64,000 nt of DNA from Bathymodiolus japonicus methanotrophic gill symbiont (lineage in GTDB: Bacteria > Pseudomonadota > Gammaproteobacteria > Methylococcales > Methylomonadaceae): contig NZ_BLYC01000009.1 of assembly GCF_019721995.1 (NCBI RefSeq), positions 62,001 to 126,000 of the forward strand, read 5' to 3'. A model generated the notes under the pieces. It was not told the origin of the DNA, made no database searches, and saw nothing but the letters and a program-made list of their open reading frames with translations. Numbering within the stretch: position 1 is the stretch's first letter; every line of letters begins with the position of its first letter. The position numbers and the translations under genes were made by a program. This document shows, piece by piece, positions 1 to 64,000 of the stretch.

Positions 1-2
1 AT

Positions 3-125
3 GTTATTTTTCGTGATCGTGGTCATAAAGCAACCTTGCAAGGGAATAAACCCATCATAAATCAAGATGAACTTGTTGACATACGCAAACAGGTTACTGA
101 AATCTGGCAACTAGTCATGAGTTAG
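3..125 (+). CDS. C-terminal end of an unidentified protein (cut by window edge)
   Basis: An open frame enters from the left edge and stops with TAG at 123-125, giving about 40 residues ending ...TEIWQLVMS. The composition (charged and aliphatic, no low complexity) looks like real protein. I do not recognise the family. The IS-A copy begins 26 bp after the stop, so the gene may be complete at its 3' end. It could also be a chance open frame. Confidence 0.4.
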   Translation, partial: VIFRDRGHKATLQGNKPIINQDELVDIRKQVTEIWQLVMS

Positions 126-151
126 CCCGGCCTTCGATTTTAAAGTTATAA

Positions 152-1682
152 CTCGATGTTCAAGTTTTTCCATCCCATTGCCATCAAACTCTTACCTTCA
201 CCCAGCAGAACAATACTTTAATGATGCTGTTGGCCCTAAGCGCCCTAAATCTCTGCCAGTCATATGTTTTCCTGATGGCATCAGTTGAAACACATCCTTT
301 ATTAATTCACCTAACTCTTTCAGCTTATCACCAGGATCTGGAAACTCTAGCAATGACGTGATGAACTCAAGCAGTACATCCATTTGAGACTTGCGCTGTA
401 AGCTTCCTACGGTATACGCAGGTAGTTTGCTTTCAATGCGGGCTATTTGCTCTGGGTGAAGGAGAAGGCAATGGTCAAACAAAAGACTCAGAATCAGGCC
501 ACGGCTTGATCCCTCTTCATCTAATTGTTTGGCCTCACGCACCCATCCTTCATAAAGCTTCCAGTCCTCAAAGAAAACCTCAATCAGCCATCTCAACGTA
601 TAGGCTTGAATAATATCTTGTGTGCGCCAAGTCAGGTCTATCGCCACTAAATAGCGATAGTCGTTTTCACCGTCATATTTTAAGGCAATGACAAAGAGTT
701 TTTTACTGTGTGAACTCACCTTCAATCGTGCACTGCTGACAGTCACTTTAATCTCTTTGCCGCCACGTACACGTATTATCTGATCAATGCCTTTGTTAAT
801 CGAATTAAAGTAGCTCTCGACTGACCTTATTCTACCTCTATATTCAATATTTTGGTTTTTACGTAATTGGCTAATCACCTGCGAGCCTCCAGATTCTTTA
901 GCGGCTTCGTCCATAAAGGCTTTTTCACCATACAGCGCATCAGCCAGTACGCCTTTAATTTTAATCAGGCTATGCGCAACTTTAAACTCTTTTAATAAGC
1001 CTAATGCAATCTCTGTTTTGGTCGGGTAGGCACTGTCACGTTCAGGCTTAATAGGCCGATCTTTTTTTGCTATACCGCTCTTTTTCAACCGTTTATCTTC
1101 TTTATCCCACTGCTTTAAGGCTGGATCCGGCATATAAAAGAAAAAACCGACAGGCACTGTAATGGATGAGGTAACTAGCAGCAATAATACTATCGTTTGT
1201 CCATTAACATACCCGCGGGAGCCTTTGTGTTTCTGCTTGTAAACCTTATAAATACGTTTTGTAGACTTAGATCGTGCTCGGTCTGATTCATCAAAGGCCA
1301 ACACACCTTCAGTAATGCCATAACGTTTTAAAATTAAGACCACACTCACCCGTAGCAACCAGTCCCAGGGTATACTTGCTTTACGAAACACCCAGGATAA
1401 TGCGGCTACTTTGCAATCTCCAAGGCATGCTCGCTCAAACTTAGCCCAGCAAACAGAGTTCATTAGCAGTATGCCCCTTAAACAAGTGCCCAACCAAGCG
1501 GCTTGAATCCGTGTCAAAGCGGCTCTGGGTTTTAGCTGATTGAGCGCATCATTTAAATCGTCAATATAGCTTTGGATAAAGGTGGCTGGGGCATTCATTA
1601 ACATGGGCTTACACCGATAAAATTACAACAACTTCAGAATACCTGATTTTACCTTCTCAATATCAAAAACTTGAACATCGAG
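152..1682 (-). mobile_element. IS-A copy 1, complete insertion sequence
   Basis: Both ends carry the inverted repeat CTCGATGTTCAAGTTTTT (152 onward, and its complement ending at 1682), with one transposase gene between. The flanks are TATAA on the left and TTTAA on the right. They differ, and the two sides do not join into one gene, so this copy probably marks a deletion or an exchange between two IS-A copies. It is the only copy in the window with an undamaged transposase and is the best candidate for the active source of the family. Confidence 0.9.
198..1604 (-). CDS. IS-A transposase, DDE type, intact
   Basis: 468 residues filling the element. Likely catalytic acidic residues lie in VLAFDESD (about residue 101), VLADALYGEKAF (about 222) and RWLIEVFFEDWKLYEGW (about 340), the spacing of a DDE transposase of the IS4 superfamily. 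I could not place it in a named IS family with confidence. All other copies here are frameshifted, cut or interrupted (frameshifts near 14586, 21201, 27300 and 57403), so this protein may act in trans on them and on the 152-bp MITEs with the same ends. Confidence 0.85.
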   Translation of the reverse strand: MLMNAPATFIQSYIDDLNDALNQLKPRAALTRIQAAWLGTCLRGILLMNSVCWAKFERACLGDCKVAALSWVFRKASIPWDWLLRVSVVLILKRYGITEGVLAFDESDRARSKSTKRIYKVYKQKHKGSRGYVNGQTIVLLLLVTSSITVPVGFFFYMPDPALKQWDKEDKRLKKSGIAKKDRPIKPERDSAYPTKTEIALGLLKEFKVAHSLIKIKGVLADALYGEKAFMDEAAKESGGSQVISQLRKNQNIEYRGRIRSVESYFNSINKGIDQIIRVRGGKEIKVTVSSARLKVSSHSKKLFVIALKYDGENDYRYLVAIDLTWRTQDIIQAYTLRWLIEVFFEDWKLYEGWVREAKQLDEEGSSRGLILSLLFDHCLLLHPEQIARIESKLPAYTVGSLQRKSQMDVLLEFITSLLEFPDPGDKLKELGELIKDVFQLMPSGKHMTGRDLGRLGPTASLKYCSAG

Positions 1683-2248
1683 TTTAAGTCTATATTTGCC
1701 GCATCCATCACTTGATAAAACTCGGCTCTGGGTTCTGGACATACATAGCCTGCTGAAACAGCAACGGATTTGATGTCTAATTCGCGACAGGCTATTGCCG
1801 TATCAATAGCGTATTCGTGGAAGATAACCGGATCATTATAGGTATAGGCAACACTTAAACAACCGAGTTCGGCCGCTTTCTGGGCAATTTTTTCAGCCCC
1901 GGCAATGCTCATTATCGAGTCCATTTCGCGTGACTTACTAATATCCCAGTTTTGGCAGAATTTACAGGCCAGATTACAACCTGCCGTACCAAATGAAAGT
2001 ACTGAGGAGCCTGGATAAAAATGATTCAGTGGCTTTTTTTCAATCGGGTCAATGGCAAAACCACTAGAGCGTCCATAACTGGTCAGGACAATTTGCTGAC
2101 CTTGATTTGGGCGCATAAAACACAAGCCTCGCTGTCCCTCATGTAATTTACAAAACCGAGGACACAAGTCACATTGTATGCGCCCATCACCCAGGTCATG
2201 CCAGTAGTGGGTTGCGATGACTGTTGTATCATTTTCTTTAGTATGCAT
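1683..2248 (-). pseudogene. amrS: AmmeMemoRadiSam radical SAM enzyme, 3' half lost
   Basis: Residues 1-189 of a radical SAM protein remain. The cluster-binding motif CNLACKFCQNW is complete (about residue 91), preceded by a Cys-rich N-terminus (CDLCPRFC) and the family motif GRSSGFAIDPIEKKPLNHF. The family is normally about 330-390 residues. Here IS-A copy 1 cuts the gene and its terminal repeat supplies the last few codons and the stop (frame closes at 1649). The gene is divergent from amrB, its usual partner, 110 bp away. The radical SAM core is incomplete, so a functional enzyme is unlikely. Confidence 0.85.
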
Positions 2249-2358
2249 AACTCCCCTCCAACATTGTTTATCATAAACTCCTACTTAGGAACTTGTAATT
2301 TAACATCAATTAGCCTATATAGTTAAAAAATAAAGAGAATAATTACAGGGAAAAAAAT

Positions 2359-2697
2359 ATGAAGCGTATACGTCAACCTGCAGTCGCTGGCTCGTTTTAT
2401 CCTGATAATCCGGACATTTTAAAAGCCATGATTGCTGACTACCTGCTGAAAGTTTCTCCAGTAGATAAAGCACCACCAGCGATTATCGTACCGCATGCAG
2501 GCTATATTTATTCAGGCGCGATCGCTGCATGTGCTTTGCTTATGCCCGTCTGCAACCCCAATGTAGCAGTATCAAGCGGGTACTATTATTAGGTCCGTCT
2601 CATACCGTCGCTTTTACCGGGCTGTCACTTTTTCATGCCGAGGCATTCAGAACGCCGTTAGGTGATATTACTTTAGATGCTAAAGCCATGGCCGCGA
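2359..2697 (+). pseudogene. amrB: AmmeMemoRadiSam protein B (Memo-like), frameshifted and truncated
   Basis: The start ATG follows a good ribosome site (AGGGA, 8 bases upstream). The Memo signature RQPAVAGSFYP opens the protein, followed by IIVPHAGYIYSG and, in another frame, RVLLLGPSHTVAFTGLSL. The frame change is caused by a 5-bp tandem duplication TGCTT-TGCTT at 2532-2541. With one copy removed the protein reads AIAACAYARLQPQC without a break. The gene then runs into repeat E1 at 2698 and the remaining ~150 residues are absent. Two independent lesions make it a clear pseudogene. Confidence 0.85.
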
Positions 2698-2976
2698 CAG
2701 GCGCGCCATGCTACCTCACGAAATTCCGGGACTCCTGTCGCCATAATTCGTCACCTACGCAGCGGATGGGAGATGCCCTGAACGCCCTGCGTCCGCAACG
2801 ACTACGCACAAAAGCCGCTTCGTCATTACTACCTCACTGGCTGGACGGCTATTCGGAATGCAATTCTTGCTCCTCTCGCGTGCTGCTAGCACACGTCGAA
2901 TCAGCGAATTGCCCTGTCGCCTATCAGGGACTAAAAATCACCACTTCGCTAAGCTCCGTTTCCATGATTTTCAGCG
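2698..2976 (+). mobile_element. E repeat copy 1 (type E, 279 bp)
   Basis: Begins CAGGCGCGCC and ends TTTTCAGCG, the two ends shared by all E copies. It is nearly identical to the copies at 8687, 24772 and 55231 (one base shorter, CGTCACC for CGTTCACC). It lies in the sense direction inside amrB. No transposase is encoded. The downstream flank is not amrB, so a deletion followed insertion here. Confidence 0.85.
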
Positions 2977-3062
2977 ACGGATAGCGCTAACGTGTCAGCA
3001 TTAACAAGGCTCGGCATTAAGGTTAGCGAAAGCAAAAAGAATATAGCAATTATCTGTTTCAT
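2977..3062 (-). pseudogene. N-terminus of an exported protein, cut by E repeat
   Basis: Reading leftward from ATG at 3060-3062 gives MKQIIAIFFLLSLTLMPSLV then NADTLALS, a typical Sec signal peptide with cleavage after VNA. After about 27 codons the frame runs into the CAGCG end of E copy 1. No downstream part was found. A chance ORF is possible, but the n/h/c regions are convincing. Confidence 0.5.
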
Positions 3063-3103
3063 GAGAATAAGTATAATTGCTAATTTACATTTTTACAACA
3101 TTT

Positions 3104-3363
3104 CAGGCGCGCCATGCTACCTCACGAAATTCCGGGACTCCTGTCGCCGTAATTCGTTCACCTACGCAGCGAATAGGAGATGCTCCAGCCGCCCTGCGTC
3201 CGCCACAGACTGAGCACAAAGCAGCTCAGTCATGGCTACCACAAATGGCTCTACGGCTATTCGGGATAAAATTTTAGCCTCCCTCGCGCGCTATCGCGCA
3301 CTTCGGATTGGCAAATTTCCCTGCGCCTTCTGGAGACTATCAGCCCGTCCGGGGCTGACAGCG
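3104..3363 (+). mobile_element. E' repeat copy 1 (260 bp variant)
   Basis: Starts CAGGCGCGCC and ends GGCTGACAGCG. It is nearly identical to the copies at 22437-22696 (reverse) and 50026-50285. Compared with type E it has a different 3' half: the terminal hairpin is CAGCCC-GTCC-GGGGCTG instead of the AAAATC/GATTTT stem. It lies between the signal-peptide fragment and the 3' end of the CYTH gene, apparently in non-coding DNA. Confidence 0.85.
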
Positions 3364-3381
3364 GTTGCAAAAAAGACACAG

Positions 3382-3849
3382 CTACCAGCGCGTATATGGC
3401 TGTTTGGCTAGCTGGTTATTGTAATAGCGCACATCTTCTGTGACCTCTTTGCCTACCCAGCCAGGCTTCTCAAATGTCTCATTGACATCTGATAGCTCAA
3501 TTTCTGCAACAATCAAGCCCTGATTTTCACCTGCAAATTCATCAATCTCCCAGGTATGTTGATTAATTACAACAAGGCGTCTAGTTTTTTCTACCAGCGG
3601 CTGATGGCACAGGGTATTTAAAAGCTCATGCGCATCTTGCGCCGGTATATCGTACTCATATTCATGACGCTGAGCGCCGATAGTCGCGCTTTTAATATTG
3701 ATCTTAGCGGTGTCATCACTGACTCTAATCCTGACCGAACTATGCTGGTCACTATTTAAATAGCCCTGGCGATAGTTGATTGATTTTGAGACTAAGGCGC
3801 GCCAGTTATCATTTGCGAGTAAAAATTTACGTTCGATTTCTATAGCCAT
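3382..3849 (-). CDS. CYTH-domain protein (triphosphate tunnel family)
   Basis: 155 residues with the N-terminal signature EIERKFL (residues 3-9) and alternating charged strands such as SVRIRVSDD, INIKSA, EYEYDIP and WEIDEFAGENQGLIVAEIEL, which form the eight-stranded tunnel of CYTH/triphosphatase proteins. The family hydrolyses inorganic or nucleoside triphosphate in a metal-dependent way; the substrate here is unknown. ATG at 3849 is preferred over an overlapping GTG at 3852. The start lies 5 bp after the galE stop, so the two are probably cotranscribed. Confidence 0.85.
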   Translation of the reverse strand: MAIEIERKFLLANDNWRALVSKSINYRQGYLNSDQHSSVRIRVSDDTAKINIKSATIGAQRHEYEYDIPAQDAHELLNTLCHQPLVEKTRRLVVINQHTWEIDEFAGENQGLIVAEIELSDVNETFEKPGWVGKEVTEDVRYYNNQLAKQPYTRW

Positions 3850-3854
3850 CACTG

Positions 3855-4895
3855 CTACTCATATCCATTCGGGTTGGCACTTTGCCAGCGCCAGGTGTCT
3901 GCAACCATATCATCCAGGTTTTTTTCTGTTTGCCAGTTTAGTTCGCGCAAAGCCAAACCGGGGTCCGCATAATTCTCGGCAATATCTCCTACACGGCGCT
4001 CGACAATTTTATAGCTAATAGATTTTCCGGTAATACGCTCAAAGGCAGCGATTATTTCCAGTACACTGTAACCTTTACCAGCCCCGAGATTATAGGCCTT
4101 GCAGCCAGTAATTTTGTTTAAGGCCTGCAGTGCATTTAAGTGCCCTTTTGCCAGATCCACAACATGGACATAATCGCGCACCCCGGCTCCATCTAGGGTT
4201 GGATAATCATCCCCAAATACAGATAATTGCTCCAGTTTACCCACTGCAACCTGCGAAACATAAGGTACCAGATTATTGGGAATGCCATTAGGATCTTCAC
4301 CGATCAAGCCGCTAATATGCGCACCGATCGGATTGAAGTAGCGCAATAAGATAATTTTCCAAGGGTCTCTGCTTTTAGACAAAGCATCCGCTACAGGCAG
4401 ATCCTGTAACATATCTTCGACCATTGCTTTCGATTTGCCATAAGGGTTAGTTGCACCGAACACCGGCAGGTCTTCCGTATATTTGACTGTATTTGGCTCG
4501 CCATAAACTGTTGCAGAGGAACTAAATATAATTTTTTTAACGCCAAATTGCTGCATTACTTCGGTTAAAACCAAGGTGCCGTACACATTATTTTGATAAT
4601 ATTTGATCGGCTGCTCACAGGATTCGCCTACCGCTTTAAGCCCCGCGAAATGCATCACTGCATATATTTTATGCTGGCTAAAAATATCCCTTAACGCCTG
4701 CTTATCGCAAATATCCGCTTCTACAAAGTTCAACACTTTGCCTGTAATTTTTGCTACCCGTACTAAAGACTCAGGTTTACTATTGGATAAATTATCGATA
4801 ACCACTACATCATAACCGGCCTGTAGTAGCTCAACACAGGCATGGCTACCAATATAGCCTGCACCGCCTGTAACTAATATTTTTTCCGCACTCAT
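3855..4895 (-). CDS. galE: UDP-glucose 4-epimerase
   Basis: 346 residues, usual family length. It interconverts UDP-glucose and UDP-galactose in the cytoplasm to feed surface polysaccharide. NAD-binding glycine motif VTGGAGYIGSH at residues 8-18, SSSATVYGEP at about 125, and the catalytic YGKSK tyrosine-lysine pair at about 152-156. It precedes the CYTH gene and follows the rhamnose genes on the same strand, separated from rfbC by a palindromic repeat. Confidence 0.95.
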   Translation of the reverse strand: MSAEKILVTGGAGYIGSHACVELLQAGYDVVVIDNLSNSKPESLVRVAKITGKVLNFVEADICDKQALRDIFSQHKIYAVMHFAGLKAVGESCEQPIKYYQNNVYGTLVLTEVMQQFGVKKIIFSSSATVYGEPNTVKYTEDLPVFGATNPYGKSKAMVEDMLQDLPVADALSKSRDPWKIILLRYFNPIGAHISGLIGEDPNGIPNNLVPYVSQVAVGKLEQLSVFGDDYPTLDGAGVRDYVHVVDLAKGHLNALQALNKITGCKAYNLGAGKGYSVLEIIAAFERITGKSISYKIVERRVGDIAENYADPGLALRELNWQTEKNLDDMVADTWRWQSANPNGYE

Positions 4896-4928
4896 TTAAC
4901 TAATCCTTGCTTTGCTTACACTTCAGAG

Positions 4929-4992
4929 TAGGGCGTGACTTTAGCCTGCCACTCATAACCCCAGCATATTTGCAGGCTAAAGCCACGCCCTA
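4929..4992. repeat. REP-like palindrome
   Basis: Two 21-bp arms, TAGGGCGTGACTTTAGCCTGC at 4929-4949 and its near-perfect complement at 4972-4992 (20 of 21 pair), around a 22-bp loop. It lies between rfbC and galE. No T-tract follows the arm, so it is more like a dispersed intergenic palindrome than a classical terminator. Confidence 0.75.
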
Positions 4993-5016
4993 CACTATTA
5001 TATTTTTATCTACTGC

Positions 5017-5562
5017 TCAAGCAAAAAGCTCAGCGTCTTTTAATAATGCCCCTTGCTGATCTTTTCCTGAAAGCAGCGGCTCCCCATCAAAATGCCAGTC
5101 TATACCAATAGCAGGGTCATCCCAGGCAATACAACGCTCATATTCCGGTGCATAATAATCGGTGGTTTTATACAGAAAATCAGCACTCTCGCTTAACACC
5201 ACAAAGCCATGCGCAAATCCTGCTGGCACCCAGAGCTGGCGATGGTTCTCTGCATTTAATTCCACCCCTTCCCACTGACCAAACGTCGGAGACGATTGAC
5301 GAATATCTACGGCTACATCGTAGACTGAGCCACTGGTAACGCGCACCAATTTTCCCTGTGCTTGCTGAACCTGGTAATGCAGGCCGCGCAAAACTCCTTG
5401 TGCAGAACGGCTATGATTATCCTGAACAAATTGCACATCTAAACCAGTTGCCTGGTTAAATGCCTGCTGGTTAAAACTTTCAAAGAAAAAACCTCGGCTG
5501 TCGCCAAAGACTTTAGGTTCAAGAATAATAACATCGGGAATATTAGTCTGGATAATTTTCAT
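5017..5562 (-). CDS. rfbC: dTDP-4-dehydrorhamnose 3,5-epimerase
   Basis: 181 residues, the normal length. Third step of dTDP-L-rhamnose synthesis (double epimerisation at C3 and C5). Signature segments: FGDSRGFFFESF near the N-terminus, LRGLHYQ with the catalytic histidine (about residue 62), LWVPAGFAHGFVVLSE, and the C-terminal WDDPAIGIDW. A MITE (5634-5795) separates it from rfbD. Confidence 0.95.
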   Translation of the reverse strand: MKIIQTNIPDVIILEPKVFGDSRGFFFESFNQQAFNQATGLDVQFVQDNHSRSAQGVLRGLHYQVQQAQGKLVRVTSGSVYDVAVDIRQSSPTFGQWEGVELNAENHRQLWVPAGFAHGFVVLSESADFLYKTTDYYAPEYERCIAWDDPAIGIDWHFDGEPLLSGKDQQGALLKDAELFA

Positions 5563-5633
5563 AACATACAGTTTTAAAGTAATTGCATAGAAGATATGCT
5601 GCTCTTCGAGCAGCTAGCCTTTGCCAGGCATAA

Positions 5634-5795
5634 TCCTAAAAAATCAGTTGCTCACGGTTTCTAGTACAAACTATTGATCCCACAGCACTTTCAAAAAATG
5701 TCCAATTATCCTATAGGTGAATCTAAGATTTTTTGAAAGCACTGCGAAACCAATATCTTGCACTAGTGTCCGCGCTCAACTGATTTTTCTAGGAT
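5634..5795. mobile_element. F MITE copy 1 (162 bp)
   Basis: Ends TCCTAAAAAATCAGTTG and CAACTGATTTTTCTAGGA are inverted repeats, and an internal palindrome (CAGCACTTTCAAAAAAT / ATTTTTTGAAAGCACTG) fills much of the body. A second copy is at 49529-49691. Both are flanked by TAA, consistent with a 3-bp target duplication. Non-coding. Confidence 0.8.
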
Positions 5796-5806
5796 AATGC
5801 ATCAGC

Positions 5807-6703
5807 TTATTTTTCTAAAAATTCAGTTAACATACGCGATACACCTACCTGCCAAGGTGGTAGCGTTAACGCAAATTTAGCTTGTAGCCTGGCGGTATTC
5901 AAGCGGGAATTATTAGGTCGTTTGGCTGGCGTAGGAAATGCGCTGGTTGGCACTGGCTTAATAGCATCAAGTCCCGTTTTTAAAGGATGTCCCATTTTTT
6001 GCGCGGTATCGACCACATAGCTCGCATAGCCATGCCATGACGTTTCACCTGCGGCGGCCAAGTGATACAGTCCGCCTAATTCAGGTTGTGAGTATACCGC
6101 GCGAATTGCATGGGCAGTTACATCCGCCAGTAAATCAGCCCCGGTGGGCGCGCCAATCTGGTCATTAATCACCGTTAGGCTATCGTGTTCTCCGGCCAGG
6201 CGCAGCATTGTTTTAGCAAAATTATTGCCCCGTGCCCCATAAACCCAACTGGTACGAAAAATAAGATGTTTGCAGTGAGACTGTTGTATCGCTTGCTCCC
6301 CAGCCAATTTAGTTGCGCCATAAATGCCTAACGGTCCGGTTGCATCGCTTTCCTGCCACGGCTTTGTCCCATCCCCTGCAAAAACATAATCTGTCGAGTA
6401 ATGCACCAGCCATGCACCCTGAGCCTTTGCCTCTGCAGCCAGCACAGCAACTGCAGAGGCATTAATTGTTTGTGCTAGCTCGATGTCATCTTCGGCTTTA
6501 TCTACAGCGGTATACGCTGCAGCATTAACAATAATATCAGGCCGAATAGCTCTAATAGAATCTGCCAAACCCGAAAGGTTTGATAAATCGCCACAATAGT
6601 TCTTGCTGTTTCTATCTAAAGCGGTCAACTCACCTAGAGGAGCCAGGCTGCGATGAAGCTCCCAGCCCACCTGTCCGTTTTTACCTAGTAAAAGTATTTT
6701 CAC
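5807..6703 (-). CDS. rfbD: dTDP-4-dehydrorhamnose reductase
   Basis: 298 residues. Last step of dTDP-L-rhamnose synthesis. NADPH-binding GKNGQVGWEL at residues 7-16, STDYVFAGDG at about 104, and YGATKLAGEQ with the catalytic Tyr/Lys at about 128-132. Its start is 4 bp from the rfbB stop, so rfbB and rfbD form an operon. rfbA (glucose-1-phosphate thymidylyltransferase) is not between them. Confidence 0.95.
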   Translation of the reverse strand: MKILLLGKNGQVGWELHRSLAPLGELTALDRNSKNYCGDLSNLSGLADSIRAIRPDIIVNAAAYTAVDKAEDDIELAQTINASAVAVLAAEAKAQGAWLVHYSTDYVFAGDGTKPWQESDATGPLGIYGATKLAGEQAIQQSHCKHLIFRTSWVYGARGNNFAKTMLRLAGEHDSLTVINDQIGAPTGADLLADVTAHAIRAVYSQPELGGLYHLAAAGETSWHGYASYVVDTAQKMGHPLKTGLDAIKPVPTSAFPTPAKRPNNSRLNTARLQAKFALTLPPWQVGVSRMLTEFLEK

Positions 6704-6706
6704 GGC

Positions 6707-7765
6707 TTAATCCTGATAGTTTGTTTCCAGCCAGTCTCGATAAGCACCCGATTGCACATTTACGACCCACTGCTGATTATCTAAATACCACTGCACTGTT
6801 TTACGTATTCCGGTAACGAAAGTTTCTGCAGGTTTCCAGCCCAATTCATGCTCGATTTTCCGCGCATCAATAGCATAGCGCCGATCATGCCCCAGGCGAT
6901 CAGTGACAAAGCTAATTTGCTCGGCATAGTTTTGTTTATCTGCGCGCGGGCGTAATTCGTCTAGTAAACTACAAACGGTATACACTATCTCAAGATTAGG
7001 CTTTTCATTCCAGCCGCCAACATTATAGGTTTCACCTGTCGTCCCTGCAGACAAAACTCGCCGGATGGCACTGCAATGATCTTTTACATATAGCCAGTCA
7101 CGTATCTGCTGGCCATCACCATAAACAGGTAAAGGCTTACCAGCCAGTGCATTAACAATGATTAACGGGATCAGCTTTTCGGGGAAATGATACGGCCCAT
7201 AATTATTGGAACAATTGGTCGTGAGCACCGGCAGGCCATAAGTATGATGGTATGAGCGAACCAGGTGATCACTCGCTGCCTTACTGGCTGAATAAGGACT
7301 ATTCGGCTCATACCGATGCATTTCAGTAAATGCAGGATCATCCTTTGCCAATGAGCCATAGGCCTCATCTGTAGAGACATGTAGCAAGCGAAAATCAGCT
7401 TTATTATCTCCCTCAAGTTTATTCCAGTAGGCACGTATCGTTTCTAGTAAATGGAATGTACCGACAACATTGGTTTGTACAAATGCTTCAGGGCCGTGAA
7501 TCGACCGGTCTACATGAGATTCGGCAGCAAAATTAATCACTGCGCGCGGGTGATGTTTTTCCAGCAACTCCGCCATTAAGCTAGCATCGCCTATATCGCC
7601 CTGTACAAAGATATGCCGCTTATCACTCTCCAATGAAGCCAGGCTTTCGAGGTTTCCTGCATAAGTGAGCTTGTCGATATTCACCACTGACTCATCATTT
7701 TCAACCAGCCAATCCAGCACAAAGTTTGCACCTATAAAACCAGCACCGCCTGTTACAAAAATCAT
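6707..7765 (-). CDS. rfbB: dTDP-glucose 4,6-dehydratase
   Basis: 352 residues, full length. Converts dTDP-glucose to dTDP-4-keto-6-deoxyglucose. TGGAGFIGANF at residues 5-15, STDEAYGSL at about 134 (the usual motif is STDEVYG), YSASKAASDHL with the catalytic Tyr/Lys at about 158-162, and the substrate-binding NCSNNYGPYHFPEKLIP. First gene of the minus-strand rhamnose group. An IS has landed 44 bp upstream of the start and probably affects its promoter. Confidence 0.95.
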   Translation of the reverse strand: MIFVTGGAGFIGANFVLDWLVENDESVVNIDKLTYAGNLESLASLESDKRHIFVQGDIGDASLMAELLEKHHPRAVINFAAESHVDRSIHGPEAFVQTNVVGTFHLLETIRAYWNKLEGDNKADFRLLHVSTDEAYGSLAKDDPAFTEMHRYEPNSPYSASKAASDHLVRSYHHTYGLPVLTTNCSNNYGPYHFPEKLIPLIIVNALAGKPLPVYGDGQQIRDWLYVKDHCSAIRRVLSAGTTGETYNVGGWNEKPNLEIVYTVCSLLDELRPRADKQNYAEQISFVTDRLGHDRRYAIDARKIEHELGWKPAETFVTGIRKTVQWYLDNQQWVVNVQSGAYRDWLETNYQD

Positions 7766-8016
7766 TGCTTAAATCCCTTAGTTACTTTTTTGCACTATTA
7801 TAATGAAACTGAAGTTTCCTGGTTTTTAAAGCATAAGAATATCAACTAATGCTTATTTTTCTGAAATATTAGATATTACTAATATTAATGGCATTCCGCT
7901 GATTAAAAGCCTTGAATTCCTTTTAAAAACAACAGGTTAATCGTGAATGAGGCCTAGTTTTACTGTATAATGAAAGTTTATAACACATTGATTATACAAA
8001 TAAAACGACCTCATTC

Positions 8017-9482
8017 ATGTTCATTTTACGCGATATTTTACTCCCGCTTCAAGATCATTTTTCCAAAACCACTTTAGGCCGCGAACGAGCCTCTCTGTTC
8101 GTTTACACGATCCTGTCCATTATCGTTCCTTTTACGTCATCAATGACCTCTAATCTTTGGCGTTGCCTTGATACGTTGTTTGGGTTTGAGATCAAGAATA
8201 AGCGCTTTTACACTTTCATGGCTTCTTCAACTTTGCCGTGGGCTGGGCTGTGGAAAACTATCTGGGAGCTGATTCCGTCTCCTGAAACAGATGGGCGCAT
8301 ATTGGTTGCACTGGATGACTCCATTATCGCTAAAGTAGGCAAAAATATCTTCGGCTGTGAAGCCATTTTTGACCACGCGGCCAAATCGAATCAAAGCAAA
8401 TATCCATGGGCACAAAATATTGTATCGGTAAGGTTGCTGAAACAGGTCAAAGGTCGCTGGGCGTACTTATTTTTAGATTTCCGATTTTATCTCCCCTTAA
8501 AAACAATTCAGGCAAAAAAAGAAACCGCCACGATAAGAGGTGATGTCGTTCCTTTCCAGACCAAGATGGCTCAGGCGGCTCAAATGCTGATTGCAATTGC
8601 AGAACATTTTTCCACCGCTCCGATATTGACAGTCACTGATAGCTGGTTTGGCAACAATGGCCTATGGAAGCCTGTTTACAAAGCTACAGGCGCGCCATGC
8701 TACCTCACGAAATTCCGGGACTCCTGTCGCCATAATTCGTTCACCTACGCAGCGGATGGGAGATGCCCTGAACGCCCTGCGTCCGCAACGACTACGCACA
8801 AAAGCCGCTTCGTCATTACTACCTCACTGGCTGGACGGCTATTCGGAATGCAATTCTTGCTCCTCTCGCGTGCTGCTAGCACACGTCGAATCAGCGAATT
8901 GCCCTGTCGCCTATCAGGGACTAAAAATCACCACTTCGCTAAGCTACGTTTCCATGATTTTCAGCGAAGGCCCGATCGTATACCGTGAATCTCTATGGAA
9001 AACAGCGTGAAGTCAGGGCTTATAGTCGCGTTGTCATGCTGAAAACATTGAAACGACCCGTTCAGGTTGTCTGGGTGTTTCGTCGCACACAGTGGATTGC
9101 TTTGTTTACGACCGATCTAAGTTTATCCGTCACACAGATTATTGAGTATTATGGTGCGCGATGGAAAATAGAATCCGGGTTCAAAGCGCTCAAGCAAGAC
9201 ATAGGGAGTCAGAAAAGTCAGTGTCGAAATGCGCAGGCAGTGACCAACCATTTGAACTTCTGTATGATGGCAACAACGCTGACGTGGATTTACGCGGATC
9301 GTTTAAAAACCGATCCGGAACGTCGGCACAAAGTGAAGGGGCGAGCCAGTTTCGCATTTTCAGATATCCGCCGCATCATTGCCGAAGCGGCTTTGGATCC
9401 GGATTTTGAAAGGGTTTGCCCCAAATACAGCAGCTCCCCTGTAAATTCGGTGGTAGCCGTTTTATTGCGAATGGTTGCTTGA
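8017..9482 (+). pseudogene. Transposase of the 7.8-kb IS, interrupted by E repeat
   Basis: The N-terminal part (8017-8686) shows LVALDDSIIAKVGKNIFG and LTVTDSWFGNNGLWKPVY, with the first two acidic residues of a DDE transposase. The C-terminal part (from about 8967) reads KARSYTVNLYGKQREVRAYS and YYGARWKIESGFKALKQDIG with the last catalytic Glu. The two halves are in different frames after E removal, and the segment usually found between them (SRLRSN-type) is missing, so a short deletion accompanies the E insertion. Resembles DDE_5/IS701-type proteins. Confidence 0.8.
8687..8966 (+). mobile_element. E repeat copy 2 (280 bp) inside the IS transposase
   Basis: CAGGCGCGCC to TTTTCAGCG, the typical 280-bp type E. 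Sense orientation relative to the transposase. Visible pairings: GTGCT/AGCAC at 8870-8882, GCAATTC (8850-8856) with GAATTGC (8896-8902), and CCCTG/CAGGG just downstream. No target duplication is visible. Confidence 0.88.
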
Positions 9483-9637
9483 TGAATTTCTAAGAAACTT
9501 CAGTAATGAAACTTTATTAAGCAAATTGAATTTTATTGATTATCTACCTATTCAATGCCAATATAGTCTTTGCTTTGTCACCGCTATAATTATTACAACA
9601 TAGTCATATAACCACCTACAACTTACCGAGGCATTAA

Positions 9638-11479
9638 GTGCTCAATAGTAACTTTGCATTTAGATCACGCTTAACCATTGCTAGCCATGATGCTTTTATG
9701 GTCGCATGTGCCTGGCTACTTGCTTTCTGGCTTCGCTTTGATTTAGAACTTATTCCTAGCGACTACCTTAATAATGCCTTGGCCTATTTACCCTATGTTA
9801 TTATCAGCCAGTCCGTTATTTTCTGGTATTTCGGCCTATATATGGGGGTCTGGCGTTTTTCCTCCTTACCTGATTTAATCAGGATCTTTAAGGCAGTTTT
9901 TTTCGGTGTATTCTTTCTTGCCGGTAGCCTGTTCGTTTATAACCGCATGGAATTTATGCCGCGCTCGGTATTACCACTATATACCAGCTTTTTGTTGCTG
10001 TTTCTTAGCATTCCACGGCTATTCTACCGCTACTACAAGGACTGGGTAAAACATGAATCTGCTGCCCAGCGCGCTCTGATTATCGGTGCAGGTGCTGCTG
10101 GAGAGATGCTGGCCAGAGATTTATTGCAGGATGAAGTCTCTTTATTACCCATCGCTTTTGTGGACGATGATAAGCGCAAAAAAGGCCGTTCAATACGTGG
10201 TCTGCAAGTTCTTTTTGATACCAGCAGAATTGTAGAATATACCACTAGATTGAATGCCGATATTATTCTAATTGCGATTCCATCAGCTTCTGACCTGGAA
10301 ATGAGACGTATGGTGGAGTCGTGTGAGCGCGCCCAAACCCCATTTAAAACCCTGCCTTCAGTTAAAGAGCTACTCTCTAATACTATCTCCAGGGGCAATC
10401 TGCGCGACGTTGCTATTGATGATATTCTAGGTCGTGAGCCAGTCAACCTGAACTGGAAACAGATTAAATCCAGTCTCTCGGGCAAGAGAATTCTAATTAC
10501 TGGCGGAGGTGGCTCTATCGGCTCTGAATTGTGTCGTCAACTTGCCGGAGTGGCACCTGCAGCGCTAATTATTTACGAGCACTCTGAATTTAATTTATAT
10601 CAAATTCACTCAAATTTGCGGAGAAGCTTTCCTGACTTAAAGCTCAGTGCTGTATTAGGTGATGTGGTTGACCGTACTGCTGTAGAGGAGCTAATTCGCA
10701 ATGAAAAGCCGGACGTTATCTTTCATGCGGCGGCTTATAAACATGTGCCATTATTAGAAGAGCAGGTACTGGCTGCAGTGACCAATAATTTAATCGGTAC
10801 AAAAAATGTCGCGGAAGTTGCCCTGGCTAAAAATATTGAGCGCTTTGTTTTAATCTCTACCGATAAGGCGGTTAATCCCAGCAATATCATGGGTGCAACC
10901 AAGCGAGCCGCCGAAATTTTATGCCAGAACTTGAATACACTGGCAGAAAACACATCTTTTATCACCGTACGCTTTGGCAATGTACTGGATTCAGCCGGTA
11001 GTGTCGTGCCTTTATTTAGAGAGCAAATTAAAGCGGGCGGGCCTGTTACCGTGACTCACCCTGATGTCACCCGTTTCTTTATGACGATACCCGAGGCCTG
11101 CCGGCTGATTATGAATGCCGAAGCTGTCGGCGCAGGTGGCGAAATCTATGTACTGGATATGGGCAAGGCAATAAAGATCAGTTACCTGGCAGAGGAAATG
11201 ATACAGCTAAGCGGCTTAAGTGTCGGCTCAGATATTAAAATAGAATATATCGGCCTACGCGCAGGTGAGAAATTACATGAAGAATTATTTCACGAGCAGG
11301 AGCAATTACTCGGCACCGGCTTTGAAAAGCTGTTTTTAGCAAAAGCCAGGCGCTATGAGCAGGATGTCTGGGAGCAGCAAATGGCAAATTTATTAGCCGC
11401 CTGCAAAACCCGCAACGATGCAGAAATTCAGGCACAGTTAAAGCAATTAGTACCTGAGTTTCATAATGCAGATGAATAA
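9638..11479 (+). CDS. Membrane-bound nucleotide-sugar 4,6-dehydratase (WbpM/CapD/PglF type)
   Basis: 613 residues. The N-terminal ~150 residues hold about four membrane helices. A Rossmann-like middle domain (IIGAGAAGEMLARDLL) is followed by the catalytic Polysacc_synt_2 domain with ITGGGGSIGSELC (about residue 286), HAAAYKHVPLLE, and STDKAVNPSNIMGATKRAAE (about 410). The family makes UDP-4-keto-6-deoxy-GlcNAc-type sugars for O-antigen, capsule or glycans. The start is GTG with GAGG 6 bases upstream. Together with galE and rfb genes it points to a surface-polysaccharide locus. Confidence 0.92.
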   Translation: MLNSNFAFRSRLTIASHDAFMVACAWLLAFWLRFDLELIPSDYLNNALAYLPYVIISQSVIFWYFGLYMGVWRFSSLPDLIRIFKAVFFGVFFLAGSLFVYNRMEFMPRSVLPLYTSFLLLFLSIPRLFYRYYKDWVKHESAAQRALIIGAGAAGEMLARDLLQDEVSLLPIAFVDDDKRKKGRSIRGLQVLFDTSRIVEYTTRLNADIILIAIPSASDLEMRRMVESCERAQTPFKTLPSVKELLSNTISRGNLRDVAIDDILGREPVNLNWKQIKSSLSGKRILITGGGGSIGSELCRQLAGVAPAALIIYEHSEFNLYQIHSNLRRSFPDLKLSAVLGDVVDRTAVEELIRNEKPDVIFHAAAYKHVPLLEEQVLAAVTNNLIGTKNVAEVALAKNIERFVLISTDKAVNPSNIMGATKRAAEILCQNLNTLAENTSFITVRFGNVLDSAGSVVPLFREQIKAGGPVTVTHPDVTRFFMTIPEACRLIMNAEAVGAGGEIYVLDMGKAIKISYLAEEMIQLSGLSVGSDIKIEYIGLRAGEKLHEELFHEQEQLLGTGFEKLFLAKARRYEQDVWEQQMANLLAACKTRNDAEIQAQLKQLVPEFHNADE

Positions 11480-11509
11480 ACGCCAGCTTAAATTGGACAC
11501 AGCATAAAG

Positions 11510-11993
11510 ATGATCCAACATTCCTGCTGCGTATATCTAGGCAATGAGCTAGCGGCGTATGGTTTTGGCAATGACCATCCTTTCGGTCCTATGCGACATC
11601 ATGTCTTTGAGCAGGAATTCTACCGGCAATCGCTACAAGAAAAAGTTGATATACTGCCCCCACAGACAATAGGTCAAAAAGTGCTGGAATTATTTCACAC
11701 CCATGCTTATGTCGAACAGGTAAAGCAGCAATCAATACTGGGTACAGGATACCCAGATCAGGGTGACACGCCCGCATTTACTGGTATGTATGAAGCCGCT
11801 TCATTCGTCGCCGGTACAGTTTGTGCTGCAGTAGATCGCATTATGCGCAATGAATACCAGCGCGCGTTTATTCCGATTGCGGGCTTGCATCATGCGCGCC
11901 GAAATATCGCAGCAGGATTTTGTGTGTTTAACGACTGTGGTATCGCCATAGAATATCTACGTCAGCAATATAAAATTCAGCGTATTGCTTATA
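11510..11993 (+). pseudogene. Histone deacetylase / acetoin-utilisation-like deacetylase, truncated
   Basis: Residues 1-161 of an HDAC-superfamily protein: HPFGPMRH near the N-terminus and GLHHARRNIAAGFCVFNDCGIA (given here in two parts: GLHHARRNIAAG, FCVFNDCGIA), which includes the catalytic His pair. The frame is cut at ...KIQRIAY, just before the expected zinc-ligand segment (DxDxHHGDG), by IS-A copy 2. The C-terminal half is not found downstream, so the protein cannot bind zinc and is dead. Confidence 0.85.
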
Positions 11994-12375
11994 CTCGATG
12001 TTCAAGTTTTTCCATCCCATTGCCATCAAACTCTTACCTTCACCCAGCAGAACAATACTTTAATGATGCTGTTGGCCCTAAGCGCCCTAAATCTCTGCCA
12101 ATCATATGTTTTCCTGATGGCATCAGTTGAAACACATCCTTTATTAATTCACCTAACTCTTTCAGCTTATCACCAGGATCTGGAAACTCTAGCAATGACG
12201 TGATGAACTCAAGCAGTACATCCATTTGAGACTTGCGCTGTAAGCTTCCTACGGTATACGCAGGTAGTTTGCTTTCAATGCGGGCTATTTGCTCTGGGTG
12301 AAGGAGAAGGCAATGGTCAAACAAAAGACTCAGAATCAGGCCACGGCTTGATCCCTCTTCATCCGCTGAAAATCA

Positions 12376-13909
12376 CATCAGTGTTCCCCTATCAATTGAG
12401 ACCGTGAAACTAACCTCGCCACAAGAGAGCTCATAAAGCACTGTAAAGACATTCCTGTTATTATTGCGTTTTGAACTGCCCGAATGGTATACGAGCTGAT
12501 ACGAGATATTCTTGCCTGGAAAAATAATGGATTCACAAAACGATCTCGTTTTTGGGCCTGTTGCTGCCTTATCTCCAGAGCCTCGCTATATTTTTTATCC
12601 GATGGATGAATCAATTCTGGCTGTTGTGTTTTTGAAATCTTTTCAAACACGCGCATTAAATTATAGCTCATTGCAGTCAGGCGCATTTGATTTTCAAGTG
12701 AGCGGGTATTGGAAGACCAAGCTTTAGTTTCCTTGAAATTACTTTTAGTGTTATTGAATGTCTTTTCAATCGTCCATCGCTTGAAATACAGCATGGCAAT
12801 GGTTCCAGGGTTAATAGTCATTGGCAAGGTTGTCACAAACCGGTGAAGTTTTCCGGTTTCTGGATCACGGTAATCCACCACGTTAAATTTGATGCCCTTG
12901 TTTTCGTACACACTGTATGCTTCAACCCCTGTATTGATCTCATGGCGGGAGTCAAAAGGGATAGACTCAACCAGAGTCGCAATTGAATTTTCTTTTAGCA
13001 TTGAAATCATGTAATTAGCATGTCGTTTCTGCCGATCCCACCAGACAAAGTCGGTGACGGCTTTATCGTAGACATAGAGATGTTTCTGAGAGCTGTTATT
13101 TCCCTTGTTTTGCTTTTCAATATGATCTCGTAACACAGGTATTTCTTGATGCCTCTGAGTTCCGTTTGTCACCAGACAAAGAAATCTGAGCAACCCACTT
13201 CTGAGATTCAACGCGTAAATCCCCCCGGCCGCATAAACTTTCCCCTTGCTGTTTTTTTCAGTATGGCAGGCATGATCAATAAAATGTCCATCCGCTGCTT
13301 CTATGGTGTATTCGTCAAGTTCCGGGAATGCTTTAAGATAATCAATGTCTTGCGATAGCAGTGCTTCAGAGTGAAGATGGTAGCTCTGCTGTTCAAATGC
13401 CTCAAGCATACTTGTTCGTCTATGCGACTTCAGTGATTTAAAATACGTTGAGTGAGGAAGCAGCTGGCCATAAATCTGTTCATTGGTTTGGAGGAAATGG
13501 CGACCACTATCGACTACACTGATACAGCGTAATAACCCAAGGCGAATAAAGTCGATATCCTTCAACTCTGGGCATGAACGAGCCCACAAAGGATGACGCT
13601 CTGCTAACAGGGCACGTTCCATACTTTCATTGCAGTGTTGGTGAATATGTTCAGAGAGTGGTAGGTCTTTAAGCATGGGTGATATCCGTTTATGAGGTGA
13701 TTAAAACGGAAATTTTTAGAAAAATTTTCTCGGCAATTGCAAGCTTTATTTGAAATTATTTGTTGTTCTTTTACGGTGCCTACAGAGTGTCTATTTGCTG
13801 TTATAAGTGATTAAAATCAAAAATATGGAAATATTCGAGTGGTGCTACCTTCAGGTAGGTTATAGGCTGCTTTGTTTAGGTACTTCTTCTTTCAATGGGA
13901 ACACTGATG
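12376..13909 (-). mobile_element. IS-B copy 1, complete (1534 bp)
   Basis: Ends CATCAGTGTTCCC and GGGAACACTGATG, flanked by an exact 8-bp duplication GAAAATCA that lies within E copy 3. This copy fixes the size of the family's target duplication. It contains an undamaged transposase. Confidence 0.93.
12378..13676 (-). CDS. IS-B transposase, IS4-like, intact
   Basis: 432 residues starting MLKDLPLSEHIHQHCNESME. Catalytic candidates: TIEAADGHFIDHACH (D at about residue 136), YVYDKAVTDFVWW (about 202) and LYFKRWTIEKTFNNTKSNF (E at about 300, in the YxRxxE-like context of the IS4 family). The coding region spans the whole element and stops close to the end. This and the edge copy at 62944 are the two undamaged IS-B transposases visible. 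Confidence 0.88.
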   Translation of the reverse strand: MLKDLPLSEHIHQHCNESMERALLAERHPLWARSCPELKDIDFIRLGLLRCISVVDSGRHFLQTNEQIYGQLLPHSTYFKSLKSHRRTSMLEAFEQQSYHLHSEALLSQDIDYLKAFPELDEYTIEAADGHFIDHACHTEKNSKGKVYAAGGIYALNLRSGLLRFLCLVTNGTQRHQEIPVLRDHIEKQNKGNNSSQKHLYVYDKAVTDFVWWDRQKRHANYMISMLKENSIATLVESIPFDSRHEINTGVEAYSVYENKGIKFNVVDYRDPETGKLHRFVTTLPMTINPGTIAMLYFKRWTIEKTFNNTKSNFKETKAWSSNTRSLENQMRLTAMSYNLMRVFEKISKTQQPELIHPSDKKYSEALEIRQQQAQKRDRFVNPLFFQARISRISSYTIRAVQNAIITGMSLQCFMSSLVARLVSRSQLIGEH

Positions 13910-15345
13910 GAAAATCATGGAAACGGAGCTTAGCGAAGTGGTGATTTTTAGTCCCTGATAGGCGACAGGGAAATTCGCTGATTCGACGTGTGCTAGCAGC
14001 ACGCGAGAGGAGCAAGAATTGCATTCCGAATAGCCGTCCAGCCAGTGAGGTAGTAATGACGAAGCGGCTTTTGTGCGTAGTCGTTGCGGACGCAGGGCGT
14101 TCAGGGCATCTCCCATCCGCTGCGTAGGTGAACGAATTATGGCGACAGGAGTCCCGGAATTTCGTGAGGTAGCATGGCGCGCCTGTAATTGTTTGGCCTC
14201 ACGCCCCCATCCTTCATAAAGCTTCCAGTCCTCAAAGAAAACCTCAATCAGCCATCTCAACGTATAGGCTTGAATAATATCTTGTGTGCGCCAAGTCAGG
14301 TCTGTCGCCACTAAATAGCGATAGTCGTTTTCACCGTCATATTTTAAGGCAATGACAAAGCGTTTTTTACTGTGAGAACTCACCTTTAATCGTGCACTGC
14401 TGACAGTCACTTTAATCTCTTTTCCGCCACGTACACGTATTATCTGATCAATGCCTTTGTTAATCGAATTAAAGTAGCTCTCGACTGACCTTATTCTACC
14501 TCTATATTCAATATTTTGGTTTTTACGTAATTGGCTAATCACCTGCGAGCCTCCAGATTCTTTAGCGGCTTCGTCCATAAAGGCTTCTCACCATACAGCG
14601 CATCAGCCAGTACGCCTTTAATTTTAATCAGGCTATGCGCAACTTTAAACTCTTTTAATAAGCCTAATGCAATCTCTGTTTTGGTCGGGTAGGCACTGTC
14701 ACGTTCAGGCTTAATAGGCCGATCTTTTTTTGCTATACCGCTCTTTTTCAACCGTTTATCTTCTTTATCCCACTGCTTTAAGGCTGGATCCGGCATATAA
14801 AAGAAAAAACCGACAGGCACTGTAATGGATGAGGTAACTAACAGCAATAATACTATCGTTTGTCCATTAACATACCCGCCGGAGCCTTTGTGTTTCTGCT
14901 TGTAAACCTTATAAATACGTTTTGTAGACTTAGATCGTGTTCGGTCTGATTCATCAAAGGCCAACACACCTTCAGTAATGCCATAACGTTTTAAAATTAA
15001 GACCACACTCACCCGTAGCAACCAGTCCCAGGGTATACTTGCTTTAAGAAACACCCAGGATAATGCGGCTACTTTGCAATCTCCAAGGCTTGCTCGCTCA
15101 AACTTAGCCCAGCAAATAGAGTTCATTAGCAGTATGCCCGTTAAACAAGTGCCCAAACAAGCGGCTTGAATCCGTGTCAAAGCGGCTCCGGGTTTTAGCT
15201 GATTGAGCGCATCATTTAAATCGTCAATATAGCTTTGGATAAAGGTGGCTGGGGCATTCATTAACATGGGCTTACACCGATAAAATTACAACAACCTCAG
15301 AATACCTGATTTTACCTTCTCAATATCAAAAACTTGAACATCGAG

Positions 15346-15717
15346 TAAAAGTAATTTCAAGGAAACTAAAGCTTGGTATTCCAATACCCGCTCACTTGAA
15401 AATCAAATGCGCCTGACTGCAATGAGCTATAATTTAATGCGCGTGTTTGAAGAGATTTCAAAAACACAACAGCCAGAATTGATTCATCCATCGGATAAAA
15501 AATATAGCGAGGCTCTGGAGATTAGGCAGCAACAGGCTCAAAAACGAGATCGTTTTGTGAATCCATTATTTTTCCAGGCAAGAATATCTCGTATCAGCTC
15601 GTATACCATTCGGGCAGTTCAAAACGCAATAATAACAGGAATGTCTTTACAGTGCTTTATGAGCTCTCTTGTGGCAAGGTTAGTTTTACCGCCTCAATTG
15701 ATAGGGGAACACTGATG
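15346..15717 (+). mobile_element. IS-B fragment (3' part)
   Basis: Only the last ~370 bp of IS-B, coding the C-terminal ~100 residues (MRLTAMSYNLMRVFEEISK onward) and the terminal repeat GGGAACACTGATG-type end at 15717. It abuts the right end of IS-A copy 2 at TAAAA, the sequence present at that point in intact IS-B copies (compare 63875). An IS-A that had inserted in this IS-B therefore probably recombined with the one in the deacetylase gene. Confidence 0.8.
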
Positions 15718-15720
15718 ATC

Positions 15721-15767
15721 GCTTTAGTTCTTTCTGTCATTGAAAAAAGCTAAAGCTTTTTTACTCC
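15721..15767. repeat. Truncated small palindrome (partner of 48502-48560)
   Basis: GCTTTAG at 15721 pairs with CTAAAGC near 15751, followed by TTTTTTACTCC. The same layout is seen complete at 48502-48560 upstream of argB, where outer arms GGAGTA/TACTCC are also present. Here the left outer arm has been replaced by the IS-B end. It could act as a weak terminator (T-tract follows the arm) just ahead of the next gene. Confidence 0.55.
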
Positions 15768-15787
15768 CTAAATAATGAGAATTAAAT

Positions 15788-16384
15788 ATGAAACAACTAC
15801 ATAGAAAGGACCTGTTTGGCTGGTCCGAATTTAATCAGGAACGCAACCTGGATTTTCACAGTGTCCTCTGGGTACGTGTGTCAGGCAATGTGCTGATTGA
15901 CCCAATAGAACTATCGGAGCATGATTTTAAACACCTGCAAGCATTAGGCGGTGCGAGTATTATCGTTATAACGAACAGCGATCATTGCCGCGATGCGCTA
16001 AATATTGCTACGCAAACTGGGGCTACAATTGTCGGTCCGATAGGGGAGCGCGAAACATTTCCTATCGCCTGTGAGCGCTGGATTACTGATAATGAAGAAA
16101 TTGTTTCAGAACTCATTGCTTATCAACTGAACGGCTCTAAAACCCCGGGTGAACTCGCTTTAGTGCTAGACGATAGTACGCTGATAACGGGCGACTTAAT
16201 CCGCTCGCACATCGCTGGAGAACTATGCTTGCTACCCGATGCAAAACTATCTGACCGGAACCTAGCTCTACAATCCGTCACGCGCCTTGCAAATCTATCA
16301 GCGATAGGTACTGTATTAACGGGTGATGGCTGGCCAGTATTTAAGCAGGGCCATTCTGCGTTAAAGCAAATACTGGAATCCTAA
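15788..16384 (+). CDS. Degenerate metallo-beta-lactamase-fold-like protein
   Basis: 198 residues. The layout resembles a short MBL-fold hydrolase: a GGASIIVITNSDHCRDALNI segment where a THxHxDH metal site would be expected (given as GGASIIVITNSD then HCRDALNI), then LVLDDSTLITGDLI and a C-terminal LTGDGWPVF. The metal-binding histidines are mostly absent, so if the fold is right it is catalytically altered or inactive. The 3' end overlaps the ilvA stop (opposite strand) by 4 bp. Identification is tentative. Confidence 0.55.
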   Translation: MKQLHRKDLFGWSEFNQERNLDFHSVLWVRVSGNVLIDPIELSEHDFKHLQALGGASIIVITNSDHCRDALNIATQTGATIVGPIGERETFPIACERWITDNEEIVSELIAYQLNGSKTPGELALVLDDSTLITGDLIRSHIAGELCLLPDAKLSDRNLALQSVTRLANLSAIGTVLTGDGWPVFKQGHSALKQILES

Positions 16385-18214
16385 AGCCTAACCCTGTCCA
16401 CCAGTAAACAATTGATATGTGGGGTTGTGGGGTTGCTGGTTTCCTCGGTATAACGAAAGGCCAAGGCATCAAAGCATAATTGCAGCGCAGCTTGCTCGGA
16501 CTTTGCGATTTGCACCCCGAGTAAAACCTTGCCAAAAGCCGCGCCATGATTACGATAATGAAATAAACTGATATTCCATTGACTCCCCAAAGCGCTTAAA
16601 AAGCGCAGTAATGCACCTGGCCGTTCGGGGAACTGCAAGCTGAAAATCACTTCATTTAATGCACGAGGCGCATGACCTCCGACCATATAACGAATATGTT
16701 CTTTTGCCAGCTCATTATGCGTCATATCGGTGACAGCAAAGCCTCTGCTTTGCAACTGGCTAATAATTTCCGCTTTATCTGCATCAATACCTCTACTGGA
16801 AATACCGGCAAAGATCTGTGCTGATGCTGAATCAAAATAGCGATAGTTAAATTCGGTAATACTGCGTTTGCCTAATAATTTACAAAAAGCCAGAAAGCTC
16901 CCGGGGTGCTCGGGTATAGTGACCGCCAATAGTATCTCTCTATGCTCACCGACCTGAGCTCTCTCCGCAACATAACGCAAGCGATCAAAATTCATATTTG
17001 CTCCGCTTTCTATGGCAACCAGGCTTTTATCATTTACCCGCTCTGTTTCGATATATTTTTTTAAGCCTGCGACTGCTAGCGCACCAGCAGGCTCCGAGAC
17101 GGAACGGGTATCATCAAAAATGTCCTTAATAGCCGCACAAATTTCATCGGTATTAACCGTAATCACTTCATCTACCAGGTTTCTGACCAAGCGAAACGGC
17201 TCTTTACCTATCTGCTTGACTGCCACGCCATCGGCAAACAGCCCAACCTGCTTTAGAGTCACCCGCCTGTTTGCCTTAAGTGCCTGATTTAAACAATCGG
17301 CATCATCCGGCTCGACACCAACGCTGAAAATCCTGGAAACGGAGCTTTAGCGAAGTGAAGATTTTTAGTCCGCGATAGCCGTAGGGCCGTTATTCTGTCG
17401 GAGTCTGAGCGTTAGCGAAGGTGGAGACAAAATAAAAGGCCATCCGACACGGCGTCAAGTCATTTGGAGCCTATGTTCCGACCCCTTGTTGGGTCGGGAC
17501 GAGGTGACGAGGACGAATCGGGGCCGCCGGAGGCATAAGTGGTCGCGTTAAGTTTTTGCTGCTTGCTTGGGCTGGGATGCCCAAAACAAGCTTTCGCAAA
17601 AATAGCGACTCCCCGATAATCTTAATATCCGGGCGAACAAATTTTGCATACACCGCTATACCTGCAATCAAACCACCCCCGCCTACAGGCACAAAAATCG
17701 CGTCTATCGTATCTGTTTTCTGGCGCAATATTTCCATCGCCACTGTGCCTTGCCCGGCTATCACATCGGAATCATCGTAAGGGTGTATAAAAGTTAGCTG
17801 TTTCTGCGTTGCCAACTCCAGTGCATGCGTATAGGCATCATCAAATGAATCGCCATACAGAACGACTTTTGCCCCCCACGAACGTACTGAATTCACCTTG
17901 ATTTCGGGTGTTGTTATAGGCATGACAATCAGCGCTTTAATGCCGAGCTTATGCGCGGATAATGCCACACCCTGGGCATGATTTCCTGCTGACGCCGCTA
18001 TTACACCGCGCTGTTTGGCGTGGTCACTAAGAAATACAATTTTATTATAGGCACCACGCAATTTAAATGAGAAGACCGCTTGCAGGTCTTCACGCTTTAA
18101 TAAAATCTGATTATTAAAGCGCTTCGACAAGGCCGGTGCGAAATCCAGCGGACTCTCTATGGCGACATCATATACTTTGGAACGTAAAATTTTTTCTATG
18201 TATTTTTGGGTCAT
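16381..18214 (-). CDS. ilvA: Threonine ammonia-lyase (biosynthetic), interrupted by a D repeat
   Basis: First step of isoleucine synthesis: threonine to 2-oxobutanoate, PLP-dependent. The N-terminal half holds the PLP lysine in FSFKLRGAYNK (K51), SAGNHAQGVA and the glycine loop VGGGGLIAG. The C-terminal half holds two regulatory ACT-like domains (TIPEHPGSFLAFCKLL and FPERPGALLRFLSALG). A 295-bp D repeat (17322-17616) splits the gene after ...RPDIKII. Deleting exactly those bases joins the two halves in frame as IKIIGVEPDDADCLN and gives a normal 512-residue enzyme with no other lesion. At DNA level the frame is broken; whether a functional product is made depends on removal of the repeat from the RNA. 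Confidence 0.9.
17322..17616 (-). mobile_element. D repeat copy 1 (295 bp) inside ilvA
   Basis: On the minus strand it starts TCGGGGAGTCGC and ends ATTTTCAGCG. No base of ilvA is duplicated: the flanks ...AAGATTA and TTGGTGTC... join directly. Sense orientation. The body contains clear hairpins such as CCGACCC/GGGTCGG and TTGGGC/GCCCAA. 295 is not a multiple of 3. Confidence 0.92.
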
Positions 18215-18409
18215 AGCTTAAGGTGTTATAATTCAAGCACAAATATTATCCCATAATCTTTAGTCGGCAATGCTGATATCCTGTCCTGCACGTAATACTA
18301 TATTATCAGTAAATAACATAAGTATGCCGCTTATCAGAACGGTAAATCGCTAAGCAGCAGAAATCTATAGTGCTAATTACACGTCTCAAACCAAACAATC
18401 AGGATTCAA

Positions 18410-18994
18410 ATGTCGACAGTAACAAATGACTTTACTGATGTTCTACAAGAACACCAGCAACTGATTAAGCAGTTAGCTGACTATAAGCCACTGATCAGCG
18501 CCGCATCCAAGCTGATTATCAGCACCCTGATTTCCGGCCACAAAATACTGCTCTGCGGTAATGGCGGTAGCGCGGCAGATTGCCAACATTTTGCTGCCGA
18601 GCTAGTAATTCGTTACCATAAAAATCGCCGCGCTTATCCAGCTATTGCCTTGACTACTGATACCTCAATACTAACCGCACACCCCAATGACTTCAGCTTT
18701 GATAGCCTGTATTCCCGTCAGGTTGCAGCGCTGGGTGCGGAAGGCGATTGCTTAATTGCCTTTTCAACTTCAGGTAATAGCGAAAATATTATTCAGGCGA
18801 GCCTTGCTGCAAAACAACAAAACATGTCAGTCATTGGTTTAATGGGCGGTGATGGTGGGCGCTTAAAAGCGCAGGTCGATATGGCAATTGTTATACCGTC
18901 CAAAACTACCGCACGTATTCAGGAAGCACACCAATTAATTTACCACTGGTGGTGTGAAATGGTAGATGAAATTGAAAATGAACGAGGTCGATAA
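18410..18994 (+). CDS. gmhA: Phosphoheptose isomerase (SIS domain)
   Basis: 194 residues. Converts sedoheptulose 7-phosphate to D-glycero-D-manno-heptose 7-phosphate for the LPS core. SIS-domain motifs LLCGNGGSAADCQHFAAE (about residue 48) and AFSTSGNSENI (about 121), with the C-terminal ARIQEAHQLIYHWWCEMVD. Its stop overlaps the start of hldE (TAATGA), so the two form a translationally coupled pair in the same pathway. Confidence 0.93.
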   Translation: MSTVTNDFTDVLQEHQQLIKQLADYKPLISAASKLIISTLISGHKILLCGNGGSAADCQHFAAELVIRYHKNRRAYPAIALTTDTSILTAHPNDFSFDSLYSRQVAALGAEGDCLIAFSTSGNSENIIQASLAAKQQNMSVIGLMGGDGGRLKAQVDMAIVIPSKTTARIQEAHQLIYHWWCEMVDEIENERGR

Positions 18995-20415
18995 TGATTA
19001 GTGAAATACCTGACTTTAAAGGCTTGAATATCCTGGTGGTCGGCGACCTAATGCTGGATTATTACTGGTCAGGCCAAACCTCACGCGTATCGCCAGAGGC
19101 GCCTGTCCCTATCGTCAAAGTCACCAAGAAAGATGCACGCGCAGGCGGTGCCGGAAATGTCGCATTAAATATTGCCTCCTTAGCAGCTAATGTGAAGCTA
19201 TTGGGCATTGTTGGAAATGATACCAAAGCTGGAGAGCTAGAAAATTTGCTAGCAGCAAAGGGGGTTTCCTGTGATTTTATTAAAAGTACTCATGCACCTA
19301 CCACATGTAAATTACGTATCGTTGCCCAGCATCAGCAGCTAATACGCCTGGACTTTGAAGAGTCATTAGTCGACTTTAACTATGCAGAATTGCTAGAACA
19401 CTATAGTAAAGCACTGACAACCGTAGATGTAGTTATCTTTTCAGATTATGCTAAAGGTGTTTTAGCGCATATTCCACAATTACTGGAACTTGCGAATAAA
19501 CAAGGTGTGCAAAGTTTTGTCGATCCAAAAGGTAGCGATTTTTCCCGTTATCAGGGAGCCACATTAATCACACCCAATCGGGCTGAATTTCAGGCAGTTG
19601 TAGGCGAATGTCAGGACAATAAGCAACTAGTCAGCAAAGGCCAGACTTTATTAACACAATATAATATCGATGCCTTGTTGGTCACTTTAAGTGAGCATGG
19701 CATGGCATTAATTAAACAAGATGCAGCGCATTTTTTACCCACCCATGCACGGGAAGTCTTTGACGTTACAGGCGCAGGAGACACCGTAATCTCCAGCATG
19801 GCGCTAGGAGTGGCTTCAGGTTTAGACTTACAACATGCCATGCACCTGGCAAATATGGCGGCAGGGATCGTCGTAGGGAAGTTTGGAACATCGACCGTGA
19901 GTAGCCATGAACTTAATCGAGCCTTGCATGGCGATAAGGAAAATATTAGCGGTGTGGTCACTGAAGATGAATTACAAAAAGAAATCAACTTTTCCCAGCA
20001 TAGCGGTGAAAAAGTCGTGATGACCAATGGCTGCTTTGATATTTTACATGCTGGCCATGTTGCCTATCTTGAGCAAGCCAGGCTACTAGGTGACCGACTG
20101 GTAGTCGCCATCAATTCCGATGAATCAGTACAGCAATTAAAAGGCGAGTCGCGCCCGATTAATAAATTAGCCGACCGAATGACTATTATTGCTGCACTAG
20201 GTTGTGTGGATTGGGTGATTCCATTCTTTGAGGAAACCCCAGAACGTATTTATCATAAATTTTTACCGGATGTGCTGGTAAAAGGCGGTGACTATAAGCC
20301 TGAAGACGTTGTCGGCGCAGAAGCTGTAATTACCGCAGGCGGCAAAGTTGAAATTCTTGATTTTGTAGCTGGCAAATCGACTACGACTACAATTGAGCGT
20401 ATTAAAAAGCAATAA
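18994..20415 (+). CDS. hldE: Bifunctional heptose 7-phosphate kinase / heptose 1-phosphate adenylyltransferase
   Basis: 473 residues. The N-terminal PfkB-type kinase domain carries VVGDLMLDYYWSG, GGAGNVALNIA and the ATP-site signature VTGAGDTVISSMA (about residue 258). The C-terminal nucleotidyltransferase carries TNGCFDILHAGHVAYL (about 344) and VAINSDESVQQLKG. It makes ADP-heptose precursor for the LPS core, following gmhA. Intact. An IS-A lies 16 bp after the stop. Confidence 0.95.
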   Translation: MISEIPDFKGLNILVVGDLMLDYYWSGQTSRVSPEAPVPIVKVTKKDARAGGAGNVALNIASLAANVKLLGIVGNDTKAGELENLLAAKGVSCDFIKSTHAPTTCKLRIVAQHQQLIRLDFEESLVDFNYAELLEHYSKALTTVDVVIFSDYAKGVLAHIPQLLELANKQGVQSFVDPKGSDFSRYQGATLITPNRAEFQAVVGECQDNKQLVSKGQTLLTQYNIDALLVTLSEHGMALIKQDAAHFLPTHAREVFDVTGAGDTVISSMALGVASGLDLQHAMHLANMAAGIVVGKFGTSTVSSHELNRALHGDKENISGVVTEDELQKEINFSQHSGEKVVMTNGCFDILHAGHVAYLEQARLLGDRLVVAINSDESVQQLKGESRPINKLADRMTIIAALGCVDWVIPFFEETPERIYHKFLPDVLVKGGDYKPEDVVGAEAVITAGGKVEILDFVAGKSTTTTIERIKKQ

Positions 20416-20431
20416 GCCATTATTCCTATAA

Positions 20432-21961
20432 CTCGATGTTCAAGTTTTTCCATCCCATTGCCATCAAACTCTTACCTTCACCCAGCAGAACAATACTTTA
20501 ATGATGCTGTTGACCCTAAGCGCCCTAAATCTCTGCCAATCATATGTTTTCCTGATGGCATCAGTTGAAACACATCCTTTATTAATTCACCTAACTCTTT
20601 CAGCTTATCACCAGGATCTGGAAACTCTAGCAATGACGTGATGAACTCAAGCAGTACATCCATTTGAGACTTGCGCTGTAAGCTTCCTACGGTATACGCA
20701 GGTAGTTTGCTTTCAATGCGGGCTATTTGCTCTGGGTGAAGGAGAAGGCAATGGTCAAACAAAAGACTCAGAATCAGGCCACGGCTTGATCCCTCTTCAT
20801 CTAATTGTTTGGCTTCACGCCCCCATCCTTCATAAAGCTTCCAGTCCTCAAAGAAAACCTCAATCAGCCATCTCAACGTATAGGCTTGAATAATATCTTG
20901 TGTGCGCCAAGTCAGGTCTGTCGCCACTAAATAGCGATAGTCGTTTTCACCGTCATATTTTAAGGCAATGACAAAGCGTTTTTTACTGTGAGAACTCACC
21001 TTCAATCGTGCACTGCTGACAGTCACTTTAATCTCTTTGCCGCCACGTACACGTATTATCTGATCAATGCCTTTGTTAATCGAATTAAAGTAGCTCTCGA
21101 CTGACCTTATTCTACCTCTATATTCAATATTTTGGTTTTTACGTAATTGGCTAATCACCTGCGAGCCTCCAGATTCTTTAGCGGCTTCGTCCATAAAGGC
21201 TTTTCACCATACAGCGCATCAGCCAGTACGCCTTTAATTTTAATCAGGCTATGCGCAACTTTAAACTCTTTTAATAAGCCTAATGCAATCTCTGTTTTGG
21301 TCGGGTAGGCACTGTCACGTTCAGGCTTAATAGGCCGATATTTTTTTGCTATACCGCTCTTTTTCAACCGTTTATCTTCTTTATCCCACTGCTTTAAGGC
21401 TGGATCCGGCATATAAAAGAAAAAACCGACAGGCACTGTAATGGATGAGGTAACTAGCAGCAATAATACTATCGTTTGTCCATTAACATACCCGCCGGAG
21501 CCTTTGTGTTTCTGCTTGTAAACCTTATAAATACGTTTTGTAGACTTAGATCGTGCTCGGGCTGATTCATCAAAGGCCAACACACCTTCAGTAATGCCAT
21601 AACGTTTTAAAATTAAGACCACACTCACCCGTAGCAACCAGTCCCAGGGTATACTTGCTTTACGAAACACCCAGGATAATGCGGCTACTTTGCAATCTCC
21701 AAGGCTTGCTCGCTCAAACTTAGCCCAGCAAACAGAGTTCATTAGCAGTATGCCCGTTAAACAAGTGCCCAACCAAGCGGCTTGAATCCGTGTCAAAGCG
21801 GCTCCGGGTTTTAGCTGATTGAGCGCATCATTTAAATCGTCAATATAGCTTTGGATAAAGGTGGCAGGGGCATTCATTAACATGGGCTTACACCGATAAA
21901 ATTACAACAACCTCAGAATACCTGATTTTACCTTCTCAATATCAAAAACTTGAACATCGAG
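20432..21961 (-). mobile_element. IS-A copy 3, full length, transposase frameshifted
   Basis: Complete terminal repeats with an exact 5-bp duplication TATAA (20427-20431 and 21962-21966). The transposase is split into two frames (20478-21194 and 21155-21883) by the loss of one T in the run at about 21201 (TTTT instead of TTTTT). Otherwise it matches copy 1. Confidence 0.93.
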
Positions 21962-21966
21962 TATAA

Positions 21967-22100
21967 AAGATCAGTTAAACACTAACTAACTGCATAAGTT
22001 ATTGCATATTGAGTCTAATCAACTTTTCCCCACTCACCCATTTAGTGAGTCGAACCCACTTCAGGTTTTGTAAAGCAATCTGCATACAAAATCTTGCAGA
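21967..22100. other. Unassigned DNA between IS-A and D repeat
   Basis: No recognisable gene. Read on the minus strand, and skipping D copy 2 and E' copy 2, 22697-22735, 22396-22436 and this stretch join into a continuous open frame ending MQIALQNLKWVRLT...LNMQ at about 22007, but no start codon or family could be found. It may be the remnant of a minus-strand gene. Confidence 0.25.
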
Positions 22101-22395
22101 TCGGGGAGTCGCTATTTTTGCGAAAGCTTGTTTTGGGCATCCCAGCCCAAGCAAGCAGCAAAAACTTAACGCGACCACTTATGCCTCCGGCGGCCCCGAT
22201 TCGTCCTCGTCACCTCGTCCCGACCCAACAAGGGGTCGGAACATAGGCTCCAAATGACTTGACGCCGTGTCGGATGGCCTTTTATTTTGTCTCCACCTTC
22301 GCTAACGCTCAGACTCCGACAAAACAACGGCCCTACGGCTATCGCGGACTAAAAATCTTCACTTCGCTAAAGCTCCGTTTCCAGGATTTTCAGCG
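22101..22395 (+). mobile_element. D repeat copy 2 (295 bp)
   Basis: TCGGGGAGTCGC to TTTTCAGCG, practically identical to copies at 17322, 23042, 28343, 37513 and 48176. Only 41 bp separate it from the E' repeat that follows in opposite orientation. If the minus-strand frame around it is a real gene, this would be the only antisense insertion. Confidence 0.88.
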
Positions 22396-22436
22396 ATAGA
22401 TCTCGACAAGGACCGAGGCCATTCTCTTCAAGCTTT

Positions 22437-22696
22437 CGCTGTCAGCCCCGGACGGGCTGATAGTCTCCAGAAGGCGCAGGGAAATTTGCCAATCCGAAGT
22501 GCGCGATAGCGCGCGAGGGAGGCTAAAATTTTATCCCGAATAGCCGTAGAGCCATTTGTGGTAGCCATGACTGAGCTGCTTTGTGCTCAGTCTGTGGCGG
22601 ACGCAGGGCGGCTGGAGCATCTCCTATTCGCTGCGTAGGTGAACGAATTACGGCGACAGGAGTCCCGGAATTTCGTGAGGTAGCATGGCGCGCCTG
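22437..22696 (-). mobile_element. E' repeat copy 2 (260 bp)
   Basis: On the minus strand CAGGCGCGCC to GACAGCG, identical in length to the copies at 3104 and 50026. Flanks: ...GACAAAA before it and AAAGCTTG after it (minus strand). Confidence 0.88.
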
Positions 22697-23041
22697 TTTT
22701 GTCTTTCGCGCCCAGATGCTGCTCAACAGCGTGCTCAACTGATGTTTTAGCTTAATTGGAAATCATTAGCTCTACCCCTGAGCTCGTCGCTTGTATATGA
22801 CAAGAAAAAATTAGATTATTTCATCTACAAGACCTCTATCTTTCTTTTTATTTCAAAGTATGACATAACATTAACTTCCATCACATTTTATACACTGCTA
22901 GAAAAGTTAAGCATTTGTCGGGCATATTAGACAAGTTGATATCAACCCATTCCTTTCAGCTTATTAAAATATGCAGAGAATCAATAAGATTACAAACAGC
23001 ATTGACATACAGTCATATTGGCATAGTAATTGCTTAATACT
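22697..23041. other. Non-coding stretch with possible promoter
   Basis: About 345 bp, AT-rich, no convincing gene. It contains the sigma-54-like site listed separately at its right end and ends at D repeat copy 3. It is probably the original upstream region of the PPC/CAP gene at 23731, now separated by a D repeat and an H MITE. Confidence 0.4.
23018..23034 (+). promoter_or_regulatory. Possible sigma-54 (-24/-12) promoter
   Basis: TTGGCATAGTAATTGCT has the GG and GC doublets at the right spacing (TGGCA-N6-TTGCT). A D repeat is inserted 7 bp downstream, near where transcription would start. A TTGACA box at 23002 could instead belong to a sigma-70 promoter. One site match in AT-rich DNA is weak evidence. 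Confidence 0.3.
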
Positions 23042-23336
23042 TCGGGGAGTCGCTATTTTTGCGAAAGCTTGTTTTGGGCATCCCAGCCCAAGCAAGCAGC
23101 AAAAACTTAACGCGACCACTTATGCCTCCGGCGGCCCCGATTCGTCCTCGTCACCTCGTCCCGACCCAACAAGGGGTCGGAACATAGGCTCCAAATGACT
23201 TGACGCCGTGTCGGATGGCCTTTTATTTTGTCTCCACCTTCGCTAACGCTCAGACTCCGACAAAATAACGGCCCTACGGCTATCGCGGACTAAAAATCAT
23301 CACTTCGCTTAGGCTCCGTTTCCCTGATTTTCAGCG
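23042..23336 (+). mobile_element. D repeat copy 3 (295 bp)
   Basis: TCGGGGAGTCGC to TTTTCAGCG. The 3' module shows small changes from other D copies (ATCATCACTTCGCTTAGGCTCC, i.e. a few substitutions, described rather than quoted in full). It lies in the leader region of the PPC/CAP gene and in the same direction. Confidence 0.86.
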
Positions 23337-23391
23337 AATGATGCACTACATCATTAACTAGAATCTGAGTTAGAGCCCTAGGCTCAACTTA

Positions 23392-23717
23392 TTAACCCAT
23401 CTTCGTCACTTTCATCTTTCTAAGCCATTGATTCATCGGTTTAAGCGATTTTTTGTCGAAAAATTCTCTTTAAAATCAATGGTGTTTTTTTTGAAAGTTT
23501 TGTAGTGCCATTTATATTATTTTTGTCGATAAATTCATTGACTTTTGTCAAAAAAATCATCATTATTTGAGTGTAATTTACATGCGACAAAAATACTCTA
23601 AAAAATCCAACGTTTTATACAAAAACACAAAATCTGTAGTGCCAACTGGCTACTTTTTAAAATTTCAACCAATTGATTTATAACAACTACATCATCAATA
23701 GTGACGAAGATGGGTTA
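23392..23717. mobile_element. H MITE (326 bp), related to the IS1634-like IS-H
   Basis: The ends TTAACCCATCTTCGTCAC and GTGACGAAGATGGGTTAA are inverted repeats nearly identical to those of IS-H at 51704-53821 (TTAACCTATCTTCGTGAC). The TTAA at each tip is probably the target duplication. Internal blocks such as CACCATTGAT and GTAGTGCCA are also shared with the right end of IS-H. No coding capacity. Confidence 0.85.
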
Positions 23718-23730
23718 AAAGAGGGCTGTT

Positions 23731-24771
23731 ATGCAACTAAAATTATTTTTATATTCACTTATTTACCTGTTTTTACTAACTCCAAATGCGGCTAATGCTG
23801 CATTTGATTTTTGCCCTGAAAATCATAATGCCGAAGAGGAAGCGGGGCTTTTCAGCAAGAAATTCCATTAAACGGTATTGTTGAAATAGGAGAAGTACCT
23901 ATTGGACTTTCAGTAATTGATTTTTTTTAACGGCTACGGTAGATATTGATATTCAGCTCTACGATAAGAAAACGGGAGAGAAAACCATTCATTGGTCTAA
24001 TGGAATTTTATCTGGTTCGGGACATCAAAGTACCGTATACCATGGAATTAAAATTGAATGGTCAGGATATAATGGCGATGATACCGGAGTTGGCAATGAA
24101 TTTATAAAGTTATCTGATAACAACGATCCATCAGCCCCAATAAGCCGGGCTTTTATTATGAAAGTTTTTGGTTATCATGCTGGTATTGCAAATGTTAATT
24201 ATTCCTGGGGAGGGACAAATTGTGATACGCCTGCTAGTGGCAATGGTTCTTTTCAGCAGCAAATTGCAAAAGATGCCACCGTAAAGGTTGGTGATATACC
24301 CACAGGGGTCAACAATCTTAAAATTGACATGGATGCACAGTCGGATGTGGATATCCAGCTCTATGATACAGCGACGAGTTCCGCTATTATCGCCTGGCCC
24401 AATGGGCTTTTACATGGCAGTTCAGCAGCATCAATCACTTACCAGGGCATAGACATAGAGTGGTCTGGATATAACGGCGATGGCTCAAATCCAGGCAAAG
24501 AATATATCAAATTTACCGGGGCTACAACCGTCAACCTAACCATGAAAGCCTTTGGTTATCAGTCTGGTGTAGCCTCAGTTAATTATAGCTGGGGAGACAA
24601 TAACGGCGATGACAATGATGATGAAACTGACGACAGTATCGAAGCCAGTTCTAAATCCGAGATACTACATCTCATTAATCAGGCGCGTAAGCAAGGCAGA
24701 AACTGCGGTAGTACACTCTTCCCTGCAGTCGGCCCTCTTACATGGAATAGCCAACCATATCAAGCGGCATT
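23731..24771 (+). pseudogene. Exported protein with two PPC-like repeats and a CAP/SCP domain start, broken
   Basis: The N-terminus is a signal peptide (MQLKLFLYSLIYLFLLTP, then NAANA). Two tandem ~110-residue beta-sandwich repeats follow, each with DVDIQLYD / DIDIQLYD, EWSGYNGD and VFGY-or-AFGYxxGxAxVNYSWG, resembling pre-peptidase C-terminal domains. An Asp-rich linker (GDDNDDETDDS) leads to the opening of a CAP domain, LHLINQARKQGRNCG and LTWNSQPYQAAF. Two frameshifts, each one T short in a T-run (T4 at 23849 and T8 at 23921), break the front. E copy 4 cuts off the CAP domain. Probably a secreted Ca-dependent or adhesive protein before disruption. Confidence 0.7.
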
Positions 24772-25051
24772 CAGGCCGCGCCATGCTACCTCACGAAATT
24801 CCGGGACTCCTGTCGCCATAATTCGTCACCTACGCAGCGGATGGGAGATGCCCTGAACGCCCTGCGTCCGCAACGACTACGCACAAAAGCCGCTTCGTCA
24901 TTACTACCTCACTGGCTGGACGGCTATTCGGAATGCAATTCTTGCTCCTCTCGCGTGCTGCTAGCACACGTCGAATCAGCGAATTGCCCTGTCGCCTATC
25001 AGGGACTAAAAATCACCACTTCGCTAAGCTCCGTTTCCATGATTTTCAGCG
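24772..25051 (+). mobile_element. E repeat copy 4 (280 bp)
   Basis: Type E with start CAGGCCGCGCC (one extra C) and end TTTTCAGCG. Sense orientation in the PPC/CAP gene. Its right flank is a piece of IS-A rather than the rest of the gene, so a deletion joined this repeat to IS-A. Confidence 0.86.
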
Positions 25052-25199
25052 TAAGATGTGTTTCAACTGATGCCATCAGGAAAACATATGATTGGCAGAG
25101 ATTTAGGGCGCTTAGGGCCAACAGCATCATTAAAGTATTGTTCTACTGGGTGAAGGTAAGAGTTTGATGGCAATGGGATGGAAAAACTTGAACATCGAG
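25052..25199 (+). mobile_element. IS-A fragment (last ~148 bp)
   Basis: Encodes the last ~30 codons of the IS-A transposase (MPSGKH-like region) and ends with the terminal repeat CATCGAG. The other end is missing. It follows directly on E copy 4. Confidence 0.85.
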
Positions 25200-25207
25200 T
25201 AATAGAC

Positions 25208-25243
25208 AAAAAATAGCCCGGTTGTAATCAAGCCGGGCTTTTA
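25208..25243. terminator. Bidirectional rho-independent terminator
   Basis: AGCCCGG (25215-25221) pairs with CCGGGCT (25233-25239), with an A-run on the left and TTTT on the right. It lies between the convergent PPC/CAP gene and the HvfA-like gene and would serve both. Confidence 0.85.
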
Positions 25244-25313
25244 ACTTAGATTCCAAACAAACTTTACATTAAAAACCTGACGGATAAATCAATTTATGTG
25301 GAATACTCTTAAT

Positions 25314-25892
25314 TTACTCACCCGCTGCTTTTTCAGGTGAAATCATCGCGCCACAACTACCTTCACTGCCTTTCATCATGTCACCGCATGAGCCTTCCAT
25401 GCCCTTTTTCATTTGTCCACCCTGCATCATGCCGCCGCACTTTCCTTCCCCGCATTTTCCTTCCATACCTTTCATGTCCATGCCTTTTTGCATGTCATCA
25501 GATGTGGATTTTTTACCCCAGCCTGTTTTACTGACTGAATAGCCTTTATTTTTTACTTTTTTAGCGGCTGGTTTTCCTTGCATATCGCCACAAGCACCTT
25601 CTTTGCCTTTCATCATTGCGCCACAGGCATTTTCCAGACCTTTTTTCATTTTGCCATTTTCCATCATGCTGCCACATGAACCTTCACCACACGAAGCTTC
25701 TTTTTGCTTGTTCATGTTCATTTTAGAACCCCACTTCATTTCGCCCGCTTTATCCGACTCTGCAAGTTGCATATAGCCACTGCTCAGTTCACTCATGGCA
25801 AATGGGTTGCTCTCTGCATTAACAGCACCTGCCGCGAATGTTGCAGCAACTGCAGAACCGATAGTTGTTAAAGTTTGGGTCGTTTTTTTCAT
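25314..25892 (-). CDS. HvfA/bufferin-like secreted Cys-Gly-Met-rich peptide precursor
   Basis: 192 residues. Signal peptide MKKTTQTLTTIGSAVAATFA (to about residue 26), then NPFAMSELSSGYMQLAESDK, close to the conserved segment of HvfA-type proteins (NPF..ELSSGYM). The rest is Lys/Met/Gly-rich with eight cysteines, every one in a CG pair: SCGEGSCG, ACGAMMKG, ACGDMQG, KCGEGKCGGMM, SCGDMMKG, SCGAM. In known members these EGKCG-type cysteines are modified by an MNIO enzyme (HvfB, DUF692) with HvfC, giving copper-binding residues. No hvfB or hvfC is adjacent. An IS-B sits 43 bp upstream of the start, separating it from sucD. Family assignment is from motif recognition. Confidence 0.75.
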   Translation of the reverse strand: MKKTTQTLTTIGSAVAATFAAGAVNAESNPFAMSELSSGYMQLAESDKAGEMKWGSKMNMNKQKEASCGEGSCGSMMENGKMKKGLENACGAMMKGKEGACGDMQGKPAAKKVKNKGYSVSKTGWGKKSTSDDMQKGMDMKGMEGKCGEGKCGGMMQGGQMKKGMEGSCGDMMKGSEGSCGAMISPEKAAGE

Positions 25893-26557
25893 GTTATCCT
25901 CGATATCTAAATGATTAGTTAATTACATTATTCATCATCAGTGTTCCCCTATCAATTGAGGCCGTGAAACTAACCTCGCCACAAGAGAGCTCATAAAGCA
26001 CTGTAAAGACATTCCTGTTATTATTGCGTTTTGAACTGCTCGAATGGTATACGAGCTGATACGAGATATTCTTGCCTGGAAAAATAATGGATTCACAAAA
26101 CGATCTCGTTTTTGCGCCTGTTGCTGCCTTATCTCCAGAGCCTCGCTATATTTTTTATCCGATGGATGAATCAATTCTGGCTGTTGTGTTTTTGAAATCT
26201 CTTCAAACACGCGCATTAAATTATAGCTCATTGCAGTCAGGCGCATTTGATTTTCAAGTGAGCGGGTATTGGAAGACCGAGCTTTAGTTTCCTTGAAATT
26301 ACTTTTAGTGATATTGAATGTCTTTTCAATCGTCCATCGCTTGAAATACAGCATGGCAATGGTTCCAGGGTTAATAGTCATTGGCAAGGTTGTCACAAAC
26401 CGGTGAAGTTTTCCGGTTTCTGGACCACGGAAATCCACCACGTTAAATTTGATGCCCTTGTTTTCGTACACACTGTATGCTTCAACTCCTGTATTGATCT
26501 CATGCTGGGAGTCAAAAGGGATAGACTCAACCAGAGTCGCAATTGAATTTTCTTTTA

Positions 26558-28089
26558 CTCGATGTTCAAGTTTTTGATATTGAGAAGGTAAAATCAGGTA
26601 TTCTGAAGTTGTTGTAATTTTATCGGTGTAAGCCCATGTTAATGAATGCCCCAGCCACCTTTATCCAAAGCTATATTGACGATTTAAATGATGCGCTCAA
26701 TCAGCTAAAACCCAGAGCCGCTTTGACACGGATTCAAGCCGCTTGGTTGGGCACTTGTTTAACGGGCATACTGCTAATGAACTCTGTTTGCTGGGCTAAG
26801 TTTGAGCGAGCAAGCCTTGGAGATTGCAAAGTAGCCGCATTATCCTGGGGGTTTCGTAAAGCAAGTATACCCTGGGACTGGTTGCTACGGGTGAGTGTGG
26901 TCTTAATTTTAAAACGTTATGGCATTACTGAAGGTGTGTTGGCCTTTGATGAATCAGACCGAGCACGATCTAAGTCTACAAAACGTATTTATAAGGTTTA
27001 CAAGCAGAAACACAAAGGCTCCGGCGGGTATGTTAATGGACAAACGATAGTATTATTGCTGCTAGTTACCTCATCCATTACAGTGCCTGTCGGTTTTTTC
27101 TTTTATATGCCGGATCCAGCCTTAAAGCAGTGGGATAAAGAAGATAAACGGTTGAAAAAGAGCGGTATAGCAAAAAAAGATCGGCCTATTAAGCCTGAAC
27201 GTGACAGTGCCTACCCGACCAAAACAGAGATTGCATTAGGCTTATTAAAAGAGTTTAAAGTTGCGCATAGCCTGATTAAAATTAAAGGCGTACTGGCTTG
27301 ATGCGCTGTATGGTGAAAAAGCCTTTATGGACGAAGCCGCTAAAGAATCTGGAGGCTCGCAGGTGATTAGCCAATTACGTAAAAACCAAAATATTGAATA
27401 TAGAGGTAGAATAAGGTCAGTCGAGAGCTACTTTAATTCGATTAACAAAGGCATTGATCAGATAATACGTGTACGTGGCGGAAAAGAGATTAAAGTGACT
27501 GTCAGCAGTGCACGATTAAAGGTGAGTTCTCACAGTAAAAAACGCTTTGTCATTGCCTTAAAATATGACGGTGAAAACGACTATCGCTATTTAGTGGCGA
27601 CAGACCTGACTTGGCGCACACAAGATATTATTCAAGCCTATACGCTGAGATGGCTGATTAAGGTTTTCTTTGAGGACTGGAAGCTTTATGAAGGATGGGG
27701 GCGTGAGGCCAAACAATTAGATGAAGAGGGATCAAGCCGTGGCCTGATTCTGAGTCTTTTGTTTGACCATTGCCTTCTCCTTCACCCAGAGCAAATAGCC
27801 CACATTGAAAGCAAACTACCTGCGTATACCGTAGGAAGCTTACAGCGCAAGTCTCAAATGGATGTACTGCTTGAGTTCATCACGTCATTGCTAGAGTTTC
27901 CAGATCCTGGTGATAAGCTGAAAGAGTTAGGTGAATTAATAAAGGATGTGTTTCAACTGATGCCATCAGGAAAACATATGATTGGCAGAGATTTAGGGCG
28001 CTTAGAGCCAACACCATCATTAAAGTATTGTTCTGCTGGGTGAAGGTAAGAGTTTGATGGCAATGGGATGGAAAAACTTGAACATCGAG
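26558..28089 (+). mobile_element. IS-A copy 5 inside IS-B, full length
   Basis: Perfect 5-bp duplication TTTTA (26553-26557 and 28090-28094). Intact IS-B copies have a single TTTTA at this point (for example near 44650), which proves the duplication. The transposase is split in two frames (26636-27301 and 27327-28043) by one extra T near 27300. Confidence 0.95.
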
Positions 28090-28342
28090 TTTTAGCATTG
28101 AAATCATGTAATTAGCATGTCGTTTCTGCCGATCCCACCAGATAAAGTCGGTGACGGCTTTATCGTAGACATAGAGATGTTTCTGAGAGCTGTTATTTCC
28201 CTTGTTTTGCTTTTCAATATGATCTCGTAACACAGGTATTTCTTGATGTCTCTGAGTTCCGCTTGTCACCAGACAAAGAAATCTGAGCAAACCACTTCTG
28301 AGATTCAACGCGTAAATCCCCCCGGCCGCATAAACTTTCCCC

Positions 28343-28637
28343 CGCTGAAAATCAGGGAAACGGAGCCTAAGCGAAGTGATGATTTTTAGTCCGCGATAGC
28401 CGTAGGGCCGTTATTTTGTCGGAGTCTGAGCGTTAGCGAAGGTGGAGACAAAATAAAAGGCCATCCGACACGGCGTCAAGTCATTTGGAGCCTATGTTCC
28501 GACCCCTTGTTGGGTCGGGACAAGGTGACGAGGACGAATCGGGGCCGCCGGAGGCATAAGTGGTCGCGTTAAGTTTTTGCTGCTTGCTTGGGCTGGGATG
28601 CCCAAAACAAGCTTTCGCAAAAATAGCGACTCCCCGA
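28343..28637 (-). mobile_element. D repeat copy 4 inside IS-B transposase
   Basis: Inserted between ...CTTTCCCC and TTGCTG.... Intact IS-B copies read CTTTCCCCTTGCTG (for example at 13250), so nothing is duplicated or lost. Sense orientation to the transposase. Confidence 0.93.
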
Positions 28638-29029
28638 TTGCTGTTTTTTTTCAGTATGGCAGGCATGATCAATAAAATGTCCATCCGCTGCTTCTATGGT
28701 GTATTCGTCAAGTTCCTGGAATTCTTTAAGATAATCAATGTCTTGCGATAGCAGTGTTTCAGCGTGAAGATGATAGCTCTGCTGTTCAAATGCCTCAAGC
28801 ATACTTGTTCGTCTATGCGACTTCAGTGATTTAAAATACGTTGAGTGGGGAAGCAGCTGGCCATAAATCTGTTCATTGGTTTGGAGGAAATGACGACCAC
28901 TATCGACTACACTGATACAGCGTAATAACCCAAGGCGAATAAAGTCGATATCCTTCAACTCTGGGCATGAACGAGCCCACAAAGGATGACGCTCTGCTAA
29001 CAGGGCACGTTCCATACTTTCATTGCAGT

Positions 29030-29330
29030 CGCTGCCAGCCATGGAGAGCGAAAGCGAGGGCTGGTAGTCCCCAGAAGGCGTAGGGCCGTTGTTTTGTCGG
29101 AATCGTAGCGCTAGCGTAGGTGTAGACAAAATAAAAGGCATTCCGAAACGCCGTCCAGTCATTTGAGGGAGTGTTACGAAGCCAGCACCGAGTTTACGAT
29201 GGTAATGGCGAAGTGGCACGTACGCAGGACGTCTGGGGCGCCGAAGGCATTAGTGGTCGCGTTAAGTTTTTGCCGCTTGCTTGGGCTGGGATGCCCAAAA
29301 CAAGCTTTCGCAAAAATAGCGACTCCCCGA
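29030..29330 (-). mobile_element. D' repeat (301 bp) inside IS-B transposase
   Basis: Shares the TCGGGGAGTCGC start and left half of D, but the CAGCG end is a different hairpin, CCAGCCC... ATGGCTGG-CAGCG, like that of E'. Inserted between CATTGCAGT and GTTGGTG; intact IS-B reads CATTGCAGTGTTGGTG, so again no duplication. Sense orientation. Confidence 0.92.
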
Positions 29331-29505
29331 GTTGGTGAATATGTTCAGAGAGTGGTAGGTCTTTAAGCATGGGTGATATCCGTTTATGATGTGATTAAAA
29401 TCAAAAAGATGAAAATATTCGAGTGGTGCTACCTTCAGGTAGGTTATAGGCTGCTTTGTTTAGGTACTTCTTCTTTCAATGGGAACACTGATGTTATTTA
29501 TACTG

Positions 29506-30381
29506 TTAGCCATTTGAAATAAGTTCTTTCATGGCTATGCCCATTTTTGAAGGTGAATTAACCACCTCAACTCCTGCCGCTTTTAATGCAGAAACTTTAC
29601 CTTCTGCTGTTCCCTTGCCGCCGGTGACGATAGCGCCTGCATGTCCCATGCGTTTGCCTGCTGGCGCGGTTAAGCCGGTAATATAGGCTACCACAGGCTT
29701 AGTCACATGATTTTTAATATATTCGGCCGCTTCTTCCTCTTCGCCACCGCCAATTTCACCGACCATAATAATACCCTGAGTCGAGTCATCTGCCTGGAAG
29801 CGGCTGATTACATCAATAAAATTCATGCCGTGGATAGGATCGCCGCCGATACCGACACAGGTACTTTGCCCCAGGCCTTGCTGGGTAGTCTGATGCACAG
29901 CTTCGTAAGTTAATGTTCCGGAGCGGGAGACGATGCCGATAGATCCGGGCAGATGTATACTGCCGGGCATAATACCTATTTTGCAGGCTTCAGGGGTGAT
30001 AATACCTGGGCAGTTAGGGCCGATGAGCAACGCATCGCTTGTTGCCATTGCCGCTTTGACCCGCAACATTTGTAATACTGGAATGCCTTCGGTAATGCAG
30101 ATGATTAATTTAATGTCTGCATCTACCGCTTCTAAAATAGCATCCGCAGCAAAAAATGGCGGTACATAAATAACGCTGGCATCAGGCTTAGTGATTGCAT
30201 AGGCTTGTTGTACTGTATCAAATACTGGTAAGCCTAAATGCTCGGAACCACCTCGCCCTGGAGTCACGCCTGCAACCAATTTGGTCCCATAGTTTAAAGC
30301 ATGCTGCGAGTGAAAGGTGCCTTGCTTGCCGGTAAAGCCCTGGCAAATAACTTTGGTGTGCTCGTCAATCAGAATACTCAT
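29506..30381 (-). CDS. sucD: Succinate-CoA ligase (ADP-forming) alpha subunit
   Basis: 291 residues. [12 protein letters not shown] CoA-binding motif near residue 16, [10 protein letters not shown] at about 120, and [10 protein letters not shown] (about 248), which carries the phospho-histidine. It interconverts succinyl-CoA and succinate in the TCA cycle with nucleotide phosphorylation. Stop/start overlap with sucC upstream (4 bp). A malate-CoA ligase (mtkB) of serine-cycle methylotrophs is homologous and cannot be excluded on sequence reading alone. Confidence 0.9.
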
Positions 30382-31547
30382 AAACGTGCTCCTGCAAGGC
30401 TGACCGCTTGTTCGGCTCCATGATCCAGATTATCCGCAGAAAATATATTTGGCGCGGCCCCCTGCAATAGCAAACGTCCTTCTTCTGCGTGGGTTCCTTC
30501 CAGCCGGACTATAACCGGCAAGTTAGTTTTAATTTGCTGTAACGCGCCAAGAATACCCTGGGCAATAACATCACAATGCACGATACCACCAAATATATTC
30601 ACCAGTACCGCCTGTACATTTTTATCCGAGACAATCAGCTTAAATGCCTCGGTAACTTTTTCTATGTTAGTCCCACCACCGACATCCAGGAAATTGGCAG
30701 GTGTCCCACCTTTAAGCTTTACTAGGTCCATGGTAGCCATCGCAAGACCTGCGCCGTTAACCATGCAGCCTATATTGCCGTCCAGAGTAATATAGCTAAG
30801 GTCAAATTGCTTTGCCTTGTTTTCTTTTTCATCCTCTTGAGTGGTGTCGCGTAATGCCGTGATGTCCTTATGCAAGGCCAGTGCGTTATCATCGAAATTG
30901 ATTTTAGCATCTAGGGCAATAAGGCTGTCGTCTGCTATTTCAACTAAGGGATTGATCTCTATTTGACTAGCATCTTTATCCAGCAACAGCCTTAACATAC
31001 CGGACATAATGCTGTGCAGAGCTTTTATTTGTAAGCCTTGCAAGGAAAGTGCAAAGGCTATTTGCCTGCACTGATAAGGCTGCAGACCAGCAGCCGGATT
31101 AATAAATACGCTGATGATTTTTTCCGGATTTTGCTCGGCAACGGCTTCGATATCCATTCCACCTGATGCAGAGGCAATAAAACAGAGCTTTTCCTTTTGC
31201 CGGTCGACTAGTAAACTAAGGTAAAATTCACGTTTAATGTCCGAGGTTTTCTCTACTAACACTGAATTAATGGGCAGACCTTCCGTGCCAGTTTGCTTGG
31301 TTACTAGACGTTGGCCCAGCATTGCTGCGGTTAATTCGCTTGCCGCTACCGCCGTTTGCGCAATTTTCACACCTCCTACTTTGCCACGCCCACCGGCATG
31401 CACCTGCGCTTTAATTGCCCAGCTATCGCCGGCTAAAGTTTGTGCAGCAGTAGATGCCGCATCGGCAGTCGTCACGACAATACTGTCGGGAACAGGAATC
31501 AGGTAGTCTCTAAATAGCTGCTTAGCCTGAAATTCATGAATATTCAT
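30378..31547 (-). CDS. sucC: Succinate-CoA ligase (ADP-forming) beta subunit
   Basis: 389 residues, the usual length. ATP-grasp domain with [19 protein letters not shown] at about residue 43, the phosphate-binding region IEINPLVEI at about 196, and [15 protein letters not shown] at the C-terminal CoA-ligase domain. It forms a heterotetramer with SucD; the two genes overlap. Intact, divergent from hemW. Confidence 0.9.
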
Positions 31548-31796
31548 TGAGGACCTTGTACATAGATTAAGAACAGTCAGAACATATGAGTATATATGCT
31601 GGGCATATATATTTCAGTATTTATCGATAAGAAATTTAAACTAGACTCTTATGCTTTAAATTGATCAAAAAACAAGCTGATCATTATTACGCTTCAGCTA
31701 CATAATTTGCGTATAATCAGAAAAATTTAATACGCCTGTATAACTGCCAGTAAACGCATGCTAGCGCAGTATTTGCTGCAATATTATCATCACTTT

Positions 31797-32966
31797 ATGC
31801 AAAACACCCCCTTACCGCCGCTTAGTTTGTATATACACTTTCCCTGGTGTATTCAAAAATGTCCTTATTGTGATTTTAACTCACATGCGGTTAAAGGTGA
31901 CTTGCCAGAAGTTCATTATATTGATGCGCTGCTTAACGACCTGGATCAGGATATCGCCGAGTTCCATGAAGCACGACCTATTCAAAGCATTTTTATGGGT
32001 GGGGGAACGCCTAGCCTGTTTTCAGCCAATCAGCTAGACCGTTTGCTAACAGCTATGCAACAGTATCTAGTGTTTGCCGATGATATAGAAATTACCCTGG
32101 AGGCTAATCCAGGCACTTTTGAAAGTGATAAATTTACTGATTACCGGGCGATTGGCATTAACCGCTTATCAATTGGGATACAGAGCTTTAACGATGCACA
32201 TTTAAAACGCCTGGGACGAGTGCATTCAGCAGACGAAGCTATTCACGCAGTAGCAATCGCCAGGCAGGCAGGCTTTGATAATTTTAATCTGGACTTAATG
32301 TTTGGCCTGCCAGAGAGTGAGGAGCATGATAGCTTGCATGATGTACAACAAGCCATAGAACTACAACCAGCGCATATTTCCTTTTATCAGCTAACGCTGG
32401 AGCCAAATACCTATTTTCATAAATACCCGCCGGTATTACCGGGTGATGATGCTATTTTTAACCAGCAACTCGCTTGTCAAAAGCTATTAGCTGAACACGG
32501 TTATCAGCAATATGAGATTTCTGCCTATGCAAAAAAGGGTAAGCAATGCAGACATAATCTTAACTACTGGTCTTTCGGTGATTATTTAGGCATAGGCGCA
32601 GGCGCGCATGGCAAAATTACGCGCAGCTTGCCAAACAACATCGTACGTACCTCAAAACCGAAACAGCCGGAGCAATATCTCAGGCAAATTAAAGATGATA
32701 GACTATGCCAGGAAATTAAGCAGGGTGACTTGCCACTGGAATTTATTATGAATCACTTGCGCTTAAAACAGGGCTTTAGTCTTGCCACGTATATGCAAAG
32801 AACAGGGCTACCTGCACAATCCCTACAGCCGGCTCTGACAAATTGTCTGCAGCAAGAGCTGCTACTAGAACACCAACAACACTACTACCAGTGCTCAGAA
32901 AAAGGCTGGCATTTTCTGGACAATATTTTAGAAAACTTTCTTGGCACGGATACTACAGATGCTTGA
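31797..32966 (+). CDS. hemW: Radical SAM heme chaperone HemW-like
   Basis: About 389 residues from ATG at 31797 (an in-frame ATG at 31758 would add 13 residues). The 4Fe-4S motif is in [19 protein letters not shown] (CxxxCxxC), followed by [21 protein letters not shown] and [11 protein letters not shown]. It resembles oxygen-independent coproporphyrinogen oxidases but has the HemW pattern; the family handles heme. Stop overlaps the start of pyrE by 8 bp. Confidence 0.88.
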
Positions 32967-33600
32967 TTATCAAAAACAATTTATTCAATATTCGCTGGAT
33001 TGCGGGGTCTTAAAATTTGGCGAATTTCAATTAAAATCTGGGCGTACCAGCCCTTATTTTTTTAATACGGGTCTATTTAACAGCGGTGCGCAATTAGCTA
33101 AACTTGGACAATTTTACGCGCAGGCACTAATACATTCAGGTATAAAAGTGGATATTTTATATGGCCCCGCTTATAAAGGAATTCCATTAGTCAGTGCGGC
33201 CGCTATCGCATATGCACAAATCCAGGACAGCGATATTCCGTTTGCCTTTAACCGTAAAGAAGCCAAAGATCATGGCGAAGGGGGATGTCTGGTTGGCGCA
33301 CCTTTAAAAGGCAATGTACTGATTCTGGATGACGTCATTACGGCAGGAACGTCTGTACGCGAGTCAGTAATCATCATAAATGATGCTGGAGCAACGCCCG
33401 CAGGCGTATTAATTGCGCTGGATAGACAGGAAAAAGGCGAAAATGATATTTCTGCGATACAGGAAGTGAGCGAGCGCTTTGCCATGCCGGTTATCTCAAT
33501 AGTTGCCCTAGAGCATATTATTGAATTTATTGCTGCCGATAAATCTTATAATATAAATATTGCTGCGATCAAAGCATATCAGCGGCAATATGGGATTTAA
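32959..33600 (+). CDS. pyrE: Orotate phosphoribosyltransferase
   Basis: 213 residues from ATG at 32959, chosen because [20 protein letters not shown] matches the family N-terminus (an upstream in-frame start lies inside hemW). PRPP-binding loop [17 protein letters not shown] at about residue 120, GPAYKGIPL and [13 protein letters not shown] for orotate/PRPP contact. Pyrimidine synthesis, step five. Cotranscribed with hemW. Confidence 0.93.
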
Positions 33601-33755
33601 TTATTTTTTTGGGGGCGTAGCTAGATCAGCAAATCTCAGCCCCCCCCATCAAATCAACATAGTGCAGCACCGTACTGGATGATTCAATTGTTCATTGTGC
33701 TGTTTTTTATAATCAACAGCTTATAATCATCCTATTCATCAAAATAGCTGCGACA

Positions 33756-35936
33756 CTAGTTAAAAAAGCCTTTTAATAATTTATTAACGGCTTTACCGGT
33801 GCCTTCTCCCAGAGCTTTATCGATTTCTTTTTCGCGTTTATCGATAAATTTGTTCACTTTTTGTTTTTCTTCATCGGTCATCATTTCGTTTATCGCTGTT
33901 AAATCGACTACATAATTCGGTTCTGAGAATGTCCCCCCTACCTTTATAGCAACTGGGCGGTTAGCAATATTCTTACCGCCTTTTTTAGCTTTTGCAACAA
34001 CCCTATAATCCAGTGCTTCATTAACTAAGTTTGCTGTTCCTCCGCCTTTAACTTCTATGGTTGAGGATTCTGCCAGGAAATCGGGGTTATTAATTATGCC
34101 CTTTTTAATCGTCGCGGAGCCTTTAATAACAGTAAACAGGGTTTGTTCATCAGCATAGCTCTGCCGCATTTTCTTACCTTGGGCAGCAAGTCTGCCCAAG
34201 TCTATTATTTTTTGCAGGTTAAACCCTCTGACCGCGCCTTTATCTAATGAAAAATTCAGCGTACCGCCCAGTGCAGATTTTATCGCCGGCATAGTATTAC
34301 CAGTGGTTCTTAGTTTAGCGGCAATATTCGCAAGACCTTTTATTTTTGCTTTGCTATTGGGCTGCAGATCCGTTAACAAAGGCTCTAACTGAACATTGGC
34401 AATTTTTTCATTAAGAGAAATGACCGGCATTTTTCCCTTGGCATTGATAGTGATTTGCCCCTTATAATTTCCTTGATAAAGCTGATCAATCGTTTGTCGG
34501 GTCTTTAATATTCCCTGCCTAGCCTGTAGATTTAAGCTGACTCCCGCCATGTTTAATTGCGCTGCTTTTAGTCTGGCGATTTTTAAGTCGCCATTGATAT
34601 CGAGTGTGCGCAGGGTGTCCATTGGTAGCAAGTCAGTTTCAGTAGCATGTGCTTTGCGTTTCACCGCTGGTGATGTTTTTGCCGGACTGGATTTCTGCTT
34701 GGGCGCAGAGTAACGGTCAACATCAATATTATCTACCGCTAACTGAAATGTAATGGCTGGCTGGTTAAATTGCCGAACACTTACAGAGCCTTTAATATTC
34801 GTATCATCCAGGATGATTTTTAGACTTTCCAGCACTACCGAGTCCGCGCTACCTTGTAAGTCAAAACCCATTGCAAACTGTTGTAACACCTGTTTATCAC
34901 TTGTTTCAGGTACATCTATCGCTAATTGCTGCATCAGCTTTTTAGGGCTAAAAGGTGCAATCTGTATAGCTCCAGTATATTGCAAATCAGTGTTTAGCTT
35001 GCTGGCATTTAATTCGCCCGTTAATTGCATTAAATTTGTGGCTAGCTGTATATTTTTTACAGCTAGTGTTTGTGCCTGCAGATCCAGACTAAACTCGGAT
35101 TCCAGCTGTGTATCTATTTGCCCCCCCGGAATAGACTCGCCTTTGGTCGCAGAATCCAGATGAAAATTTGCCAGTTGAATTTTCTGTAATGCCTCATCAA
35201 TAACCAGGCTGGTCGATAGCGTTAATCGCTCGGTTACTGCAGGGTCGGCATTTTCCAGCAAAAACCCCATTTTAAGGGCGATAGGTTGATTAAAAACGAC
35301 GGCGCCAGAACTAAAGTTAAATTCTTTAACAACGATATGTTGTCCCGCTTGCTGGTCATCCCAGCTGACCAGAGAGTCTTGTATAACAAGTCCGCCAATT
35401 TTGATTGCAGTTAAATCTATAGCCGCTTCTTCTGTCGCCATTTCCTGCTCTGGTGCCTGCACACCAGCTGACTTTGCTTTGCTGACCTCCTTTTCAGTTA
35501 GCTCAGCTGGCTGTTCATCGCCCGTATTTTGTGCTCCTAGGTCTTCCCAGTTAGCCATGCCTTGCTGGTTTTTTTCCAGATGTAATTCCAGGCCTTTTAA
35601 TACCACGGTACTTACTTCTATATGTTTGGAAAATAACGGCAGTAATTTGACTTTAATATCCGCCTCGCCAATTATGACAAAAGGCTGGCCTGCAAACCCG
35701 GCTGCATTACTTAAAATTATTTTTCCCGTAGATACACCTAGCCATGGAAATACAGATAAATCCAGCTCACCTTCTATCTTTAGGTTTCGTCCTGTTTGCT
35801 CATGCACAGCAACTTCCATTTCAGTTTTATAATCGTTTAAATCGGCTACTAATGGAATAATGATTGCCGCAGAAACGATCAGGAATACCAGTGCAAAAAC
35901 AAATATTAAAATACCTTTAAGTATCTTTCCCATCAC
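33756..35936 (-). CDS. AsmA-family outer-membrane biogenesis protein
   Basis: 726 residues. One N-terminal membrane helix (about residues 5-28), then an AsmA domain (GRNLKIEGELDLSVFPWLGV), a long beta-rich repeat body and a C-terminal AsmA_2-like end (LNFSLDKGAVRGFNLQKIID). Such proteins are inner-membrane anchored, lie across the periplasm and take part in phospholipid transport or outer-membrane homeostasis. Intact. A linker rich in Lys/Thr/Pro around residue 415 separates halves. Confidence 0.88.
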   Translation of the reverse strand: MMGKILKGILIFVFALVFLIVSAAIIIPLVADLNDYKTEMEVAVHEQTGRNLKIEGELDLSVFPWLGVSTGKIILSNAAGFAGQPFVIIGEADIKVKLLPLFSKHIEVSTVVLKGLELHLEKNQQGMANWEDLGAQNTGDEQPAELTEKEVSKAKSAGVQAPEQEMATEEAAIDLTAIKIGGLVIQDSLVSWDDQQAGQHIVVKEFNFSSGAVVFNQPIALKMGFLLENADPAVTERLTLSTSLVIDEALQKIQLANFHLDSATKGESIPGGQIDTQLESEFSLDLQAQTLAVKNIQLATNLMQLTGELNASKLNTDLQYTGAIQIAPFSPKKLMQQLAIDVPETSDKQVLQQFAMGFDLQGSADSVVLESLKIILDDTNIKGSVSVRQFNQPAITFQLAVDNIDVDRYSAPKQKSSPAKTSPAVKRKAHATETDLLPMDTLRTLDINGDLKIARLKAAQLNMAGVSLNLQARQGILKTRQTIDQLYQGNYKGQITINAKGKMPVISLNEKIANVQLEPLLTDLQPNSKAKIKGLANIAAKLRTTGNTMPAIKSALGGTLNFSLDKGAVRGFNLQKIIDLGRLAAQGKKMRQSYADEQTLFTVIKGSATIKKGIINNPDFLAESSTIEVKGGGTANLVNEALDYRVVAKAKKGGKNIANRPVAIKVGGTFSEPNYVVDLTAINEMMTDEEKQKVNKFIDKREKEIDKALGEGTGKAVNKLLKGFFN

Positions 35937-36161
35937 TTATCTCCCGGAATTAATGCTAAGTTTTTAAAACGACTGCACATATCTCGCGGCGCAGTTCCAT
36001 TGCCTGGCTATACTGTTTATGAGCGCAGCTATTGAATTCTTTTGATAAACAGTTCTATGCAAGTTCTATTTGACATTATAAACTACCCAATTATTTAGAC
36101 TTCAAAAAAACACTCTGTTTATCAGAAAATTTTTCATGACGACAAAAATTAGGAATTGAAA

Positions 36162-36404
36162 ATGTTAATTTTAATTAAGCTAGCGGCAATTGCCACCGTC
36201 ATCATCTTTTTCCAGACCGGCAAGCGTCACGGGGAAAATGGCTTTAAATGGGCCTTAATAGGCTTTATTGGATTTACCCTGGGCTTTGCCATTTCCATGA
36301 CAGTGATAGGCGAAACGCTTATTTCTATCGTACTTGCCTGTATCGGCGTTTACTTTACACGTGGACAGCTATTAAAAATGCTGACTAAAACCAAAAGCAC
36401 TTAG
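36162..36404 (+). CDS. Small membrane protein, unknown function
   Basis: About 80 residues with two to three hydrophobic segments (MLILIKLAAIATVIIFF, WALIGFIGFTLGFAISMTVI, TLISIVLACIGVYFT). ATG at 36162 is chosen because AGGA lies 7 bases upstream; a TTG at 36156 is too close to it. Followed by a strong terminator. Family not recognised. Confidence 0.7.
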   Translation: MLILIKLAAIATVIIFFQTGKRHGENGFKWALIGFIGFTLGFAISMTVIGETLISIVLACIGVYFTRGQLLKMLTKTKST

Positions 36405-36475
36405 GTGGTTTCTGTCAAAGAACATACCAGCTTAATTCTTTTTTTGCTTACTATGAGTATCTTGCTGGCACAAAA

Positions 36476-36504
36476 AAAGCGGGCTATAAAAAATAGCCCG
36501 CTTT
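36476..36504. terminator. Rho-independent terminator, bidirectional
   Basis: AAAGCGGGCTAT and ATAGCCCGCTTT form a perfect 12-bp stem with a short A-rich loop and A/T tracts on both sides. It ends the small membrane protein gene and may also stop minus-strand transcripts from the peroxiredoxin side. Confidence 0.9.
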
Positions 36505-36512
36505 ATTATTTA

Positions 36513-36717
36513 CTGAAGTTTCCCAATAATTATTTATGGTAAAATTGAAACTATGCTACAACTATATGAAAAAAAATAGTCTTTTCATTCGTTTCAAATG
36601 CTATTGCCTAAGGGGAATTAAGTAGGGGTTTGCTATAAACATGGCAAAACCACCTAAAATAAACCTCGATACACCAGCATTGTGTATTTCAGCTACTCAA
36701 TAATTGGGAAACTTCAG
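36513..36717. mobile_element. C MITE copy 1 (205 bp)
   Basis: Inverted ends CTGAAGTTTCCCAAT. Flanks TTATTTA repeated on both sides (7 bp). It lies between the terminator and the 3' end of the peroxiredoxin gene. Non-coding. Confidence 0.92.
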
Positions 36718-36736
36718 TTATTTACTATAAACTGAT

Positions 36737-37342
36737 TTATAGTTTGTCTGAATTTTCACTTAGATATGAAGCAACACCCGCTGGCGATGCGTCCATACCT
36801 GCATCACCTTTGCTCCAGCCTGCGGGGCAAACTTCACCATGCTCTTCATGGAATTGCAGCGCATCAACCATGCGCAACATTTCATCAATATTACGTCCTA
36901 AAGGTAAGTCGTTAACAACTTGATGACGAACCAACCCTTCTTTATCAATTAAAAAACTACCTCGATAAGCTACCGCAGGTGCATCACATTCTACATCGTA
37001 ATCTTTAACAATTGAATGTGCCATATCCGCTGCCATTGTGTAACGAACCTGGCCAATACCACCGTCATTGATCGGTGTATTACGCCATGCATTATGCGTA
37101 AAATGCGAGTCAATTGAAACCGCAATCACTTCTACCCCGCGACTCGTAAATTCGTCCATTCTATGATCCAGTGCGATTAATTCGCTAGGGCAAACGAACG
37201 TGAAGTCTAATGGATAAAACACCACAACCGCATATTTACCCTGTGTTGCTTCAGAAAAACTGAAAGAGTCAACAATTTCGCCGTTACCTAAAACAGCAGG
37301 AACCGTAAAATCTGGTGCTTGCTTACCTACTAATACACTCAT
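36737..37342 (-). CDS. Peroxiredoxin, AhpC/Prx1 type (2-Cys)
   Basis: 201 residues. Peroxidatic Cys in DFTFVCPSELIAL (about residue 51), VAVSIDSHFTHNAW, and resolving Cys in HGEVCPAGW (about 172). Reduces H2O2 and organic peroxides in the cytoplasm. Length and motifs fit typical 2-Cys peroxiredoxins. Monocistronic, with a D repeat ~170 bp upstream in the same direction. Confidence 0.92.
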   Translation of the reverse strand: MSVLVGKQAPDFTVPAVLGNGEIVDSFSFSEATQGKYAVVVFYPLDFTFVCPSELIALDHRMDEFTSRGVEVIAVSIDSHFTHNAWRNTPINDGGIGQVRYTMAADMAHSIVKDYDVECDAPAVAYRGSFLIDKEGLVRHQVVNDLPLGRNIDEMLRMVDALQFHEEHGEVCPAGWSKGDAGMDASPAGVASYLSENSDKL

Positions 37343-37512
37343 GTGTTTCTCCTAAGTTTAATGCTCGTGAATATGTTCAAAAATCATGCCCACTCTTAAA
37401 GTGGGATTGTGAAATTCTACACTAAAATGCTAGGTATTTCACAAAACAGAAAAAAATTCTCGGAGTCGCTCACAAAACAGCAAGCCCTTTCTTATTTTTA
37501 TCTGGAAACATT

Positions 37513-37807
37513 CGCTGAAAATCCTGGAAACGGAGCTTTAGCGAAGTGAAGATTTTTAGTCCGCGATAGCCGTAGGGCCGTTGTTTTGTCGGAGTCTGAG
37601 CGTTAGCGAAGGTGGAGACAAAATAAAAGGCCATCCGACACGGCGTCAAGTCATTTGGAGCCTATGTTCCGACCCCTTGTTGGGTCGGGACGAGGTGACG
37701 AGGACGAATCGGGGCCGCCGGAGGCATAAGTGGTCGCGTTAAGTTTTTGCTGCTTGCTTGGGCTGGGATGCCCAAAACAAGCTTTCGCAAAAATAGCGAC
37801 TCCCCGA
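37513..37807 (-). mobile_element. D repeat copy 5 (295 bp)
   Basis: TCGGGGAGTCGC to TTTTCAGCG on the minus strand. It lies in the intergenic region upstream of the peroxiredoxin gene and points toward it. No gene interrupted. Confidence 0.9.
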
Positions 37808-37908
37808 AGATAATCGCCATGTGACAATTTTTATGACAGCAAAGGATAGCTGTCTTTACCGATAAATACCGTAGAAATAAACCAGATACAACAAGGAAAC
37901 ACTACAAC

Positions 37909-38671
37909 ATGATTTATCGACAAAGTAACTTAATTGCGCTAGGTGAACTTATTATCTGAAGTTTCCCAATTATTGAGTAGCTGAAATACACAATGCTGGT
38001 GTATCGAGGTTTATTTTAGGTGGTTTTGCCATGTTTATAGCAAACCCCTACTTAATTCCCCTTAGGCAATAGCATTTGAAACGAATGAAAAGACTATTTT
38101 TTTCATATAGTTGTAGCATAGTTTCAATTTTACCATAAATAATTATTGGGAAACTTCAGCTTATTATGATAAAGCAGAAACATATTACCGAGCCGGATCC
38201 TTTGGGGTTTCAGGTTCGAATTGTAAGACGCGGTAAAGAAAATAGCCGATATTTTTCACATAAGCTCTGGGGTGGCAAGGGAAAATCCATAAAAGCTGCT
38301 ATTGCGTGGCGTGATCAAATGTTAATTGTTTTAAAAGGTAGCAAGCCCCGTTTTTTAAAGCCAAGAATAAAACCACAACCGGATTAACCGGCGTCTCCAG
38401 AACCATTAAGTTCGACCGTAGAAAAGATAAAAGCTATCTGTGCTACACCGTTTTCTGGGTTTGTGACGGCAAAGCTAAAAATAAAACTTTTCAGGTTGGC
38501 AATGTCAACACTATTAGCCCTGATGACGAGTTACATGCTTTTAGAACCGCGCGTTTATTCAGAAGCTGTTATGAATATGCCATTGATAATGACCTGCCTT
38601 TTGATGATAGTCAGTTTGCTGGCTGGAAAAAAAAGCGCTTATATGAAAGCTTATTCTGTTTTGTTGCTTAA
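37909..38671 (+). pseudogene. AP2/ERF-like DNA-binding-domain protein, interrupted by a C MITE and frameshifted
   Basis: ATG at 37909 has AAGGA ~11 bases upstream. Removing the MITE and one 8-bp duplication gives MIYRQSNLIALGELIMIKQK followed by GFQVRIVRRGKENSRYFSHK and LWGGKGKSIKAAIAWRD, a pattern of bacterial AP2-like domains. A second such module, GLTGVSRTIKFDRRKD...CYTVFWVCDG, lies in another frame; one extra A in the A4 run at 38369-38372 would join the two (IKTTTGLTGVSR). The stop is at 38669-38671. The MITE is the main lesion; the frameshift could be a sequencing error. Confidence 0.65.
37956..38159. mobile_element. C MITE copy 2 (204 bp)
   Basis: Perfect 8-bp duplication CTTATTAT at 37948-37955 and 38160-38167. 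It interrupts the AP2-like gene after codon 15. Confidence 0.95.
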
Positions 38672-38932
38672 TACCCAGTGTACTGTCACTTCTGCCCGGC
38701 GCATAGCAGTAAAAATTAAATCGCCTGACTTGACTAAGCTTTCGCTGAATTCAAGCGCCCCTCTCCACACTAGGCTGTTTCACCTAACGTAAGTTAGATC
38801 ACGACACACCCCATACCTGTAATAGGCCGATGCCTGTCTATCAGGCAAGCCAGAAAAGCGCATTTTTTAGCTGCAAACCGGATAATCATATAAAATAGTG
38901 CGCATTCTTTTATTTAATCCCATCAGATCAAT

Positions 38933-39829
38933 ATGCATGCACCTGCGGCTTTATTTGAATCGTCTATCTCTAATCTTAAATTACGTGCGCGCGGAAAAGT
39001 GCGTGATATTTATGATGTAGACAAGCATCACCTGCTAATCGTCACTACTGATCGTTTATCGGCATTTGACGTGGTTTTACCTGACCCCATTCCAGGCAAA
39101 GGTCGGGTTCTGACATCGGTATCTAATTTCTGGTTTAACAAAATGCAGGGTATTATTCCCAATCATTTGACTGACCTTAAATTAGAGGACGTTGTTCCCG
39201 ATGCAAATGAGCGTGCACAAATCGAGGGTCGCGCCATTATTGTCAAAAAATTGCAGCCACTTCCGGTAGAAGCGATAGTACGCGGCTATTTAATTGGCTC
39301 TGGCTGGAAAGACTATCAGCAAACTGGCAGTGTCTGTGGTATTAAACTAGCCCCAGGACTACAACAGGCAGAACAATTACCTGCTGCAATTTATACACCA
39401 TCAACCAAAGCAGCGGTTGGTGATCATGATGAAAATATATCTTTTGCAGCAACCATCCACTTATTAGGCGAAGCATTAGCAACACAAGTACGGGATATTA
39501 GCCTAGAGCTTTATACCACTGCTGCTGCATACGCAAAACAGCGCGGCATTATTATTGCAGATACCAAATTTGAATTTGGCCTGGATGATAAAGGCACTCT
39601 TTATTTAATAGATGAGGCATTAACCCCTGACTCCTCACGTTTCTGGCCTGCAGATCAATACCGGCCAGGTATCAGCCCACCCAGCTTTGACAAGCAGTTT
39701 ATCCGTGATTATTTAGAAACATTAGACTGGGATAAAACTGCACCAGGACCTAAATTACCGGATGAGATTGCCGCAATCAGTAGCCAGAAATACCATGAAG
39801 CAGAGCTTAAATTAACCGCTAGCGCGTAG
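38933..39829 (+). CDS. purC: Phosphoribosylaminoimidazole-succinocarboxamide synthase
   Basis: 298 residues. [11 protein letters not shown] (about residue 18) and [20 protein letters not shown] (about 36) form the nucleotide site; [19 protein letters not shown] and [15 protein letters not shown] are conserved SAICAR-synthase segments. De novo purine synthesis. Monocistronic here, followed by a palindromic repeat. Confidence 0.95.
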
Positions 39830-39832
39830 GCT

Positions 39833-39945
39833 GGAATAGCGTAACGTTTTCCGGCAGTAATCCGAACGATTAAATGCGTTAGACTCCATCTAATACAACT
39901 CAATGCTGCATAAAGGGCGGAAAACGCTACGTTATACCGCCCTAC
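39833..39945. repeat. Imperfect palindromic intergenic repeat
   Basis: AATAGCGTAACGTTTTCCGG at 39833 pairs imperfectly with CGGAAAACGCTACGTTATA near 39917-39935. It lies between the convergent purC and radC and touches the radC stop. It resembles dispersed REP-type palindromes. Confidence 0.6.
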
Positions 39946-40827
39946 AATAATCCATGCTCTGCGAATGAATACGGCATACCATCACCAATAATAAAATGAT
40001 CCAGTACGCGTATATCCATTAACTGAAGTTTCCCAATAATTATTTATGGTAAAATTGAAACTATGCTACAACTATATGAAAAAATAGTCTTTTCATTCGT
40101 TTCAAATGCTATTGCCTAAGGGGAATTAAGTAGGGGTTTGCTATAAACATGGCAAAACCACCTAAAATAAACCTCGATACACCAGCATTGTGTATTTCAG
40201 CTACTCAATAATTGGGAAACTTCAGTCCATTAATGCTAAAGCATCTTTTAATTTAGCCGTAATCATCTGGTCAGCCTGACTAGGTTCGGAAATTCAGGAC
40301 GGGTGATTATGCGCAAAAATTACTGCGGCGGCATTATGCTGCAGGGCTTTTTTGACGACTTCACGGGGATAGACACTGGCACCATCAATTGTCCCGCTGA
40401 ACAATTCCTCAAATTTCAGGATATGGTGCTGATTGTCTAAAAACAGGCAGGCAAACACTTCATGCGGATAATGCCTTAACTGATTACTTAGATAAGCACC
40501 CGTCGCTTCTGGGCTGGTTAATACATCGCCATGATCCAGCTCTTCAAAAGTATGCCTTCGCGCCATTTCCAATACTGCCTGCAATTGTGCATATTTTGCA
40601 TTACCCAGCCCTTTAGCCTGAGTAAAAGTGGCACAGTCGGCCTGCATCAAGGCGCGCAAGGAGGTAAATTCAAGTAATAAATCCTGCGCTAAATCTACCG
40701 CTGATTTTCCCGGACTCCCAGTAAGCAGGAATATCGCCAATAGTTCCGCGTCGGTTAATTCTTTAGTGCCATGAGCCAATAATTTTTCTCTAGACTGCTG
40801 ATCGGCAGGCCAGTCTTTAATTCCCAT
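39942..40827 (-). pseudogene. radC: RadC-family JAMM-domain protein, nonsense mutation plus C MITE
   Basis: Starts [20 protein letters not shown] with the helix-hairpin-helix N-terminal domain, and the JAMM metalloprotease motif begins VIFAHNHPS. There the codon expected to be Gly (GGA) is TGA: HNHPS-stop-ISEPSQADQMITAKLKDALA. Beyond that, a C MITE splits LALMD and [20 protein letters not shown]. With both lesions reversed the gene is complete to TAG at 39942. Two independent hits show it is under no selection. Confidence 0.92.
40023..40225. mobile_element. C MITE copy 3 (203 bp) in radC
   Basis: Perfect 8-bp duplication TCCATTAA at 40015-40022 and 40226-40233. Inverted ends CTGAAGTTTCCCAAT. 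Confidence 0.95.
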
Positions 40828-40934
40828 ACATTGAATACATTTACTGCAACAACGTTAATTTATTGATTTAAGCATAGAAGAAAAACCCAAGTCTTGCCAT
40901 AATACCAACTTTAAATATTTCAGGGTATTTCTCA

Positions 40935-42128
40935 TTGAAGCGCATCCTCTTAGGTATCACTGGTGGTATTGCCGCATATAAGTCAGCCGAATTGCTTAGG
41001 CTATTAACCCAGCATAACTATGATGTCAGAGTCGTTATGAGCGCATCTGCGACCCAGTTTATTAGCCCGCTGACTTTTCAGGCCCTATCTGCTCACCCCG
41101 TGCACACTCAGTTGCTGGACGCGGATCAGGAAAATGCCATGGGACATATCAATCTGGCACGCTGGGCAGATCTGCTATTAATTGCCCCAGCAACAGCAAA
41201 CAGCATGGCGAAGTTCAGCCATGGGCTGGCAGATGATTTATTAAGCACTTTATATCTTGCAGTTACATGTCCGGTTTATATAGCCCCCGCAATGAACCAG
41301 GCAATGTGGCTCAAACCTGCAACGCAGGAAAATATTCAGCGCTTAAGCAGCCATGGCGTGATATTTATTGGCCCAGACCAAGGTAGTCAAGCCTGTGGGG
41401 ATGTAGGTCCCGGGCGCATGAGAGAGCCGCAAGCCATTTTGCAACATATAATGGCACAGAGTGCTCCTGCCCTTTTACAAGGAAAAAACGTCCTGATTAC
41501 AGCAGGCCCCACCCGTGAACGATTAGACCCAGTACGCTATATTAGTAATCACAGCTCTGGAAAAATGGGTTATGCATTGGCAGAGCAGGCACAACGTCTC
41601 GGTGCACAAGTTACTCTGATCAGTGGCCCGGTTGCACTTTCGGCGCCAAGGCATGTTAATACCATTTTAATAGAGAGCGCCGCCGATATGTATAACGCTG
41701 TCATGCAGCATATTATCGGACAAGATATTATGATTGCCGCTGCTGCCGTCGCGGATTACACCCCAGAAAATGTACAGCCGGAAAAAATCAAAAAACAAAA
41801 TGAGCAAACTGAACTAAACTTAGTCAAAACCAAAGATATCGTTGCCAGTGTAGCTAATTTAGACAATCCGCCATTTAGCGTTGGCTTTGCTGCAGAAACC
41901 CAGGATCTGAAGCACTACGCCAAAACCAAGTTAAAGCGTAAAAACCTGGATATGATTGCTGCTAACTGGGTCGGCCTGGCAGAAGGGGGCTTTGACTCTG
42001 ATCATAATGCATTACAAGTGTATTGGCAAAACGGCCAGAAAACACTCGCTATGACGGATAAACCACAGCTTGCCAGTCAGCTATTGACTTTAATTGCCGA
42101 GAGATTACATGCAAAAAATACAGCTTAA
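40935..42128 (+). CDS. coaBC: Phosphopantothenoylcysteine decarboxylase / phosphopantothenate-cysteine ligase
   Basis: 397 residues, bifunctional. The CoaC half has [16 protein letters not shown] at residue 7, the active His in [16 protein letters not shown], and the catalytic Cys in [12 protein letters not shown] (about 158). The CoaB half starts [20 protein letters not shown] with [13 protein letters not shown]. Coenzyme A synthesis from phosphopantothenate. Its stop overlaps the start of dut by 20 bp, the classical coaBC-dut pair. Confidence 0.95.
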
Positions 42129-42564
42129 AATACTGGACGCACGTCTGGGTAATGAAATTCCTATGCCCGCTTATGCGACTAATGGCTCTGCAGGCTTTGA
42201 TTTGCGTGCCTGTCTGCAGGCCGATACGCTTCTACAGCCAGGCGAAACAATACTAATTCCCACTGGTATCGCCCTGCATATCGATGACCCTCAGCTTGCA
42301 GCAGTTTTATTACCACGCTCTGGTCTAGGACATAAGCATGGTATCGTACTCGGCAACCTGGTCGGACTGATTGACTCTGATTACCAGGGTCAGGTATTTG
42401 TCTCCTGCTGGAATCGAAGACAGCAAGCGTTTACCATTAAAATAGCCGAACGGATTGCCCAGATGGTATTTGTACCAGTAGTACAGGCTGACTTTGAAAT
42501 AGTTACTGAATTTGAGCAATCAGAGCGTGGCGCTGGCGGCTTTGGGCATACGGGGCGTCATTAA
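42109..42564 (+). CDS. dut: Deoxyuridine 5'-triphosphate nucleotidohydrolase
   Basis: 151 residues from ATG at 42109, chosen because [14 protein letters not shown] fits the family start. The five dUTPase motifs are present: [39 protein letters not shown] and [10 protein letters not shown]. Trimeric enzyme hydrolysing dUTP to dUMP and PPi. Followed by algC as in Pseudomonas. Confidence 0.95.
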
Positions 42565-42681
42565 CAAACGTTTAATTCATCCACTAGGAGCAGGAAGTAG
42601 AAGAGGCAAATACATTTATTATCTGCGGAACATAGCAGTCAATGAATGCTGCACTAGCTTAAACTACAGGTATCAGTATAT

Positions 42682-43725
42682 ATGGGACGTATTTTTTCTT
42701 TTATCGCCATAGCCGTTATTCTAATAACGACACTGACCGGCGCTGGTGTTTTCTATCTCGCACAAGCCCACGATGATCAGATAAAAGCTACCGCCTTAAA
42801 TGGATTAGTAAAAGGCATTGCACAAAGCATATCTACCCGCACTCAGTTATTAAGCGAAACCCTACGTAATATAGCTCAATCACCCGAGATTGTTAATACA
42901 TTGAATCGATCGGATCTGCCACGCGCTAAAGTCCAGGTGCAACAGATGAGCGCCTATTTGCCGGATGCAATGGCCTTCAGATTATTGCTACCCTCCGACA
43001 ATAAACCGGATAATTCAATTACCCCGCATATGGGCTATGCGGATTTAGACCTGGTAAAAAATACTTTTCAAAAGCCGCAACACCCTTTAATTCAAGGCGA
43101 GCAGGGCGAAAATAGTCACTTGGCAATTACCCATGGTATCGAGCAGGATGGACAGGTTATTACGGTAATTCTGGCAAGTGTCGATTTTCAAGATCTGCAA
43201 CAAAATTTTAAAATACTCACCGATGAGCAGACTTATATCGAACTGAAGCAGGCCAATGTCGTGCTATTTTCTCATGGCAAAGCGGCTCTAAAATCATCAG
43301 CAAGGCATCACGAATTCAAAGTAAAAAATACTGCCTGGACTATCTCGTATTGGTATCAGGACAGCCTTGATTTAACGCTCGCGTACACCGTTCCGGGAAT
43401 TATATTTTTTGCCGCTATTATTTCAGCTCTTACTTGCTATCTAGGCTATAGAAAATTACGCTCATTATTAATTACCGACCAGCACTCTATTCTGCAAGCT
43501 ACTAAGGATTTATTACTAGGACATGCAAATGGTAACTACCCGGTTAAGTTGAAAGTGATGGGCAGTTTTATTTCTTCCATTATTCAGTTTAAGCGAGAAA
43601 ACGACATCGCCGGCACGAATACCCCAAAAGCATTTGAGATCCACACTCAGGAAACCGATACGCCTTTTCTTGACACGCAACTAGTCGGAATTGAAGTAAA
43701 GGATGTGCAAGGCGAAGAGGCCTAA
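42682..43725 (+). CDS. Membrane sensor-like N-terminal module of AlgC-type phosphomannomutase, separated by a stop codon
   Basis: 347 residues. One N-terminal membrane helix (IAVILITTLTGAGVFYLAQA), a periplasmic domain of ~220 residues, a second helix (PGIIFFAAIISALTCYL, about residue 235), then a cytoplasmic linker. The frame continues beyond the TAA (43723-43725) without another stop for 102 bp into the phosphomannomutase domain at 43828. This fits the long AlgC form with an N-terminal membrane region seen in some gammaproteobacteria. A single base change would fuse the two. The stop may be a mutation, an error, or a natural split. Confidence 0.75.
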   Translation: MGRIFSFIAIAVILITTLTGAGVFYLAQAHDDQIKATALNGLVKGIAQSISTRTQLLSETLRNIAQSPEIVNTLNRSDLPRAKVQVQQMSAYLPDAMAFRLLLPSDNKPDNSITPHMGYADLDLVKNTFQKPQHPLIQGEQGENSHLAITHGIEQDGQVITVILASVDFQDLQQNFKILTDEQTYIELKQANVVLFSHGKAALKSSARHHEFKVKNTAWTISYWYQDSLDLTLAYTVPGIIFFAAIISALTCYLGYRKLRSLLITDQHSILQATKDLLLGHANGNYPVKLKVMGSFISSIIQFKRENDIAGTNTPKAFEIHTQETDTPFLDTQLVGIEVKDVQGEEA

Positions 43726-44029
43726 GCCATCATTTCGCTACCTGAATTTACCCATAAAAAGCCCTGCACAAACACTAAAATTGAACCGACTTTAAGCCCT
43801 CTGCCCAAAACCGAACAAGCCGTTGCAGTGAAAAAATCCAGTCCAACGGATGTTATTTTTCGCGCTTATGATATCCGCGGTATCGTTGATAAAACGCTGA
43901 CTACAGAGATTATCTACGATATAGGCCGGGCTCTAGGCAGCGAAGCAGTAGATAAAGGCATTAAAACTCTTGTTACTGCCAAAGATGGTCGCATATCCAG
44001 CCCAGACTTTAGTAAGGTTCTGGCAGATG

Positions 44030-45561
44030 CATCAGTGCTCCCCTATCAATTGAGGCCGTGAAACTAACCTCGCCACAAGAGAGCTCATAAAGCACTGTAA
44101 AGACATTCCTGTTATTATTGCGTTTTGAACTGCCCGAATGGTATACGAGCTGATACGAGATATTCTTGCCTAGAAAAATAATGGATTCACAAAACGATCT
44201 CGTTTTTGAGCCTGTTGCTGCCTTATCTCCAGAGCCTCGCTATATTTTTTATCCGATGGATGAATCAATTCTGGCAGTTGTGTTTTTGAAATCTCTTCAA
44301 ACACGCGCATTAAATTATAGCTCATTGCAGTCAGGCGCATTTGATTTTCAAGTGAGCGGGTATTGGAAGACCAAGCTTTAGTTTCCTTGAAATTACTTTT
44401 AGTGTTATTGAATGTCTTTTCAATCGTCCATCGCTTGAAATACAGCATGGCAATGGTTCCATGGTTAATAGTCATTGGCAAGGTTGTCACAAACCGGTGA
44501 AGTTTTCCGGTTTCTGGATCACGGTAATCCACCACGTTAAATTTGATGCCCTTGTTTTCGTACACACTGTATGCTTCAACCCCTGTATTGATCTCATGGC
44601 GGGAGTCAAAAGGGATAGACTCAACCAGAGTCGCAATTGAATTTTCTTTTAGCATTGAAATCATGTAATTAGCATGTCGTTTCTGCCGATCCCACCAGAC
44701 AAAGTCGGTGACGGCTTTATCGTAGACATAGAGATGTTTCTGAGAGCTGTTATTTCCCTTGTTTTGCTTTTCAATATGATCTCGTAACACAGGTATTTCT
44801 TGATGTCTCTGAGTTCCGTTTGTCACCAGACAAAGAAATCTGAGAAACCCACTTCTGAGATTCAACGCGTAAATCCCCCCGGCTGCATAAACTTTCCCTT
44901 GCTGTTTTTTTCAGTATGGCAGGCATGATCAATAAAATGTCCATCCGCTGCTTCTATGGTGTATTCGTCAAGTTCCGGGAATGCTTTAAGATAATCAATG
45001 CCTTACGATAGCAGTGTTTCAGCGTGAAGATGATAGCTCTGCTGTTCAAATGCCTCAAGCATACTTGTTCGTCTATGCGACTTCAGTGATTTAAAATACG
45101 TTGAGTGGGGAAGCCGCTGGCCATAAATCTGTTCATTGGTTTGGAGGAAATGGCGACCACTATCGACTACACTGATACAGCGTAATAACCCAAGGCGAAT
45201 AAAGTCGATATCCTTCAACTCTGGGCATGAACGAGCCCACAAAGGATGACGCTCTGCTAACAGGGCACGTTCCATACTTTCATTGCAGTGTTGGTGAATA
45301 TGTTCAGAGAGTGGTAGGTCTTTAAGCATGGGTGATATCCGTTTATGAGGTGATTAAAACGGAAATTTTTAGAAAATTTTTTCGGCAATTGCAAGCTTTA
45401 TTTGAAATTATTTGTTGTTTCTTTACGGTGCCTACAGAGTGTCTATTTGCTGTTATAAGTGATTAAAATCAAAAAGATGGAAATATTCGAGTGGTGCTAC
45501 CTTCAGGTAGGTTATAGGCTGCTTTGTTTAGGTACTTCTTCTTTCAATGGGAACACTGATG
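44030..45561 (-). mobile_element. IS-B copy 5 in algC, transposase dead
   Basis: CATCAGTGCTCCC (one mismatch) at 44030 to GGGAACACTGATG at 45561. The transposase is broken by a stop near 44170 (CTAG for CTGG) and by a change near 45003. No 8-bp duplication is seen because the right end abuts a C-MITE remnant instead of algC. Confidence 0.9.
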
Positions 45562-45644
45562 ATAAACATGGCAAAACCACCTAAAATAAACCTCGATACA
45601 CCAGCATTGTGTATTTCAGCTACTCAATAATTGGGAAACTTCAG
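45562..45644. mobile_element. C MITE remnant (83 bp) between IS-B and algC
   Basis: The right-hand part of a C MITE, from ATAAACATGG to the terminal CTTCAG. The junction with IS-B (GATG|ATAAAC) is identical to the one at 62190/62191. Confidence 0.9.
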
Positions 45645-46284
45645 TATTAAACTTGCCCGCGGCTTAAAAGTAGTGATCGATGCAGGCAATGGTGTTGCCG
45701 GTAAAATAGCGCCAATATTATTTAGAACCCTGGGCTGTGAAGTGGTTGAGTTGTTTTGCAACATAGATGGTACTTTTCCAAATCACCACCCCGATCCGAG
45801 TAATCCTAAAAACCTGGTTGATTTAATTGCAGCAGTTGAAAAGCATCAGGCCGATGTGGGACTTGCTTTTGATGGAGATCGAGACCGACTGGGTGTCGTG
45901 GATAGCTATGGAAAAATTATTTGGCCAGATCGGCAAATGATGCTGTTTAGCAAATTTATTCTGGCTAAAAAACCCGGAGCTGAAATTATCTATGATGTAA
46001 AGTGTAGCCGTAATTTACCAGCGCAAATAATAAGAAATGGCGGCACACCCACTATCTGGAAAACCGGGCACTCGCTGATGAAAGCCAAGCTTAAGGAAAA
46101 TAACGCTATTTTTGCAGGAGAAATGAGTGGTCATCTGTTTTTTAATGACCGCTGGTTTGGCTTTGATGATGGCTTATATTCTGCAGCACGGCTAGTTGAA
46201 ATACTGGCGACAGAAACACGCACCAGTGCCATGGTTTTTGCCGAATTTCCTGATAGCCCTAATACACCGGAATTAAGCATAGAC

Positions 46285-47975
46285 GTAACTACTCAGCGAA
46301 GCTGAGTAGTTCAATGAAATTATAAAGCAAATTCAGGTAACTTTCCCTCAAAGACCAAGGTCATTGCCTGAGTTGCACTTAGACCTTGTTTACGGCACGT
46401 TGATAAATACCCTCTGACACGACAAAATATCTCTGCACCCTTGGTACTACGAAAGCAGCCGGATATTTTCTGTTGAACCTTGGCCATCCGAATCGAATTT
46501 TCTGCGGCATTATTGGTAAATGGCACCCAGGTATTTGTCATGAAGCGCAAGACATCCTCTTCATAATTAATCAGCCTTTCCAGTAAGTTTCTAGCTTTAC
46601 TGCGTTTTATTCGCTCCCGTTTTACTTCTTTAGGCTTATCGGGTGGTGGGCATTCGATCTCCGCTTTGCCAAGTAATTCTCTGTATTCTACCTTCCATTT
46701 TTCTGCTTCTTTATGTAGTAGCATGCCACCTGCTTCATTGACGGCATCATTCATTTTTTCAAGTAGTCGTTTCATTTCAAGCGCCCACTCCTGTTTATCC
46801 TGCTCCCAGGCGCGCGTTAATTCCCTCAAATGATGTGCATTACAAAGCGAATGAGTACAATCATATTTATAGTAGGGCTTCCAATGATCATGACATAAAA
46901 TCCCATGAAAATGGGGTAAAATACCAATGTCATTCATTGCCTCTGTGCCACGTTTGGCATGGGGAAAGAAGTGTGTCCACTGAACATTGGAGGCCCCATG
47001 TAGCCAATGGCGCTTACCATTAATATTAATGCCTGTTTCATCCGCATGAATGCACGCTGATTCGACTAAGTGTTCTTTACTGATAGTTTCAAACCCAGCC
47101 AACTTCTCATAGGCCAGTTCATTGAAATTATAGATAGAGCCTTCACTAATCGGCATACCTAATTGATCAGCGAAATACTCCTGTATTCGGTTGTAGGGCA
47201 ATAACTGATATTGCGAAAGATAAACCACATGGGCTTTTATCCCATTACCATATTGCGCAGCCTTAGTAACCTCATCTGGAAAAGGAGCGATAAAACACTG
47301 ACCTTTTCCATTTATCAACCGTTGCGCCTGGTATTCTGTCACTACCCTTGAGATATCAATATCGAATACCTGGCGTGTTTCAAAGCCATCTGCCGTGTAT
47401 CGCCCTTTTGGCAAGGTACGGCGATCAATGGTAATGATCTCGATTTCATCCGGGTCATCTATTTTTTGAAGTGTCGTGCCGACATGCGATTTTTGTCCGC
47501 CAGAAGGCTTATCTGATTTTTTTCGATTCCCTTTTTTACGGTTTGGGATCACTTGCAGGTGGTTTACTGCTATTTTTGCTGTTCAGTGTCACTCCATTGA
47601 GTAATACCGTGACTAATAATAGAATCACTTCCAGTGCTGATTTTAGCGCAGGCGATATATCACGCTCAGTTTCAAGTAACTGTTTGGCATGACTGATTGC
47701 GGAATCAACATCGATGAAGTCTATTTTCAAAGGGTAACCTGTATTGCTTTAAGGACAGGCTTATTATCTCATGGGTTTTAAATCCCGAATTTTCCTTGTT
47801 TTAAGCGATTGTAAGGCGAATAAAAAAGTTCTTCGAGGTCGTAGATGTTTAAGGGGACATTTTGTGATGACTATAGCGATAGAAGCAATAAAGCGTGGAT
47901 TAATCGACTGTTGGGCAGTTTACTAAAAATCACAAAAACCAGACTAAAACCCTGTCAAGAACTTTTTTAATTATT
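46285..47975 (-). mobile_element. IS66-family element copy 1, 5' side truncated
   Basis: One end is GTAACTACTCAGCG at 46285, in algC. The same terminal sequence starts copy 2 at 59345. The other end is lost: the element carries an E'' repeat at 47976, which is in turn cut by a D repeat. No tnpA/tnpB partners are present, as in the single-gene IS66 subgroup. Confidence 0.85.
46320..47730 (-). pseudogene. IS66 transposase (TnpC type), frameshifted
   Basis: The N-terminal leucine-rich segment and KNSSKPPASDP lie at 47536-47730, and the rest in another frame (46320-47552). One extra C near 47545 causes the shift; copy 2 reads SDPKRKKGNRKKSDKPSGGQ without a break. Conserved features: HADETGININGKRHWLH, CNAHHLREL and TNNAAENSIRMAKV with the last catalytic Glu. 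Confidence 0.9.
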
Positions 47976-48175
47976 CAGGCGCGCCATGCTACCTCACAAC
48001 ATTCTGGGACTCCTGTCACCAACATTCATTCGCCTACGCAGCGAATGGGAGATGCCCTGGTCGCCCTGCGTCCGCCTCAACTACTCAACTACGCACAAAA
48101 CCCTGCTCAGTTAAGTCTACCTCAAATGGCTGGACGGCTATTCGGAATGCAATTCTTGCCTCCCTCGCGCGCTAC
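47976..48175 (+). mobile_element. E'' repeat copy 1, truncated (200 bp)
   Basis: Begins CAGGCGCGCC; a diverged subtype reading CACAACATTCTGGGACTCCTGT near its start. It sits in the non-coding 5' side of IS66 at the same position as in IS66 copy 2 (TTAATTATT|CAGG), so it travelled with the IS. It is cut after CGCGCTAC by D copy 6. Confidence 0.85.
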
Positions 48176-48468
48176 CGCTGAAAATCCTAGAAACGGAGCT
48201 TTAGCGAAGTGAAGATTTTTAGTCCGCGATAGCCGTAGGGCCGTTGTTTTTTCGGAGTCTGAGCGTTAGCGAAGGTGGAGACAAAATAAAAGGCCATCCG
48301 ACACGGCGTCAAGTCATTTGGAGCCTATGTTCCGACCCCTTGTTGGGTCGGGACGAGGTGACGAGGACGAATCGGGGCCGCCGGAGGCATAAGTGGTCGC
48401 GTTAAGTTTTTGCTGCTTGCTTGGGCTGGGATGCCCAAAACAAGCTTTCGCAAAAATAGCGACTCCCC
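48176..48468 (-). mobile_element. D repeat copy 6 (293 bp)
   Basis: CGCTGAAAATCC to GACTCCCC on the plus strand, missing the last two bases of the usual end. It replaces the rest of E'' and the outer end of IS66, so a deletion is associated with it. Confidence 0.85.
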
Positions 48469-48501
48469 AAACCTTTTTAACTTACTGCATTGTAGACATA
48501 A

Positions 48502-49489
<988 letters not shown>

Positions 49490-49528
49490 GCTTGGCTTAT
49501 TCATCTGTTAGCATAATTCTAAGCATAA

Positions 49529-49691
49529 TCCTAGAAAAATCAGTTGAGCGCGGAATTATAGTGCAATATATTGGTTTCACAGTGCTTTCAAAAAATCTTA
49601 GATTCACCCCTAGGTTAATAGGGTATTTTCTGGAAGTGCTATGGAATCAAGAGCTAGTGCTAGAAACCGTGAGCAACTGATTTTTCAAGGA
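49529..49691. mobile_element. F MITE copy 2 (163 bp)
   Basis: TCCTAGAAAAATCAGTTG and CAACTGATTTTTCAAGGA ends, flanked by TAA on both sides. Its inner part is related to copy 1 at 5634. Intergenic, after argB. Confidence 0.8.
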
Positions 49692-49752
49692 TAATTGTAA
49701 TCATAAGGTTTTTCACAGTTTTAAATTTTAATATTCTTGATGGCCAACACTG

Positions 49753-50745
49753 ATGAGAAAACTGAAGATAATAATATTCTTTTCCATTCTCACGGCTCTA
49801 CTAATTAGCTTATCTGGCTGTGCAATAGAATCTACGCGAAAGCCGCAGCATTACACCAGCATACCAACAAAATTGTTTCGTTGCGAGCCCGATGAACAAT
49901 CGTGCATGACGATCCCGATTATCCGCTCATTTGGAGAGGTGCAGATCTCAATCAATCTTGCAGAACGCAAAGTTAAATCATTTTCTGCAACAAAAATTCT
50001 CTCTTACTCTGAGATTGATTCAGTACAGGCGCGCCATGCTACCTCACGAAATTCCGGGACTCCTGTCGCCGTAATTCGTTCACCTACGCAGCGAATAGGA
50101 GATGCTCCAGCCGCCCTGCGTCCGCCACAGACTGAGCACAAAGCAGCTCAGTCATGGCTACCACAAATGGCTCTACGGCTATTCGGGATAAAATTTTAGC
50201 CTCCCTCGCGCGCTATCGCGCACTTCGGATTGGCAAATTTCCCTGCGCCTTCTGGAGACTATCAGCCCGTCCGGGGCTGACAGCGGCGGAAGAAGAACAG
50301 GCGCGCCATGCTACCTCACAACATTCTGGGACTCCTGTCACCAACATTCATTCGCCTACGCAGCGAATGGGAGATGCCCTGGTCGCCCTGCGTCCGTCTC
50401 AACTACGCACAAAACCCTGCTCAGTTAAGACTACCTCAAATGGCTGGACGGCTATTCGGGATGCAATTCTTGCCTCCCTCGCGCGCTACTAGCGCACTTC
50501 GGATCAGCGAATTGCCCTGTCGCCTACCAGGGACTAAAAATCATCACTCCGCTTAGGCTCCGTTTCCCTGATTTTAAGCGAATGACTTGATCTATTTACA
50601 CGGTATAGGGCATGGGGTCGATAATACCTATCGTTCATGGAATGCGGTTATCGACCTGAATAATGGTCAATTATATAGTTCATCTATTACCACCGGCGCT
50701 GGACATATTACCTATGGTGAATGCCATGCAGACAACGAACAATAG
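49753..50745 (+). CDS. Lipoprotein of unknown function, carrying two E-type repeats
   Basis: Signal peptide with lipobox: MRKLKIIIFFSILTALLISL then SGC at residues 21-23. The frame is interrupted by E' (50026-50285) and E'' (50298-50580), leaving just 12 bp of gene between. Removing both exactly, with no duplicated bases, joins SEIDSV-AEEE-NDLIYLHGIGHGVDN and gives a clean 149-residue protein ending ITYGECHADNEQ at TAG 50743-50745. The last 20 bp overlap the next gene. Family not recognised. At DNA level the frame is broken. Confidence 0.75.
50026..50285 (+). mobile_element. E' repeat copy 3 (260 bp) in lipoprotein gene
   Basis: CAGGCGCGCC to GACAGCG, between codons GTA and GCG of the host gene with no target duplication. 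Sense. Pairing AAATTT (50191-50196) with AAATTT (50235-50240) takes the place of the GCAATTC/GAATTGC stem of type E. Confidence 0.93.
50298..50580 (+). mobile_element. E'' repeat copy 2 (283 bp) in lipoprotein gene
   Basis: CAGGCGCGCC to TTTTAAGCG, between GAA and AAT codons of the host gene without duplication. Sense. The loop-closing pair set is GCGCT/AGCGC where type E has GTGCT/AGCAC. Confidence 0.93.
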
Positions 50746-50799
50746 ATCAGGCCAGATAAGCTGGCTATTTCGCGCTTTAACTCTGTGCGCATTACTTAG

Positions 50800-51002
50800 C
50801 TGAAGTTTCCCAATTATTGAGTAGCTGAAATACGCAATGCTGGTGTATCGAGGTTTATTTTAGGTGGTTTTGCCATGTTTATAGCAAACCCCTACTTAAT
50901 TCCCCTTAGGCAATAGCATTTGAAACGAATGAAAAGACTATTTTTTCATATAGTTGTAGCATAGTCTCAATTTTACCATAAATAATTATTGGAAAACTTC
51001 AG
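50800..51002. mobile_element. C MITE copy 5 (203 bp)
   Basis: Perfect 8-bp duplication TTACTTAG at 50792-50799 and 51003-51010, in the signal-peptide region of the exported-protein gene. Confidence 0.95.
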
Positions 51003-51460
51003 TTACTTAGTATTTCCAATATCTGTAGTGCTGAAAAAACCCTGGTATATAGTATAGATTTTTCCAGTCAGCCTGATGCAGATGCGCTGCCCTGGCTGGA
51101 AAAAAAAGGCTATATTTTCAAACTCGATGCCGATGATATTGACGTTACTTTCAAAGACAAGCAGTTAAATTTTGCGACGACACAACAAAAAACCGCACTT
51201 TTTGGCTTAAAATTAGCGCCAGAAAATTATCTGCAAAATATCACCGCTATTGAGATAGAGTGGGGAGTTATTAGACAACCGACAGGTGCAAACTGGGAAA
51301 GTGGCAATAACCGGGTGCCTATTGCGCTGATGTTTTTCTTCGGTACGGAAAAAATCAGCAGCGGCTTACCCTTCGGCATAAATTCAGCGCCTTATTTTCT
51401 AAGCCCGTTTATCGGTCTTAAAGAAACACCCGGCAAAGTATATACCGGAAAACTCTATAA

Positions 51461-51612
51461 CTCGATGTTCAAGTTTTCAGCTATAACTGGGCTAAGAAAA
51501 GTAAATTTTTCCGGCTTTGTTTTATAAGTGATTGATTTACAATGATGTTGATGCTTTCTTTGTCAGTAAAATTATCAATAAAATCAATCAGTTAAAAAAC
51601 TTGAACATCGAG
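51461..51612. mobile_element. A MITE copy 1 (152 bp)
   Basis: Has the IS-A terminal repeats (CTCGATGTTCAAGTTTT and its complement) but only ~115 bp of unrelated interior. 5-bp duplication TATAA at 51456-51460 and 51613-51617. Identical in length to the copy at 61125. Probably moved by the IS-A transposase. Confidence 0.93.
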
Positions 51613-51707
51613 TATAAGAAAGGCGGACGTTATATCTGTGCAGCAACCACTACAGGCTCGAAAAAGCCTATTAAGTCAACAATCAAAGTTGACCCAAGGT
51701 ACCTTAA

Positions 51708-53817
51708 CCTATCTTCGTGACATATACAGTCAATTTCCCATTATTTCAATGAGTTAAATTTTTCAATCGGCCCCAGTTGGCACTACAGGTTTCATATCAA
51801 CGATCGTTTTAACTTTTCCAATCGGGTCGGGGTTAATATTCAACGCAGTGTATATTTGTTTTTGTCTGGTTTCTGCTTTGCTTGTGGTTCGCAGGTGAAT
51901 GATTGTATCGTTATCCGTGGGTAAAGTAATGGTCATGCGTTGCTGGGTCGACATCCTGTTGCGAATGCTTTCCCAGCTTAGATGGATGTCCTGCAATCTA
52001 AGTTGATAACGCAGTACATGTACCAGGTGGTAAGCTAATAATGTGATGAATAGGTGTCCGGTAACCCGCTCTTCTTTTTTGTGATAGACAGGGCGCAAGC
52101 CTAGCTCGGTTTTCAGGCTTCTAAAGGTCGCTTCAATCTCAGTCAGCATGGTATAGGTTAGCCATAACTGTTCTTCCGACCAGTCAGGGATATTCGTTCT
52201 TAGGCAGTAAACACCACAGTGCTTATCTTTTTGGTCACTTTCAGGTTTACGTTGCCATTCTATACCGATGGCTTTGTTTTTTTTGTCATCCGCGATAACG
52301 TTAATGGTGTAATCTGCAGCAACACGGCTATGTTTTTCACGTAGTCGTCCGATACGTTCCAGTATTTTGTCGTATTTTTTAAGGGTGCCTTTTTTGCTCA
52401 GACCTGTGTGCAGTTTTTCCAGGGCCTCTTCCAGACGAGCATGGAAGCGATTACGGATACCTTGTTCTTTTTTTGCTTTTTGTTCTGAATGACAATAGAG
52501 TCGGGTTTCCCCGGTTTCTTGATCAACTTCACGATAAACAACAACATTGCTGTCCCGGGTATCCCTGACCGCTACCGGAGTTTTCTGATCTCTTGGGTTT
52601 TTTACATGTTGTTCTCGACTGACAACGAGATAATGATAATCTTGTTCGATTAACCAGGCAATATTGTCAGCGCTGGCAATGCCGGCATCCATGATAACCA
52701 CCGGCTTTATTTGATGAAAGGGATCCTTGTCTCGCAGTTCGTCAAGCATCAGTTTCAAGGTCGCGGGCTCACTGGCGTTGCCGGGAAAAACCTGACTACT
52801 CAATGGAAAGCCGTCACCATCCAGAACCAGCCCCAGAGTAACCAACGGGCAATCAGTGCGTTTCTCTTTAGAGCGACCGAATTTCGCTTTCGGGTTTCGG
52901 GCGCACTGGCCTTCAAAATAAGTATTGGTCAGATCGTACAATACAATCTTGCGGTTTAAATTGAACAACGTCTGCTCTCGGTCAGCCAGAAAATATTCAA
53001 GAGTTGCCTGATGTTTGAGTAGCTTGTCACTGACTGCATATAATCGCGTCAGGCTGGTGTTACCGTAGTCATGACCCAGTAATTCGCCCAGGCCTGTTCG
53101 ATTTTGCAACCAGTCATGTGTTTGCAGTTCACTGCCGGGTGAAACCATACGTCCTATGATAGTGCCCAGGGCCGTCGCCGTATCTACTTTATTAAAGCCC
53201 AGCGCCATGAGTTTTTCGTCTAGCTGTAACTGCTGTGCGGCATGCAGTGCCAGGGTTTCAACACCAATACTACGGGCATTAATGGCTTCGACATGATTAA
53301 TATCGACATGATGAAAATCTCGCGTTGTTGTTTTTGAATCTAGCGGTTGTGACAGTTTTGCAGTCATCAGTGAGCTATAGCGCTGGGCTGTTGCTTCCAG
53401 AAGTTGATTTAAATCATCGGCTAAATTGAATAGCTCTTCCTGATGTGGTTCCAAACCTTGCTGTAATTGTTCGATTCTGGCCGTCAGCAAGGGCCAGTAC
53501 TTTTTATCAATCGTAAAGTCCGCACCTATATTGAGCAATGTACGTTGCTTGACTTGTTTTCCTATACGCACAGATTCTACAATGCGGTAAGTGAAATAAG
53601 CTGAGCCGTCTTCAAGGCTTTTTGTTTTGGTTCTTCGAATATACATACCATTAGCATCGGTGAAAAATCAGGGAAAATCAAGGGTCAGAGCAAGTTAAGA
53701 TGGCACTACAGAGACCCTCAAAAAAAAACACCATTGATTCTAAAGGGATTTTTACGATGAATTTTTAATGCGAATTATAAATCAATGACTTGAAGAGATA
53801 AAAGTGACGAAGATAGG
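51708..53817 (-). mobile_element. IS-H, IS1634-like, with TTAA duplication
   Basis: Inverted ends CCTATCTTCGTGAC / GTGAC...AAGATAGG with TTAA on both sides (51704-51707, 53818-53821). Joining the flanks through a single TTAA restores the host frame (DPRYLKQFKKD), which establishes TTAA as the duplicated target. Confidence 0.92.
51763..53646 (-). CDS. IS1634-family transposase, intact
   Basis: 627 residues. MYIRRTKTKSLEDGSAYFTY at the N-terminus, IVLYDLTNTYFEG and PVVIMDAGIASADNIAWL with catalytic Asp residues, and MLTEIEATFRSLKTELGLRP with the catalytic Glu. Length and motifs fit IS1634/IS4-type transposases. It lies antisense to the host gene and may mobilise the H MITE at 23392. Confidence 0.92.
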   Translation of the reverse strand: MYIRRTKTKSLEDGSAYFTYRIVESVRIGKQVKQRTLLNIGADFTIDKKYWPLLTARIEQLQQGLEPHQEELFNLADDLNQLLEATAQRYSSLMTAKLSQPLDSKTTTRDFHHVDINHVEAINARSIGVETLALHAAQQLQLDEKLMALGFNKVDTATALGTIIGRMVSPGSELQTHDWLQNRTGLGELLGHDYGNTSLTRLYAVSDKLLKHQATLEYFLADREQTLFNLNRKIVLYDLTNTYFEGQCARNPKAKFGRSKEKRTDCPLVTLGLVLDGDGFPLSSQVFPGNASEPATLKLMLDELRDKDPFHQIKPVVIMDAGIASADNIAWLIEQDYHYLVVSREQHVKNPRDQKTPVAVRDTRDSNVVVYREVDQETGETRLYCHSEQKAKKEQGIRNRFHARLEEALEKLHTGLSKKGTLKKYDKILERIGRLREKHSRVAADYTINVIADDKKNKAIGIEWQRKPESDQKDKHCGVYCLRTNIPDWSEEQLWLTYTMLTEIEATFRSLKTELGLRPVYHKKEERVTGHLFITLLAYHLVHVLRYQLRLQDIHLSWESIRNRMSTQQRMTITLPTDNDTIIHLRTTSKAETRQKQIYTALNINPDPIGKVKTIVDMKPVVPTGAD

Positions 53818-53939
53818 TTAAGCAGTTTAAAAAAGATAAAATTCCTCCTCTTACCGCCATCGCTTTTCAAATGAATACCAAGGATACTGAGGGTGGCGCC
53901 CATGCCTTTATCCGCAAGCTTAATTTCTATTCAAACTAA

Positions 53940-54386
53940 TCCAGGGGCTGTACGAAATAGATTAAGTTTAAAAAACTAGCTATGAAAATGTAACTTCCGA
54001 TGTCCTGCTGACTGCCTTGTCTCAAAGCCATCAATCCAGCTGTTAAGAGTTCATAGCATTATTTGACTGATACCTAACAGTGAACTAAGCTATTATCTGT
54101 GATGAAGTTCACATAATTTATAGCTGATTTAACTCTGAAGCCTACTTATTAGTTGGATCTAAGAGAGTCATACGGCACTTTAACCCTTCCGGCCTGGCTA
54201 TTAGCTCGCTTGCGACATTCAGCATAAACTGTGAAACCTTGTGTCCGGAATAATGTTGACACTTCAGGCTATTTGTTGGTATCAAATTCATTTTTATCAA
54301 TACATATCAGACTTTTATCCAGCCCTAGCGATACAAAGTAAGTTGACTGCATAACAATAACTGCACGCATTTTTGAGGAGATAAAG
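53940..54386. other. Intergenic region, no gene seen
   Basis: About 450 bp with no convincing open frame, RNA or repeat shared with other parts of the window. Confidence 0.5.
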
Positions 54387-54823
54387 ATGTATTTTCCACT
54401 TATTGAAAGACGCATAGCCGCAAAAGATAGGCGCTTACCCTCTACCGATAGAAGGCAAGCAAATAAGATTCATTCAGTAGGAAATAATAAAAGAACTAAA
54501 CAGGCTCGCCGCAAGGGAAATGACCGACGTACTTTAATATTGGATCGCGAAACGCTAAGAGATTACGCAGCATTTCTAAACAAAGCGCATGAGCATGAAG
54601 AAAAAAATCTAAGTCTTTCTTATTCTGCTCCACATTTTTACTTCCATTAACAGTGGCCGCTGTTAGTATATTTGCAACCATTTCAATTAATAATCAGCAA
54701 GTCGCTAGTGCTGAAAAACTTGCCATCGGGCAGCAGAAAAATGCCAAATTAATTGCCGACGCCCAACAAGAAAACGCTATAAAAATTGCTGACGGGGAAA
54801 TGGAAACACCTGAATTCGTATAA
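54387..54823 (+). pseudogene. Small Arg-rich, single-membrane-helix protein, frameshifted
   Basis: MYFPLIERRIAAKDRRLPST, then repeats of DRR (DRRQ, NDRRTLILDRET), ending LNKAHEHEE in the first frame. A second frame supplies SFLFCSTFLLPLTVAAVSIFATISIN (given as SFLFCSTFLLPLTVAAVSI, FATISIN), a membrane helix, and a charged tail ending GEMETPEFV at TAA 54821. One more A in the A7 run at 54601-54607 would fuse them into a 146-residue protein. ATG has GAGGAG 7-8 bases upstream. Function unknown. Confidence 0.5.
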
Positions 54824-54929
54824 TAAGTGCATAACCCTCTGCAAGTATTGGCTAGACTAACACCTGTTGAATTAAGACAAGACATAGGTGTAAAGTAAAC
54901 AGCTACCAAACAATTTACAGAGGCTACAA

Positions 54930-56202
54930 ATGAGCTATACACACCTATGTCCTGAAGAAAGATATTATATAGAAATTGAATTAAAAAAGGGAACTTCACA
55001 GAATAAAATAGCAGAAGCCTTAGAACGAAGCCAAAGCAATATTTCACGCGAGATTAAACGCAATACAGGTCAAAGAGGCTACAGGCATAAACAAGCAGAA
55101 GATTTTGCCCAAGAACGACACAAAAACAAGCCTAAAGAGGTTAAATTAACGGATGAAATAAAAGGCATTGTTAATGTTCGCATTGAGGATGACCGGAGTC
55201 CTGAGCAGATTGCAGGGCGGTTAAAACAAGCAGGCGCGCCATGCTACCTCACGAAATTCCGGGACTCCTGTCGCCATAATTCGTTCACCTACGCAGCGGA
55301 TGGGAGATGCCCTGAACGCCCTGCGTCCGCAACGACTACGCACAAAAGCCGCTTCGTCATTACTACCTCACTGGCTGGACGGCTATTCGGAATGCAATTC
55401 TTGCTCCTCTCGCGTGCTGCTAGCACACGTCGAATCAGCGAATTGCCCTGTCGCCTATCAGGGACTAAAAATCACCACTTCGCTAAGCTCCGTTTCCATG
55501 ATTTTCAGCGAAGGTATAATTAGTCTTCATCATGAAACAATCTACCAGCATATTCTGGCGGACAAAAAGGCAGGGGGTGAACTATACAAGCATCTTCGGC
55601 ATCAGAACAAAACCTATCGCAAGCGGTATGGGTCAGCCCATAATAGGACAGGAATCCCTAATAGAGTCGATATAGATGAGCGTCCTGAAGAGGTCAACAA
55701 CCGTAAGCGTATAGGTGATTGGGAGGCAGATACAATCATTGGGAAAAATCACAAAGGGGCGATTGTAACGTTGGATGAGCGAGTCTCTAAATTACGGTTG
55801 ACCTTCCCTTTAGCGGGGAAAAAGGCTCAATATGTATTAGACGCAACTATTTTAATGCTTGATCCTATAAAAAGCTTTGTTAAAACAATTACTTTTGATA
55901 ACGGGAAAGAGTTTACCCTGCATGAAAAAATAGCAGAAGCACTAGGCTGTGATACGTATTTTGCGACTCCCTACAGCTCTTGGGAAAGAGGGCAAAATGA
56001 GAATGCTAATGGCTTATTAAGACAGTATTTCCCTAAAGTAATGGAGTTGATTGATGTTACGATAAAAGAGGTTTTTATAGCCGTTGATAAGCTAAATAGT
56101 CGCCCTAAAAAGTGTCTCAATTACAAAACACCTTATGAGGTATTTGAAGAGCTGACTGGGATAGATATGAAAAATTTATTGGGTTATGTACTTATGACTT
56201 GA
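54930..56202 (+). pseudogene. IS30 transposase, split by E repeat
   Basis: The N-terminal HTH (EERYYIEIELKKGTSQNKIA and SQSNISREIKRN) and DDRSPEQIAGRLKQ precede E copy 5. EGIISLHHETIYQHI, GDWEADTIIGKNHKGAIVTL (catalytic D), FDNGKEFTLHEKIA and PYSSWERGQNENANGLLRQY (catalytic E) follow. Exact removal of 55231-55510 gives GRLKQEGIISLHHETIYQHI, the family consensus, in frame. Confidence 0.93.
55231..55510 (+). mobile_element. E repeat copy 5 (280 bp) in IS30 transposase
   Basis: CAGGCGCGCC to TTTTCAGCG. Flanks ACAAG and AAGGTATA join directly; because the target contains AAGAAG a tiny duplication cannot be fully excluded here, but none is needed to restore the frame. Sense. Confidence 0.93.
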
Positions 56203-57837
56203 ATTCAGGACAGAACATTTAAAACACATGGTAAAAATTTTTTCTTCTATTATCTCACCTGAGAAAAAAGATACGCAGGCAGTTATTGAGCAACGCATTC
56301 GTTCTTTAGCCGTCTATGATAATGAAGCATTACCTTTCCTATTACAGATTCGCCAACACTTCTCAAGCCTTAGCGACTCTTCCTTAGGAGAAAAAGACCT
56401 ATCAGCTATGGCAGAAAAGGAAGACAGAAAAAATGCAACAAACAAAGCAAATATAGCTACCACTACAATAAAAACAATTATTCGATATAGTCAGCTGAAT
56501 GTCCCTAACCAATACATCGAAGGTAAGTCTAAGAAGGATTATCTTAACCTGCGAAATAAAGAATACAAAAATTATAATCTGGAAAACAGCACCTTTACAA
56601 ATGTTAACTTCTATAACTCGATGTTCAAGTTTTTCCATCCCATTGCCATCAAACTCTTACCTTCACCCAGCAGAACAATACTTTAATGATGGTGTTGGCT
56701 CTAAGCGCCCTAAATCTCTGCCAATCATATGTTTTCCTGATGGCATCAGTTGAAACACATCCTTTATTAATTCACCTAACTCTTTCAGCTTATCACCAGG
56801 ATCTGGAAACTCTAGCAATGACGTGATGAACTCAAGCAGTACATCCATTTGAGACTTGCGCTGTAAGCTTCCTACGGTATACGCAGGTAGTTTGCTTTCA
56901 ATGTGGGCTATTTGCTCTGGGTGAAGGAGAAGGCAATGGTCAAACAAAAGACTCAGAATCAGGCCACGGCTTGATCCCTCTTCATCTAATTGTTTGGCCT
57001 CACGCCCCCATCCTTCATAAAGCTTCCAGTCCTCAAAGAAAACCTCAATCAGCCATCTCAACGTATAGGCTTGAATAATATCTTGTGTGCGCCAAGTCAG
57101 GTCTGTCGCCACTAAATAGCGATAGTCGTTTTCACCGTCATATTTTAAGGCAATGACAAAGCGTTTTTTACTGTGAGAACTCACCTTTAATCGTGCACTG
57201 CTGACAGTCACTTTAATCTCTTTGCCGCCACGTACGCGTATTATCTGATCAATGCCTTTGTTAATCGAATTAAAGTAGCTCTCGACTGACCTTATTCTAC
57301 CTCTATATTCAATATTTTGGTTTTTACGTAATTGGCTAATCACCTGCGAGCCTCCAGATTCTTTAGCGGCTTCGTCCATAAAGGCTTTTTCACCATACAG
57401 CGCATCAAGCCAGTACGCCTTTAATTTTAATCAGGCTATGCGCAACTTTAAACTCTTTTAATAAGCCTAATGCAATCTCTGTTTTGGTCGGGTAGGCACT
57501 GTCACGTTCAGGCTTAATAGGCCGATCTTTTTTTGCTATACCCCTCTTTTTCAACCGTTTATCTTCTTTATCCCACTGCTTTAAGGCTGGATCCGGCATA
57601 TAAAAGAAAAAACCGACAGGCACTGTAATGGATGAGGTAACTAGCAGCAATAATACTATCGTTTGTCCATTAACATACCCGCCGGAGCCTTTGTGTTTCT
57701 GCTTGTAAACCTTATAAATACGTTTTGTAGACTTAGATCGTGCTCGGTCTGATTCATCAAAGGCCAACACACCTTCAGTAACTGAAGTTTCCCAATAATT
57801 ATTTATGGTAAAATTGAAAATATGCTACAACTATAGT

Positions 57838-59279
57838 TTCTCAGATAAATAATTTCCAAATTTGGAGCGCTTAAACTTAGGCGGTAACAACGAAATCTTC
57901 CCGCAATTTTTGCATAACACAAATCACTTTACTGGCATCATGCATATAAGTGTTAAAAGTTTGCACAACTGAATCATGAAGATCTTCAAAAGTTTTAAAA
58001 TACTTCATATGAGTCGAATCGCGTTTCGTATTTTTCCATAATTTCTCAATCGGATTAAAATCCGGCGAGAACGCAGGGAGACGTTCTACTGTCAAACGAT
58101 CTACATTAGCTAACTTAAATTCCTTAATAACACCGCTTCCATGATACGGGGCACCATCTTCAATTAGAATAATCTTGCCTTTATAATAAGCCAGCAATTG
58201 TGTTAAAAACTCAACATAGCTTTCACCATTAAAACGCCCAGATGTTTCAGCGTGTTGTAATATCATTGGCTTATAACTCTCGATTAAGACGTTGTCGGCA
58301 ATAGAATATATCGCTTCCATAAAAAGCTTCTGTGTTGGATATTTCTCATTTTTTAAGCTTTTAAGAATAGCTAAAAATTCTTGAGGCAGCCCAGCTTCTT
58401 TTAAAAGTCTAAGTGACTTTGGTTTTATCTCATAAGCCAATGATTCTCGGTATTGAAAACTCCCTCCTTCGAGTTCGATCGTACCAAACATTTTCAACCC
58501 TTTTCGAATCCCTGATGTTTTCACTGTGGGTTGCTCTCCTATTGGAGCCCAGGTTCGTGCCAATGAACCCCACATAGCAAATGACACCTCATCACCGAAT
58601 AAAACGACACTCTTTTCTTCTACCGCCTTTTCCATAATGGCAGGCAATGTTTCTTCCAGCCACGTTTTTCTTTCAAGCTCGTACTTTTCTTCTTCTTGGC
58701 GATCAGTCACAAAACGAGCTTTTTGATAACTGAAGCCCAGTTTTTTCATTAGGCTTGATAAATAGTTCAAGTTATAACGAACTTCAAGTTTTAACGAACT
58801 TCAAGTTTTAACCAAATAAGCTCGGCAATCATCGCAGTATTCCATATTCCACAATGAAATCCATTGTCTTCTGGGCCTTTCTTTATCAACTCAACCAATT
58901 TATTTTTCTGGTCTTTAGTTAACTTTGACTTCCGACCACGTCCTTGATAGTGTTGCCCTATTAACCAACCGACACCTTTATCCATGAATGTTTTCAGCCA
59001 ATTTATAATGGTTTTTTCACAGACTCCCATTAGGCGTGCTATTTCTTTGATTCCCATGCATTCACTGAACCAGAGTAGAGCTTGAGTTAATCGATATAAA
59101 CGAATATTACTTAGCTTGAGAGCTGTCGCCATATTTTTTTTTAGTCGGTCTACAATTGACTTTGAAAAAGTGAGGGATACCATTTTTGACTGTTTCCGTT
59201 AGTGTTGGGACGAAAATTATAAGCCAGTTTCCCCTCTGTCGTTTTTGTTTGTTCGGAAATTAATTTTCTGAAAGTCTAT
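57838..59279 (-). mobile_element. IS630-family element in the C MITE
   Basis: Ends near TTTCTCAGATAAATAATTTCC and GGAAATTAATTTTCTGAAAG (approximate), flanked by TA, the known IS630 target. Boundaries are judged by comparison with intact C MITEs. Confidence 0.8.
57877..59183 (-). pseudogene. IS630 transposase, broken by a 17-bp tandem duplication
   Basis: The N-terminal part (58791-59183) has two HTH regions (GIKEIARLMGVCEKTIINWL); the C-terminal part (57877-58770) has VVLFGDEVSFAMWGSLARTW, ILIEDGAPYHGSG and FSPDFNPIEKLWKNTKR, the DDE catalytic set. Between them CGAACTTCAAGTTTTAA is present twice in tandem (58778-58794, 58795-58811). With one copy removed the frame reads LKLEVRYNLNYLSSLMKKLG continuously. 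Confidence 0.92.
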
Positions 59280-59360
59280 ATATGAAAAAAAACAGTCTTT
59301 TCATTCGTTTCAAATGCTATTGCCTAAGGGGAATTAAGTAGGGGGTAACTACTCAGCGTA

Positions 59361-59651
59361 CGCTTAAAATCAGGGAAACGGAGCCTAAGCGGAGTGATGA
59401 TTTTTAGTCTCTGGTAGGCGACAGGGCAATTCGCTGATCCGAAGTGCGCTAGTAGCGCGCGAGGGAGGCAAGAATTGCATTCCGAATAGCCGTCCAGCCA
59501 TTTGAGGTAGACTTAACTGAGCAGGGTTTTGTGCGTAGTTGAGTAGTTGAGACGGACGCAGGGCGACCAGGGCATCTCCCATTCGCTGCGTAGGCGAATG
59601 AATGTTGGTGACAGGAGTCCCAGAATGTTGTGAGGTAGCATGGCGCGCCTG
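59361..59651 (-). mobile_element. E'' repeat copy 3 (291 bp) inside IS66 end
   Basis: On the minus strand CAGGCGCGCC to TTTTAAGCG. An 8-bp tandem duplication (AACTACTC repeated) makes it longer than the 283-bp copy at 50298. It lies 16 bp inside the IS66 tip, at the same position as in copy 1, outside the transposase frame. Confidence 0.88.
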
Positions 59652-59896
59652 AATAATTAAAAAAGTTCTTGACAGGGTTTTAGTCTGGTTTTTGTGATTT
59701 TTAGTAAACTGCCCAACAGTCGATTAATCCACGCTTTATTGCTTCTATCGCTATAGTCATCACAAAATGTCCCCTTAAACATCTACGACCTCGAAGAACT
59801 TTTTTATTCGCCTTACAATCGCTTAAAACAAGGAAAATTCGGGATTTAAAACCCATGAGATAATAAGCCTGTCCTTAAAGCAATACAGGTTACCCT

Positions 59897-60487
59897 TTGA
59901 AAATAGACTTCATCGATGTTGATTCCGCAATCAGTCATGCCAAACAGTTACTTGAAACTGAGCGTGATATATCGCCTGCGCTAAAATCAGCACTGGAAGT
60001 GATTCTATTATTAGTCACGGTATTACTCAATCGAGTGACACTGAACAGCAAAAATAGCAGTAAACCACCTGCAAGTGATCCCAAACGTAAAAAAGGGAAT
60101 CGAAAAAAATCAGATAAGCCTTCTGGCGGACAAAAATCGCATGTCGGCACGACACTTCAAAAAATAGATGACCCGGATGAAATCGAGATCATTACCATTG
60201 ATCGCCGTACCTTGCCAAAAGGGCGATACACGGCAGATGGCTTTGAAACACGCCAGGTATTCGATATTGATATCTCAAGGGTAGTGACAGAATACCAGGC
60301 GCAACGGTTGATAAATGGAAAAGGTCAGTGTTTTATCGCTCCTTTTCCAGATGAGGTTACTAAGGCTGCGCAATATGGTAATGGGATAAAAGCCCATGTG
60401 GTTTATCTTTCGCAATATCAGTTATTGCCCTACAACCGAATACAGGAGTATTTCGCTGATCAATTAGGTATGCCGATTAGTGAAGGC
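59897..60487 (+). pseudogene. IS66 transposase, N-terminal ~197 codons
   Basis: Reads from MKIDFIDVDSAISHAKQLLE through KNSSKPPASDPKRKKGNRKK to YNRIQEYFADQLGMPISEG without the frameshift of copy 1, then runs into IS-B. The DDE catalytic domain is missing. Confidence 0.9.
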
Positions 60488-62190
60488 ATAATCAATACCT
60501 TGCGATAGCAGTGTTTCAGCGTGAAGATGATAGCTCTGCTGTTCAAATGCCTCAAGCATACTTGTTCGTCTATGCGACTTCAGTGATTCAAAATACGTTG
60601 AGTGGGGAAGTAGCTGGCCATAAATCTGTTCATGGTTTGGAGGAAATGGCGACCACTATCGACTACACTGATACAGCGTAATAACCCAAGGCGAATAAAG
60701 TCGATATCCTTCAACTCTGGGCATGAACGAGCCCACAAAGGATGACGCTCTGCTAACAGGGCACGTTCCATACTTTCATTGCAGTGTTGGTGAATATGTT
60801 CAGAAAGTGGTAGGTCTTTAAGCATGGGATATCCGTTTATGAGGTGATTAAAACGGAAATTTTTAGAAAATTTTTTCGGCAATTGCAAGCTTTATTTGAA
60901 ATTTTTGTTGTTTTTTTCCGGTGCCTACAGAGTGTCTATTTGCTGTTATAAGTGATAAAATCAAAAAGATGGAAGTTTTCCGGTTTCTGGATCACGGTAA
61001 TCCACCACGTTAAATTTGATGCCCTTGTTTTCGTACACACTGTATGCTTCAACCCCTGTATTGATCTCATGGCGGGAGTCAAAAGGGATAGACTCAACCA
61101 GAGTCGCAATTGAATTCTCTTTTACTCGATGTTCAAGTTTTCAGCTATAACTGGGCTAAGAAAAGTAAATTTTTCCGGCTTTGTTTTATAGGTGATTGAT
61201 TTACAATGATGTTGATGCTTTCTTTGTCAGTAAAATTATCAATAAAATCAATCAGTTAAAAAACTTGAACATCGAGTTTTAGCATTGAAATCATGCAATT
61301 AGCATGTCGTTTCTGCCGATCCCACCAGACAAAGTCGGTGACGGCTTTATCGTAGACATAGAGATGTTTCTGAGAGCTGTTATTTCCCTTGTTTTGCTTT
61401 TCAATATGATCTCGTAACACAGGTATTTCTTGATGCCTCTGAGTTCCGTTTGTCACCAGACAAAGAAATCTGAGCAACCCACTTCTGAGATTCAACGCGT
61501 AAATCCCCCCGGCTGCATAAACTTTCCCTTGCTGTTTTTTTCAGTATGGCAGGCATGATCAATAAAATGTCCATCCACTGCTTCTATGGTGTATTCGTCA
61601 AGTTCCGGGAATGCTTTAAGATAATCAATACCTTGCGATAGCAGTGTTTCAGCGTGAAGATGATAGCTCTGCTGTTCAAATGCCTCAAGCATACTTGTTC
61701 GTCTATGCGACTTCAGTGATTCAAAATACGTTGAGTGGGGAAGTAGCTGGCCATAAATCTGTTCATTGGTTTGGAGGAAATGGCGACCACTATCGACTAC
61801 ACTGATACAGCGTAATAACCCAAGGCGAATAAAGTCGATATCCTTCAACTCTGGGCATGAACGAGCCCACAAAGGATGACGCTCTGCTAACAGGGCACGT
61901 TCCATACTTTCATTGCAGTGTTGGTGAATATGTTCAGAAAGTGGTAGGTCTTTAAGCATGGGTGATATCCGTTTATGAGGTGATTAAAACGGAAATTTTT
62001 AGAAAATTTTTTCGGCAATTGCAAGCTTTATTTGAAATTATTTGTTGTTTTTTACGGTGCCTACAGAGTGTCTATTTGCTGTTATAAGTGATTAAAATCA
62101 AAAAGATGGAAATATTCGAGTGGTGCTACATTCAGGTAGGTTATAGGCTGCTTTGTTTAGGTACTTCTTCTTTCAATGGGAACACTGATG
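60488..62190 (-). mobile_element. IS-B material, tandem partial copies
   Basis: 60488-60974 is the 5' half of IS-B (transposase start near 60825) without its outer ~70 bp. 60975-62190 is a second, longer piece from the middle of the gene to the outer end GGGAACACTGATG, and it contains an A MITE. The second copy of the overlapping region suggests recombination between two IS-B copies. No intact transposase. Confidence 0.85.
61125..61276. mobile_element. A MITE copy 2 (152 bp)
   Basis: Duplication TTTTA at 61120-61124 and 61277-61281. It occupies exactly the same TTTTA in the IS-B transposase gene as full-length IS-A copy 5 at 26558. Confidence 0.94.
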
Positions 62191-62711
62191 ATAAACATGG
62201 CAAAACCACCTAAAATAAACCTCGATACACCAGCATGGTGTATTTCAGCTACTCAATAATTGGGAAACTTCAGCTTCAGTAATGCCATATCGTTTTAAAA
62301 TTAAGACCACACTCACCCGTAGCAACCAGTCCCAGGGTATACTTGCTTTACGAAACACCCAGGATAATGCGGCTACTTTGCAATCTCCAAGGCTTGCTCG
62401 CTCAAACTTAGCCCAGCAAACAGAGTTCATTATCAGTATGCCCGTTAAACAAGTGCCCAACCAAGCGGCTTGAATCCGTGTCAAAGCGGCTCCGGGTTTT
62501 AGCTGATTGAGCGCATCATTTAAATCGTCAATATAGCTTTGGATAAAGGTGGCTGGGGCATTCATTAACATGGGATTACACCGATAAAATTACAACAACC
62601 TCAGAATACCTGATTTCACCTTCTCAATATCAAAAACTTGAACATCGAGTATAAAGCAAATTTTTCTGGCTCTTCCTTACAACACTCAACATTTACTAAT
62701 GCTGATTTAGT

Positions 62712-64000
62712 CATCAGTGTTCCCATTGAAAGAAGAAGTACCTAAACAAAGCAGCCTATAACCTACCTGAAGGTAGCACCACTCGAATATTTCCATCTTT
62801 TTGATTTTAATCACTTATAACAGCAAATAGACACTCTGTAGGCACCGTAAAAAAACAACAAATAATCTCAAATAAAGCTTGCATTTACCGAAGAATTTTT
62901 CTAAAAATTTCCGTTTTAATCACCTCATAAACGGATATCACCCATGCTTAAAGACCTACCACTCTCTGAACATATTCATCAACACTGCAATGAAAGTATG
63001 GAACGTGCCCTGTTAGCAGAGCGTCATCCTTTGTGGGCTCGTTCATGCCCAGAGTTGAAGGATATCGACTTTATTCGCCTTGGGTTATTACGCTGTATCA
63101 GTGTAGTCGATAGTGGTCGCCATTTCCTCCAAACCAATGAACAGATTTATGGCCAGCTGCTTCCCCACTCAACGTATTTTAAATCACTGAAGTCGCATAG
63201 ACGAACAAGTATGCTTGAGGCATTTGAACAGCAGAGCTATCATCTTCACTCTGAAACACTGCTATCGCAAGGCATTGATTATCTTGAAGCATTCCCGGAA
63301 CTTGACGAATACACCATAGAAGCAGCGGATGGACATTTTATTGATCATGCCCGCCATACTGAAAGAAACAGCAAGGGGAAAGTTTATGCGGCCGGGGGGA
63401 TTTACGCGTTGAATCTCAGAAGTGGGTTGCTCAGATTTCTTTGTCTGGTGACAAACGGAACTCAGAGACATCAAGAAATACCTGTGTTACGAGATCATAT
63501 TGAAAAGCAAAACAAGGGAAATAACAGCTCTCAGAAACATCTCTATGTCTACGATAAAGCCGTCACCGACTTTGTCTGGTGGGATCGGCAGAAACGACAT
63601 GCTAATTACATGATTTCAATGCTAAAAGAAAATTCAATTGCGACTCTGGTTGAGTCTATCCCTTTTGACTCCCAGCATGAGATCAATACAGGAGTTGAAG
63701 CATACAGTGTGTACGAAAACAAGGGCATCAAATTTAACGTGGTGGATTACCGTGATCCAGAAACCGGAAAACTTCACCGGTTTGTGACAACCTTGCCAAT
63801 GACTATTAACCCTGGAGCCATTGCCATGCTATATTTCAAACGATGGACGATTGAAAAGACATTCAATATCACTAAAAGTAATTTCAAGGAAACTAAAGCT
63901 CCGTCTTCCAATACCCGCTCACTTGAAAATCAAATGCGCCTGACTGCAATGAGCTATAATTTAATGCGCGTGTTTGAAGAGATTTCAAAAACACAACAGC
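62712..64000 (+). mobile_element. IS-B copy 7, running off the window
   Basis: Begins CATCAGTGTTCCC, inserted in the pentapeptide gene. The right end lies outside the window. Confidence 0.9.
62944..64000 (+). CDS. IS-B transposase, open to window edge
   Basis: MLKDLPLSEHIHQHCNESME starts at ATG 62944 and the frame stays open for at least 352 codons to the edge, including TIEAADGHFIDHARH, YVYDKAVTDFVWW and LYFKRWTIEKTFNITKSNF. Apart from a few substitutions it equals the intact copy at 12378. The end cannot be checked here. Confidence 0.85.
   Translation, partial: MLKDLPLSEHIHQHCNESMERALLAERHPLWARSCPELKDIDFIRLGLLRCISVVDSGRHFLQTNEQIYGQLLPHSTYFKSLKSHRRTSMLEAFEQQSYHLHSETLLSQGIDYLEAFPELDEYTIEAADGHFIDHARHTERNSKGKVYAAGGIYALNLRSGLLRFLCLVTNGTQRHQEIPVLRDHIEKQNKGNNSSQKHLYVYDKAVTDFVWWDRQKRHANYMISMLKENSIATLVESIPFDSQHEINTGVEAYSVYENKGIKFNVVDYRDPETGKLHRFVTTLPMTINPGAIAMLYFKRWTIEKTFNITKSNFKETKAPSSNTRSLENQMRLTAMSYNLMRVFEEISKTQQ

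Follow-up and report, generated by a model that had tools for sequence, protein, structure and literature searches.

A Met-rich HvfA-like precursor encoded apart from hvfBC in the methanotrophic gill symbiont of Bathymodiolus japonicus

The hvfA-like gene, its neighbours and its product

The window (the whole 64,000-nucleotide stretch of DNA that was analysed) contains an hvfA-like gene that lies behind the succinate-CoA ligase genes sucC and sucD and is separated from them by an insertion sequence (IS). The following features were recorded at this locus.

25215–25239, both strands: terminator-like hairpin following hvfA (2 found against 0.1 expected in shuffles)
25314–25892, minus strand: hvfA-like precursor gene, 192 aa (ORF listing, NCBIfam, motif count and alignment)
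25893–25935, minus strand: native leader, the 43 bp before the hvfA ATG, with a GAGG ribosome-binding-like site (by eye)
25927–25955, minus strand: promoter-like hybrid matching at 10 of 12 positions, with TTGATA in the IS end and, after a 17-nt spacer, AATAAT in the flank
25936–29493, strand not assigned: IS insertion separating hvfA from sucD, with a further IS nested inside
29506–30381, minus strand: sucD (succinate-CoA ligase alpha), upstream of the IS
30378–31547, minus strand: sucC (succinate-CoA ligase beta), upstream member of the sucCD–hvfA array

A first-pass annotation of the locus had raised the possibility that the host is a methanotroph. The genome searched (4.97 Mb, 109 contigs, 98.9% complete) encodes the AMO/pMMO subunit A family PF02461 (423.8 bits, cut-off 27.5), and among named relatives the best are MAGs of Methyloprofundus and methanotrophic symbionts of mussels, which confirms that suggestion; we take the genus of the host to be Methyloprofundus.

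The hvfA reading frame is intact, starts with ATG and encodes an apparent signal peptide, followed by NPFAMSELSSGYMQLAE and by two Cys-rich core halves of four Cys each with the spacer KNKGYSVSKTGWGKK between them; a NPFAMSELSSGYM segment also forms part of the precursor. The Sec-type signal peptide was judged by eye, and the N-terminus is kept in a 16-row alignment. All eight Cys residues lie in E-x-x-C-G five-mers, each followed by Gly (in order EASCG, EGSCG, ENACG, EGACG, EGKCG, EGKCG, EGSCG and EGSCG). Position 1 of these motifs is always Glu and position 3 is K, S or A, the Lys of EGKCG being missing from six of the eight. The apparent signal peptide, the eight Cys-Gly cysteines and the EGKCG-like repeats were found as first described. 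Counted from NPF onward, 22 of 164 residues are Met. Residue 54 is Trp (codon TGG, window 25731–25733), at a site where 14 of 16 long proteins of the genus have the Cys of an EMxCG motif.

The annotation had placed the product in the HvfA/bufferin group and proposed a profile search with HvfA models. Membership of the HvfA family is borne out by the NCBIfam HvfA-family domain NF050137 ('KCGExKCG_twice'), which matches two stretches of the precursor at 31.4 bits (cut-off 19.5). The second model, the HvfA equivalog NF050188, failed at 22 bits against a cut-off of 95, so that we do not apply the narrow name 'HvfA equivalog' to the precursor. This failure says little, since the cut-off is very narrow: it is reached in none of 274 class genomes searched, 72 of which have some match. 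A Pfam search of the protein returned no match, and features of Bufferin 1 or Bufferin 2 were not seen, there being no DUF2282 by Pfam and no Cys-Lys pair in the sequence. An AlphaFold model gave no confident fold (mean pLDDT 44.9, pTM 0.17). The dN/dS of the long hvfA is 0.08–0.13 in seven pairs, a rough value because dS is 0.8–1.3 in the six pairs that involve the B. japonicus symbiont; the gene is under purifying selection. Since it passes NF050137, has long relatives in 16 of 18 genomes of the genus and shows this dN/dS, the reading frame is more than a chance one.

The upstream insertion sequence

The IS at 25936–29493 carries a DDE transposase fragment (PF01609 over the cut-off, PF13701 below it), has 13-bp inverted ends (CATCAGTGTTCCC / GGGAACACTGATG) and is flanked by TTATTCAT / TTATTTAT, in which seven of eight bases are alike. 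At 12376–13909 the window contains another copy of the IS, whose 8-base flank duplication, GAAAATCA, is perfect. As first described, the insert leaves 43 bp before the hvfA ATG. Together with the 12 bp to the sucD stop, this gives an original sucD–hvfA spacing of about 47 bp; the spacing in genus genome G016 is similar, at 44 bp. A piece of the nested IS also lies downstream of hvfA (window 25055–25200, 98% to 27945–28090), so that IS material is found on both sides of the gene.

We considered the insertion as the cause of the orphan state of hvfA and rejected it, because relatives without the IS show the same separation from the maturation genes. The effect of the IS is to separate hvfA from sucD only.

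A single hvfBC pair and a second precursor elsewhere in the genome

The first-pass annotation had described hvfA as an orphan without its maturation enzymes and proposed a genome search for DUF692 and DUF2063 genes. HvfB and HvfC are indeed absent next door, but the search found one of each, so that the enzymes are not missing genome-wide. Exactly one multinuclear iron-dependent oxidase (MNIO) match was obtained in the whole genome, at 60429–61211 of contig C11; hvfA itself lies on contig C9. The curated model NF003818 identifies it as HvfB (438 bits, cut-off 360), while it falls below the models for BufB (MNIO_BufB, 283.6 bits, cut-off 310) and MbnB (58 bits, cut-off 325). As the only MNIO of the genome is of the HvfB type, no MbnB-type methanobactin pathway was found. 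HvfC follows (281.9 bits, cut-off 142; Pfam DUF2063). Beside this hvfBC pair lie a gene with a FolB domain and a divergent DAHP synthase gene (aroF/G/H family, TIGR00034; called aroG here), and no precursor is found among the listed ORFs of that locus. HvfB carries an RR pair (R16 R17) and ERDF (D251 F252), positions mapped by motif; in an HvfB alignment, RR is present in 52 of 52 rows and ERDF in 49 of 52.

A second HvfA-like precursor of 120 aa is encoded at position 155214 of contig C4, between mgtE and mraZ, and carries NF050137 at 33.8 bits. The description of the long gene as an orphan stands in that it is unlinked from hvfBC, but it is not the only precursor, and its separation is a trait of the genus.

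Genes for HvfX, a DoxX-like protein, are common in HvfA / Buf_EGKCG clusters. No HvfX passes the cut-off in this genome: the best NF050144 score is 26.2 bits (cut-off 80) and comes from its one general DoxX gene (C6:37548). HvfX is over the cut-off in 12 of 18 genomes of the genus and below it in the B. japonicus symbiont, G006 and G016, as well as in the less complete G005, G010 and G012; some members of the genus may have lost HvfX.

Gene order within the genus

Long hvfA genes were found in 16 of the 18 genomes, which are partly fragmented; the two in which none was detected (G010 and G013) are 63% and 90% complete. Of the 15 other genomes that have the long gene, 12 show sucC, sucD and hvfA in a row, at a sucD–hvfA spacing of 44–265 bp, in agreement with the earlier suggestion that an original link to sucD has been changed here. 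In the three exceptions, the genes are about 189 kb apart on the same contig (G008) or on different contigs (G002), or sucD was not found (G012). The short mgtE-linked precursor is present in 16 of 18 genomes, no copy having been detected in G005 and G007.

An MNIO was found in 17 of the 18 genomes (not detected in G013), and all 16 with the long hvfA also have HvfB. The main hvfB adjoins aroG in 12 of the 17 MNIO-bearing genomes, and 15 of the 17 showed no HvfA-like ORF of 60 aa or longer adjacent to this hvfB. Separation of hvfA from hvfBC is the usual state in the genus. The two genomes with a precursor by hvfB are G003, where it is intact but different, and G015, where only a frameshifted remnant with a single Cys-Gly remains (L106:4822–5193). 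G001 and G009 contain an additional hvfA-hvfB-hvfC set; its HvfB belongs to a different clade, and an HvfX/DoxX-type gene adjoins the set.

G003 was considered as the holder of an ancestral linked hvfA and rejected: its hvfB-adjacent precursor is without the CGxMMKG module, its N-terminus looks lipoprotein-like by eye (the best match of that type in G003), and its HvfB clade nests among aroG-linked HvfB with moderate support (91/85). The intact precursor of G003, the remnant of G015 and its absence by hvfB in G017 form a candidate decay series, a possible one that we do not use as proof.

Several species of the genus also have short HvfA-like precursors whose signal looks like a lipobox (LTTGC, LTAGC or FTSGC by eye); none of this type was found in the B. 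japonicus symbiont genome. They are possibly membrane-anchored, judging from these motifs, and lie at the following positions.

L126, 6885–7172: lipobox-like short precursor
L127, 6377–6709: lipobox-like short precursor
L128, 4053–4319: lipobox-like short precursor
L129, 7445–7732: lipobox-like short precursor

Gene order outside the genus and descent of HvfB

Among the 31 other genomes of the family, 30 contain an MNIO, and in 29 of these hvfB is immediately preceded, on the same strand, by an hvfA-like gene, with gaps of up to 0.6 kb; G030 is the sole exception. In other families of the order, an HvfA-like match was obtained in 21 of 32 genomes, every one of them next to an MNIO by coordinates, and all 20 fetched loci have the order hvfA-hvfB-hvfC. 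No HvfA-like ORF was found downstream of sucD in 11 genomes from outside the genus (1.5 kb each; G062, G049 and G056 left out). In an HvfB tree, for which the tree tool warned of unsettled bootstrap and long branches, the 17 HvfB of the genus form one clade (98/99) inside the hvfA-linked HvfB of the family. Given this nesting and the linkage outside the genus, the most likely history is vertical descent of HvfB, with the precursor moving out of the operon in this genus.

One family genome, G023 (98% complete), has an HvfA-like match, and no MNIO was found in it; its precursor may be unmodified, judging from gene content.

Expression signals upstream of hvfA

The promoter-like hybrid at the IS end is within chance (1 found, 0.6 expected in shuffles). 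A different motif, TTGCAW-N17-TANAA, occurs 67–89 bp upstream of hvfA in 9 of 16 genomes of the genus (G007 with a downstream start) and in 36 of 32,000 plain base shuffles, a control that overstates independence since the nine genomes are related. It is absent from the B. japonicus symbiont, G016 and five other genomes of the genus. A promoter motif common to hvfA and hvfBC was not found, the hvfA motif occurring in none of 14 hvfB upstream regions. Before the insertion, hvfA was probably read through from sucCD; in the B. japonicus symbiont it may now be poorly expressed.

Core-motif drift and methionine content

Position 3 of the core motif is K in 46 of 166 Cys-Gly sites of the long type of the genus vs 214 of 227 in 28 other gammaproteobacterial HvfA, whose Lys content is biased upward because they were fetched with the EGKCG-trained NF050188 (30 loci minus L180 and L200, from which no ORF was recovered). 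Precursors still adjoining hvfB have K at 70 of 206 sites. The drift does not follow unlinking, since the same motifs, and the Met-rich module described below, are found in precursors still by hvfB.

Mean Met content, counted from the PF motif onward (from residue 29 where there is no PF motif), is 16.3% in the long type of the genus (16 proteins), 11.1% in precursors of the family (31 rows from 30 genomes, G030 giving two), 9.5% in the mgtE type (16), 5.3% in precursors of the order's other families (20; retrieved with the window protein as query, hence biased the opposite way to the EGKCG-trained set) and 4.6% in the other gammaproteobacterial HvfA (28). A class-wide MNIO control of 30 loci yielded mostly Cys-Lys precursors by eye, none HvfA-like, and was unusable for the Met comparison. 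The module CGxMMKGxxGxCG is present in 16 of 16 long proteins of the genus and 27 of 31 family precursors (43 of 47 together), and in none of the 16 mgtE-type precursors, the 20 from other families of the order or the 28 other gammaproteobacterial HvfA. All 16 long proteins of the genus have the PF...GY segment, as do 30 of the 31 family precursors. (MKGMGD)n-like tails precede the last Cys-Gly in several congeners, the B. japonicus symbiont and G016 being without them.

Comparison with known systems

HvfA of Haemophilus influenzae, or oxazolin, has three AEGKCGEGKCG motifs and is encoded in an operon with hvfB, hvfC and hvfX; oxidation is ascribed to HvfB together with HvfC, and HvfX is called uncharacterized (PMC13419390). 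The window precursor resembles it in its apparent signal peptide, its Cys-Gly core motifs and the presence in the genome of HvfB and HvfC of the same families, and differs in its two split core halves, its K to S/A drift, its Met richness, its unlinked gene, the failure of NF050188 and the lack of a detected HvfX. The Buf_EGKCG/oxazolin family comprises signal-peptide precursors of 31–506 aa with repeated EGKCG (PMC12452194). Our precursor falls outside both types described there, 17-residue repeats and an EF-hand fusion.

Oxazolin and fontiphorin are periplasmic 5-thiooxazole copper peptides (PMC13419390, PMC13097082). FonBC, the fontiphorin (FonA) enzyme pair, accepts only G or A after Cys, leaves substrates with a charged residue there unprocessed and tolerates A, R or T at position 3 (PMC13097082). 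Our Cys-Gly dyads lie within this tolerance, as in the captophorin class; the Ser that the window precursor has at position 3 is not one of the named variants. RR and D-F residues have been assigned to Lys-Cys MNIOs (PMC13097082), and our HvfB has them. As the Cys-Gly dyads of the window precursor fit the tolerance of FonBC and HvfB carries these residues, the product is, by analogy, likely a periplasmic 5-thiooxazole copper peptide; modification, known for fontiphorin, is here a prediction. A two-repeat FonBC substrate loses 8 Da (PMC13097082), from which we infer, again by analogy, a mass loss of about 4 Da per modified Cys. Methanobactin (MbnABC) likewise belongs to the class of MNIO-made copper peptides in methanotrophs, but the genome has no MbnB.

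Interpretation

We favour, at a probability of about 0.68, the reading that the gene encodes an HvfA/Buf_EGKCG (captophorin) precursor, a Met-rich variant with a relaxed core, which would be modified in trans by the distant HvfBC to a copper-binding thiooxazole peptide. After synthesis in the cytoplasm, the precursor would bind to HvfC, a partner protein that has a RiPP recognition element; HvfB would then oxidize some or all of the eight E-x-x-C-G cysteines to 5-thiooxazoles, and the peptide would be exported by Sec to the periplasm, there to bind Cu(I) and buffer excess copper. HvfB and HvfC would act from their locus beside aroG, probably also serving the mgtE-linked precursor. The separation is older than the species, the precursor having left the hvfBC operon within the genus, mostly to a place behind sucCD, and other genera having kept hvfA-hvfB-hvfC together. 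The later IS only cut the sucCD link, and may have replaced sucCD read-through by weak transcription from its end. This reading builds on what is observed of the gene, its family domain in two stretches, the single HvfBC pair and its type with RR and ERDF, the Cys-Gly dyads, the linkage elsewhere, the HvfB clade and the purifying selection; modification and its chemistry, export, copper binding and expression before and after the insertion are predicted from these. Against it count the NF050188 score, the six motifs without Lys, the undetected HvfX, the lack of a shared promoter motif, the chance that unlinked precursors stay unmodified, and weak expression after the insertion, which may apply.

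Drift from EGKCG (against a Lys-biased comparison set), the high mean Met content of the long type, the undetected HvfX and the lack of a shared promoter motif would all suit a peptide that is no longer an HvfBC substrate and acts unmodified as a periplasmic Cys/Met-rich, metallothionein-like copper binder, only the precursor on C4 being modified. We consider this unlikely, since drifted motifs also occur in hvfB-adjacent precursors and the Met-rich module in most family precursors, all eight Cys keep both the dyad and the E-x-x-C-G frame, and the PF...GY segment is maintained almost throughout. It is less probable still that hvfA is a dying relic in the B. japonicus symbiont, its promoter cut off by the IS and the gene not expressed. 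The IS in front, the IS piece behind, the Trp in place of a Cys and the absence of the TTGCAW motif can be read that way, but the frame is intact, the start and the ribosome-binding-like site are kept, G016 lacks the motif with no IS there, and the IS end offers a promoter-like sequence, itself within chance; the low dN/dS also speaks against decay, though mostly reflecting the time before the insertion. An unrelated low-complexity secreted protein merely resembling HvfA would fit the lack of a Pfam match and the low-confidence fold, yet is highly improbable and already contradicted by the HvfA-family domain above its cut-off and by similarity to precursors that adjoin hvfB in other genera; a best match to such a family, which the first-pass annotation had named as speaking against its own assignment, was not what we found.

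Extending the favoured reading of modification in trans, we tentatively suggest, at somewhat under even odds, a stable dispersed system throughout the genus, in which one HvfBC pair would mature at least two unlinked precursors of different shape: the Met-rich type behind sucCD, a mixed-ligand peptide whose thiooxazoles and dense Met clusters would jointly bind Cu(I); the short type between mgtE and mraZ; and, in some species, the lipoprotein-like type. Methane oxidation by methane/ammonia monooxygenase depends on copper, and the role of such a system could be copper supply or buffering for it. Copper protection has been favoured over uptake as the function (PMC12452194). For bufferin-like genes, precursors unlinked from an MNIO, and several precursors with one MNIO and partner pair, have already been described, and it was left open whether unlinked precursors are modified by an enzyme encoded elsewhere, stay unmodified or are otherwise used (PMC12452194). 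The arrangement reported here is thus not new in kind; it bears on whether one pair can serve several unlinked precursors. In this genome a single HvfBC pair coexists with two precursors, each at a separate locus of its own, and the relatives examined largely follow this arrangement, which makes the genus a clean test case provided by nature. The Met-rich variant is new, in that the repeat types described (PMC12452194) do not cover it, and well conserved. Among the matches listed from the openly licensed literature, no title or abstract start dealt with HvfA in Methyloprofundus or with Met-rich HvfA.

Elsewhere in the window, ORF 24158–24856 had no Pfam match; the region 23731–24856 looks by eye like a broken secreted-protein gene, in which the stretch FGYxxGxAxVNYSWG is repeated twice.
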